Assembly: GCA_016234115.1 (NCBI GenBank)
Contig: JACRHD010000058.1
Span: 1-33,836, forward strand
Source: Nitrospirota bacterium
Lineage (GTDB): Bacteria; Nitrospirota; Thermodesulfovibrionia; UBA6902
Length of the DNA: 33,836 nt
Reading direction: 5' to 3'
Both the position numbers and the translations under genes were made by a program. How positions within the stretch are numbered: the stretch's first letter is position 1; each line of letters begins with the position of its first letter. The notes under the pieces are model-generated. The model searched no databases and was not told the DNA's origin. It worked only from the letters and a program-made list of their open reading frames with translations. Below are positions 1 through 33,836 of this stretch, one piece after another.

Positions 1-1656
1 CGCCCTGCTTCTGTTGTGAGAGAGCTTATCGACAATTCGATTGACGCGGGGGCGACTCGGATAGACGTCGAGATTTTACACGGCGGGAAGAAGCTCATCA
101 GGGTATCGGACAACGGCAGCGGCATGGAAAGGGACGACGCCGTACTGTGCTTTGAGAGACACGCGACGAGCAAGATCAGGTCGGAAGACGACCTCTTTGA
201 TATCTCCACTCTGGGCTTCAGGGGCGAGGCCCTGCCGGCTATAGCGTCGGTGTCGAAGATAACGCTCATTACGGCAGCGACTGGTTCGGGTTCAGGCGTA
301 AAAATCGAGATCGGGGTCAATCACAAAAAGGAAATTGCCGAGGCCCCGCCTGCGCAGGGGACTACGGTCGAGGTCAGGGACATTTTTTATAACACCCCGG
401 CAAGGAGAAAATTTCTGAAAAGCAACCCGACGGAGCTCTCCCATATTATCGATACGGTAGTTCAAAAGGCGTTCGCATATCCCGGGATATCGTTTTCTCT
501 CGTCCATAACGGCAGCGAACTGCTGAAGGTGTCCGCCGCGTCGGACCTGAAGGAGAGGTTCGGCCAGCTTTACGGTGAGGAGCTTACAGGGGAATTTCTC
601 GACGTCCGGAAAGAAGGATGGGGCATAAAGGTTTACGGGTTTATCTCTAAAGCGGATTTTACAGGGGGAGGAAAGGGCCGGCAGCAGATATTTGTAAATA
701 ACCGTCCAGTGAAGAATGCTGTGATCAACCACGCCGTGAGCAGGGCCTACAGAGACATGCTTCCGGGAGACAGGCGCCCGGCATATTTTATCTTTCTTGA
801 TATCGATCATGGTAAGGTGGACGTGAATGTCCATCCCGCCAAGAGGGAAGTCAGGTTTGAAACGCCTGATGAAATCCACAAAATAACAGAGGCGGCGGCG
901 TTTGAGGCGCTGAATCCCGGTCCTCGCGGAGAACGTTATGCCTCTCAAACGGGGGAAACCGGCAGTGATGTCCCTCATTATAAATACGGCCTGCCTGAAA
1001 CCCGGAATGAGACGGGCCGGGTTTCGGAGAGATTTACCGCCTTCCAGTCCGATTTCTTTGGTTCCGGGCATGCGGACGAAGTCCGTGTTTTCTTCCATGT
1101 AGGAGAATCATTCTTTGCGACTGTCATAAACGGAGGGCTGCTGATTGTCGATCAGCATGCCGCGCATGAAAGGGTCCTTTATGAAAAATTTCTTGGAAAA
1201 ACGTCCATCGAGACCGAACCGCTGTTTCTTCCGATGAGGGTCGAGCTTCCTCTTAAAGAATATCATCATATTGTGAGGCACAGGGATTTGCTTTGCGAAT
1301 TCGGACTCGAGGTCGAGGATTTCGGAGGGAATAATGTCATTGTACGGTCATTGCCGCGGGAATTGACGAAGGCGGACATGAGAGGGCTTTTAATGGGCAT
1401 TTCAGAGGGAATTCTTGAAGAGGAAACGAGCGGCGTAAAGGGGGACGCGCCCGGAGGGTCTCTTTTGAAAAATATAGCGGCCAGATTGGCCTGCCACAAA
1501 TCCGTCAGGGGGAGCGAGCGACTTACCGATGAGGAGCTGACGAAGATGATGTCCGACCTCGACGGGACGGCGGAGCCCGACAGATGTCCGCACGGACGTC
1601 CTACGAGGATTTTACTTTCGCTTGATGATCTGAAGAAGATGTTTAAAAGAAAGTGA
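1..1656 (+). CDS. mutL: DNA mismatch repair protein MutL, 5'-truncated by the window edge
   Basis: MutL couples mismatch recognition by MutS to strand cleavage and excision. The frame is open from base 1 and reads RPASVVRELIDNSIDAGA, which normally lies about 20 residues inside MutL, so only the first roughly 20 residues are missing and the GTG at 16 is not the true start. The GHKL ATPase motifs are intact: NSIDAGA, DNGSGM, GFRGEALPAI, and the GTTVEVRDIFYNTPARRKF segment. The C-terminal domain has the endonuclease motif DQHA-x2-E-x4-E (DQHAAHERVLYE), plus ACHKSVRG and CPHGRPT. This is therefore the nicking type of MutL found in bacteria without MutH, not the E. coli type. The linker between the two halves is short. 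An imperfect inverted repeat begins at the stop codon. Identification is secure. Confidence 0.97.
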   Translation, partial: RPASVVRELIDNSIDAGATRIDVEILHGGKKLIRVSDNGSGMERDDAVLCFERHATSKIRSEDDLFDISTLGFRGEALPAIASVSKITLITAATGSGSGVKIEIGVNHKKEIAEAPPAQGTTVEVRDIFYNTPARRKFLKSNPTELSHIIDTVVQKAFAYPGISFSLVHNGSELLKVSAASDLKERFGQLYGEELTGEFLDVRKEGWGIKVYGFISKADFTGGGKGRQQIFVNNRPVKNAVINHAVSRAYRDMLPGDRRPAYFIFLDIDHGKVDVNVHPAKREVRFETPDEIHKITEAAAFEALNPGPRGERYASQTGETGSDVPHYKYGLPETRNETGRVSERFTAFQSDFFGSGHADEVRVFFHVGESFFATVINGGLLIVDQHAAHERVLYEKFLGKTSIETEPLFLPMRVELPLKEYHHIVRHRDLLCEFGLEVEDFGGNNVIVRSLPRELTKADMRGLLMGISEGILEEETSGVKGDAPGGSLLKNIAARLACHKSVRGSERLTDEELTKMMSDLDGTAEPDRCPHGRPTRILLSLDDLKKMFKRK

Positions 1657-1720
1657 CAAGTTACAAGTTACAAGTGACAGGTATATTCTTTTTTTTAATT
1701 GCCTGTTACCTGTTACTGTT
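1653..1720. repeat. Imperfect inverted repeat with tandem 7-mer arms, at the mutL stop codon
   Basis: The left arm repeats a CAAGTTA-like 7-mer about three times. The right arm, after a T-rich loop, carries the complementary CTGTTAC/CTGTTAC units. It starts on the mutL stop codon. It could act as a transcript 3' end for mutL, but the arms pair imperfectly. Confidence 0.5.
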
Positions 1721-1759
1721 TATTATGACAAAAATCATAGAATATATATCCGTAGCGCG

Positions 1760-1765
1760 TATAAT
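1760..1765 (+). promoter_or_regulatory. Candidate -10 element (TATAAT) upstream of the NifU-like gene
   Basis: A consensus TATAAT lies about 30 bp before the start codon at 1797, in the otherwise non-coding stretch after mutL. No convincing -35 hexamer was found at 16-18 bp spacing, so this is a weak call. Confidence 0.35.
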
Positions 1766-1796
1766 TGAATCATAATCAAATCAAGGGGAGGGAAAG

Positions 1797-2021
1797 ATGT
1801 TAAGAGAAAGAGTCGAAGCCGTGCTGGGAAAGGTCAGACCGCTGCTTCAGCGGGACGGAGGTAACGTTGAACTGGTGGATGTCCTGCCCGACGGGACAGT
1901 AAAGGTCAAGCTGACCGGCGCGTGTTCAGGGTGCCCCATGTCTACGATGACGCTTAAGAACGCGATAGAAGAGACCATTAAAAAAGAAATCCCTGAGGTA
2001 AAGTCCGTCGTGCAGGTCTGA
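1797..2021 (+). CDS. NifU-like C-terminal-domain Fe-S scaffold protein
   Basis: This 74-residue protein is a stand-alone NifU C-terminal domain, a family that assembles or carries Fe-S clusters and passes them to apoproteins. The N-terminal helix (RERVEAVLGKVRPLLQRDGG) and the conserved GACSGCPMST loop, with the cluster-binding Cys43-x2-Cys46, are typical, and the length matches the family. The ATG at 1797 follows a strong GGGGAGGG ribosome-binding site. Three more small genes follow on the same strand, two of them with CxxC motifs, so it may serve a small redox-protein cluster. That last point is inference. Confidence 0.93.
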   Translation: MLRERVEAVLGKVRPLLQRDGGNVELVDVLPDGTVKVKLTGACSGCPMSTMTLKNAIEETIKKEIPEVKSVVQV

Positions 2022-2074
2022 CGGGTATCCGGACAAACCGTCTGCGCGCCGAATAAGGGAAGCGAGGACAGCAT

Positions 2075-2485
2075 ATGGAACTTATCATTGTATGGTATCT
2101 CAGAATGAGCATTATTTATTTCGTAGCCGGGGCCGGTATAGGGATCATGATGATTCTGGAACCTTCGACGGCAGGTCATTACGTGACGTCGCATGCGCAC
2201 CTTAATCTGTTGGGCTTTATGTCGATGATGATATACGGCGTGGGATATCATATACTGCCGAAGTTCAGCGGAAGACACATATACAGTTCCAGGATCATGC
2301 ACATACAGTTCTGGCTTGCAAACGCCGGTCTTATAGGTCTTGCTGCCGGCTGGCCCCTTCGCGCAGGAGGCAATGCCGCCGACGCAGCAGCTTCATTGCT
2401 GATAATATCGGCGGCGGTCACAGTTGGGTCTGTCGTATTATTTGCAGTCAATATACTGAAGACCGTCAAGGCGGTCCAAATGTGA
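2075..2485 (+). CDS. Four-helix membrane protein resembling cytochrome oxidase subunit I
   Basis: This 136-residue protein has four predicted membrane helices, at about 3-28, 43-61, 72-92 and 107-128. Between helices 1 and 2 it has a His-rich segment (His35, His40, His42) and then His59 in a GVGYHILPKFSGR stretch. SHAHLNLLGF...YHILPKFSGR resembles short proteins annotated as cbb3-type oxidase subunit I-like, which keep a few His residues but are far shorter than a real oxidase subunit (about 450 residues or more). It has no copper site and cannot be an oxidase by itself. It may bind heme or act in a redox or NO-related membrane process, but the function is unknown. The ATG follows a GAGGA ribosome-binding site. 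Confidence 0.75.
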   Translation: MELIIVWYLRMSIIYFVAGAGIGIMMILEPSTAGHYVTSHAHLNLLGFMSMMIYGVGYHILPKFSGRHIYSSRIMHIQFWLANAGLIGLAAGWPLRAGGNAADAAASLLIISAAVTVGSVVLFAVNILKTVKAVQM

Positions 2486-2563
2486 GAACACGGCGTGCAG
2501 GGACCGGCAGCCGAGGTTGTAAATTTCAGTAAGATACTGAAAAGTAAAAAAGGGAGGTAGCCG

Positions 2564-2779
2564 ATGACTACAGAGGTAGAGGTAACAAAGAACTCGATCA
2601 TAGGAGATATTATCAAGACCGTGCCCGGAGCAAGACAGGTGATAGAGAAGTATTTCGGATCAGGCTGTTTTACGTGTCCGGGAATCAACATGGAGACGAT
2701 AGCCTTCGGCTCGGCCATGCATAATATGGACCCCGAAAAAATAGTAAATGAGATAAAGAAGCTTATGGAGAACCGGTAA
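2564..2779 (+). CDS. DUF1858 domain protein (small CxxC protein)
   Basis: This 71-residue protein matches the DUF1858 family: a short helical domain with Gly-Ser-Gly-Cys-x2-Cys-Pro-Gly (Cys35 and Cys38) and a C-terminal helix ending in EIKKLMENR. Such domains occur alone or fused to hybrid-cluster and other redox proteins in anaerobes. Their exact role is not established, but a redox or metal-binding function is likely. The ATG at 2564 follows a strong GGGAGG ribosome-binding site. The stop codon overlaps the next start (TAATG), so it is translationally coupled to the zinc-ribbon gene downstream. Confidence 0.88.
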   Translation: MTTEVEVTKNSIIGDIIKTVPGARQVIEKYFGSGCFTCPGINMETIAFGSAMHNMDPEKIVNEIKKLMENR

Positions 2780-2907
2780 TGAGCTGCAAGTGTCTGAATT
2801 GCGGAATCACAAGTAAGGAAGTTGTATTGCTTTCATGCCGGTTCAACGGCGAACCGGTGTATGTGTGCGTAAAATGCCTTCCCATCTTCATTCACGGCTC
2901 GCATTGA
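2779..2907 (+). CDS. 42-residue zinc-ribbon-like protein
   Basis: This short gene starts at the ATG overlapping the DUF1858 stop (TAATG) and encodes 42 residues ending FIHGSH. It has four Cys likely to form a metal site (CKCLNC near the N-terminus and CVKC near residues 30-33), plus one further Cys. The spacing resembles a treble-clef or zinc-ribbon knuckle pair. I recall similar small proteins beside DUF1858 genes in anaerobes but cannot verify it here. Overlapping start and stop codons and sensible composition argue that it is real. Function is unknown. Confidence 0.7.
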   Translation: MSCKCLNCGITSKEVVLLSCRFNGEPVYVCVKCLPIFIHGSH

Positions 2908-3242
2908 TGAGTACGCGGCCCTGTCATGAATCAGGTCCTTAGATTCCCATCCCCGGTCCCGAAGTGACAGGTCAGGCCTGTCATTGCACGGCAGTTCAAA
3001 TTCTCTTCCTTACATTGAGGCGGGCCTCTACGCCGGATATTCACCAATATCATACTCCGGGAGGCATGATTCAAAAACATCTTGAAAGCAATGAGATTAC
3101 TTGTAAGGATTTTTCGCTCTTTAAGTTATTGCTTTTACAGAGTGTACTTTTTACACCGCGCGAAAATTCCGGCTAAGGTCTTGCGGCAACATGTATTTGA
3201 ATCATACCTCCCGGAGTTCATGAATAATATGGATTAACTTAG

Positions 3243-3400
3243 AAAAAGCAGTTAACCACAGAGGCACGGAGGCACAGAGTTAAAAAATAAGAGAAAAGGC
3301 CAATATGAATCATTCACCCAAGTGGTGAAGCAAAATTATTAGATAACCTTTTGTTTTCTCTGTGTCTCTGTGCCTCTGTGGTAAATGAACTGCTGTTTTT
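3243..3400. repeat. Inverted repeat, ACCACAGAGGCACGGAGG family, copy 1
   Basis: The left arm near 3243-3279 contains ACCACAGAGGCACGGAGGCA. The right arm near 3355-3400 is its reverse complement with a few changes, and pairing extends into flanking AAAA(G/C)AGCAGTT. Arms are built of degenerate 8-bp units (roughly CRGAGGCA). The roughly 75-bp centre is unrelated to that of copy 2 (30263-30463). Confidence 0.75.
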
Positions 3401-3483
3401 AGGATTAAGAATAATGTGGGCTATAGTAAGGCAGGCTTAATCGGGCATCCATGGACCTGTCGAAGTGTGGATTCCCCCTTACT

Positions 3484-3521
3484 GACTGCCAACAGTAGGT
3501 GCTTTAGGCACGGGAATGACA
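3484..3521. repeat. 38-bp dispersed repeat, copy 1
   Basis: This 38-bp unit, beginning GACTGCCAACAGTAGGTGCT and ending CGGGAATGACA, is identical to 21932-21969. The ending matches the CGGGAATGAC arm of the common GTCATTCCCG inverted-repeat family. Confidence 0.8.
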
Positions 3522-3545
3522 GGCTTCGGCAGATATTACTGATAT

Positions 3546-3586
3546 TACATGTACCCACATAATTGAGCGGTTACGGGCTACATGTA
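3546..3586. promoter_or_regulatory. Twin TACATGTA palindromes, possible regulator sites
   Basis: Two identical 8-bp palindromes TACATGTA start at 3546 and 3579, 33 bp apart (about three helical turns), directly upstream of a TTGACA element and the activator gene. The second sits in CTACATGTAAAAA, which resembles CTACAGTGTAAAAA at 5199-5212. They could be binding sites of the activator itself. Confidence 0.4.
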
Positions 3587-3593
3587 AAAAACA

Positions 3594-3622
3594 TTGACAT
3601 GTGTTTATTTTTTATGTTATTG
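3594..3622 (+). promoter_or_regulatory. Candidate sigma70 promoter for the activator gene
   Basis: A perfect TTGACA at 3594-3599 is followed at 17 bp by TTATTG (3617-3622), a weak -10. It lies about 55 bp before the start codon at 3678. Confidence 0.4.
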
Positions 3623-3677
3623 TTCTGTATTATTTCTCTGTTAAAACAATTAGTTGAATATTATTCGGGGGGGTATT

Positions 3678-5141
3678 ATGGCGAGAATGGATGTCAGGTG
3701 CAATGTCGAGCTGCCGGTCAACGTAATTATGGACGGCAGCAACTCAACCGGCATAGAATCAGAGACAAAATTTACTTCCTTAAGTCTTGGAGGCGGATTT
3801 ATTGAACTCCCCCCTCCCAGCATTGAAAATAAAATAATAGGGCTGCGCTATGACCTGCCGAGGTATGGAGAGTTTGAAATATTGGGAGAGGTAATGCGCA
3901 TTGAAGAGACCGGGATAGCGGCGCGGTTTTATAATCTCAACAGAGACGCAAAATTGAAGCTGTGGGATTATATCAGGGAGAACATTTCCGATGACTTTTC
4001 CTGTCCCTATTGCGGCAAGAAAAACACCCAGAAGCTGAGAAGATGCGACAATTGCGGGTGGAGTCTGAATTTTCATTCCCAGGACTATCTCATCGAACAC
4101 GAAAAGGAATCATTTATTAAACGCTTCGAAGTCAAGAGCGAATCATTCAGCATTGAAGATATATATAAAGTCCTTAATTTTGTCGACGTGGAGATATTAA
4201 AAATAGGAAAGAACCTCGACATCAATGAAGAATTCGTAGGGTCGAGCCAGGAAATGCTGAATGTCTTCTCGATGATCAGGAAAATTGCGCAGACCGATAT
4301 CCCGGTCCTGATTACGGGTGAAAGCGGCACAGGCAAGGAATTGACGGCGATGGCCATTCATGAAAGGAGTTTGAGGAAGAACAGGCCGTTTATTCCCATT
4401 AATTGCGCTGCGATACCGGAGAACCTTCTGGAAGCCGAGCTCTTCGGTCATGAGAAGGGATCGTTTACGGGGGCAGTGAAGCAAAAGATGGGAAAATTCG
4501 AATACGCGGACGGCGGCACGGTATTCCTTGACGAGATCGGCGAGCTTTCTCCGAATTTACAGTCAAAAATCCTGAGATTTCTTGAAGACAGGGTCGTGGA
4601 AAGAATAGGGTCGAACGTCGGAAGAAAGGTGGATATAAGACTTATCGCGGCAACGAACAATGATCTGAAGTCGGCCATCAACAGGGGGACATTCAGGAAA
4701 GACCTGTTTTACAGGCTGGATGTTTTCAATATTAATCTCCCCCCGGTCAGGGACAGAGGGGGGGACAAGGCGATCCTTGCCAGATATTTTCTGAATAAGT
4801 TTTCTAAAGAAATGAAAGTTGCAAGGGCGTTTTCCCCGGAGGCCGTCGATGCGATCAAGATCTATGACTGGCCGGGCAACGTGAGGGAAATAATAAATAA
4901 GGTAAGAAGGGCGGTCGTTATGTCCAGGGAGTCCGTCATAACACCTGGTGATCTTGATCTGGAACTGACTGCAATGAAGGTGGACGAGGTGGCCTCATTA
5001 AAAGAAGTCAGATACTCCATTGAAAAACAGAAACTGATCGAGGCGTTGAAATACTGCAATAATAATATTTCAAAGGTTGCCAGAGTCCTCGGGATCAGCA
5101 GGCCTTCTGTTTACAGCCTGCGGAAAAAATATAATATTTAG
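3678..5141 (+). CDS. Sigma54-dependent transcriptional activator: PilZ, zinc ribbon, AAA+, Fis HTH
   Basis: This 487-residue enhancer-binding protein activates sigma54 RNA polymerase. In order: a PilZ-like domain (about 1-102) with RMDVR at 3-7, matching the c-di-GMP-binding RxxxR, and SLSLGG at 34-39 near the [D/N]xSxxG motif but with Ser first; a zinc ribbon with Cys109/112 and Cys123/126; a linker; the AAA+ core with Walker A GESGTGK (214-220), the sigma54-contact loop GSFTGA (261-266, a common variant of GAFTGA) and Walker B VFLDE (282-286); and a Fis-type HTH (about 460-484). There is no receiver domain, so the signal is probably c-di-GMP or metal/redox, by inference. I chose the ATG at 3678 over the TTG at 3654 because a run of seven G residues lies just upstream. 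Nearby upstream and downstream TGTAAAAA motifs hint at autoregulation. Confidence 0.93.
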   Translation: MARMDVRCNVELPVNVIMDGSNSTGIESETKFTSLSLGGGFIELPPPSIENKIIGLRYDLPRYGEFEILGEVMRIEETGIAARFYNLNRDAKLKLWDYIRENISDDFSCPYCGKKNTQKLRRCDNCGWSLNFHSQDYLIEHEKESFIKRFEVKSESFSIEDIYKVLNFVDVEILKIGKNLDINEEFVGSSQEMLNVFSMIRKIAQTDIPVLITGESGTGKELTAMAIHERSLRKNRPFIPINCAAIPENLLEAELFGHEKGSFTGAVKQKMGKFEYADGGTVFLDEIGELSPNLQSKILRFLEDRVVERIGSNVGRKVDIRLIAATNNDLKSAINRGTFRKDLFYRLDVFNINLPPVRDRGGDKAILARYFLNKFSKEMKVARAFSPEAVDAIKIYDWPGNVREIINKVRRAVVMSRESVITPGDLDLELTAMKVDEVASLKEVRYSIEKQKLIEALKYCNNNISKVARVLGISRPSVYSLRKKYNI

Positions 5142-5183
5142 TTAATAAGACACTGCAGCACCGGATGATTTAATAGCCCCTGG

Positions 5184-5221
5184 AGTGTAAAAAATACCCT
5201 ACAGTGTAAAAATAAATTACA
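5184..5221 (+). promoter_or_regulatory. Candidate upstream activator sites (AGTGTAAAAA direct repeats)
   Basis: AGTGTAAAAA occurs at 5184 and 5203, 19 bp apart. The second copy also forms TGTAA-N7-TTACA (5205-5221). They lie about 85-105 bp upstream of the candidate -24 element at 5287, the usual distance for sigma54 activator sites, and resemble CTACATGTAAAAA upstream of the activator gene. Confidence 0.4.
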
Positions 5222-5285
5222 TTTAGTTTTGACTTCGGGGAAAAATTAAATTACCAACCTTTTAAAAAATAAGTAAAACCTCTAC

Positions 5286-5301
5286 GGGCATAATATTTGC
5301 T
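5286..5301 (+). promoter_or_regulatory. Candidate -24/-12 (sigma54) promoter
   Basis: GGGCATAATATTTGCT places GG (5287-5288) and GC (5299-5300) exactly 10 bp apart, with the C-A after GG, the TT before GC and the T after GC matching TGGCAC-N5-TTGCW. It lies about 145 bp after the activator gene. Transcription would begin near 5312, giving a leader of about 430 nt before the amidase gene, or a separate RNA. Confidence 0.5.
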
Positions 5302-5744
5302 TTTTATGTGACTGGAAACTATTTCCTGTTTATTGCAGCTTAAATTGACTCCTCAGGGTATTGCGACGAGTTGCAGAGGAGATCATAAATCGGGGACAAG
5401 CAGGCAACACTGTGCAACTTATGGGGTAACTCCTAAGTTATGGTGACAACCGCATGTTAATCGCGCTATGGTTTGACAGGGCCTGTCCTGAGTTTATCGA
5501 AGGGTCCCCGTGGTCCGCATAGCTGAGGGGTTACCTTACGGTCTGTTTTTTTTATGTAACTATTTTCATTGCCTTATTAAAATAAATTAAATAGAACCAT
5601 ACCCGTTAACCATGACGATATCGAATCCTGCTGACGGCCTTGTGAACATTTATCTGCCCTTAATAATTTTATGGGATGAATTGTAGGATATAGGATGAGG
5701 TATATCTATTGACATTTAAAACATCATTGTTTTAAAACTATTAA
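5302..5744 (+). other. Long non-coding leader with potential RNA structure
   Basis: No gene is visible. The segment 5345-5460 contains several complementary pairs: ACTCCTC with GAGGAG, AGTTGCA (5371-5377) with TGCAACT (5414-5420), and AACTTA with TAAGTT flanking GGGGTAACTCC. A GGTCCCC/GGGG-TTACC pair follows near 5503-5535, with a T8 run after it near 5546. I tried to match it to GEMM and c-di-GMP-II riboswitch consensus motifs and could not. The stretch near 5485-5510 resembles a common dispersed repeat (GTCCTGAGTTTATCGAAGGG). Confidence 0.4.
5709..5737 (+). promoter_or_regulatory. Candidate sigma70 promoter for the amidase gene
   Basis: A perfect TTGACA (5709-5714) is followed at 17 bp by TTAAAA (5732-5737). 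The expected start, about 7 nt downstream, falls at the A of the ATG at 5745, and no Shine-Dalgarno sequence is seen, so the mRNA from here would be leaderless. Confidence 0.45.
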
Positions 5745-6899
5745 ATGAAAAAGGCCTTCTGGACGCCTTTCCTGATTCTTGCCCTTGCAAGTTATGCATA
5801 TGGGTTAAAGCATTCCACAGTCAACGACCTTCGCGTCCAAACGTTCAACAACCATATAAGAATCGTAGTCGATGTAGACGCCTCCGTAGAATTCACGCAG
5901 AACCGTCTTTCCAATCCCGACCGGCTGTATTTTGATCTGAAAAACTGCGCTCTTTCAAAGCGGGCGGTTACTTCTATCTCACTGGATAACGGCATCCTGA
6001 ATAAAGTCAGGATGGCCCAGTACAACAGGGACACTGTAAGGGTGGTACTCGATATCCGTAAATCAGGGAGCCATAATGTCTTCATGGTAGAAGACCCGCA
6101 CCGGCTCGTCATTGATGTGCACTCCTCTGAGGATGACGTTCCTCCGACGGCAAGAGAAGACAAAAGTGCCGGACCAGGTGCCGTCAGGACAACAAGAATC
6201 GTGATTGATCCGGGACACGGAGGAGATGACCCCGGCGCGATCGGGCCCAGCGGGGTCCGGGAGAAAGATATTGTCCTTGCCGTTGGGAAAAAGATCGGCG
6301 GCATACTGGCGGAGCGTCCCGGCATAGAAGTAATTTATACCCGCGACAGGGACGTCTTTATCCCCCTCAATGAAAGAACGGAGACGGCAAATTCCAGAAA
6401 GGCCGATCTTTTTATATCCGTCCATGCCAACGCGAGCCCGAGGAAGAATACGAGGGGCATAGAAACTTATTTCCTGAACTGGACCGATGATGAAGAAGCC
6501 AACAAGGTCGCGGCGAGGGAGAACAAGATCTCGTTCAGCAGGATGGAGAAGATGCGGGGGGACCTCCAGGTGATCCTTTCGGACCTGGCAAGGAAGAACA
6601 AGAACGAAGAGTCGATGAAGCTCGCGTCAACCGTGCAAAGCGCGATGATCAATACGCTCAAGGACGCATACGGGGGGATTGAAGACCTCGGCGTGAAATA
6701 TGCAATGTTTTATGTGCTTGTGGGGGCCGAGATGCCGTCGATCCTGGTTGAGATATCCTTTATCAGCAACCATGAAGAGGAGAAAAGACTTTCAAGCGAG
6801 CAGTACAAAGACAAAATCGCCGAGGCCATAGCGTCGGGGATCAATTCCTATATGACAGGGGCAACGATCGTTGCAAAGAGGACCGGTGACGGGTCTTAG
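5745..6899 (+). CDS. N-acetylmuramoyl-L-alanine amidase with AMIN domain (AmiC-type)
   Basis: This periplasmic zinc amidase cleaves the bond between N-acetylmuramic acid and the stem peptide of peptidoglycan, as in cell separation. The 384-residue protein has a signal peptide (about 1-20, MKKAFWTPFLILALASYAYG), an AMIN domain (about 25-130) that targets such enzymes to the envelope, and an Amidase_3 domain (about 150-370). Zinc-site motifs are present: IDPGHGGDDPGA, SVHANA, and the late LVEISFISN with the catalytic Glu. The order AMIN-Amidase_3 and the length match AmiC. No ribosome-binding site precedes the ATG, while a TTGACA lies 36 bp upstream. The D-aminoacylase gene follows after about 50 bp. 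Confidence 0.95.
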   Translation: MKKAFWTPFLILALASYAYGLKHSTVNDLRVQTFNNHIRIVVDVDASVEFTQNRLSNPDRLYFDLKNCALSKRAVTSISLDNGILNKVRMAQYNRDTVRVVLDIRKSGSHNVFMVEDPHRLVIDVHSSEDDVPPTAREDKSAGPGAVRTTRIVIDPGHGGDDPGAIGPSGVREKDIVLAVGKKIGGILAERPGIEVIYTRDRDVFIPLNERTETANSRKADLFISVHANASPRKNTRGIETYFLNWTDDEEANKVAARENKISFSRMEKMRGDLQVILSDLARKNKNEESMKLASTVQSAMINTLKDAYGGIEDLGVKYAMFYVLVGAEMPSILVEISFISNHEEEKRLSSEQYKDKIAEAIASGINSYMTGATIVAKRTGDGS

Positions 6900-6952
6900 T
6901 CACGGGCGGGCCGCTATCTGCCGAAATCTCAGACAGCTTTGAGGAGAATATC

Positions 6953-8530
6953 CTGACTATCGATTATTTAATCAAAAACGGTTTCGTCATCGACGGCGCG
7001 GATAAAGACAGCAGGCCGGTCAGGGCCGATATTGCGATTAAAGGCGATACAATCATGGAGACCGGAGATCTTTCCCATATCCGTGCTGAAAAAGTAATCG
7101 ATGTACAAGGGCTGTGCGTTTGCCCCGGGTTTATTGACGCCCACGCTCATTCCGAATTTACTTTACTTGCCGACGGCAGGGCGGAGGCAAAGGTGTGTCA
7201 GGGGATAACCACCGAGATAAACGGCAATTGCGGGCTGTCGGCCGCTCCCCTTTTGGGGGCCGCGATGGAACAGAGGGAAAAGGACCTTGATGAACTTGAT
7301 ATCAGGGAGAGATGGAACACCTTCCCGGAGTATTTCGCGCTGTTGGAGGGAAAAAGGTCCAGCGTGAACTTCGTCACCCTTGCCGGACACGGCAATATCA
7401 GGGCGTCCGCCGCGGGATACACGGACAAACCTCTGTCGGACACTCAAAAAGAAAATATGCTTGAGCTGCTGTCCGACGCGATGAAAGCCGGCGCGAAAGG
7501 CCTTTCAACGGGACTGATTTATCCGCCGGGGATTTATTCCGGCACTCCGGAGATTATCGAACTCGCCCGTGAAGCAAAAAAGCATAACGGCATTTATACG
7601 ACTCATATGAGAAGTGAGGGCGACATGCTGCTTGAGGCGGTCGATGAAGTGATAGCGATAGCTGATCAGGCAGGTATACATGTCCATATCTCGCACCTCA
7701 AAACAGGCGGGGAGAGAAACTGGAACAAACTGAATGACGTTTTTGAGAGGATCGGGGCGGCCCATGAAAGGGGCATATCTCTGACGTGCGACAGATATCC
7801 CTATATCGCGGCCGGCACCGACCTCGACGCGGTCCTTCCGTCGTGGGCCTTTGAAGGGGGAAGATCCAGAGAGCTTGAACGGCTCAAAAACGAAAGACAG
7901 AGACTTGCGGAAGATATTTCAAGGAAAAGTGGGGACCCTTCCGGCTGGGAAAGGATAATGATTTCATCGGTAAATTCGGACAGGAATAAATGGATGGAAG
8001 GGAAGAGCCTGTCGGCTATCAGCTCAGCTTCCGGAAAACCTGTGATGGAAACGCTCTTCGATGTCCTTGTTGAAGAGGAATTGCAGGTGTCGGCGATATT
8101 TTATTCCATGAACGAGGACAATCTGAAGCTCATTCTAAAGCGGCCGTATGTCGTCATTGGAAGCGACAGCAGCTCCAGGAGTTTTGACGGGCCCACTGCA
8201 AAAGGGAAACCCCATCCCCGCGGGTTCGGGAGTTTTCCGAGGGTGCTCGGCAGGTACGTGAGGGAGGAGGGAACGCTCGATCTCGGCGAGGCCCTTTACA
8301 AAATGACCGGACTGCCTGCAAAGATATTCGGCATTCAGCGGCGCGGGACCGTCGCAAAGGGATTTTTTGCCGACCTGGTAATCTTTGACCCTGAGCAAAT
8401 TATTGACCGGGCGGAATTCAATGATCCGTTCCGGAGGCCCGAGGGCATTCGCCATGTGTTGGTAAACGGCGTTCCGGTATTGCTGGACGGCGAGCTCACC
8501 GGGGCGTTACCGGGCAGGGTGCTGAAGTAA
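6953..8530 (+). CDS. D-aminoacylase / N-acyl-D-amino-acid deacylase, apparently with a CTG start
   Basis: This amidohydrolase-family enzyme would remove acyl groups from N-acyl-D-amino acids. Metal and active-site motifs are clear: GFIDAHAHSEF (first His pair), INGNCGLSAAP with the metal-ligand Cys of this subfamily, HMRSEGD, VHISHLKTGGERNW, and GSDSSS near the catalytic Asp. The first ATG in frame (7055) would cut off the conserved N-terminal beta-strands. The frame reads IDYLIKNGFVIDGADKDSRP upstream of it. Between the upstream stop (6887) and 7055 there is no ATG, GTG or TTG in frame, but a CTG at 6953 sits 6 bp after GAGGAG and gives MTIDYLIKNG, an ideal family N-terminus of 525 residues. 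It follows the amidase gene closely, so both may handle cell-wall products. The specific substrate cannot be told. Confidence 0.88.
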   Translation: MTIDYLIKNGFVIDGADKDSRPVRADIAIKGDTIMETGDLSHIRAEKVIDVQGLCVCPGFIDAHAHSEFTLLADGRAEAKVCQGITTEINGNCGLSAAPLLGAAMEQREKDLDELDIRERWNTFPEYFALLEGKRSSVNFVTLAGHGNIRASAAGYTDKPLSDTQKENMLELLSDAMKAGAKGLSTGLIYPPGIYSGTPEIIELAREAKKHNGIYTTHMRSEGDMLLEAVDEVIAIADQAGIHVHISHLKTGGERNWNKLNDVFERIGAAHERGISLTCDRYPYIAAGTDLDAVLPSWAFEGGRSRELERLKNERQRLAEDISRKSGDPSGWERIMISSVNSDRNKWMEGKSLSAISSASGKPVMETLFDVLVEEELQVSAIFYSMNEDNLKLILKRPYVVIGSDSSSRSFDGPTAKGKPHPRGFGSFPRVLGRYVREEGTLDLGEALYKMTGLPAKIFGIQRRGTVAKGFFADLVIFDPEQIIDRAEFNDPFRRPEGIRHVLVNGVPVLLDGELTGALPGRVLK

Positions 8531-8586
8531 TGAGTAAATGGGTAAAATTCATCTGCTCTTCCACTTATTCACCCATTCACCTTTCC
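8526..8586. repeat. Imperfect inverted repeat at the D-aminoacylase stop codon
   Basis: GAGTAAATGGGTAAA after the stop codon pairs imperfectly with the reverse complement of ATTCACCCATTCACCT about 40 bp on. Both arms consist of degenerate GGGTNAA/GAGTAAA-like units. It may mark the transcript end. Confidence 0.45.
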
Positions 8587-8624
8587 GCTGGTTTAATCTC
8601 CAATCAGTGTGATAATATTTAAAA

Positions 8625-9659
8625 ATGCAAACCGAGCGCTTGACCTCGACAATTTATCTTGCGATTGTCCTGCTCCTTCTTTACCTCTTTTACAAGATCA
8701 TGAGCCCCTTTCTGATAACTATTGCGTGGGCGATGGTGATGAGCATTACTTTTTATCCGTTATACGGATTGTTTCTGAGATATATTAAAAGGGCATGGGC
8801 GGCATCTCTCGTCACCCTCATGGTAATCCTGATCGTCATATTCGGCCCTGTTTCTTTCATCATCAGCTCATTGGCCGGAGAGATCACCGGTTTATACAGC
8901 TCGATTGAAGAACGGGGTATCGAGACCATCACAAACATACAGTCGTATCCGTTCCTTCAGAAGCTGATCGAAAAGGTGTCTTCATATGATATGCTGCAGG
9001 GCGTCAACTTTCAGGAGAGCATCGTCAGCACGCTGAAGACGATCGGCGAATATGTTGTCGGACACGTCTCGGATGTTTTTACCAACGCGTTTGTCCTCGT
9101 ATTTAATTTTATCATGATGTGCCTGACGATTTATTATTTCCTGAAGGACGGAGAAGCCCTGATCGAATATCTTAAAATACTCCTCCCCTTTTCCGAAAAA
9201 CAAAAGACAAGACTGGTGGGCCGCGTCAAGGAAACAGTGGTAGCGGCCGTATACGGACAGCTTGCCGTGGGGGTGGCGCAGGGGGTCCTCGGCGGTGTCG
9301 CTTTCTGGGTCCTGGGCATTTCCTCACCCGTGTTCTGGGGGTCCGTAATGGCGATTTCCTCCTTTATACCCGTGCTTGGACCATTCCTTATCTGGGGCCC
9401 GGCGTCGCTGATCCTGGTCCTGACGGGGAGCTACCTCAAAGGTATAGGCCTTTTCCTTTTCAGCGCCCTGATCATAAGCAGTGTGGACAACGTCCTGAAG
9501 CCGCTGATAATAGGCGGCAAGACAAACCTTCATACGCTTCTCGTTTTTTTCAGCGTCATCGGCGGCATACAGTTTCTGGGGTTCCTCGGGTTTATTCTGG
9601 GACCGCTGATTGCGGCACTGTGTCTTTCCCTGTTTGAGATGTACTCGGAAGAGGCATGA
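8625..9659 (+). CDS. AI-2E family transporter (PF01594-type permease)
   Basis: This 344-residue integral membrane protein has the AI-2E-transporter pattern: two closely spaced N-terminal helices (about 10-45), a third near 58-85, a hydrophilic loop, and a C-terminal bundle of four or five helices ending in the FLGFILGPLIAALCLSLFEMY segment. The PVLGPFLIWGPASL and VLKPLIIGGKTNLHTLLVFFSVIGGI stretches (each given in part by the family signature) are characteristic. Family members export small molecules or ions such as AI-2, or act as Na+/H+ antiporters, so substrate cannot be inferred. It is a single gene, with a palindromic terminator shared with the converging cytochrome genes. Confidence 0.93.
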   Translation: MQTERLTSTIYLAIVLLLLYLFYKIMSPFLITIAWAMVMSITFYPLYGLFLRYIKRAWAASLVTLMVILIVIFGPVSFIISSLAGEITGLYSSIEERGIETITNIQSYPFLQKLIEKVSSYDMLQGVNFQESIVSTLKTIGEYVVGHVSDVFTNAFVLVFNFIMMCLTIYYFLKDGEALIEYLKILLPFSEKQKTRLVGRVKETVVAAVYGQLAVGVAQGVLGGVAFWVLGISSPVFWGSVMAISSFIPVLGPFLIWGPASLILVLTGSYLKGIGLFLFSALIISSVDNVLKPLIIGGKTNLHTLLVFFSVIGGIQFLGFLGFILGPLIAALCLSLFEMYSEEA

Positions 9660-9727
9660 CGGGACTTTATTGAAACTATCGCGCTCCGGTCCCCCGGCCC
9701 GACTCGTGTCTGACGGATTCCAATAAG

Positions 9728-9755
9728 AAGGGCCTGTGAAATTTCACAGGCCCTT
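9728..9755. terminator. Bidirectional terminator, perfect 28-bp palindrome
   Basis: AAGGGCCTGTGAAA is followed directly by its reverse complement, giving a GC-rich stem between two convergent genes, the permease (+) and the cytochrome (-). T-rich or A-rich flanks on both sides suit termination in both directions. Confidence 0.85.
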
Positions 9756-9780
9756 TGATCTTAACCGGTGTGAGAATACT

Positions 9781-10641
9781 TTACTTCTTCTTTGCAGGAG
9801 CGGCCTTCGGAGCTTCTTTCGGGGACTCCTTCTTCTCCGCATCAGACCAATTGTTAAGGTCATGAGCTATGTTATGGCACTCGCCGCATTTATCGAATTT
9901 GGCGTGTATTCCCTTCGGGTGCGGCAAGCCGTGGCAGTCCTGGCAGTTCGGCACCATCTTGTGCTTTTCCTGGTGACAGAACGCGCAGGCAAACGACTGG
10001 TGCTTGGCGCTGCTGGCAGTGAGCGTGTCGAGGACCTTCTTGTGGCATGCGCCGCAGTTCGTTGAAGGGATACTGGCTGCATAGGTCACGACTGTCGGCA
10101 TATGAGGCTTGTGACAATTTCTGCAGTCGGACGCGGCCATCTCGGACGAGTGCGGCTTGTGGCACTGGGTGCACTGCGGGATCTTGCGGTGGACGTCGTG
10201 ACACATGGAGCAGTTAAGCGCCGAATGCTTGCTCTTATGGTCCCTGAGCTGGACGATCTGCTGAGAGTGGCAGGTAAGACAAGCGTCCGTAATATCCGTC
10301 CCAAACGCGATATTCAACGGCGTGTGAGGGTTCTTATGACAGTTGAGACAGCCCTTGAGCTCGAAATGGGGCTTCCCCATATGGCAGTTACTGCACAGGG
10401 GGATGGGTTTCTTTACTGTCGGCGGATGGCCTATATGACAGCCCAGGCAGCCGACGTCCTTGTGCTTTCCTCCGTGGGCTGAAAGGTCAGACGGCGGAGC
10501 GTCATGACACTTCAGACAATCATCGTTTGACAGCTCCGGTTTTGTCTGGGCTGTTTCGGCGCCGGTAAAAAACAGAAATACCGCAAGCACCGTAATCAGA
10601 AATATTACGACCGTAAGACCACTGCTTCTTAATACCTTCAT
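9781..10641 (-). CDS. Dodecaheme c-type cytochrome, paralogue 2 (Lys/Ala/Pro tail)
   Basis: This 286-residue protein has a hydrophobic N-terminus (about 9-30), which may be a signal peptide or anchor, and 12 CxxCH heme-binding motifs in roughly 230 residues, about one per 20. Many motifs continue as CxxCH-x2/3-H (CLGCHIGH, CLNCHKNPH, CTQCHKPH), which supplies His for bis-His ligation. It should be a periplasmic or membrane-tethered electron carrier. It is a clear paralogue of the next gene upstream, with the same 12-motif order and near-identical stretches such as CHDVHRKIPQCTQCH. It differs by a C-terminal tail of about 25 residues rich in Lys, Ala, Pro and Glu. A strong AAGGAGG ribosome-binding site precedes the ATG. 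No family name is claimed. Confidence 0.93.
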   Translation of the reverse strand: MKVLRSSGLTVVIFLITVLAVFLFFTGAETAQTKPELSNDDCLKCHDAPPSDLSAHGGKHKDVGCLGCHIGHPPTVKKPIPLCSNCHMGKPHFELKGCLNCHKNPHTPLNIAFGTDITDACLTCHSQQIVQLRDHKSKHSALNCSMCHDVHRKIPQCTQCHKPHSSEMAASDCRNCHKPHMPTVVTYAASIPSTNCGACHKKVLDTLTASSAKHQSFACAFCHQEKHKMVPNCQDCHGLPHPKGIHAKFDKCGECHNIAHDLNNWSDAEKKESPKEAPKAAPAKKK

Positions 10642-10780
10642 TCTTCCTCCTTTTGAATGAGTTCGAGGCGCTGCGCGCCTTAACTAAGCAATTTTACGCG
10701 GTACGAGGGACACATACAAAGTCAAAATTATCGAAATTATGCCACAGTTCACTGAAGCAGTCAATAAGCAGGCGGAAAAA

Positions 10781-10866
10781 AAGCGATCAGCAGTCAGCTA
10801 TCAGCCCTCAGCGTAAGCAGTTTGTGGTTTTTTTGCTGAAAGCTGATGGCTGACCGCTGACTGCTT
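10781..10866. repeat. Inverted repeat with tandem NNTCAGC 7-mer arms
   Basis: The left arm (10781-10817) reads as 7-bp units ending TCAGC (AGTCAGC, TATCAGC, CCTCAGC). The right arm (10834-10866) is the reverse complement of similar units. The right arm touches the stop codon of the upstream cytochrome gene (minus-strand stop at 10866-10868). A relative with the same 7-mer occurs at 13615-13687. Confidence 0.75.
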
Positions 10867-11654
10867 TACATATTCAGATCATGGGCGATATTGTGGCACA
10901 TGCCGCATTTCGGAAATTTTGCCATAAATATTTCCGGATGGGGTGTGCCATGACAGTCCCTGCAGTCTGGTATGGTCTTGTGCTTTCCCTGGTGGCAGAG
11001 AACGCACTCGAAGGTCCTGTGTTTGGCGGCGCTGGCGCTGAGCACCTCAAAGACCTTCTTGTGGCAGGCCCCGCAGTTGTTTGACAGCATGTCGTCTGCA
11101 AACGTTATGTTCTTGGGCTTGTGAGGGTCATGACATTTTTTGCACTCGGCGACGGCCATATCGTCCGAATGGGGCGTGTGGCACTGCGTGCACTGCGGGA
11201 TCTTGCGGTGGACGTCATGGCAGGTGGAGCAGTTGAGCGCCGTATGTTTGCTGGGGTTGTCCCTGAGCTGTTCGACTTGCTTCTCATGGCAGGTAAGACA
11301 GACATCGTTTCCCAACGTCGAAATGTTCAAAGGCGAATGCGGGTCCCTGTGGCAGTTGAGGCAGCCCTCTTGCCGGAAATGGGGCTTCCTCGTCTTAAGG
11401 TGGCACTTGCTGCACTGAGCGATCGGTTTCTTAACTTCCGGGGGATGACCGACGTGACAGCCGGCGCACGGGACATTCCTGTGTTTCCCTCCGGCCTCCG
11501 CCCTGGCATTTACCGGACCGGGATGGCACCTGACGCAGTCATCCTTTGTCCAGGGAAATTGCGTCTTTGCCGGCGCCTCGTCTGAATAAGCCGGAAACAG
11601 GGGGGCCAGAAATAGTACTATCATGATACTGATGCATTTCAGCGCGTTCATCAT
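10866..11654 (-). CDS. Dodecaheme c-type cytochrome, paralogue 1
   Basis: This 262-residue protein has a cleavable signal peptide (about 1-25, hydrophobic core then PAYSDEA) and 12 CxxCH motifs, so the mature protein carries about one heme per 20 residues. The extra His residues (CxxCHVGH, CxxCHRDPH, CxxCHDVH, CxxCHDPH) suggest bis-His coordination. It is expected in the periplasm as an electron-transfer protein. It ends at AHDLNM, without the charged tail of its paralogue. The pair arose by tandem duplication: a 37-bp stretch coding for HDVHRKIPQCTQCH differs at one base between the two genes. Two adjacent ATG codons follow a GGAAGGA site and either could be the start. The kinase-like gene lies 178 bp upstream on the same strand. 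Confidence 0.93.
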   Translation of the reverse strand: MMNALKCISIMIVLFLAPLFPAYSDEAPAKTQFPWTKDDCVRCHPGPVNARAEAGGKHRNVPCAGCHVGHPPEVKKPIAQCSKCHLKTRKPHFRQEGCLNCHRDPHSPLNISTLGNDVCLTCHEKQVEQLRDNPSKHTALNCSTCHDVHRKIPQCTQCHTPHSDDMAVAECKKCHDPHKPKNITFADDMLSNNCGACHKKVFEVLSASAAKHRTFECVLCHQGKHKTIPDCRDCHGTPHPEIFMAKFPKCGMCHNIAHDLNM

Positions 11655-11832
11655 GTCCTTCCGGAATTATTCCTGATTGCAGAGCCGCGTCTGCAACACA
11701 TGGAATCCACTGAACAAAACAAGGTCTTAAAATTATGGCATAGTTAAATGAAATAGTTCAATGACATTTCAAGGTGATTTCAACGCGCTTGTTGTACAGT
11801 GCCACGGAATCAGGGAGACAAGGGCAGGGAGG

Positions 11833-13530
11833 TCAGGACATTTTCCATATTAACTCGAAGTTGCAGATAACGACCAGCGGGTTGCCGGAAATGTCCTTTA
11901 CTATGCCGCCGCTGCCGTCTGTGGCAAGGAGCAGGTCATTGGATTTCAAGAGGGAGCCGTCATAACGCAGGTCCTTGAGGTTCTCCTTGACCTTGTTCAG
12001 CAGCATCCGGCACTGGGTCTCATCAATCAGTCTCATGGTGACCGCCCTCGCGATATCCACGGGCACATAAAGGGGACCCGTTTGCTGGGCCACCCACTGA
12101 TCGGGGCCGTTATAATAGCCCCGGATGGTTATGTAATTGTGGTTCTCCTGAAGGATTGGATTGCCCTCAGGGTCCAGGATATGCTTGTGCAACTCGTATT
12201 TTCTGGTGTCTGATGAGGCCTCTATTTTTGATGTGCCCGTCATATAAACGGCCCGTACATAAACACACGGTATCCCTGAGCGGTTCAATTCATGAGCAAT
12301 GGCAAACTCTTCAAAAGGGCTGTTTATACCGTATTGAAGGATCTTGGGATTATATCTCTCTGCTTCCTCATCCGGCAGCTCGCCGACCCGCGAAGTTTCC
12401 CAGACAAGATGAATATTGTCCTTTGTGATCGTGTAGAATACCTCTTTTGTATCGGACAATCTGATGGAAGGCGTTTTTCTCCACCTCTCGGGGAGAAAAT
12501 AGTCGAACAGCCGGGCATTCTTTCCCACGACCCACAGGTGTCCGCCGGTGCTTTCCGCGTGACCGTATATGTAGGGCATGCCGAAAATCTCCATGCTCGT
12601 CAGGTGGTCGGGCAGCGGCGTCGGGATGAAACGGTCCCTCTGATCATCCAGGTAGGAATGCCTCCTTGAATTCTTGACTTCTTCTTCATGCCTTGAAGTG
12701 CGCAGGAGGAGCTCATAATCGACAAGTGAATATTGCCCGATATTGATAAGGTTATACAGGTAATAGACCTGCTCGCTCGGGGAATCGGACGTCTGTGTCC
12801 GTCCGATCTCTTCAATCCGCTCCGAATCGCGTCCGCTGATGATGATATGCTCGGGTTTCATGTCTGCGACCAGATATCCCTTCTGGTCCAGGTCGGACAT
12901 GACCAGGTTATTGAGGGTTTTCAGATGCTGCCGGCGGTCATCGCCGTTTACCGCTATGTGTTCAAAAAGCTCCGTGAGATTGTGCCCTTCTATCCATTCA
13001 TAAATCATTTTATACTGTTTGAGGATATCGACATCGATGCCGGGATGTTTTGCCCTGATGCGGTTGATCTTCGCCCTGGACCTCCCGCTTTGCCACATCT
13101 GCATCTTATCCGGAGGGACATAAATTACCATAGGACGCTGGGTGTTTATCTTCAGCTCCCTGGGACCGTACTGCCCGTCGCGCATCTCCATGACGAGAGA
13201 AAACTCTTCCCAGGGGCTGTTGAATTCAGCGTCGCAAAATTCCTGCAGGGTATGAGTGTCGAGCGGGACGTCTTCTCCCACGCGGCAGTTCTTGACCACG
13301 AGATTGAGACTGACGCCGTTGACGTCCTTTGTGGGGAGCTTGTAGACAGAGCCGGTCCCCTTCAGTTTTATCTTGTGGGCGTTGAACCAGCCCGGTTCAT
13401 ACCAGTTGGGTGTGTCGAAATGGTCCTGGTATTTTTCGGCGAACCTTGTTAAGTAAAGGTCTCCCCCGTCGCTCGTCTTAACGTGTGCGTACACAACCCC
13501 CAGGACATTGACAAGGGTCTTTTTGATCAT
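11833..13530 (-). CDS. Atypical protein-kinase-like protein with tandem degenerate second copy
   Basis: I recognise no named family for this 565-residue protein, but kinase signatures appear in order: a glycine loop GTGSVYK (58-64), a beta3-like LNLVVK with Lys80, a helix NSPWEEF with Glu108/109, a hinge-like YEWIEGHNL (177-185), a catalytic-loop-like VADMKPEHII (221-230; Asp223, Lys225), and a DFG-position VDYELL (Asp271). A second copy follows with the same spacing: IRLSDTKEVF in place of the glycine loop, HLVWETSRVGE (Glu378 where Lys80 would be; cf. VVKNCRVGE), NSPFEEF (403-409) and ICNFELI (Asn557 for Asp271). The second copy thus looks like a pseudokinase. No signal peptide or membrane helix is evident, so it is probably cytoplasmic. 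It lies upstream of the two cytochrome genes on the same strand. Kinase identity is inferred from motifs only. Confidence 0.6.
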   Translation of the reverse strand: MIKKTLVNVLGVVYAHVKTSDGGDLYLTRFAEKYQDHFDTPNWYEPGWFNAHKIKLKGTGSVYKLPTKDVNGVSLNLVVKNCRVGEDVPLDTHTLQEFCDAEFNSPWEEFSLVMEMRDGQYGPRELKINTQRPMVIYVPPDKMQMWQSGRSRAKINRIRAKHPGIDVDILKQYKMIYEWIEGHNLTELFEHIAVNGDDRRQHLKTLNNLVMSDLDQKGYLVADMKPEHIIISGRDSERIEEIGRTQTSDSPSEQVYYLYNLINIGQYSLVDYELLLRTSRHEEEVKNSRRHSYLDDQRDRFIPTPLPDHLTSMEIFGMPYIYGHAESTGGHLWVVGKNARLFDYFLPERWRKTPSIRLSDTKEVFYTITKDNIHLVWETSRVGELPDEEAERYNPKILQYGINSPFEEFAIAHELNRSGIPCVYVRAVYMTGTSKIEASSDTRKYELHKHILDPEGNPILQENHNYITIRGYYNGPDQWVAQQTGPLYVPVDIARAVTMRLIDETQCRMLLNKVKENLKDLRYDGSLLKSNDLLLATDGSGGIVKDISGNPLVVICNFELIWKMS

Positions 13531-13614
13531 GACAGGATGAATATACGAAGCAGCATTTCTGTTGTAATCATACCATAGCCGATAATTTTAGCGCACAAAA
13601 GAAGCACGGCCTGC

Positions 13615-13687
13615 TAAGCGATCAGCCATCAGCTTTCAGCGGTCAGCTAAGAAAAAGAGGTTGTTTTAGCTGAATGCTGATCGCTTC
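13615..13687. repeat. Inverted repeat with tandem NNTCAGC 7-mer arms, second locus
   Basis: AAGCGATCAGCCATCAGCTT at the left pairs with AGCTGAATGCTGATCGCTT at the right around a purine-rich loop. The units match those at 10781-10866, but the flanks do not. It lies in the gap (13531-13885) between the kinase-like gene and the VTT gene. No gene was found in that gap apart from the upstream extension of the VTT frame. Confidence 0.75.
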
Positions 13688-13885
13688 GTGTCGGGGTATT
13701 GCTCTTGGACCTTTGCCCCTGTTAAGATTTCTATTACGATTTCAGAAATCGAAGTTAGCGGGTGAAAAATCAAACAGACAGTCAACAATAACAGGACGGC
13801 GCAGATATGGTTCAGGGTCGCCGTCATTGCGACTTTTCTCATTGCAGTTTATGTCCTCTACAGGACGGGCGCGTTTCATTTTTTC

Positions 13886-14506
13886 ATGGACCGGGAAAGG
13901 GTGGAAGCCTTTCTCGATTCGCTCGGCCCCCTTTCCTTTGCCGGGTTCATACTTCTGCAGGTCCTGCAGGTCGTTGCGGCCCCTGTACCCGGCGAGGCCA
14001 CGGGCTTTTTAGGCGGCTTCCTTTACGGAACGGCGCTGGGCCTTGTTTTGTCTACCATAGGTCTTACGATAGGCTCTTTTATAAATTTCTATCTGGCAAA
14101 GACGTTCGGACGCCCCCTGATAGACCGCTTCATCAGTAAAGAGACGATAGACCGGTATGATTATCTGCTCCACCATAAGGGCGCCTTTCTCGTCTTTCTC
14201 CTTTTTCTTATCCCCGGCTTGCCGAAGGACCTCCTCTGTTACATCCTCGGCCTCGGGCATCTTTCCGTAAAAGAGTTCCTGATCATCAGCACCGTGGGGC
14301 GATTTTTCGGAACAGTCCTTCTCACTCTCGGAGGAAGCTTCATACGACACCAGCAATACTACCGGTTCTCGATGCTGTTAGGCGCGGCCATTGTAATCAT
14401 CTTTTTTGCGATGGCCTACAAGGACAAATTAGAGAGGCTTTTCCGGAAGCTGCATATCGGGTCAAGGAGGAAACATTCCCGGAAAAAATCGGGGGGAAAT
14501 AAGTAG
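13886..14506 (+). CDS. TVP38/TMEM64 (VTT-domain) membrane protein; true start probably upstream
   Basis: This member of the DedA-like VTT superfamily is an integral membrane protein of unresolved function; relatives are linked to membrane lipid handling. The 206-residue reading from ATG 13886 has the VTT core: a helix from PLSFAGFILLQVLQ, a re-entrant segment VPGEATGFLGGFLYG, helices near 60-80, 95-115, 125-150 and 155-175, and a basic tail (RRKHSRKKSGGNK). The same frame stays open upstream to 13766 and encodes a further helix, VAVIATFLIAVYVLY, matching the first membrane helix normally found in this family. No ATG, GTG or TTG exists there. A GTG at 13762 is one base out of frame and would join after loss of one A from AAAAA. 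The given start is therefore conservative. Confidence 0.85.
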   Translation: MDRERVEAFLDSLGPLSFAGFILLQVLQVVAAPVPGEATGFLGGFLYGTALGLVLSTIGLTIGSFINFYLAKTFGRPLIDRFISKETIDRYDYLLHHKGAFLVFLLFLIPGLPKDLLCYILGLGHLSVKEFLIISTVGRFFGTVLLTLGGSFIRHQQYYRFSMLLGAAIVIIFFAMAYKDKLERLFRKLHIGSRRKHSRKKSGGNK

Positions 14507-14535
14507 GGGCGAACGGCCGTTCGCCCCTGGTTTTC
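14505..14535 (+). terminator. Intrinsic terminator after the VTT gene
   Basis: AGGGGCGAACGG (14505-14516) is followed at once by its exact reverse complement (14517-14528), then GGTTTTC. The stem begins inside the TAG stop codon of the VTT gene. Confidence 0.8.
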
Positions 14536-14667
14536 TTGCACGATTCTCCTTGCTGTTTAGAGTGATTTAGATTAATATTAAGCGGTGGATTTTTAAAGGG
14601 GAACGGGCATCATGTCTTAATGATGCTGCCTGATGATGACTTAATTAAAACTATATTCAATCTTCAT

Positions 14668-14702
14668 GCTGACATACTGTCGGACTTTAAAGTAATGTCA
14701 GC
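14668..14702 (+). other. Hairpin upstream of the helicase remnant
   Basis: GCTGACAT (14668-14675) pairs perfectly with ATGTCAGC (14695-14702), followed by AGTTTTATT. It could be a weak terminator or a remnant regulatory element. Nothing else is recognised in 14536-14722. Confidence 0.35.
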
Positions 14703-14722
14703 AGTTTTATTAATATAAGCGA

Positions 14723-15877
14723 TTGGCAGGACAGGAAGTGGTAGATGAGTCAGTTCGTCAAAAGCATACAGAGATCGGTTTTGACACCGGTGTGACGGAC
14801 TGTATGCGGCTCACAGTTCCTCGTGACCTGATTATGTTGAATACCCCGGCAATCAACAGCTTTGATTTTCAGAATGTGTTGACCATACCCCGTGCGGCAT
14901 CATTTTCCGGCAGTATTGCGCACCTCCGGCAATTGGACAGCTTCCTCACCGGTGAATATAACCTGCCGCCGCAGACAATTACGACCAGTGACGTATGTTT
15001 TGTTCCACCTCCTGCGGAGAACCTGCCTTACCTCAAGTACCGGTTCGGACTACAGATCATTAAAAACGAAGACAAGCGGATTCTCGACTACTCTGAGCTG
15101 ATGACCAAAATCGAAAAAGGGGAAGGCTCAAGCATAATTGATTTTGTGGATGGATACCTTAAAGAGAAAGTAGTCAATACCTACGATGAGACTAATTCCA
15201 GCTTCCGGGAGGAATATCCGAAGAACTCTGCACGTTTTTTTTATTCCGATAATCCATTGCCGCTCAATCAATCGCAAAAGAAAATATTGACGGCAATCGG
15301 GAATCCAAAAAACAGGATCGTGGTTATTGATGGACCTCCGGGAACAGGTAAGTCTCACACAATCGGCGCAATTACCTATTGGTCGAATCAGCACAAAAAG
15401 TCCATTGTCATCACTTCCCACAAAAAAGAAGCTCTGGATGTTGTTGAACGGATGCTGACCGACAAGTTCAAGTCACTCCATCCTCACACCAAGCCTTCAG
15501 TCATCAGGATTACCCGAAACAATGACCTCTCTACCCTCAACACCATCGATAATTCGCTTTCCCTGCCGGTCATAGATGGCGCTGCGCGAAGGTCTGACGA
15601 GTTCAATCTTGAAGCTGTAGAGCGTGACCGCGTAAAGGTGCGAGACAGCATCGAACAAACCATCAATACGGCAATAAATCACGCCAGACTCTTTCCTGAG
15701 ATGAGCAAGAAACTTCTTCGTTTCATCCAGTTGGAGGAAGAGCTTGTCGTGAATTCAGATGAGCTTACCGGAACACCGACTGCGAGGATGAGAAAATCTT
15801 TGGCTCGCCTATGGAGAAAGATCTCTACGCACTCATCATCCAGAGTGATTTTTATCGCAAGAATAGGGACAGCCTGA
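14723..15877 (+). pseudogene. Remnant of a superfamily 1 (Upf1-like) helicase, N-terminal part
   Basis: The 384-residue frame contains the Q-motif-like LNQSQKKIL and Walker A IDGPPGTGKSHT (near residues 203-214), followed by motif Ia-like KSIVITSHKKEALDVVERML, as in AAA_11/AAA_12 DNA-RNA helicases. Motifs II to VI are absent. After a coiled-coil-like stretch the frame runs into unrelated sequence (RLWRKISTHSSSRV), while the +2 frame continues as a nuclease-like C-terminal domain (15763-16227). It looks like a large helicase-nuclease gene that lost over a kilobase in the middle, with the junction near 15760-15800. The TTG at 14723 has no ribosome-binding site, so the 5' end is probably missing too. 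Intact relatives are common in defence islands. Confidence 0.7.
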
Positions 15878-16227
15878 AAGTCATTCCCCAATTTGATATA
15901 GGCAAGTACATCAGGCAGGAGTATAAAAAATATATTCCCCGTTACCGGGTGGACTTTCTGCTTACCCTCGCCTCAGGCGGCAAAGAGAAAAGCCTGATAC
16001 TGGAGTACGACGGCCTTGAGTATCACACAAAAGATTCGTCGGTGGTGAGGTCGCTTGAGGACTTCAGGGAAGAATATCTCGAATACGACATCACCCGGCA
16101 GCTTGAACTGGAGAGCTACGGTTATCATTTTCTGCGAATAAATAAGTTTACACTGCTGCCAAAAGCGGTTGGGCAGACCCGGCTGGATGTCTTGAATGAC
16201 CTGCTGGGGAAAACCTTCGCTCTGTAA
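15763..16227 (+). pseudogene. C-terminal nuclease-like domain fragment of the broken helicase gene
   Basis: The frame reads SPMEKDLYALIIQSDF, then RVDFLLTL, SLILEYDGLEYH, and a C-terminal YDITRQLELESYGYHFLRIN. This is the layout of DUF559/DUF2726-like PD-(D/E)xK domains that close many SF1 helicases, with Asp in RVDF and the E-x-D of LEYDG as likely catalytic acids. An ATG at 15811 could restart translation and make a 138-residue protein, but no ribosome-binding site is visible. It overlaps the preceding frame, consistent with a deletion junction. Confidence 0.6.
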
Positions 16228-16244
16228 AAGCGCATTGCTTGGGC

Positions 16245-16273
16245 TTGATATTATCGCCCCATAGGGGTATTAT
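16245..16273 (+). promoter_or_regulatory. Sigma70-type promoter of the AAA ATPase gene, with a dyad in the spacer
   Basis: TTGATA (16245-16250) and TATTAT (16268-16273) are spaced by 17 bp. The spacer ends in CCCC-ATA-GGGG (16257-16267), a dyad abutting the -10 that could be an operator. The gene starts 34 bp downstream of the -10. Confidence 0.6.
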
Positions 16274-16306
16274 ATTTTCAATTAACATCCTGTATAGGGA
16301 GTTTTT

Positions 16307-17626
16307 TTGAATAAAGAATCTGTCCTTAACATCATATTCGAGTGGCAAAAAATCGTTCAGGGCCGCCAGGGAACACTTCGGGAGGCAGAGCCTCTGATCA
16401 TGAGTTCAATAGGTTCCAAACCTATAAAGATAGTCACCGGGTTCCGCCGCACCGGCAAGTCCTTTCTGGTACAGCTCATAGCAAAAAAACTGATCGACAG
16501 GGGTGATATCGCTCCCGATAATTTGCTGTACCTTAATTTCGAGGACTACCGCCTGATGGGGGTCGTAAATCCGGAGAAGCTCGGCGATGTTTATGATACA
16601 TTTTTGCAATCCTCAGAGCGGCCGGGCCGGAAGCTCCTGATATTCGATGAAATCCAGCAGGTCTCAAACTGGGAGCGGTTTATCAGAACAATATATGAAA
16701 AAGGCGGCGTGGAGATAATTATAACAGGGTCGAATTCGAGTCTTCTGTCATCGGAGCTGGGCAGCGGGCTGGCAGGCAGATTTGTGGAGTTTTCAATATA
16801 CCCTTTCAGCTTCAAAGAGTTCGTCCGCTACAGGGGACATTCAATCCGGTCAAAGAAGGAGTTTCAACGCAATAAACCCGAACTGCTCAAGCTGTTTAAC
16901 GAATACCTGTCTTACGGCGGGTTTCCGGAGACCTTTGACATTGGCTCGCCTGACGCCAAAAAGTCTTATATCGGCGGCATACTGCACAAGGTGATACTTG
17001 ATGATATCGTCAAGCGTTTCAGAGTAGACAATGTTGACGCGCTCGAAAAGATCATGCACTATCTGATTTCAGGGGCCGGGAACATTGTAAGCTATGCGGG
17101 ACTCCGCAACAAAATGGCTGCGCTGGGCCTTAAGGTCAAGCCGGAGACCGTACTTACGTACTGCAACTATTTCATAAAGTCCTTCGCCCTTTCAGAGCTT
17201 TCCAAGTTCAGCTGGAAGCTTGGGAAGGTCTTCAGCACGTCAAAGAAATATTACGCAGTGGATACCGGCCTCATGTCTTTGTACGCGCCGATAGAGGAAA
17301 ACTATTCAGTCCGCCTGGAGCATATTGTTTATCACGAGCTGAAGAGAAGATATGCCGGGATTTGTTACGGCGCAGGGGACGGCGGAAGAGAGATAGATTT
17401 TCTTGTGCGCAAGGACCGCTGGATATGGGAGAAATATCAGGTAGCTCTCAAGCTGGATAAAGGCAATGAGAAGCGCGAGCTTGGTGCCTTTACTCTGGCA
17501 GACCAGTATCTTACGCAGGGAGAAGATCATATTCTTACTATGGACGACGGAGCTGAGGAAATCGAATATTCCGGACGGAGGATATACCGCAAAAATATAC
17601 TGTCATGGCTGCTCGGAATTGATTAG
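16307..17626 (+). CDS. AAA_14 / DUF4143 family ATP-binding protein
   Basis: This 439-residue protein is a complete member of the AAA_14-DUF4143 family: Walker A GFRRTGKS (45-52), Walker B LLIFDEIQQ (Asp114, Glu115), sensor-like IIITGSNSSLLS (about 136-147), GRFVEFSIYPFSFKEF, then the DUF4143 domain with VDTGL and a nuclease-like end (GGREIDFLV...YQVALKLD). Members are widespread, often multicopy, and sit in variable regions; the biochemical role is not established. The TTG at 16307 is preceded by AGGGAG. It has its own promoter and lies between two broken defence-type genes, so it is the only intact gene in the island 14723-19005. Confidence 0.9.
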   Translation: MNKESVLNIIFEWQKIVQGRQGTLREAEPLIMSSIGSKPIKIVTGFRRTGKSFLVQLIAKKLIDRGDIAPDNLLYLNFEDYRLMGVVNPEKLGDVYDTFLQSSERPGRKLLIFDEIQQVSNWERFIRTIYEKGGVEIIITGSNSSLLSSELGSGLAGRFVEFSIYPFSFKEFVRYRGHSIRSKKEFQRNKPELLKLFNEYLSYGGFPETFDIGSPDAKKSYIGGILHKVILDDIVKRFRVDNVDALEKIMHYLISGAGNIVSYAGLRNKMAALGLKVKPETVLTYCNYFIKSFALSELSKFSWKLGKVFSTSKKYYAVDTGLMSLYAPIEENYSVRLEHIVYHELKRRYAGICYGAGDGGREIDFLVRKDRWIWEKYQVALKLDKGNEKRELGAFTLADQYLTQGEDHILTMDDGAEEIEYSGRRIYRKNILSWLLGID

Positions 17627-17640
17627 CAGGGAGATGAAGA

Positions 17641-19005
17641 ATGTCCAAAATAAATCTGACTGAAGAAGAACTCAAACAACTGCTGAAAGCGGTAAACGCG
17701 GGCGCTGAGCCTTCGCCTGAGCTTGCCGGGAAGATATTCCCGTCTCTCATGGAGAAGCTGGGGCAGGAAGGAAAGTTCGACTTCGAGACATTGAACCGGA
17801 TCAAGATTCCAACTATAGAATATGCGGGTAAGAGGTCGCAAGGTGTGATTCTGGCATCTGCTGCCGCTCTTGGACAGTCCGCGCCTCTGCAGGTGGTCCG
17901 CAGCTTCGGATCAGAAAAAGAACGGCTGGAAGAACCTCATTGTGCAGGGGGACAATTTACAATTTCTGAAGACGGTCTATCTCAATCAGGACCCGCTGAT
18001 TAAGGACAAGGTGAAGGGGAAGGTAAAGCTTATCTACAATGATCCGCCGTTTGCGACAAAGTCGGATTTTCAGGGAAGCAACGGCAGTAAGAGTTACAGT
18101 GACAAGATAGAATCAGCAGAATTTCTAGAAAATTTCCGTGAGCGCCTGCTTTTTTTACGAGAATTATTAGATTCAGATGGAAGCATTTATGTGCACATGG
18201 ACTGGAAAAAGGGGCATTATATTAAAGCTCTCATGGACGAGATATTTGGAATTGAAAACTTATTATCTGAAATAATTTGGAAGCGAACAACAGCCCATTT
18301 CACGGCTCAAGGTTTTGCATTTATTCATGATTCAATTTTCTGGTACAAAAAACAGACCAATTTGTCTTTAATAAGCCGTACATAGAACATTCGGAATCAT
18401 ATCTCGACTCTAAGTATAAATATGAAGATGAAACCGCAAAGTACAGGTTGAGTGATGCATCAGGTAAGGGGCAAGGACCGGCCAGAATATTCTTTGGGAA
18501 AATGATTAAACCGCCTGCTGGTAGGCACTGGCCATCTCAACAATATATTGATGAAAATATTAACTTGTACGTGTTGGGTGAAGATGGAATGCCCCAGAAG
18601 AAGTCATACCTAAAGGGGGCGACTATTGGTTCAGTATGGAATGATATTGATCCTGTAAACTCACAAGCATTTGAGAGAATCGGATACCCCACTCAAAAAC
18701 CTGAGGCCCTGCTCGAACGCATCATCAAAGCATCTTCCAACCCCGGCGATCTTGTCATGGACATCTTTGGCGGCTCCGGCACAACCGCTGCTGTGGCGGA
18801 GAAGCTTGGCAGACGCTGGATTACCTGCGACTTCGGCAAGCACTCCATCTACACGATGCAGAAACGCATCCTGAATATTGCTGATTCCAAGTTTCAGAAA
18901 AGAACAAGGGGTCGCACCTTGACTTTGTACGGTTTTGAAAAGCAGGACGTTCTTGATTTCAAAAAAAATATGAGCAAGATGACATGGTCAAGACCGTTTC
19001 AATAA
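17641..19005 (+). pseudogene. Beta-class N6-adenine/N4-cytosine DNA methyltransferase (Mod-like) with two frameshifts
   Basis: Three reading segments make one methyltransferase of about 454 residues. Segment 1 (17641 to about 17919) is an N-terminal region ending APLQVVRSFGSEK. Segment 2 (about 17920-18350) has NGWKNLIVQGDNLQFLK, the catalytic NDPPF and LDSDGSIYVHMDW. Segment 3 (about 18352-19005) has [14 protein letters not shown] and the AdoMet motif DIFGGSGTT. Segment 1 joins segment 2 if A5 at 17915-17919 is read as A4; segment 2 joins segment 3 if A6 at 18347-18352 is read as A7. Motif IV before motif I is the beta-class order. No partner restriction gene follows; pckG converges 13 bp away. 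The causes could be decay, assembly error or slippage-based switching. Confidence 0.85.
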
Positions 19006-19018
19006 TCCCTGAATACGC

Positions 19019-20806
19019 TTACCCCAACCGCTCCATAAACTCCTGGAACTGCTTCTTCAGCCTCTCCGGCATGCGGCTGCCGAAGGTCGAGAAGTGCTCT
19101 TTTATATCGGGGATCTCGGCCTTCCATTCATCGGCGTTTACGCTCATGAGTTCTTTCATTTTTTCAGGCGATACATTGAGACCGCTGATGTCGAGGTCTC
19201 CGTCTTTCGGCAGTAATCCTATGGGAGTTTCCCGGGCGCCGACTTTGCCTTCAACGCGCTCGCACATCCACTTGAGCGCGCGGCTGTTGTCGCTGAAACC
19301 GGGCCACAGGAACCTGCCGTCCCCGTTCTTTCTGAACCAGTTGACATAGAAAATCTTCGGGGCCTTATTGCCGAGCCTGTCTCCCATATTGAGCCAGTGC
19401 TGGAAATAATCGCCCATGTTGTACCCGCAGAACGGCTTCATCGCAAAGGGGTCGCGTCTGAGATTGCCGACGGCCCCGATATTGGCGGCGGTCGTCTCGG
19501 AGGCGGCGGTAGCGCCCATAAATACCCCATGGTCCCAGGTGAAGGCCTCGTATACAAGCGGCACGACATCGGAACGGCGGCCGCCGAATATGAAAATATC
19601 TATGGGAACGCCTTCGGGCTTTTCCCAGTCCTTGCAGATTGCCGGACACTGGGCCGCGGGGGCGGTAAAGCGCGCGTTGGCATGGGCCGCGTCTTCAGTG
19701 CTCGCGGGGGTCCAGTAGCGTCCTTTCCAGTCTATGGCATGCGCCGGCTCATCTCCGTCCATGCCTTCCCACCAGACGTCTCCGTCGTCGGTAAGGGCGC
19801 AGTTTGTGAAGATAACATTCTCCTTCAATGTGTCCATTGCCATGGGGTTCGTGCCGTACGATGTGCCCGGGGCCACTCCGAAGAAACCGTTTTCAGGATT
19901 AATGGCATAGAGCCTTCCGTCGGCGCCTGTCTTCAGCCACGCGATGTCGTCGCCGATACATTCGCATTTCCAGCCGGCAATGGAGGGCATCATCATAGCA
20001 AGGTTGGTCTTGCCGCACGCAGAGGGAAAGGCCGCGGCGATGTGATACTGTTTCCCCTCAGGGTTTGTGAGGCGCAGTATCAGCATATGCTCAGCCATCC
20101 AGCCTTCACGCCTTGCCATGGCCGAGGCGATGCGAAGGGCCAGGCATTTCTTTCCGAGAAGGGCATTGCCGCCATAGCCAGAGCCATACGACCAGATAAG
20201 ATTTTCCTCCGGGAAATGACTTATATATTTCTTTTCAATCGGGGCGCAGGGCCATTGGCTGTCTTTCTGTCCCGGCTCAAGGGGCGCGCCGACTGAATGA
20301 AGGCACGGGATAAAATCGCCGTCTGTTCCCAACAGTTCCAGTACACGCGAACTGACTCGCGTCATGATATGCATATTGACGACCACGTAGGGACTGTCCG
20401 ATATTTCAACTCCTATCTTTGAAATAGGCGAACCTATGGGCCCCATTGAAAAAGGGATAACATACATGGTGCGGCCTTTCATGCATCCCCTGTACAAATC
20501 CAGCATGGTTTTCTTCAGCTCGGAAGGATGGACCCAGTTATTGGTAGGCCCGGCCTCTTCTTTGGAAGAAGTGCTTATATAAGTACGGTCCTCAACGCGG
20601 GCCACGTCGCTCGGGTCGGAGCGGAAGAGAAAGCTGTTCGGACGTTTCTTTAGTGGAATTGCGATACCGCTTTTTAGCAGCTTTTCCATCATAGAGTCGT
20701 ATTCTTCTTTCGATCCGTCGCAGATGTAGATATCATCAGGCCGGCACAGCTCGTCAATTTCCCTGATCCACTTGTTGAGTTTTTCGTTCTTCACCGTGAC
20801 AGTCAT
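19019..20806 (-). CDS. pckG: Phosphoenolpyruvate carboxykinase (GTP)
   Basis: This cytosolic enzyme interconverts oxaloacetate and PEP using GTP, at the entry to gluconeogenesis. The 595-residue length is typical. GTP-type signatures are present: FPSACGKTN, the P-loop with the hyper-reactive Cys near residue 264; [15 protein letters not shown]; the IGDDIAW metal site; and the C-terminal [20 protein letters not shown] nucleotide-binding region. The ATG at 20806 follows AAGGAG by 7 bp. An in-frame extension to 20887 has no family similarity and is rejected. The gene is monocistronic and converges on the methyltransferase remnant. Confidence 0.97.
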
Positions 20807-20889
20807 AATATATCTCCTTAAGGGGGTATTTTCCGTAGCCATATAATATACATATTGCGCAGAGGAAAAATCTATATAGGTGATCAAGC

Positions 20890-20934
20890 CGCTTGAACCG
20901 CTTGAACTGCTTGAATTGCTTGAACGGTTTGAAC
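20890..20934. repeat. Tandem repeat, five copies of a 9-mer (CGCTTGAAC)
   Basis: Five consecutive 9-bp units, CGCTTGAAC with up to three changes, lie upstream of pckG and truA, which diverge here. The unit length of 9 gives an artefactual frame (PLE/LLE repeats). No complementary arm was found, unlike the other tandem-arm repeats in this window. Confidence 0.8.
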
Positions 20935-21068
20935 GGTCAACGTCATTTCAGTTAAAGGTTTTCCATTTTAATTCTTCTGGTAATATAATACATTCTTGCT
21001 TCCTGCGTTACGCTTATAGCTTACAGCTTCTTTCGAAGAGTCGGTCAGGAGCATTTTTTCAATAACAA

Positions 21069-21839
21069 ATGAGACACATCAAACTCACTCTTCAATACGA
21101 CGGCACAGGTTACTCCGGCTGGCAGGTCCAGGCAAAGGGGACTACAGTCCAGGGACTGCTGGAGGATGCCCTGTTTGCAGTTACGGGAGAACGGACGAGA
21201 ATGACCGGGGCTTCAAGGACCGATGCAGGCGTTCACGTCCTCGGACAGGTTGCTGTTTTCAGGACCGGTTCCGGTCTGTCGCCTGAAATATTCATTCGCG
21301 CCGTCAATGCTAATCTTCCGAATGACATCAGGATAATGACCGCTGAAGAATGCGGGCCGGATTTTCATCCACGGTACGATGCTGAAAGTAAAAAGTATTC
21401 TTACCTCATTTCACGTACAGGGGCTTATTCGGTCTTCCTGAGAAGGTATTCATGGAGTATGCCGTATAAATTAAATATCGATGCAATGCGGGAGGCCGCG
21501 AGGTATCTTGCCGGGACGCATGACTTCTCCTGCTTCCGCGCCTCGGGCTGCAGCTCAAAACATCCGGTCAGGACGATTCACAATATTGAAATAGCTGAAT
21601 TGACGTCAATAGAATTCATCGGTCTTCAGTTCAATGTCCCTGTTATAAAAATCAGCATTACGGCAAATGCGTTTCTGAGGCACATGGCAAGAAATATAGC
21701 CGGCACGCTCGTCGATATCGGCAGGGAAAGGTCCGCACCCGAAAGGATGAAAGAGATATTAGAGTCAAAAGACAGAAGGACCGCAGGCAGGACAGCTCCG
21801 GCGTGCGGGTTGTTTCTGGAGAAGATAAGTTACGACTGA
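21069..21839 (+). CDS. truA: tRNA pseudouridine(38-40) synthase
   Basis: TruA isomerises uridines at positions 38-40 in the anticodon arm of tRNAs. The 256-residue protein has the family N-terminus (KLTLQYDGTGYSGWQ), the catalytic GASRTDAGVH motif with Asp52, RAVNANLP, the PRYDAESKKYSY segment and the C-terminal NAFLRHMARNIAG. Length and order are normal. Only a weak ribosome-binding site precedes the ATG. The gene stands alone, with repeat DNA before and after it. Confidence 0.97.
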   Translation: MRHIKLTLQYDGTGYSGWQVQAKGTTVQGLLEDALFAVTGERTRMTGASRTDAGVHVLGQVAVFRTGSGLSPEIFIRAVNANLPNDIRIMTAEECGPDFHPRYDAESKKYSYLISRTGAYSVFLRRYSWSMPYKLNIDAMREAARYLAGTHDFSCFRASGCSSKHPVRTIHNIEIAELTSIEFIGLQFNVPVIKISITANAFLRHMARNIAGTLVDIGRERSAPERMKEILESKDRRTAGRTAPACGLFLEKISYD

Positions 21840-21874
21840 AGCTGCCGTTTGCGAAGCCGCATTAAACTTTAACC

Positions 21875-21969
21875 GTCATTCCCGAGGTAGTTATCGGGAA
21901 TCCAGTACCTCTAATCTGGTTTCCGCTTACAGACTGCCAACAGTAGGTGCTTTAGGCACGGGAATGACA
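21875..21969. repeat. GTCATTCCCG-type inverted repeat containing the 38-bp repeat, copy 2
   Basis: GTCATTCCCG near 21876 is matched by CGGGAATGAC at the far end. An inner hairpin ATTCCCGA/TCGGGAAT also forms. Positions 21932-21969 are identical to 3484-3521. The gap 21840-22083 holds no gene. Confidence 0.75.
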
Positions 21970-22083
21970 ACTGATGTAGCTTCATTCACAAGCTCTTGGC
22001 ATTAGAGCGACATTTGATAATCCTGCCCGCTTTAATCTAAAATATTTCACATTCCAAACTTGTGGGGACATGGAGGGAAAATA

Positions 22084-24270
22084 ATGGAAGAACATGCCTC
22101 GAAAAATGCGTTGCCGGTCTTTGACACCTTAAAAAAGGTCTTCGGCTTTCAGTCCTTTCGTCCGAACCAGGTAGAGATCATCAGGAGCATCCTCGGCGGG
22201 AAGGACGTCTTTGCGGTAATGCCTACAGGAGGAGGCAAATCGCTGTGCTATCAACTGCCCGCTAAACTATTGGACGGGACAGCGGTCGTCATAAGCCCGC
22301 TCATCTCCCTTATGAAGGACCAGGTGGATGCCGCCGTGGAAAACGGGATATCGGCGGCTTTTATAAACAGCTCCCTTGCGACGCAGGAAACCGCAGCCGT
22401 TTTCCGCAGGCTCCGGGACAATTCAATCGAGCTGCTTTATATCGCGCCGGAGCGTTTTGCCATGACCAATTTTCTCGAAACTCTCAAGGGCGTCCGTATT
22501 TCTCTTTTTGCCGTTGATGAGGCCCACTGTATTTCAGAGTGGGGACACGATTTCCGGCCCGACTACCTGAGCCTTTCAAACATTGTAAAGACTTTCCCCA
22601 AAGCTCCCATAGCCGCTTTTACCGCAACAGCCACCCCGAAGGTGCAGGATGACATCATCGTTAGGCTCGGTCTGAGGCAGCCCTTTACTGTGCGTGCTTC
22701 TTTTGACCGTCAGAATCTTTTCTATCGTGTGGAGGGCAAAAGAGATTTGACTGCCCAGATCATGAATGTCCTGGGGAAACATGCCGGCGAGCCGGGGATA
22801 ATTTACCGTACAACGCGCGATTCGGTCGACAGCCTGTCCGGTTTTCTGTCAGGTCAGGGAATAAAGGCCCTGCCGTATCATGCCGGGCTGGAGCAGGAGG
22901 AGAGGAAGGCGAACCAGGAGGCCTTCAGCAAGGATGAAGTCCATGTCATAGTCGCGACAATCGCCTTCGGCATGGGCATAGACAAATCGAATGTCCGCTT
23001 CGTCATCCACGCCGACCTCCCCAAGAACATCGAAGGCTATTATCAGGAAACCGGACGCGCCGGCAGGGACGGAGAGCCGTCAGACTGTGTGCTCTTTTTC
23101 GGCAGGGAAGACATCCCAAGGATCAGATACTTTATCGACCAGATAACAAATGACGCGGAGCGCGAGATCGCCCTGAAAAAACTGAACCAGGTAGTCAGGT
23201 ATGCTTCTCATAATGTCTGCAGGCGCAAACAGGTCCTTGAGTATTTCGGCGAGGATTATGCTGCTGACAATTGTAACGCCTGCGATATCTGCACGGGTAA
23301 GGTCGAGAAAGTTGATATCACGATTGACGCACAGATATTTATGTCCGCCTTGTCAAGGACGGGACAGCGTTTCGGGATAATGCATATTATCGATATCGTC
23401 ACCGGGGCCGATACAAAGCGTATCCGCGAACTTCAGCACGACACGATCAAGACTTATGGAGCGGGAAAGGACAAAGACAAAAACCACTGGCGCTTCATAG
23501 CGGATGAGCTCCTGGCCCAGGAAGTCATCTATCAGGACGGCGGGACGTATCCGGTATTGAAATTAGCTGAAGCAGGGAAGAGTATCCTCTTCGGCAAAGA
23601 GAAGATCAGCGCCCTAAAAAGGGAAGAGACAAAAAAGAAATCGCGCGCGGGAAAGTGGAGCGGCCCCGAGGACTATGACCAGGCCCTGTTTGAAAAGCTG
23701 CGTGTACTCCGCAAACGGCTTGCCGATGAACAGCGTGTGCCTCCGTATATTATTTTTTCCGACAAAACGCTTCACGAAATGTGCGGCCGCTATCCCTCAT
23801 CTCTGCACGATCTGGCGTTAATCAGCGGAGTCGGTGACGCCAAACTTGAGCGTTACGGCGATGAATTCATAACGGAGATAAAGGCCTACCTAAAAGAGAA
23901 TCCCGGCATAACAGTTCCTGCAAACCCGTTTTCCTGCGTCCCTTCCGGTCACGCGGGCGGCAAGCCCAAAGGCGAGACCTTTGAAAAGACGTATGAGCTT
24001 TTCAAACAGGGACTCTCTGTCGGTGAAGTCGCAAAGTCGCGCAACCTCGCGGAAGCCACGATCACCGCGCACATTGAGCAACTGATAATGGAAGGCAGGG
24101 ACATAGACATCGACCGTCTCATCGATCCGGGGAAGCGGGATGAAATCGGGAAGCTCTTCCTCACTCTGCGGTCCTGGCAGCTTTATCCGGTCATCGAGCA
24201 TTTCAAGGGGGCCGTAAGTTATGAAGAGGCGAAAATCGTCAGGGCGTATATGCGTTGTAAAACCGGATAA
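22084..24270 (+). CDS. recQ: ATP-dependent DNA helicase RecQ
   Basis: RecQ unwinds DNA 3' to 5' in recombination and repair. The 728-residue protein has helicase motifs FRPNQ (motif 0), MPTGGGKSLCYQ (I), DEAHCISEWGHDFRP (II) and YQETGRAGRDG (VI). A RecQ zinc-binding module follows (CRRKQ...CNACDIC, about 379-403), then the winged helix, an HRDC domain (about 529-606) and a C-terminal helix-turn-helix (about 635-725, EVAKSRNLAEATITAHI), as in the longer RecQ proteins with an HTH_40 domain. I chose the ATG at 22084 because GGAGG lies 7 bp upstream; the earlier GTG at 22060 lacks such a site. The stop is 10 bp from a large inverted repeat. Confidence 0.96.
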   Translation: MEEHASKNALPVFDTLKKVFGFQSFRPNQVEIIRSILGGKDVFAVMPTGGGKSLCYQLPAKLLDGTAVVISPLISLMKDQVDAAVENGISAAFINSSLATQETAAVFRRLRDNSIELLYIAPERFAMTNFLETLKGVRISLFAVDEAHCISEWGHDFRPDYLSLSNIVKTFPKAPIAAFTATATPKVQDDIIVRLGLRQPFTVRASFDRQNLFYRVEGKRDLTAQIMNVLGKHAGEPGIIYRTTRDSVDSLSGFLSGQGIKALPYHAGLEQEERKANQEAFSKDEVHVIVATIAFGMGIDKSNVRFVIHADLPKNIEGYYQETGRAGRDGEPSDCVLFFGREDIPRIRYFIDQITNDAEREIALKKLNQVVRYASHNVCRRKQVLEYFGEDYAADNCNACDICTGKVEKVDITIDAQIFMSALSRTGQRFGIMHIIDIVTGADTKRIRELQHDTIKTYGAGKDKDKNHWRFIADELLAQEVIYQDGGTYPVLKLAEAGKSILFGKEKISALKREETKKKSRAGKWSGPEDYDQALFEKLRVLRKRLADEQRVPPYIIFSDKTLHEMCGRYPSSLHDLALISGVGDAKLERYGDEFITEIKAYLKENPGITVPANPFSCVPSGHAGGKPKGETFEKTYELFKQGLSVGEVAKSRNLAEATITAHIEQLIMEGRDIDIDRLIDPGKRDEIGKLFLTLRSWQLYPVIEHFKGAVSYEEAKIVRAYMRCKTG

Positions 24271-24280
24271 TGTCCTAAGG

Positions 24281-24356
24281 GTTTTAACACACCCCTGCAC
24301 CCCTCAAGAGGGGAGTAATGACAAGGTCCCCTCTTGGGAGGGGCAGGGGGTGGGTC
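24281..24356. repeat. Inverted repeat, TTTTAACACACCCCTGC family, copy 1
   Basis: The left arm TTTTAACACACCCCTGCACC continues to AGAGGGGA and pairs imperfectly with TCCCCTCTTGGGAGGGGCAG and the following GGGGTG. A second, larger copy in the same orientation is at 26494-26629. It lies just after recQ and may end its transcript. Confidence 0.75.
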
Positions 24357-24437
24357 TCTTTCCGGCGCACAAGTACACTCCAGAACTGATGGTTTCACCG
24401 GGACTGCCATTGTTGTTTTCGGACAAAACAACTTTCA

Positions 24438-24446
24438 TGCTATAAT
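24438..24446 (+). promoter_or_regulatory. Extended -10 promoter (TGCTATAAT)
   Basis: A consensus extended -10 lies 7 bp before the ATG at 24454. The predicted start coincides with the ATG, and no ribosome-binding site is present, so the transcript would be leaderless. Confidence 0.5.
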
Positions 24447-24453
24447 CTGACAA

Positions 24454-24657
24454 ATGAGGGCAAAAGAAAATAAGCTTACTGAAACTCTGCTGACTGAGCT
24501 GCGGGAAGAATGTCTCGCTGTTTTGAGTCTGCTCAATCAATTGGAAACACCGGGGATTTCTGAAACTCAAGAGGATGAAATTGTCGGAGAACTATCGGCC
24601 CGCCTTGTTCACCTTGAAATTCATGCCGGAGAAACACGGGGACAGATTGAGGAGTGA
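24454..24657 (+). CDS. Small hypothetical protein, helical
   Basis: I do not recognise this 67-residue protein. It is acidic and Leu/Glu-rich (ELREECLAVLSLLNQLE and GELSARLVHLEIHAGETRG), and should form two helices, possibly a coiled coil. It has a single Cys and no membrane segment. Support comes from its extended -10 promoter at the ATG and a hairpin after the stop, shared with the converging Cys-rich peptide gene. It may be a small regulatory or accessory protein, but no function is proposed. Confidence 0.5.
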   Translation: MRAKENKLTETLLTELREECLAVLSLLNQLETPGISETQEDEIVGELSARLVHLEIHAGETRGQIEE

Positions 24658-24709
24658 TGAAGCTAATCAGGTCTTGAACGACCTGGCGCCGGTCATCCGA
24701 TTTTAAAGA

Positions 24710-24744
24710 ATGAGGGTGGATTGATTTTTTCAACCCACCCTCAT
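24710..24744. terminator. Terminator hairpin between convergent small genes
   Basis: ATGAGGGTGG (24710-24719) pairs with CCACCCTCAT (24735-24744), with an inner ATTGA/TCAA pair and a T6 loop. It lies between the 67-residue gene (+) and the Cys-rich peptide gene (-). Confidence 0.65.
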
Positions 24745-24755
24745 AAATGCATTGA

Positions 24756-24869
24756 TTATTTCTTCTTCGTGAGCGGACCACACCCGCAGCCGCAGCCGCA
24801 GGAACTTTTTGAATCGCTCTTGATTTCAGCGTTCTTTTCTGTTGTCTCTTTTTTAATGTTCTTTTTCAT
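24756..24869 (-). CDS. 37-residue Cys/Gly-rich peptide (CGCGCGCG), probable metal binder
   Basis: This short gene encodes a 37-residue peptide: a Lys/Glu-rich first half (MKKNIKKETTEKNAEIK), then SSCGCGCGCGPLTKKK. Four Cys alternate with Gly, a pattern suited to binding soft metal ions, as in metallothionein-like or carrier sequences. It has one of the strongest ribosome-binding sites in the window, AAGGAGGTGAT, nearly the full complement of the 16S rRNA tail, placed 4 bp before the ATG. It follows the ArsR gene by 66 bp on the same strand, and the repressor itself ends with a CTCGCSGGH site, so the two probably share a transcript and a metal signal. Function is inferred from composition and context only. 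Confidence 0.75.
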   Translation of the reverse strand: MKKNIKKETTEKNAEIKSDSKSSCGCGCGCGPLTKKK

Positions 24870-24935
24870 CCTTATCACCTCCTTTCAATATAAGTTTATG
24901 CTCATCTACTTATATAATTATGCAAAAAAATATCG

Positions 24936-25262
24936 CTATTTGGGCACGGTAATTCTTTTATGCGGCCGTTTTATATCCACATGCCCGCCTGAACAGCCGC
25001 AAGTACAAATACGATTAAGCCTTCCTCTGCATTTTTCGAGGGTGTCTCTGTTCAGAGAATAATAAATCCAATAACCATGTCTCTCATCCTTCACAAGTCC
25101 CGCGCTTTTTAGAACTCTCAAATGCTGAGATACCGCCGACTGTGTTATTCCCAATGCGTCAGCTAACGCATTGACACTCATGGCGTCTTTTTTCAGTAAT
25201 TCGATAATCTCTATTCGTTTATCGACTGAAAGCAGTTTAAATAATTCTGCGGATTCCTTCAT
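24936..25262 (-). CDS. ArsR/SmtB-family metal-responsive repressor with Cys-rich C-terminus
   Basis: This 108-residue winged-helix repressor has the ArsR fold: the N-terminal LFKLLSVDKRIEIIELL helix, the DNA-binding NALADALGITQSAVSQHL, and the wing GLVKDERHGYWIYYSL. The usual alpha3 CxC arsenic site (ELCVCDL type) is absent. Instead a C-terminal cluster, Cys78, Cys86, Cys88, Cys90 and His94 (CTCGCSGG), probably senses the metal, as some ArsR-family members use C-terminal thiols. A near-consensus promoter and a 20-bp dyad lie directly upstream (25284-25328). The downstream gene is the CGCGCGCG peptide. The ligand metal is not known. Confidence 0.92.
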   Translation of the reverse strand: MKESAELFKLLSVDKRIEIIELLKKDAMSVNALADALGITQSAVSQHLRVLKSAGLVKDERHGYWIYYSLNRDTLEKCRGRLNRICTCGCSGGHVDIKRPHKRITVPK

Positions 25263-25283
25263 GATTATCTCTCGGTTATAAGT

Positions 25284-25328
25284 ATATTAGTATGAACTAA
25301 TATTAACCCGGTGAATTTATATTGTCAA
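25284..25328 (-). promoter_or_regulatory. arsR-type promoter with overlapping operator dyad
   Basis: On the minus strand, TTGACA (25323-25328) and TAATAT (25300-25305) are spaced by exactly 17 bp. The palindrome ATATTAGT-ATGA-ACTAATAT (25284-25303; arms perfect over 8 bp) overlaps the -10 and the predicted start near 25293. This is the layout expected for repression by an ArsR dimer. Confidence 0.8.
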
Positions 25329-25333
25329 GGGAT

Positions 25334-25650
25334 TTATTTTGTGTGTCTGAAAAATGCAAAAAAGAACAAGAGTACATCAAAGCCGTCTGAAAGAGTTGAT
25401 TTCTTGAATTGTGTAGATGCGCCCCTGAAAAGAATTACTCCCGGACTGGATGCGCCGCTAAGAGCAAGTATTTGGGGATAATCCAGATCGGCGGTAATGA
25501 TGATCCTTTTCTGCTTCTTTGCTGCCTCTATAATTTCCTGTCCGGCGTATTATGCAAGCCTGCCTCAGAAGCATGAACAGCATCATAGCCTTTTTCTTTG
25601 AGCCACCGTGCTACTTCGGGAGAGACCGGCATGTCTATCAGAAAGCTCAT
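25334..25650 (-). pseudogene. DUF5615 (PIN-like) toxin, frameshifted
   Basis: The gene starts at 25650 (ATG overlapping the DUF433 stop, ATGA) and reads MSFLIDMPVSPEVARWLKEK, then GYDAVHASEAGLHNTPD, a typical DUF5615 N-terminus with the Asp expected in a PIN-like active site. A stop occurs at codon 41 (25528). From about 25545 the next frame continues the family: QEIIEAAKKQKRIIITADLD, then SSPGVILFRG, ending at 25334. One base missing near the CCGGAC codons would explain it. The last 25 residues also depart from the family, so the 3' end may be damaged too. DUF5615 proteins are paired with DUF433 as presumed type II toxin-antitoxin modules. Confidence 0.75.
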
Positions 25651-25868
25651 GCAAACTCAAAAACTTCCTCATCTGCCAGACAAGCGGCATACAGTAATGC
25701 TTCGTCTATGTCTGCCGGTTCAAGATAAGGATATGCCTTGAGTATTGATTCCTTTGTTTCTCCTGAAGCAAGAAGCCCCAGCAGACGAGAAACAGGGAAC
25801 CTCAAGCCTCTTATACAAGGCTTGCCTGAACATATTTCAGGATTTACTGTTATCCTTTGAAATTTCAT
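25647..25868 (-). CDS. DUF433 antitoxin-like protein
   Basis: This 73-residue protein is a canonical DUF433 protein: MKFQRITVNPEICSGKPCIR, then GLRFPVSRLLGLLASGETKE, and a PYLEPADIDEALLYAACLADEE C-terminus. These small HTH proteins are the presumed antitoxin partners of DUF5615 toxins. The stop overlaps the toxin start by ATGA, showing translational coupling. I placed the start at 25868, which has GGAG upstream; a longer frame to 25946 has no family match. With its toxin frameshifted, the antitoxin may be a leftover. Confidence 0.92.
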   Translation of the reverse strand: MKFQRITVNPEICSGKPCIRGLRFPVSRLLGLLASGETKESILKAYPYLEPADIDEALLYAACLADEEVFEFA

Positions 25869-26112
25869 AATATCTCCTATTTCCAGCAAAGCTGATCTGA
25901 AGAAATTATAACATTTCACACGATTAATCGACGTTATAATTTGCAAGGCATATATTGCATAATTTTTGAAAGCAAACGGGCCAAACGAATTGACGTCTCG
26001 AATTTTAGCATTCGTTGAATGAAACGCTCAAATGAAAGACCTGACGACGGTTTTATGACGACGGTTTTATTTTCCCATATGCAGTCCGCTGCTTGCCTGA
26101 TTAGCTGATGTT

Positions 26113-26457
26113 TTATTTTCTTAAATCCAATCGAATGTTCTCATATCGTTGGCGCAGCAGATTAATGAAATTGCCGCCATTCGATACGTACTCTAAATCG
26201 GTTTGATTAATAACCACTATTACCATACCTCGGTCCTGAAATACTTTTAATTGCTCACGCTCAGCATCCGTGGATTTATCTGCGCCAGTAATACACTGTT
26301 TAGAAAATAGAATTCCAAAGCGTGATTTTGTCGAATCTAAAACTCGGCAGAACTTTGCCATTGTAGTAAAGTCAGCTGGTTTACTTTTTAATATGTTTAA
26401 AAGTGAGATTCGCAAGAGTATGAATGAAATTTTACAGACGTATTGAAAAAATCGCAA
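26113..26457 (-). pseudogene. C-terminal fragment of an unidentified nuclease-like protein
   Basis: The last 90 of 114 residues (SRFGILFSKQCITGADKSTD, AEREQLKVFQDRGMVIVVIN, GGNFINLLRQRYENIRLDL) look like the end of a larger protein, perhaps a restriction-endonuclease-like domain, but I cannot name a family. The first 22 residues (MRFFQYVCKISFILLRISLL) look like out-of-frame sequence, and there is no ribosome-binding site. An inverted repeat starts just beyond at 26494, which may have cut off the rest of the gene. The stretch 25869-26112 holds no other gene. Confidence 0.45.
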
Positions 26458-26493
26458 GAAGAATTTTCGGATAATGTATCGATTCAGTGACGG

Positions 26494-26629
26494 GTTTTAA
26501 CACACCCCTGCGCCCCTCTCCAGAGGGGAATAAAAACAAGGTCCCCTCAAGAGGGGAGTAAGACGAGGACCCTCCCGGGGAGAGACACCAAAGTCCCCTC
26601 CGGAGAGGGGTGCAGGGGTGTGTTAAAAA
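26494..26629. repeat. Inverted repeat, TTTTAACACACCCCTGC family, copy 2
   Basis: The left arm (26495-26529, starting TTTTAACACACCCCTGCGCC) and right arm (26594-26628, ending GGGGTGTGTTAAAA) are near-perfect complements. The centre holds additional CCCCTC/GAGGGG palindromes. It shares its left half with the copy at 24281-24356, and the two copies bracket the accessory patch. Confidence 0.85.
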
Positions 26630-26685
26630 AGCCAAACTGCGAGGCTATGAGACGTTATATAGAGCGGATCAAGGGGCTACTGCCA

Positions 26686-28059
26686 CTACCCCACTATGTC
26701 AAATTCCCTAACCCTGAATTCCACCCCGAGCTCTTCCGCGATCTTCCTGCACTTCTCGACGTCTACTCCGGGTATTTTGACGATCGTGGCCTTTACCGAG
26801 GGGATGACCTGTACGGCCTCGCGGATGAAGGAAAGAACGCCTTCAAAGGAGCCCTTTATGGACGGCTTGCAGAGCTTCTCATATTTCTTTGAATCCTCAG
26901 CGTCGAGACTCACCGAAATGCAGTCAACAAGCCCCCTGAGCTCCGGCAGTATGTCTTTGCCGTGGATCAGGTTGCCCTGGCCGTTGGTGTTTATCCTGAC
27001 TTTGCCGCCGTTCTCCTTGACCCACGCCGATACTTTTTTCACGACGTCGAGCCTCAGGAGCGGTTCGCCTATGCCGCAGAAGACGATCTCTTTATATGCC
27101 TTCGGATCATTTATGGCTTTTATGATCTGCTGGGCGGAAGGTTCTTTTTCAAGGCGCAGGTTATGACCTTTTACATAGCTTGTGCGTGACTTGACGCAGA
27201 AGCCGCATCTGTTCGTGCACCTGTTTGTGATGTTCAGATAAAGAGAGTCCCTTATCCTGTATGCTATCTCTCCCCGCTCGGAAACCTCTCCTATTTTAAA
27301 AAGCCTCATCGCGTTGAGCGTCGTGATCCTTGCGAGGTCGGAAATGCTTATCCCCCTCGCGTCCGCAATCACCTGGGCGGTATGCGTCAGGAAAGACGGC
27401 TCATTCCTTTTCCCCCTCATCGGAACGGGCGCGAGATAAGGCGCGTCTGTTTCTATCAGCAGGAAATCATCCGGGATGAAACCGGCGATTTCCCTCAGGT
27501 CTTTTACGTTCTTGAAGGTGACGGGCCCTGCGATAGAGATGTAGAACCCGAGACCCATCGCCTCTTTTGCCATTTCCATGTCGCCTGAAAAGCAGTGGAG
27601 AACGCCCGGGACTTCGGAGGCCTCTTCCTTCAATATGCGGACAGTGTCCTTCTTCGCTTCCCTGCTATGGATAATGATCGGAAGGTCTACTTCCCGCGCG
27701 AGCGCTATCTGTTTAATAAACGCCTCTACCTGGACGCCTTTCGTTGAATGAAGGTAATGGTAATCCAGCCCGATCTCGCCCACGGCAACGACCTTGGGCC
27801 GGTCGCTCCACCTCTTGAGCTCAATAAGCAGGGACCGGTCCAGGTATTTGGCGTCATGAGGGTGAATGCCGACCGCGGAGTAAACATTCGGGTACCTGGT
27901 GGACAACTCAAGGCCTCTCAGGTTAGCTTCTCTGTCCGAGCCCGCGTTGATTATATATTTTACGCCCGCTTCAGCCGCCCTCGTTAAAACTTCATCCCTG
28001 TCGCCTTCAAATTCGTCCATTTCGAGGTGACAATGGGTGTCTATCATTTCAAACTTCAA
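26686..28059 (-). CDS. TatD-family nuclease fused to a radical SAM domain
   Basis: The 457-residue protein joins two enzymes. Residues 1 to about 255 are a TatD-type metal-dependent deoxyribonuclease with a full metal site: His9 and His11 (DTHCH), Glu95 (GEIGLDYH), His131 (IIIHSREA), His155 (LHCFSGD) and Asp205 (ETDAPYLAP). Residues about 265-457 are a radical SAM domain with the Fe-S motif Cys281-x3-Cys285-x2-Cys288 (CTNRCGFC), a GIGEPLL motif and SVSLDAED. Separate TatD-linked radical SAM proteins are known, so the fusion supports a shared task, but the reaction is unknown. The frame begins with TTG at 28059 (MKFEMIDTHCH). An internal ATG at 28047 is equally possible. The gene stands alone. 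Confidence 0.93.
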   Translation of the reverse strand: MKFEMIDTHCHLEMDEFEGDRDEVLTRAAEAGVKYIINAGSDREANLRGLELSTRYPNVYSAVGIHPHDAKYLDRSLLIELKRWSDRPKVVAVGEIGLDYHYLHSTKGVQVEAFIKQIALAREVDLPIIIHSREAKKDTVRILKEEASEVPGVLHCFSGDMEMAKEAMGLGFYISIAGPVTFKNVKDLREIAGFIPDDFLLIETDAPYLAPVPMRGKRNEPSFLTHTAQVIADARGISISDLARITTLNAMRLFKIGEVSERGEIAYRIRDSLYLNITNRCTNRCGFCVKSRTSYVKGHNLRLEKEPSAQQIIKAINDPKAYKEIVFCGIGEPLLRLDVVKKVSAWVKENGGKVRINTNGQGNLIHGKDILPELRGLVDCISVSLDAEDSKKYEKLCKPSIKGSFEGVLSFIREAVQVIPSVKATIVKIPGVDVEKCRKIAEELGVEFRVREFDIVG

Positions 28060-28091
28060 TTTTCCCTTTTTCTCCTGAATAAACCACCGAG

Positions 28092-28148
28092 GGAGTTTAG
28101 TATAGAGTTTAGTATCACCGTTTTTCTAAACTCTATACTCCAAACTCC
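28092..28148. repeat. Inverted repeat with GAGTTTA 7-mer arms
   Basis: GAGTTTAGTATAGAGTTTAG (28092-28111) pairs with CTAAACTCTATACT-CC-AAACTC (28126-28148), matching except for a 2-bp bulge. GAGTTTAGAGTTTGG at the ilvN stop (32815-32829) is built of the same units. It lies between the divergent tatD-rSAM and DUF465 genes. Confidence 0.75.
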
Positions 28149-28262
28149 AAACTCTCTGCTGTTATGTTAGTGAAATTTACGGCCTTTTGTCAAAGCGTCG
28201 GCCTTGTATTTTTCCTGAGAATATGGTAATTTTTCAGTCTATCAAAGATAAGGGAGGAGCCT

Positions 28263-28487
28263 ATGAAAGAATCCGAGATAATCAATATTCTGAGGAGTGA
28301 AAATGACGAATTCAGGAGGATCGAGGAAGAGCACAGGAAATTGGATAAATCCCTTGATGAGATGATAAAGAAGAGATACCTGACTGCCGAGGAAGAAGTT
28401 GAAAAAAAGAAAATCCAGAAGCAGAAACTTCAGTATAAAGACAGAATGGCGGAATTAATCAGAGATTACAACAAGGCCCATGCTTAG
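28263..28487 (+). CDS. DUF465 (YdcH-like) small coiled-coil protein
   Basis: This 74-residue, highly charged protein matches DUF465: LRSENDEFRRIEEEHRKLDK, then a Leu/Lys-rich second helix and DRMAELIRDYNKA. It should form a helical hairpin. Function is unknown in the family. The ATG follows a strong GGGAGGAG site. An inverted repeat (28499-28545) follows the stop and probably ends the transcript. Confidence 0.9.
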   Translation: MKESEIINILRSENDEFRRIEEEHRKLDKSLDEMIKKRYLTAEEEVEKKKIQKQKLQYKDRMAELIRDYNKAHA

Positions 28488-28498
28488 TCGTTTCCACG

Positions 28499-28545
28499 AA
28501 AGAGGGAATCCCGCGTCCGGATTGTCGGGGATTCCTGCTTTCGAA
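28499..28545 (+). repeat. Inverted repeat downstream of the DUF465 gene
   Basis: CGAAAGAGGGAATCCC (28499-28514) pairs with GGGGATTCCTGCTTTCG (28529-28545) with two mismatches. It belongs to the GGGAATCCC-type dispersed hairpins and could work as a terminator. Confidence 0.6.
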
Positions 28546-28604
28546 GAAATGACTGTCGATCTGATGCTGCGATCCTGAAAGAACAGGTATTCCTGGAAAT
28601 TTCC

Positions 28605-30266
28605 ATGAAAAGCGATTTAATTAAAAAGGGACTGGAAAGGCTGCCGCACCGGGCACTGCTCTATGCCACGGGGATACCCCGCACTGAAATGGACAAACCT
28701 TTCATCGGTGTCGCAACCAGTTTTACCGATATAATCCCCGGTCATGCCGGAATGCGCGACCTTGAAAGGTTTATTGAAAAGGGTGTTCACACGGGCGGCG
28801 GTTATCCGTTTTTCTTCGGCATCCCCGGCATCTGCGACGGCATTGCCATGGGACACAGCGGGATGCACTACAGTCTGCCGTCAAGGGAGCTGATAGCGGA
28901 CATGATCGAGACCGTGGCGCAGGCGCACCAGTTCGACGGTCTCGTGCTTCTGACTAATTGCGACAAAATCACCCCGGGCATGATCATGGCGGCAGCGCGC
29001 GTTGACGTACCTTCAATAGTCGTAACGGCAGGCCCGATGATCTCAGGTCATTTGAGGGGCAAAAGGCTTTCGCTTGTAAACGATACATTTGAGGCCATAG
29101 GTAAGTACAAGAAGGGGTTATTAAAGGATTCCGAGCTTGATGACCTTGAGATGTGCGCCTGTCCGGGCGCGGGCTCCTGCCAGGGAATGTATACGGCAAA
29201 TACGATGGCATGTGTAACGGAGTCTCTCGGTATGAGTCTTCCCGGCTGCGCGACTTCACTGGCTGTTTCAGCCAAAAAGCGGAGGATCGCGTTTCACAGC
29301 GGCAGCAGGGTCGTGGAGCTCGTAAAGAAAAATATTACTCCCCGAAAAATTATGACACGCAAGGCCTTCGAGAATGCGATCAGGGTAGACCTCGCTTTAG
29401 GCGGTTCTACAAATACCGCACTTCATATCCCGGCAATGGCCCATGAAGCAGGGGTGTCGCTGTCATTAGAGCTGTTTGATGAAATAGGCAAAAAGACGCC
29501 GCATATCGCTGACATGCTGCCAGGCGGAGCTCATTATCTCGAAGACCTGGAATACGCGGGAGGCATCCCCGCAGTACTGAAGAGGTTGCGGTCCGGACTC
29601 AATAATACCCTCACTGTGTCAGGCAGGAAAATATACGAGATCGCGGACAGGGCCGAGATCATGGATGATGATGTCATAAGGCCGTTAGACAGGGCGCACC
29701 GGAAGGAAGGGGGCATAGCGGTCCTGAGGGGAAATATCGCCCCTGACGGCGCTGTCGTAAAGCAGACGGCCGTGAGTGAAAAGATGCTGAGGTTTAGAGG
29801 AAAGGCAAAGGTATTCAATTCCGAAGAGGACGCGATGAAGGCGGTCCTCGCGGGTAAAATCAGGGCAGGCGATGTGGTCGTTGTTCGTTACGAAGGTCCT
29901 AAAGGCGGCCCCGGCATGAGGGAGATGCTCAGCCCGACCGCGGCAATTGCAGGCATGGGATTGAGTGACTCCGTGGCCCTGATTACCGACGGACGCTTCT
30001 CAGGAGGGACCAGGGGCCCGTGCATAGGTCATGTGTCGCCTGAGGCGATGGAAGGCGGACCTATAGCTATTGTTAAAAACGGTGATACGATTAATATTGA
30101 TATCCCGGGGAGAAGACTCGATTTGCTCCTCAGCGAGAAAGAAATCAGGGACAGATTAAAGACGCATAAACCAATTAAACCGAAAATAACATCCGGCTGG
30201 CTCGCCAGATATGCCTCGCTTGTGACATCAGCGAGCACGGGTGCGGTTATGAAAGACAGGATTTAA
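28605..30266 (+). CDS. ilvD: Dihydroxy-acid dehydratase
   Basis: IlvD dehydrates 2,3-dihydroxy-isovalerate or -3-methylvalerate to the 2-keto acids of valine and isoleucine. The 553-residue protein is full length. Fe-S and active-site motifs are present: TNCDKITPG (Cys119), [39 protein letters not shown] (Cys192), and the C-terminal [11 protein letters not shown]. The early motif is DIIPGH rather than TPCN, as in E. coli IlvD, so this is the [4Fe-4S], oxygen-sensitive class, fitting an anaerobe. The ribosome-binding site is weak. The stop codon is part of an inverted repeat that separates it from ilvB. Confidence 0.97.
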
Positions 30267-30463
30267 CCACAGAGACACGGAGACACAGAGGAAGAAATAT
30301 ATAAAAATAATAGAATCGCAAGAGAGCGTCATTCCCGCGCAGGCGGGAATCCAAGGAGCAATCAGGGATTAAGAAAAATGGATTCCCGTTTTCACGGGAA
30401 TGACGAAAAAGGTCTTGTGGTCTCTTAATTCTTCTCAGTGCCTCTGTGCCTCTGTGGTTAATT
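30263..30463. repeat. Inverted repeat, ACCACAGAGGCACGGAGG family, copy 2, with a nested repeat
   Basis: The left arm starts in the ilvD stop codon (TTAACCACAGAGACACGGAG), and the right arm is the reverse complement of TTAACCACAGAGGCACAGAG. The arms match those at 3243-3400, but the centre differs and contains a separate GTCATTCCCG repeat (30329-30404). The element fills the ilvD-ilvB gap. Confidence 0.85.
30329..30404. repeat. GTCATTCCCG inverted repeat nested in the larger element
   Basis: GTCATTCCCGCGCAGGCGGG (30329 on, arm to 30354) pairs with an arm at 30379-30404 ending CACGGGAATGAC. Each arm is itself a small hairpin (ATTCCCG...CGGGAAT). The same family occurs at 21875-21969. Confidence 0.8.
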
Positions 30464-30480
30464 ATATATAAGGAGAGAAA

Positions 30481-32220
30481 ATGAAAAAAAGCGGCGCTGA
30501 AATATTGATAGAATGCATGAAGAGGGAAGGGGTCAAGCACATCTTCGGCTATCCCGGCGGAGTGGTGCTTAATATCTTCGATACCCTTTATGACGACAAG
30601 GAAATAGAGCTCATCCTGACAAGGCATGAACAGGGCGCTGTCCACGCTGCGGACGGATACGCGAGGGCGAGCGGCAAAGTAGGCGTCGCACTCGTTACAT
30701 CAGGCCCTGGAGCGACGAACACAGTGACGGGCATTGCCAATGCCTCGATGGATTCCATACCGATGGTTGTGTTTTCAGGGCAGGTGCCGACACTCCTTAT
30801 CGGCAACGACGCCTTCCAGGAGGCCGATATCGTGGGAATAACCAGGCCCTGCACAAAGCACAACTACCTTGTAAAAGATATAAAAGACCTTGCCAGGGTC
30901 ATTCGGGAGGCGTTCCATATCGCCTCTACCGGAAGACCGGGCCCTGTGCTCATAGACTTGCCGAAGGACGTAACAGCGGGTTCCACTGAATTTATCTGGC
31001 CAGAGGAAATCAAGCTCAGGGGATATAACCCGACATACCAGGGAAATAAATACATGATCAACCAGGCGGCGCAGATGATAGCGCATGCCAAAAAGCCGGT
31101 CATCATGGCGGGCGGCGGCGTGGTCTCCTCAGGGGCGTGGAAGGAATTAAAGGAGCTGGCGGAGCTTGCCGGTATCCCTGTTACCATGACCCTGATGGGG
31201 TTAGGCGGATTTCCCGGAACGCATAAACTTTCGTTGGGAATGTTAGGCATGCACGGAACATTTTATGCCAACACCGCTGTCCAGAATGCGGACCTTATCA
31301 TCGGCATCGGCGTCCGGTTCGACGACCGTGTGACAGGAAGGACGAACGCGTTTGCTCCCAATGCCAAGATACTCCAGATAGACATCGACCCGACGTCGAT
31401 AAAGAAAAATATAAGGGCGGACCTGCCTGTCGTCGGCGACGTCAAAAATGTATTGAAGGACCTGCTGAAGGCCGCGAAGGAGCTGAAAGGGCAGCAGTGG
31501 GACGCGGTAAGGAGCTCGTGGTTAAAACAGATAGAAAGCTGGAAGAGAGAAAGGCCGCTGTCTTACCAGCCTGTTGAAAATGTAATCAAGCCTGAATTCG
31601 TCGTTGAAAAAATATACGAGGTCACAAAAGGAGAGGCCATTATCTGCACGGAGGTCGGGCAGAACCAGATGTGGTCCGCGCAATTTTATAAATATGACTA
31701 CCCGAGGAGATGGCTGTCTTCCGGCGGATTAGGCACAATGGGGTACGGGTTTCCCGCGGCCATCGGCGCGCAGTTTGCCTGTCCCGACAAGGTGGTTTTC
31801 GACATCGCTGGCGATGGAAGTATCCAGATGAATATCCAGGAACTCGCTACAGCGGTTATTCACAAACTGCCGGTCAAGGTGGCCATTCTCAACAACGGTT
31901 ATCTTGGGATGGTGAGACAGTGGCAGGAGCTGTTTTTCAGGGAGCGGTATTCGCACACGGAGCTTGAATCCGGGAACCCCGATTTCGTTAAGGTTGCCGA
32001 GGCCTACGGGGCCGTCGGCTTAAGGGCGACAAAGCCTTCGGAAGTAGAGCCTGTTATCAGGGAATCAATGAAGATAAAAAACAAACCCGTGTTTCTGGAC
32101 TTTGTTGTGGACTGGAAGGAAAAGGTCTTCCCGATGGTCCCAGCGGGCGCTGCGATAGATGAGATGATATTCGAGGAAATGGAAGAGAAGAAGGAGAAGA
32201 AGCTGAAGGCAGTGAAATAA
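30481..32220 (+). CDS. ilvB: Acetolactate synthase, large (catalytic) subunit
   Basis: IlvB is the thiamine-diphosphate enzyme that makes acetolactate or acetohydroxybutyrate, the first common step of Val/Leu/Ile synthesis. The 579 residues have the three-domain layout: GYPGGVVLNIFD and the catalytic Glu in RHEQGAVHAADGYARA; SGPGATNTVTGIANA; an FAD-binding middle domain with GVRFDDRVTGR; and the ThDP motif GDGSIQMNIQEL with NNGYLGMVRQWQELFF. The ATG follows AAGGAGAG. The regulatory subunit ilvN comes 105 bp later with an inverted repeat between. It ends with a Lys/Glu-rich tail (EEMEEKKEKKLKAVK). Confidence 0.98.
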   Translation: MKKSGAEILIECMKREGVKHIFGYPGGVVLNIFDTLYDDKEIELILTRHEQGAVHAADGYARASGKVGVALVTSGPGATNTVTGIANASMDSIPMVVFSGQVPTLLIGNDAFQEADIVGITRPCTKHNYLVKDIKDLARVIREAFHIASTGRPGPVLIDLPKDVTAGSTEFIWPEEIKLRGYNPTYQGNKYMINQAAQMIAHAKKPVIMAGGGVVSSGAWKELKELAELAGIPVTMTLMGLGGFPGTHKLSLGMLGMHGTFYANTAVQNADLIIGIGVRFDDRVTGRTNAFAPNAKILQIDIDPTSIKKNIRADLPVVGDVKNVLKDLLKAAKELKGQQWDAVRSSWLKQIESWKRERPLSYQPVENVIKPEFVVEKIYEVTKGEAIICTEVGQNQMWSAQFYKYDYPRRWLSSGGLGTMGYGFPAAIGAQFACPDKVVFDIAGDGSIQMNIQELATAVIHKLPVKVAILNNGYLGMVRQWQELFFRERYSHTELESGNPDFVKVAEAYGAVGLRATKPSEVEPVIRESMKIKNKPVFLDFVVDWKEKVFPMVPAGAAIDEMIFEEMEEKKEKKLKAVK

Positions 32221-32221
32221 C

Positions 32222-32312
32222 AATTCAAAGTGTAAAAATCAAAAGTCAAAATTTTGGAATTTTTTTTAATAAATCTACCTTAATTTTACATTTTGATTTT
32301 TTATTTTTGATC
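32222..32312. repeat. A/T-rich inverted repeat between ilvB and ilvN
   Basis: The left arm has GTAAAAATCAAAAGTCAAAA, in TCAAAAN 7-bp units. The right arm is the reverse complement of AAAAATCAAAATGTAAAAT. It starts at the ilvB stop and could dampen or process the ilvBN message. Confidence 0.65.
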
Positions 32313-32325
32313 TTCCGGAGGATTA

Positions 32326-32814
32326 ATGCGACATACTATTTCCGTTCTTGTAGAGAATAAATTCGGGGTGCTTTCGAGGGTCTCGGGGCTCTTCAGCGGG
32401 AGGGGCTATAACATCGAGAGCCTCTCTGTCGGGGAGACGATTGACCCGTCAACTTCAGTAATGACCATTGTCACCACCGGCGATGATCTTGTCGTCGAGC
32501 AGATAACCAAACAGCTCAACAAACTCATCGACGTTATCAAGGTGACCGATTACATGGAGGTCGACCATGTCGAGCGGGAGATGGTGCTCATCAAGGTAGC
32601 TCCGAGGAAAGACGACCGGACAGAGGTGCTTCAGCTTACGGAGATCTTCAGGGGAAGGATTGTGGACTCCGGTCCCACGACCTATACGATAGAGATCACT
32701 GGGAATGAAGACAAGATAACCGCATTCATCGAGCTCATCAAGCCCTTCGGTATAAAAGAATTCGTCCGCACCGGCAAGGTGGCGATTGCCCGCGAAGGCG
32801 TGAAGAAAAAGTAG
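32326..32814 (+). CDS. ilvN: Acetolactate synthase, small (regulatory) subunit
   Basis: The 162-residue regulatory subunit confers valine feedback on IlvB. The N-terminal ACT domain is clear (TISVLVENKFGVLSRVSGLF, SGRGYNIESLSVG), followed by the C-terminal domain with EREMVLIKV and IVDSGPTTYTIEITG. The length is typical of the long IlvH/IlvN type. The ATG follows CCGGAGG. Just after the stop comes GAGTTTAGAGTTTGG, a single arm of the 7-mer repeat family seen at 28092-28148. Confidence 0.97.
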   Translation: MRHTISVLVENKFGVLSRVSGLFSGRGYNIESLSVGETIDPSTSVMTIVTTGDDLVVEQITKQLNKLIDVIKVTDYMEVDHVEREMVLIKVAPRKDDRTEVLQLTEIFRGRIVDSGPTTYTIEITGNEDKITAFIELIKPFGIKEFVRTGKVAIAREGVKKK

Positions 32815-32916
32815 AGTTTAGAGTTTGGTGGAATACAGAATACTCTGCCCCGCCGGGATGATCATGTATGTCCCCTTCTTTTAAGTGCTGGAAATTATAA
32901 TATCGATGCTGAGCTC

Positions 32917-33294
32917 CTACTTGCCGACTTTATCGATAAATTCCCTGGCGGCCCTGAAATAATCTTTGACCGCGCGGGTATCGTAAATCAGCCCCCTGTA
33001 GTAACCTGCTATATGCAAAGCGTCATAGAGTTTCTCGAATTCCCGCATCAGCTTCCCATTATGGACGGCTATATGCTTTTGTAATGCTGCTCTGTACGAC
33101 TCTACTGACCTCGGAAGCTCTTTTTTGGTCAGGCCCTTTTTTATGAGATGCTCATTTATCGCTTCCAGGACCGCAAGATATGCTGTTCCAAACGCCTCCC
33201 TGACAGGCTTAACATCTGTGTAGGTATTGTTTACTACAGGGACCGACTTCAATATCCCCTTGGCATTATTCAGATATCTTACCGCCTCGCGCAT
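32917..33294 (-). CDS. DUF5618 family protein
   Basis: This 125-residue helical protein resembles DUF5618 (MREAVRYLNNAKGILKSV, then REAFGTAYLAVLEAINEHL and a YDALHIAGYYRG C-terminal part), related to HEPN-like small helical proteins found near toxin-antitoxin genes. I placed the start at the ATG at 33294, where a GGGGGGAA run gives a ribosome-binding site 7 bp upstream. A longer frame to 33348 adds 18 residues with no family support. No partner gene is seen on the right: the following 540 bp are repeat DNA. Confidence 0.75.
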   Translation of the reverse strand: MREAVRYLNNAKGILKSVPVVNNTYTDVKPVREAFGTAYLAVLEAINEHLIKKGLTKKELPRSVESYRAALQKHIAVHNGKLMREFEKLYDALHIAGYYRGLIYDTRAVKDYFRAAREFIDKVGK

Positions 33295-33439
33295 AGTTAT
33301 TCCCCCCCTCGGATTTCTTAGATTATCATATTTCATCATCACAGGCAAGACGAATGGGAGGATGGGTCTGCCGATAGGGCGCGAGTGGTGTGAAAAGAGG
33401 AAAGCAATCTATCTTACCTGTTCCCCATTGATTGTTTTA

Positions 33440-33529
33440 GGGATAATTCAGGACTGAACGCGTTAAGAATTCAAAAGTGTCTGAGTGAAGCGAGTTTTTT
33501 GAATTTAGCGGGCAGTCCTGAATTATCCC
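33440..33529. repeat. Inverted repeat with perfect 17-bp ends
   Basis: GGGATAATTCAGGACTG (33440-33456) and CAGTCCTGAATTATCCC (33513-33529) are exact complements. An inner TTCAAAA/TTTTGAA pair (33470-33476 and 33497-33503) extends the stem. Perfect ends of this kind could be those of a miniature element. Confidence 0.85.
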
Positions 33530-33635
33530 GTTAACGAATGCATAGCGACCCAAGGGAGCGCATGTGATAACTCTTTTTATTCCTTACATTCAGGTCCCCG
33601 AAGGGGGCATTAAACAATCCGGGGCGGCCTTTGTT

Positions 33636-33667
33636 GGTTACTTATTTGGCCGCGCAAATAAGTAACC
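33636..33667. repeat. Palindrome GGTTACTTATTT-N8-AAATAAGTAACC
   Basis: The 12-bp arms are perfect around GGCCGCGC. A second stem, GGGGTTTGGGG...GAGCCCC, begins at the next base. It may form a stable stem-loop in DNA or RNA. Confidence 0.85.
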
Positions 33668-33836
33668 GGGGTTTGGGGCAGAGCCCCATTATTTATGCCG
33701 CATCAGACTTTCTCATGGGTAGCCCCAACATATTGTGTCAGAAGGACCTGAATTTTAGTATTGGATCGGTCGGTGGTTTCGGGAATAAATCCAGACCGCC
33801 GCAGTGAAAGTAGATAGCGGTTCGATAATGATAACG

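Follow-up and report, generated by a model that had tools for sequence, protein, structure and literature searches.

The window considered here is a stretch of 33,836 nucleotides. Within it lie two adjacent genes on the reverse strand, copy A and copy B, each of which encodes a dodecaheme cytochrome c (Table 1). As originally noted, each copy has 12 CxxCH motifs, no more and no fewer, and they follow one shared order. The motifs are spaced by 23, 18, 15, 23, 23, 13, 16, 23, 23, 14 and 19 residues in copy A, and by 23, 18, 17, 21, 23, 13, 16, 23, 23, 14 and 19 residues in copy B. The 12 hemes belong to a core of 232 (A) or 231 (B) residues, or about 19.3 residues per heme, close to the 20 or so first estimated. 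The cores of the two copies are 62% identical. In Pfam, copy A matches Cytochrom_c3_2 (4.5e-12) and Cytochrome_C7 (5.9e-8), and the first of these families (PF14537) lies above its gathering score of 25 in both copies (46.7 and 43.6 bits).

Copies A and B are probably exported, as judged by eye from a hydrophobic N-terminus. This signal-peptide-like start is seen in A, in B and in the aligned homologues, so that the anchor-like N-terminus first ascribed to copy A alone gives no clear contrast between the copies.

Table 1. Features of the dodecaheme locus, with positions counted from the first letter of the window.
Feature	Position	Strand	Basis
AI-2E family transporter, closing a block conserved in congeners; followed directly by the pair	8625..9659	+	Pfam, synteny
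Perfect 28-bp palindrome in the gap where A and the AI-2E-like gene converge; putative terminator	9728..9755	.
Copy A, dodecaheme cytochrome c, 286 aa, Lys/Ala/Pro C-terminal tail	9781..10641	-	12 CxxCH, Pfam, family members
Lys/Ala/Pro tail of copy A, 21 residues	9784..9846	-	Absent from B
Copy A, putative tetraheme unit 3, hemes 9-12, non-motif His 214, 227, 241, 260	9850..10056	-	His offsets 14,4,4,4
Copy A, putative tetraheme unit 2, hemes 5-8, non-motif His 139, 151, 164, 180	10057..10281	-	His offsets 14,3,3,3
Near-identical stretch, copy A part (1 mismatch in 40)	10158..10197	-	Placed by eye
Copy A, putative tetraheme unit 1, hemes 1-4, non-motif His 60, 72, 92, 106	10282..10518	-	Spacing, His offsets 14,3,5,4 after motif His
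Promoter-like site of A, TTGACT-N14-TGGCATAAT	10736..10764	-	The genome's only exact pattern site; consensus match
33-nt inverted repeat, 82% complementary, at the B stop codon, T run next on - strand; possible terminator between B and A	10780..10867	-
Copy B, dodecaheme cytochrome c, 262 aa, tailless	10866..11654	-	12 CxxCH, Pfam, 57% overall identity to A
Copy B, putative tetraheme unit 3	10869..11075	-	Spacing, His offsets
Copy B, putative tetraheme unit 2	11076..11300	-	Spacing, His offsets
Near-identical stretch, copy B part	11177..11216	-	Placed by eye
Copy B, putative tetraheme unit 1, 2-residue insertion after heme 3 (LKTRK)	11301..11537	-	Heme 3-4 spacing 17
Promoter-like site of B, less perfect version	11732..11761	-	11/13

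Homologues occur in 28 of the 230 genomes of the window's class and in 89 of 141 genomes from the order of a Geobacter MAG (the genome carrying L003, Geobacter sp.; hereafter the Geobacter order). One form of the family, called type 1, is recognized by 12 CxxCH motifs at near-fixed spacing, twelve non-motif His and a cationic tail. Copy A has all of these; copy B has the motifs and the His, and no tail. Exactly 12 motifs are present in 59 of 61 type-1 rows. A second set of 22 rows forms a deep paralogue clade, made up of the second gene of the tandems found in the bacterial family f19, type 2 of the Geobacter order, and one f20 row. These resemble A and B in having 12 hemes (22/22 rows) at similar spacing, and in f19 and three Geobacter-order genomes they stand in tandem with a family member. 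They differ from type 1, however, in forming a separate clade (100/100), in lacking the tail (0/22), and in having no His aligned with His 92 (0/22).

It had been suggested that the Lys/Ala/Pro tail sets copy A apart. The tail is indeed present on A and missing from B, but it is not special to A. With a threshold of at least 10 residues and at least 4 Lys, it is found in 56 of the 61 type-1 rows fetched, and is thus the usual type-1 state. As judged from these comparisons, the tail is lost in the window's copy B. Not every B copy shares this loss, since the B copy of another genome with such a pair, G224, retains a tail of 21 residues with 3 Lys and 2 Arg.

Each copy reads as three tetraheme repeats. 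When non-overlapping windows of four hemes were compared using hhalign, a period of four gave scores of 73, 71, 85, 111 and 88. Periods of five gave 58, 54, 76 and 83, periods of six 40, 46 and 47, periods of seven 65 and 55, and the period of eight 74. The repeat is uneven; the comparison 1 versus 9 (period 8) scores slightly above 1 versus 5, and 3 versus 8 (period 5) scores above both 1 versus 5 and 2 versus 6. AlphaFold2, working from alignments of four rows, returned mean pLDDT values of 40.7 and 40.0 for the two mature proteins. At about 40, these values are too low for the models to bear on heme stacking or on a tetraheme fold.

In copy A, each CxxCH motif is trailed by one conserved His. 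Twelve such non-motif His are kept in 98-100% of type-1 rows, and the non-motif His of copy B are exactly those twelve. Over the 61 type-1 rows, the near-invariant columns comprise 24 Cys, 24 His and 16 further residues, with zero Met. One conserved non-motif His for each heme, in turn, implies that all twelve hemes would be bis-His ligated.

Upstream of each copy lies a promoter-like site. The predicted pattern (TTGACT / TGNCATAAT) has 12 exact sites in 16 genomes. Of these, 11 lie directly upstream of family genes, and one lies upstream of a cold-shock-like gene. The exact promoter is absent from three of the 13 carrier genomes (G225, G229 and G206). It might be imagined that this promoter belongs to the family as a whole. 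That idea was rejected; the pattern accompanies 13 of 61 type-1 rows, each belonging to the window's class, and no Geobacter-order row reaches a promoter score of 13/13. The off-consensus letters of TTGACT and CATAAT carry no weight as evidence, since the search pattern itself fixes them. A search that left the sixth base free returned T in 10/10 promoter sites.

The terminator scan did not return the inverted repeat at the stop codon of B, which exceeds the loop limit of that scan. The leader RNA, taken from promoter to start codon, gave Rfam matches at gathering score in 0 of 14 loci. Positions 9500-12000 of the window gave a single Rfam match of 15.6 bits, under its gathering score of 72, and automatic alignment of the 14 upstream regions gave no consensus RNA structure.

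How old is the pair? The original prediction was a recent duplication, and this claim is weakened by comparison with G224. There (L098), two copies are adjacent in the same B-A order as in the window. In a tree of 92 rows, window A joins G224 A (97/75) and window B joins G224 B (97/78), both branches falling short of the support that the tool itself asks for (95 and 80). A spacing of 17 between hemes 3 and 4, with identical LKTRK residues, is limited among the 90 twelve-heme rows to window B and G224 B; that spacing is 15 or 16 in the other 57 twelve-heme type-1 rows, and 15 in all nine f19 and 22 deep-clade rows. The core of copy A is 75% identical to that of G224 A, against 62% for A and B, and amino-acid quartet sites favor orthology by 12 to 7. 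From the order and the insertion shared with G224, then, the pair probably predates this species.

The alternative holds that one gene was duplicated in tandem within the lineage of this species, that B then evolved quickly and lost its tail, and that the likeness to the G224 pair arose in parallel. The AU test rejects neither a sister relation of A and B (p 0.474) nor one between the two G224 copies (p 0.442), and nucleotide quartet sites are tied at 35 paralogue-type to 35 orthologue-type, with the paralogue-type ahead in unit 2 by 13 to 6. Further, the B branches are long (0.37 and 0.39), so the grouping of the two B copies could reflect attraction. The outside position of L014, the other type-1 copy of G210, with respect to the A-copy group also means that the history of A and B is not clean.

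The same alternative might draw on the near-identical stretch shared by A and B, first described as 37 bp with one differing base. The single difference stands, but the stretch extends over 40 aligned bases with one mismatch, including an exact run of 29. When codon identity was permuted among positions with identical amino acids (5000 permutations), the longest run averaged 25.7 bases with a 95th percentile of 35, and the observed stretch is therefore modestly above chance (p 0.022). Some cross-species pairs within the family have longest runs of 35, 35 and 38 bases. The paralogue-type sites do not cluster significantly (p 0.23), which led to the rejection of gene conversion in one block and which also tells against a recent duplication. 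Taken with the insertion, the gene order, the amino-acid sites and the core identities, this makes a recent duplication rather improbable.

The genomic setting suggests how the pair came to be here. Its neighbors are the AI-2E transporter and an orphan ORF without a match, and no electron-transfer gene was recognized by Pfam among the neighboring ORFs. The amidohydrolase to AI-2E block is conserved in congeners with the pair missing, and none of nine congeners (draft genomes, 88-100% complete) has a match to the pair. Accordingly, the species is likely to have acquired the pair horizontally, the transfer being read from the absence in congeners; losses in the other congeners are a possible alternative. 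A mis-binned contig was rejected as the reason for that absence, because ilvD (90% identity) and AI-2E (79%) match G002 and so place the contig in the genus. No GC step marks an island at the pair (bins of 51.9-53.6%), and no tRNA was found in the window.

These observations are best brought together by supposing that A and B are periplasmic heme relays of triple-tetraheme, all-bis-His build, that they were duplicated before the G224 copies diverged from them, and that the pair was horizontally acquired. We hold this reading, as a whole, to be slightly better than an even bet (about 0.53). Here, A and B would both belong to a single family of c-type cytochromes exported to the periplasm, each built of three tetraheme modules in line that resemble cytochrome c3 or small tetraheme cytochromes. 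Each heme would be held by the His of its CxxCH motif and by one of the twelve other conserved His, at about 19 residues per heme. What stands of the original carrier claim is a heme-dense, probably periplasmic electron carrier, one copy of which has a cationic tail. The motifs, the conserved His, the family, the promoter pattern and the absence from the nine congeners are seen in the sequences; the ligation, the location, the path of electrons, the role of the tail, and the transfer with its direction are inferences.

Such proteins would be non-catalytic, serving as heme relays and as short-term stores of electrons. Electrons might cross the periplasm through A and B, between membrane modules and multiheme clusters encoded elsewhere. 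The species' own genome encodes NrfD-type proteins (Pfam) beside proteins with 4, 11 and 13 hemes, and has multiheme clusters elsewhere, one with an NHL protein. The disordered cationic tail may hold copy A near an anionic partner or the envelope surface, while tailless copy B would diffuse freely or have a different partner. Each copy could be expressed from its own promoter-like site. In this history, the divergence of the G224 copies would postdate the duplication, and the pair would have arrived by horizontal transfer or survived only in this species of the genus.

Three other roles deserve to be weighed against a periplasmic relay. Perhaps A and B are mainly an electron store, a capacitor in which many hemes in little protein buffer the cell when acceptors run out. 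The heme density fits this, as does the fact that the window genes stand alone, and storage has been proposed for Geobacter cytochromes (PMC2825233, PMC10138318). Carrier and store are, of course, not exclusive roles, and the present data do not separate them; as the main role, storage seems possible but on the unlikely side. Alternatively, A and B might form the periplasmic portion of a porin-cytochrome conduit, bound to an outer-membrane barrel whose gene lies elsewhere. In G. sulfurreducens, ExtA and ExtG are described as periplasmic dodecahemes of conduit clusters (PMC6148476), and ExtA as a "peptide-minimized" protein of 32 kDa (PMC12977616). The f19 tandem dodecahemes adjoin NHL proteins (Pfam), doubled-CXXCH cytochromes and a 699-aa protein (at L109) that is barrel-like by eye and has no Pfam match. 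Beside the window pair, which adjoins the AI-2E transporter and an orphan ORF, Pfam revealed no barrel, although it also gave nothing for the barrel-like protein of L109. No barrel was recognized by eye near ten Geobacter-order type-1 loci, where several listed ORFs are spurious. The conduit seems an unlikely role for the window pair, somewhat more so than storage.

Still less can be said for an extracellular filament like those of OmcS, OmcE or OmcZ. The proteins are multiheme and, judging by the N-terminus, exported. But comparison by sequence revealed no relation to the solved filaments; no OmcS, OmcE or OmcZ entry was recognized among the 11 PDB matches listed for A (E<=1) or the 16 listed for a 23-row profile (E<=0.01), and OmcS is described as having six hemes. 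The filament is accordingly very improbable.

A broader hypothesis can be entertained, if only speculatively, as its odds are not good. The dodecaheme and its near-private promoter might form a transferable carrier cassette, of triple-tetraheme and all-bis-His build, that moves between families of one class. In some hosts it would be kept as a working pair, the tailed form tethered and the tailless form diffusing, tail loss thereby turning a single carrier into two that engage different partners.

Rapid sequence change is said to make multiheme cytochromes difficult to annotate (PMC12977616). Type 1 is easily traced by its near-fixed spacing, its 24 conserved His, its recognizable tail, and a one-class promoter pattern seldom found elsewhere in those genomes. 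This makes it a test case for the joint exchange of cytochrome gene and promoter. Should the three-tetraheme build hold, it would be a further design for a single-chain heme wire besides c7 polymers and filaments, and the pair a natural tailed and tailless set for asking what keeps a periplasmic carrier in place. The triple-tetraheme reading, the conserved His set and the class-restricted promoter pattern are the new points of this analysis; among titles and abstract openings of the open literature under cytochrome-related terms, neither a triple-tetraheme dodecaheme family nor its promoter was found described.

Among known systems, the Geobacter periplasmic dodecaheme "nanowires" GSU1996 and GSU0592 resemble A and B in placing 12 c hemes on one periplasmic chain with internal repeats. 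In the comparison proposed at the outset, made by sequence, GSU1996 (PDB 3OV0) is the best PDB profile match, at 2.9e-8 over the whole chain, the best stretch reaching 3e-4 with many gaps. It is described as a protein of about 42 kDa made of four triheme domains, each of which has one His-Met heme (PMC10138318). In A and B, however, the spacing and the period-4 repeat differ from a build of four triheme domains, and the twelve conserved non-motif His and zero near-invariant Met of type 1 differ from one His-Met heme per domain, the ligands being read from sequence. As a control, the clear GSU1996 homologue of genome G498 (L185, matching 3OV0 at 2.3e-134) has spacings of 27, 18, 36, 27, 16, 35, 28, 16, 34, 28 and 16. 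It matches the family profile at 1.8e-8, whereas the family member of the same genome does so at 8.7e-130.

ExtA (GSU2645) and ExtG (GSU2724), compared by description, share with A and B a small size, 12 hemes, a periplasmic place and export (by eye); their genes, however, are clustered with outer-membrane barrel genes, and none was recognized next to the window pair. The MtrA/DmsE decahemes (TIGR03508) are likewise multiheme relays, but the matches are weak (1.2e-6 and 3.1e-6), at 28.2 and 26.9 bits where the cut-off stands at 192.2, and these proteins have 10 hemes rather than 12. The tetraheme module itself has its counterpart in the small tetraheme cytochrome c (CctA/STC, PDB 1M1P and 2K3V), and small tetraheme cytochromes are among the PDB profile matches at 3.2e-5 (over hemes 4-7) and 6.6e-5. 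CctA/STC is a single module of about 90 residues, whereas A and B would each be three such modules, fused.

The two adjacent cytochrome genes of the original prediction, each with 12 CxxCH motifs in the same order, are real by a CxxCH count of both reading frames. Copy B lies upstream of copy A in the direction of transcription, and the two proteins are 57% identical. The near-identical coding stretch is also present, as 40 bases with 1 mismatch, and copy A alone carries the Lys/Ala/Pro tail that had been ascribed to one copy only. At the stop of copy B, an inverted repeat is followed by a run of T and is possibly a terminator. The pair is adjoined on one side by a gene for an AI-2E-type transporter (Pfam). 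The orphan ORF on the upstream side has, by eye, a kinase-like loop (VADMKPEHI) and in PADLOC matches PD-T4-6 weakly (5.2e-4).

Features discussed in the text (window coordinates, except for the protein at locus L145 of the same genome)
Feature	Position	Strand	Details
Copy A ORF	9781-10641	-	286 aa; exactly 12 CxxCH
Promoter-like site of A	10764-10736	-	TTGACTGCTTCAGTGAACTGTGGCATAAT, exact pattern
Copy B ORF	10866-11654	-	262 aa; exactly 12 CxxCH
Inverted repeat at copy B stop		-	33-nt arms, 82% complementary, 22 nt between; then T run on - strand
Promoter-like site of B	11761-11732	-	11 of 13
Orphan ORF upstream of pair	11833-13530	-	565 aa; no match in Pfam/NCBIfam
Accessory-looking genes	14723-17626	+	AAA-ATPase-like ORF, weakly restriction-endonuclease-like ORF, AAA/DUF4143 protein
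N6_N4_Mtase DNA methylase over two ORFs	17870-19005	+	profile positions 1-109 and 130-219
32-CxxCH protein	L145, 5387-10471	-	1695 aa

Alignment and tree used 92 rows: 61 of type 1 (the family branch that includes copies A and B), 9 from f19, a family within the window's class, and 22 from a deep clade of paralogues. These were drawn from fetched loci, a subset of all matches, and at least 11 motifs were needed for entry. Exactly 12 motifs are found in 59 of the 61 type-1 rows, 13 in one, and 11 in L040, whose frame reaches the end of its locus. Twelve histidines that lie outside the motifs are kept in 98-100% of type-1 rows (in copy A, residues 60, 72, 92, 106, 139, 151, 164, 180, 214, 227, 241 and 260). 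Beyond these, copy A has three that are not conserved and copy B has none. With one exception allowed, the near-invariant type-1 columns comprise 24 Cys, 24 His and 16 others, with no Met among them. Together, the twelve histidines and these Met-free columns suggest that all twelve hemes are bis-His ligated.

One conserved histidine follows each motif, at offsets in copy A of 14,3,5,4 for hemes 1-4, 14,3,3,3 for hemes 5-8, and 14,4,4,4 for hemes 9-12. The motif spacing (23/18/15/23, 23/13/16/23, 23/14/19) has the same period. Profiles of non-overlapping four-heme windows were then compared. Period 4 gave scores of 73 (1v5), 71 (2v6), 85 (3v7), 111 (4v8) and 88 (5v9); period 5 gave 58 (1v6), 54 (2v7), 76 (3v8) and 83 (4v9); period 6 gave 40, 46 and 47, period 7 gave 65 and 55, and period 8 gave 74 (1v9). 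From every starting heme except heme 1, period 4 is highest; from heme 1, period 8 does equally well. Spacing, offsets and scores make three tetraheme units the best reading of the protein, and the repeat is clearest around hemes 4-11. AlphaFold2 returned pLDDT values of 40.7 and 40.0 for the two copies from four-row alignments.

The tail was originally taken as a special mark of copy A. This is not the best reading. Defined as at least 10 post-core residues with at least 4 Lys, a tail is present in 56 of 61 type-1 rows (median length 21, Lys+Ala+Pro share 72%, net charge +5), and at least two of the final three residues are Lys or Arg in 55. Among the alignment rows, it occurs in 0 of 9 from f19 and 0 of 22 from the deep clade. 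The rows outside the rule are window B, with no tail; the B copy of G210, another type-1 genome (7 residues); that of G224, a further one, which falls narrowly short (21 residues, 3 Lys and 2 Arg); L025 (13 residues, 3 Lys); and the cut-off L040. Given these counts, the tail is the normal type-1 state, lost in window B and shortened or altered in the other two B copies. It may tether the carrier.

How old, then, is the pair? In the tree, both window copies, both G224 copies and one G210 copy form one strongly supported set (100/96). Within this set, window A pairs with G224 A (97/75) and window B with G224 B (97/78), the B pair then being joined by the G210 copy (97/75); all three joins lie below the tool's support mark. 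The other type-1 copy of G210 (L014) is placed elsewhere (95/84). Window B and G224 B share a spacing of 17 between hemes 3 and 4, with the residues LKTRK; it is 15 or 16 in the other 57 twelve-heme type-1 rows and 15 in the remaining 31. At the G224 locus, B and then A adjoin, as in the window. Amino-acid quartet sites number 12 of orthologue type, 7 of paralogue type and 5 cross. From the B and A joins, the LKTRK spacing, the gene order and these quartets, we read the pair as predating its split from G224.

The original prediction of a recent duplication is, on this evidence, rather unlikely, and the old, separate clades of copies that would speak against it appear as a tendency only. Sisterhood of window A and B is not rejected by the AU test (p 0.474), nor is that of the two G224 copies (p 0.442); the branches leading to the B copies are long, and the 40-bp run exceeds chance expectation (p 0.022). 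Nucleotide quartets divide evenly (35 orthologue-type, 35 paralogue-type, 19 cross). In unit 2, nucleotide sites favor the paralogue type, 13 to 6 (clustering p 0.23), and local homogenisation there is possible. The tail of G224 B, the confinement of the promoter to one class and the low-support joins add weight to recent duplication and take some from both the preferred reading and the cassette considered below.

The contig belongs, by gene identity, to its genus, since its ilvD and AI-2E genes are 90% and 79% identical to those of the congener G002. In nine fetched regions, from eight congeners and a ninth genome elsewhere in the same family, an amidohydrolase gene (Pfam), which we take to encode a D-aminoacylase, lies beside the AI-2E gene every time, and an Amidase_3 gene is matched in 8; copies A and B have no match in any of the nine. 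Where the congeners' stretch continues, the AI-2E-adjacent gene varies, and in three of them heme-synthesis-like genes (named by eye) follow a few genes further. Beyond the pair, the window holds accessory-looking genes: an AAA-ATPase, a DUF4143 protein (with AAA, PADLOC candidate PDC-S01, 3.9e-107) and a split DNA methylase, evidently a broken gene. The simplest reading would be acquisition of the pair at a variable junction; repeated loss is the less likely alternative.

With copy B as query at 1e-20, 0 of 60 relatives match, nine of them in the same genus. At E<=1e-30, the family is called, within the window's class, in at least 28 of 230 genomes, its own counted (up to 10 candidates scored per genome); in at least 26 of 395 drawn from the phylum, mostly the same genomes (up to 6 scored); and in at least 89 of 141 from the order of L003, a Geobacter MAG locus (up to 17 scored in most). 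A copy B scan of genome_contigs confirmed 4 loci: L003 and L004, close homologues in Desulfuromonadales MAGs (54 and 55%), and L005 and L006, distant ones with 8 motifs.

Upstream of these genes stands a recurrent pattern, TTGACT-N13..15-TGNCATAAT, which is exact at copy A and may be a plain sigma-70 promoter. The region has 5 promoter-like sites against 1.7 expected. When regions upstream of all 92 rows were scored, a full 13 of 13 was reached by 13 of the 61 type-1 rows; ten of these are from the families f20 and f21, and the other three are window A, G224 B and the B-set copy of G210. G224 A, which adjoins G224 B, has no site of its own. Among Geobacter-order rows five score 12 and none 13; f19 and deep-clade rows score 10 or less, and shuffled sequences score about 8.4 on average and never above 12. 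The TTGACN form has 10 sites in 564,317 bases, many of these bases being flanks of family genes, and every site is followed within 700 bases by 8 or 9 heme motifs. In 16 whole genomes (13 carriers and 3 congeners without the gene), the exact pattern has 12 sites. Eleven immediately precede family genes and are spread over 10 of the 13 carriers, with two in G210; the twelfth precedes a cold-shock-like gene (by eye) in the congener G004. The carriers G225, G229 and G206 have no exact site, and the reversed pattern has 2 sites in the same 16 genomes. The pattern was, of course, defined from this family, so that its presence there is not independent evidence; its near absence elsewhere in the genomes is. 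No leader RNA was found upstream of the gene at 14 family loci or at window positions 9500-12000.

Beside the pair, no further multiheme gene, NHL protein or barrel-looking protein was recognized. Elsewhere in its genome, NrfD proteins (Pfam) lie beside 4- and 11-heme (L135) and 13-heme (L139) proteins. Other multiheme clusters are found at L136, with an NHL protein (Pfam), L138, L144 and L145. A relay between such modules would be the most economical role. Tandems of a family member with a deep-clade paralogue occur in nine f19 genomes and in three from the Geobacter order, G542, G549 and G550 (L026-L034, L076-L078), with other multiheme genes adjacent where viewed. At L109, the f19 locus inspected in most detail, the neighbors of the tandem are multiheme genes, a pair of NHL proteins (Pfam) and a barrel-looking 699-aa protein without a Pfam match. 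By association only, this connects the family with extracellular electron transfer. Genomes of f20 and f21 repeatedly carry a 13- to 15-heme cytochrome gene near the dodecaheme gene (L010, L011, L012, L015, L105). In three Geobacter-order genomes an exported-looking protein of 626-660 aa adjoins the type-1 gene (L003, L087, L090); the one in L003 shows Ig-like repeats by eye.

The best explanation, with a probability of roughly 0.53, is a putative periplasmic triple-tetraheme bis-His relay pair, arising from an older duplication and transferred, or surviving only here. That cytochrome and promoter travel together as a transferable cassette, the tailed copy tethered and the tailless copy diffusing, is rather unlikely. 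The triple-tetraheme build, the twelve conserved histidines and the promoter pattern deserve specialist attention.

By profile, the nearest solved protein is GSU1996 (3OV0; 2.9e-8, best stretch 3e-4). An excerpt of one account gives it four triheme domains with one His-Met heme in each (PMC10138318), whereas the window family reads, by sequence, as three tetraheme units. As a control, a GSU1996 homologue in genome G498 matches 3OV0 at 2.3e-134 and the family profile at 1.8e-8, while the family member there matches the family profile at 8.7e-130; the heme spacing of that homologue is unlike the family's. ExtA and ExtG, periplasmic dodecahemes of conduit clusters in the excerpted account (PMC6148476), can be set beside the pair by description only; ExtA is given as 32 kDa in an extract of another (PMC12977616). 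Butler et al., as excerpted, list two conserved 12-heme families, GSU0592 and GSU2935 (PMC2825233), and GSU0592 is named alongside GSU1996 in the excerpt of PMC10138318. The window cytochromes match Pfam Cytochrom_c3_2. The single-chain periplasmic dodecaheme is already known as a type, and the window proteins would be a variation on it.

Follow-up and report, generated by a model that had tools for sequence, protein, structure and literature searches.

A Tandem Kinase-like and Pseudokinase-like Protein Encoded with GTP-dependent Phosphoenolpyruvate Carboxykinase in Nitrospirota

Introduction

A 33,836-nt stretch of DNA from a Nitrospirota bacterium, hereafter referred to as the window, encodes a protein in which a series of kinase-like motifs appears to occur twice, the second time in degenerate form. 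A preliminary description of the sequence likened this arrangement to the active and dead kinase domains of JAK, knew of no named family for it, and placed the gene upstream of two multihaem cytochrome genes. The locus raises the question of whether a bacterium does encode such a pairing of a live and a dead kinase-like domain, and with which cellular partner it would work.

The Tandem Protein and its Motifs

The open frame of the protein, P0001, occupies exactly positions 11833–13530 of the minus strand, the preliminary description having named no strand. Each first-half motif of the preliminary description was found at the residues given there, as were Glu378, NSP (403–405) and Asn557 of the second copy, and the spacings between them were also correct, at 24 and 25 residues from the β3-like residue to NSP and 167 and 154 from NSP to the DFG position in the first and second copies, respectively. 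The features of the gene are as follows.

11833–13530, minus strand: tandem kinase-like/pseudokinase-like protein P0001, 565 aa (open frame; 46-sequence alignment A1)
12625–13530, minus strand: first, kinase-like half, residues 1–302 (the kinase residues checked are invariant in 61 tandem relatives; Foldseek with the whole model finds kinases)
13339–13359, minus strand: glycine-loop-like GTGSVYK, residues 58–64 (Gly58 in 61/61)
13291–13293, minus strand: Lys80, at the β3-lysine position (61/61 tandem relatives; inside predicted strand 76–83)
13201–13221, minus strand: NSPWEEF, residues 104–110, with Glu108 and Glu109 as candidate αC glutamates (both Glu in 61/61; predicted helix 107–118)
12847–12864, minus strand: catalytic-loop-like DMKPEH, residues 223–228, with Asp223, Lys225 and His228 (Asp, Lys, Pro and His in 61/61)
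12718–12720, minus strand: Asp271, at the position of the DFG Asp, here DYE/DFE (61/61)
11836–12624, minus strand: second, pseudokinase-like half, residues 303–565 (homology to the first half; AlphaFold2 pLDDT 83.5; Foldseek matches all at E > 0.01)
12397–12399, minus strand: Glu378, at the β3-Lys position of the second half (Glu in 29/46 close relatives)
11935–11952, minus strand: LLKSND, residues 527–532, degenerate catalytic loop of the second half (catalytic Asp missing in 60/61)
11860–11862, minus strand: Asn557, replacing the DFG Asp in the second half (Asn in 60/61)

P0001 consists of two homologous domains. Its halves can be aligned by BLASTP (E = 5e-6, 27% identity over 115 aa), and their Smith-Waterman score of 85 was reached by none of 2000 shuffles (mean 34, maximum 63). 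Alignment of half-profiles by hhalign gave E = 1.5e-9 when these were built from close relatives and E = 6.1e-19 (Prob 99%, 225 columns) when divergent relatives were included, with VDYELL of the first half paired with CNFELI of the second. The similarity between the halves that the preliminary description had proposed is therefore detected by BLASTP, shuffling and hhalign alike.

Conservation of the Two Halves

Conservation was assessed in 61 full-length tandem proteins, comprising 46 close and 15 more distant relatives. In the first half Gly58, Lys80, Glu108, Glu109, Asp223, Lys225, Pro226, His228, Asp271 and Glu273 are invariant in all 61, and Lys80, Glu109, Asp223, Lys225, Pro226, His228, Asp271 and Glu273 remain so when single-domain relatives (see below) are included, down to 29% identity. 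The second half retains NSPxEE in the tandem relatives, while the position equivalent to Asp223 is occupied by Leu, Ser, Asn or other residues (Asp is gone in 60/61) and that equivalent to Asp271 by Asn in 60/61, such that the change of the DFG Asp to Asn557 pointed out earlier extends across the family. The accompanying change of Lys to Glu378 holds for the window protein but is not a family hallmark, since other close relatives mostly have Lys or Arg at this position, as do 15/15 of the more distant tandem relatives; loss of the β3 Lys from the second half is thus late and partial. With its kinase-like homology (hhalign E = 6e-19) and its loss of catalytic residues, the second half can be classed as a pseudokinase domain. 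In a tandem member from Lentisphaerae (L048:8001–9662) the second half has Asp at the catalytic position (DLKGSH) and Asn in place of the DFG Asp, and possibly represents an intermediate in the loss of activity.

Fold and Placement Among Kinases

AlphaFold2 modelling of the whole protein on the family alignment gave a pLDDT of 82 and a pTM of 0.80, and the predicted secondary structure agrees with that of kinases: Lys80 falls within a strand and Glu108/109 within a helix, Asp223 is flanked by a strand on either side, and a short strand immediately precedes Asp271. When the 565-aa model was compared with the PDB using Foldseek, the best 50 matches were all protein kinases, mostly with probabilities of 0.9–1.0 (best E of 2e-4), at low TM-scores of 0.26–0.34 for the best matches, likely because the domain is minimal. 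Sequence profiles of the first half also ranked kinases first in the PDB (E 0.03–0.06). The second half yielded no match by sequence profile against the PDB; modelled alone, it was matched by Foldseek to haspin (0.93), the STK40 pseudokinase (0.90) and the TYK2 pseudokinase (0.89), all at E > 0.01. Overall, the fold is very probably kinase-like. The first half also carries the motifs of the PKL superfamily, β3 Lys, αC Glu, catalytic Asp and DFG Asp, in that order, and the top Foldseek matches, obtained with the whole-protein model and at low TM, are the kinases expected of that superfamily.

Although kinase-like, the P0001 family does not belong to the canonical protein kinases. Neither P0001 nor ten relatives matched PF00069 or any Pkinase-family model at E ≤ 10, and nothing passed the cut-off when the same proteins were scanned with Pfam and NCBIfam, where one weak ABC1 kinase-like Pfam match (E 0.07) fell below it. 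In place of the canonical HRD, DFG and metal-binding Asn, the family has VAD or LxD, DYE/DFE and His228, with no HRD His or Arg and with Glu for the DFG Gly. Four single-domain relatives stop 7, 20, 24 and 32 residues past the DFG-position Asp, which indicates that a canonical activation segment with its APE motif and helices F–I are absent and that the fold is a minimal, non-canonical one; past this position the window protein has one predicted helix, at residues 279–298. The kinase-pseudokinase tandem originally read from motifs is thus sustained by the homology of the halves, their residue pattern and the Foldseek matches, though not as a canonical kinase, and it is likewise the case that no named family in Pfam or NCBIfam fits it. 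‘Unnamed’ is used here with reference to Pfam, NCBIfam and the literature searched; a further 72 family models are contained in the protein kinase-like database KINtaro (PMC10870513).

Distribution and the Single-domain Form

A single copy of the gene was found in the window's genome. It is present in 30 of the 47 genomes of the window's order and in 39 of the 296 genomes sampled from the phylum; these carriers belong to the window's class and one family outside it. Named records that carry it are Nitrospirota/Thermodesulfovibrionia MAGs and one Lentisphaerae MAG. A profile search of the phylum of the latter (hereafter the second phylum) detected 22 members in 338 genomes, 18 of them tandem or split-tandem and four single-domain (∼300 aa), to which further search added a fifth single-domain member; a weak match in one of the 338 genomes (G382) looks like an ordinary kinase and was counted apart. 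No relatives were found in plasmids or viral contigs. In several MAG loci (L045, L050, L066, L185, and L187) the gene is split or interrupted, reflecting either assembly errors or real decay.

In the second phylum, argJ immediately follows the single-domain gene, with both on one strand, in 5/5 cases (L188, L189, L190, L191, and L206). At least two of the five overlap argJ by 1 nt, and the identity of ArgJ is confirmed by NCBIfam for four of the five neighbours. The single-domain form and ArgJ are regarded as a separate enzyme-kinase pairing. The neighbours of tandem genes in the second phylum were varied, with no common partner found.

Association with Phosphoenolpyruvate Carboxykinase

The conserved partner of the tandem gene is a phosphoenolpyruvate carboxykinase (PEPCK) gene.

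19019–20887, minus strand: GTP-dependent phosphoenolpyruvate carboxykinase (pckG), 622 aa (PF00821 E = 8e-171; PF17297 E = 6.5e-101)

In the window the two genes are parted by ∼5.5 kb of opposite-strand genes. Both genes were found together in 53 distinct loci. In all 53 PEPCK lies upstream and shares the strand of the kinase-like gene, and in 39 the two are no more than 250 bp apart; these adjacency counts are lower bounds. Among the 296 genomes of the phylum, 39 contain both genes, none the kinase-like gene only, nine PEPCK only and 248 neither, that is, PEPCK is present in 39/39 carriers, the kinase-like gene in 0/248 PEPCK-less genomes, and PEPCK stands without it in 9/48 PEPCK-bearing genomes (Fisher P = 2e-40 by genome and hypergeometric P = 2e-21 by genus, shared ancestry being ignored). 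The corresponding counts for the 47 genomes of the window's order are 28, two, eight and nine (P = 6e-4, shared ancestry again ignored), with PEPCK unaccompanied in 8/36 PEPCK-bearing genomes; the two carriers in which no PEPCK was found are G012 (78% complete) and G045 (94% complete, with the kinase-like gene on a 4-kb contig). Since PEPCK commonly occurs without the kinase-like gene, which itself almost always occurs with PEPCK, the dependence is one-sided, the kinase needing PEPCK and not the reverse. The association is confined to one PEPCK orthologue group (77–87% identical to that of the window) and does not extend to the 50% or 30% types. PEPCK was found in 39/41 tested genomes of the second phylum and is not adjacent to the kinase-like gene there, and being nearly universal and non-adjacent it affords no test of co-occurrence in that phylum.

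Close PEPCK orthologues without the kinase-like gene are found at L134 (G029) and L135 (G306), and in G029 the gene is flanked by an M50 protease gene and trpS, as at loci that carry the kinase-like gene, forming a natural empty site. Tyr344 and Thr346 of the window PEPCK are invariant in 59 kinase-linked PEPCKs; they are changed in the kinase-less G306, kept in the kinase-less G029, and absent in the PEPCKs of the second phylum (Thr to Ser), and are no more than a weak lead towards a PEPCK site tracking the kinase-like gene.

Proposed Mode of Action and Alternatives

P0001 is proposed to be an enzyme of a minimal, atypical kinase-like type that contains its own pseudokinase domain and works with GTP-dependent PEPCK, a reading that as a whole stands at about an even chance. 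Its first half is probably catalytic, to judge by the residues it retains. This half would bind ATP and Mg by means of the Gly loop and the Lys80-Glu108/109 pair, with His228 and Asp271 serving the metal, and Asp223 and Lys225 would transfer phosphate to a hydroxyl on the partner; the Asp-x-Lys-Pro sequence favours a Ser/Thr-type transfer. The second half, in which the catalytic Asp is lost and Asn is found at the DFG position, would not phosphorylate, and may instead dock the partner or sense a metabolite and so tune the first half. For Nitrospirota, PEPCK or PEPCK flux would be the likeliest partner. Within its bacterial group the gene almost never occurs apart from that of PEPCK, which it usually follows directly, suggesting that its product may be a dedicated PEPCK switch. 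A functional link between the two is likely, while the further step that PEPCK is the direct substrate, which rests on their genomic association, is plausible but somewhat doubtful. More tentatively still, the proteins could constitute a new family of minimal kinases lacking a C-lobe after DFG, in which each form has a single metabolic enzyme as its partner: ArgJ for the single-domain form and, for the duplicated, active-plus-dead form, GTP-dependent PEPCK, which would be modified so as to switch gluconeogenic or anaplerotic flux.

The main rival is that the first half phosphorylates a small molecule, acting as a metabolite kinase, with the nearness of PEPCK reflecting a shared pathway and not protein modification. 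The missing C-lobe would leave room for such a substrate, and the absence of the activation segment and APE past DFG, the substitution of DFE/DYE for DFG, resembling the choline-kinase-like IDFE, the His that the metal site shares with that of the sugar kinase WaaP, and the position of single-domain relatives beside another metabolic gene, argJ, are all in its favour, but the Asp-x-Lys-Pro catalytic loop is the pattern of Ser/Thr protein kinases, and protein kinases are the top matches in both sequence and fold. This alternative is judged unlikely, though it deserves serious consideration.

It could also be supposed that the kinase-like and PEPCK genes have travelled together as one operon with no functional relation, as their tight, operon-like adjacency in most loci and the existence of close PEPCK orthologues without the kinase-like gene might suggest. 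However, order and strand are identical in all 53 loci although the flanking genes change, and the pair has been kept when split by inserts (the window, L003, L028, and L103) or unlinked (G016, G013, and G014). In G016 the kinase-like gene is at 1.03 Mb and PEPCK at 3.11 Mb of one contig, and the retention of both ∼2 Mb apart indicates that linkage is not the whole reason for their co-occurrence; operon travel as the sole explanation is improbable. Less probable again is that P0001 transfers AMP or another group, by SelO- or SidJ-like chemistry, in place of phosphate: the active site is non-canonical and YdiU/SelO and SidJ are among the weak Foldseek matches of the second half, but those matches have probabilities of ≤0.3, and the Asp223 and Lys225 retained in the first half fit ordinary phosphotransfer.

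The multihaem cytochrome genes remain to be considered.

10866–11654, minus strand: 12-haem cytochrome c3/c7-like protein, a local, non-conserved neighbour (Pfam)
9781–10641, minus strand: second 12-haem cytochrome, paralogue of the 10866–11654 protein (Pfam; same sequence cluster)

These genes follow that of P0001 on the same strand, 178 bp past its stop codon, so the context reported in the preliminary description is true of the window, but it is PEPCK, and not the cytochromes, that is the conserved partner: a gene with at least four CxxCH motifs lies within 3 kb downstream in only 3/66 distinct loci, on which ground the cytochromes were rejected as partners and a role for P0001 in their redox signalling or assembly is exceedingly improbable. 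Each cytochrome has 12 CxxCH motifs, and the pair probably arose by tandem duplication.

The M50 protease and trpS genes common near the locus were also rejected as partners, as their sides and strands vary and they are present in G029 without the kinase-like gene; they are judged to belong to a shared locus. In the window, the ∼5 kb of opposite-strand genes that split the PEPCK-kinase pair (13886–19005) encode a VTT/DedA protein, an AAA_11 helicase-like piece, an AAA_14/DUF4143 ATPase, a weak REase MTES_1575-like ORF and an N6/N4 DNA methylase fragmented over two or more ORFs (17870–18385 and 18448–19005). Elsewhere (26686–28059), a 457-aa ORF appears, on sequence evidence, to fuse a TatD-type hydrolase to a radical-SAM-like second half.

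Significance

Kinase-pseudokinase tandems are already a known idea, and the P0001 family is one that neither Pfam nor NCBIfam names; it extends the kinase-like fold by an unnamed branch. Its members form a natural series, from single-domain through duplicated to half-dead proteins, in which the emergence of a pseudokinase beside its live sister can be followed. Should the proposed mechanism hold, P0001 would represent a bacterial kinase dedicated to PEPCK and regulated by a pseudokinase within its own chain. In a limited literature search no bacterial kinase dedicated to PEPCK was described, no paper linked a kinase to bacterial PEPCK, and nothing direct emerged on a PEPCK/Nitrospirota kinase or on the P0001 motif. 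If the PEPCK link is direct, it would offer a testable site of control over the flow of carbon through the PEP-oxaloacetate node in uncultured Nitrospirota, subsurface and sulfate-reducing.

Comparison with Known Systems

With the Ser/Thr protein kinases (PF00069, including bacterial Hanks-type enzymes such as PknB), P0001 shares the β3 Lys, αC Glu, DxKPx(N/H) loop and DFG-position Asp, in order. It differs from them in having no Pfam match (E ≤ 10), no HRD His or Arg, His for Asn, Glu for the DFG Gly, and neither APE nor helices F–I. A parallel at the metal site is provided by the WaaP/Kdo LPS kinases, in which, as in P0001, the residue five positions beyond the catalytic Asp is His and not the Asn of the second metal site; in WaaP this His, H168, takes over coordination of the second Mg from Asn, and the H168A substitution abolishes growth (PMC6147952). 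The corresponding Asp-x4-His arrangement, Asp223/His228, is invariant in P0001 and its relatives, which differ from these kinases in the lack of HRD and in the tandem with a dead copy. Pfam Kdo models matched neither P0001 nor the ten relatives, and no LPS gene context was seen in the window or among the conserved-neighbour clusters.

Seven bacterial pseudokinase families have been reviewed, ActPs1–3, GLW, CP1, DYD and DLHK (PMC12599244). Like the second half of P0001, they have a kinase-like domain that lacks at least one of the three catalytic residues. They are, however, Hanks-type Ser/Thr kinase families, whereas the dead domain of P0001 is a duplicate of the live domain that adjoins it, and the words ‘tandem’ and ‘Nitrospir’ are absent from the review (PMC12599244).

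The JAKs and the plant tandem kinase-pseudokinase proteins resemble P0001 in that a single chain contains both a live kinase domain and a dead one. In JAKs the pseudokinase is N-terminal to the kinase, and in P0001 it is the kinase-like half that is N-terminal. The comparison with JAK made at the outset therefore survives as a loose analogy between live and dead pairs, the order being reversed and the active domain lacking a C-lobe after the DFG position. In relation to both the JAK and the plant tandems, P0001 is a kinase-first protein of unrelated sequence, minimal fold and bacterial origin.
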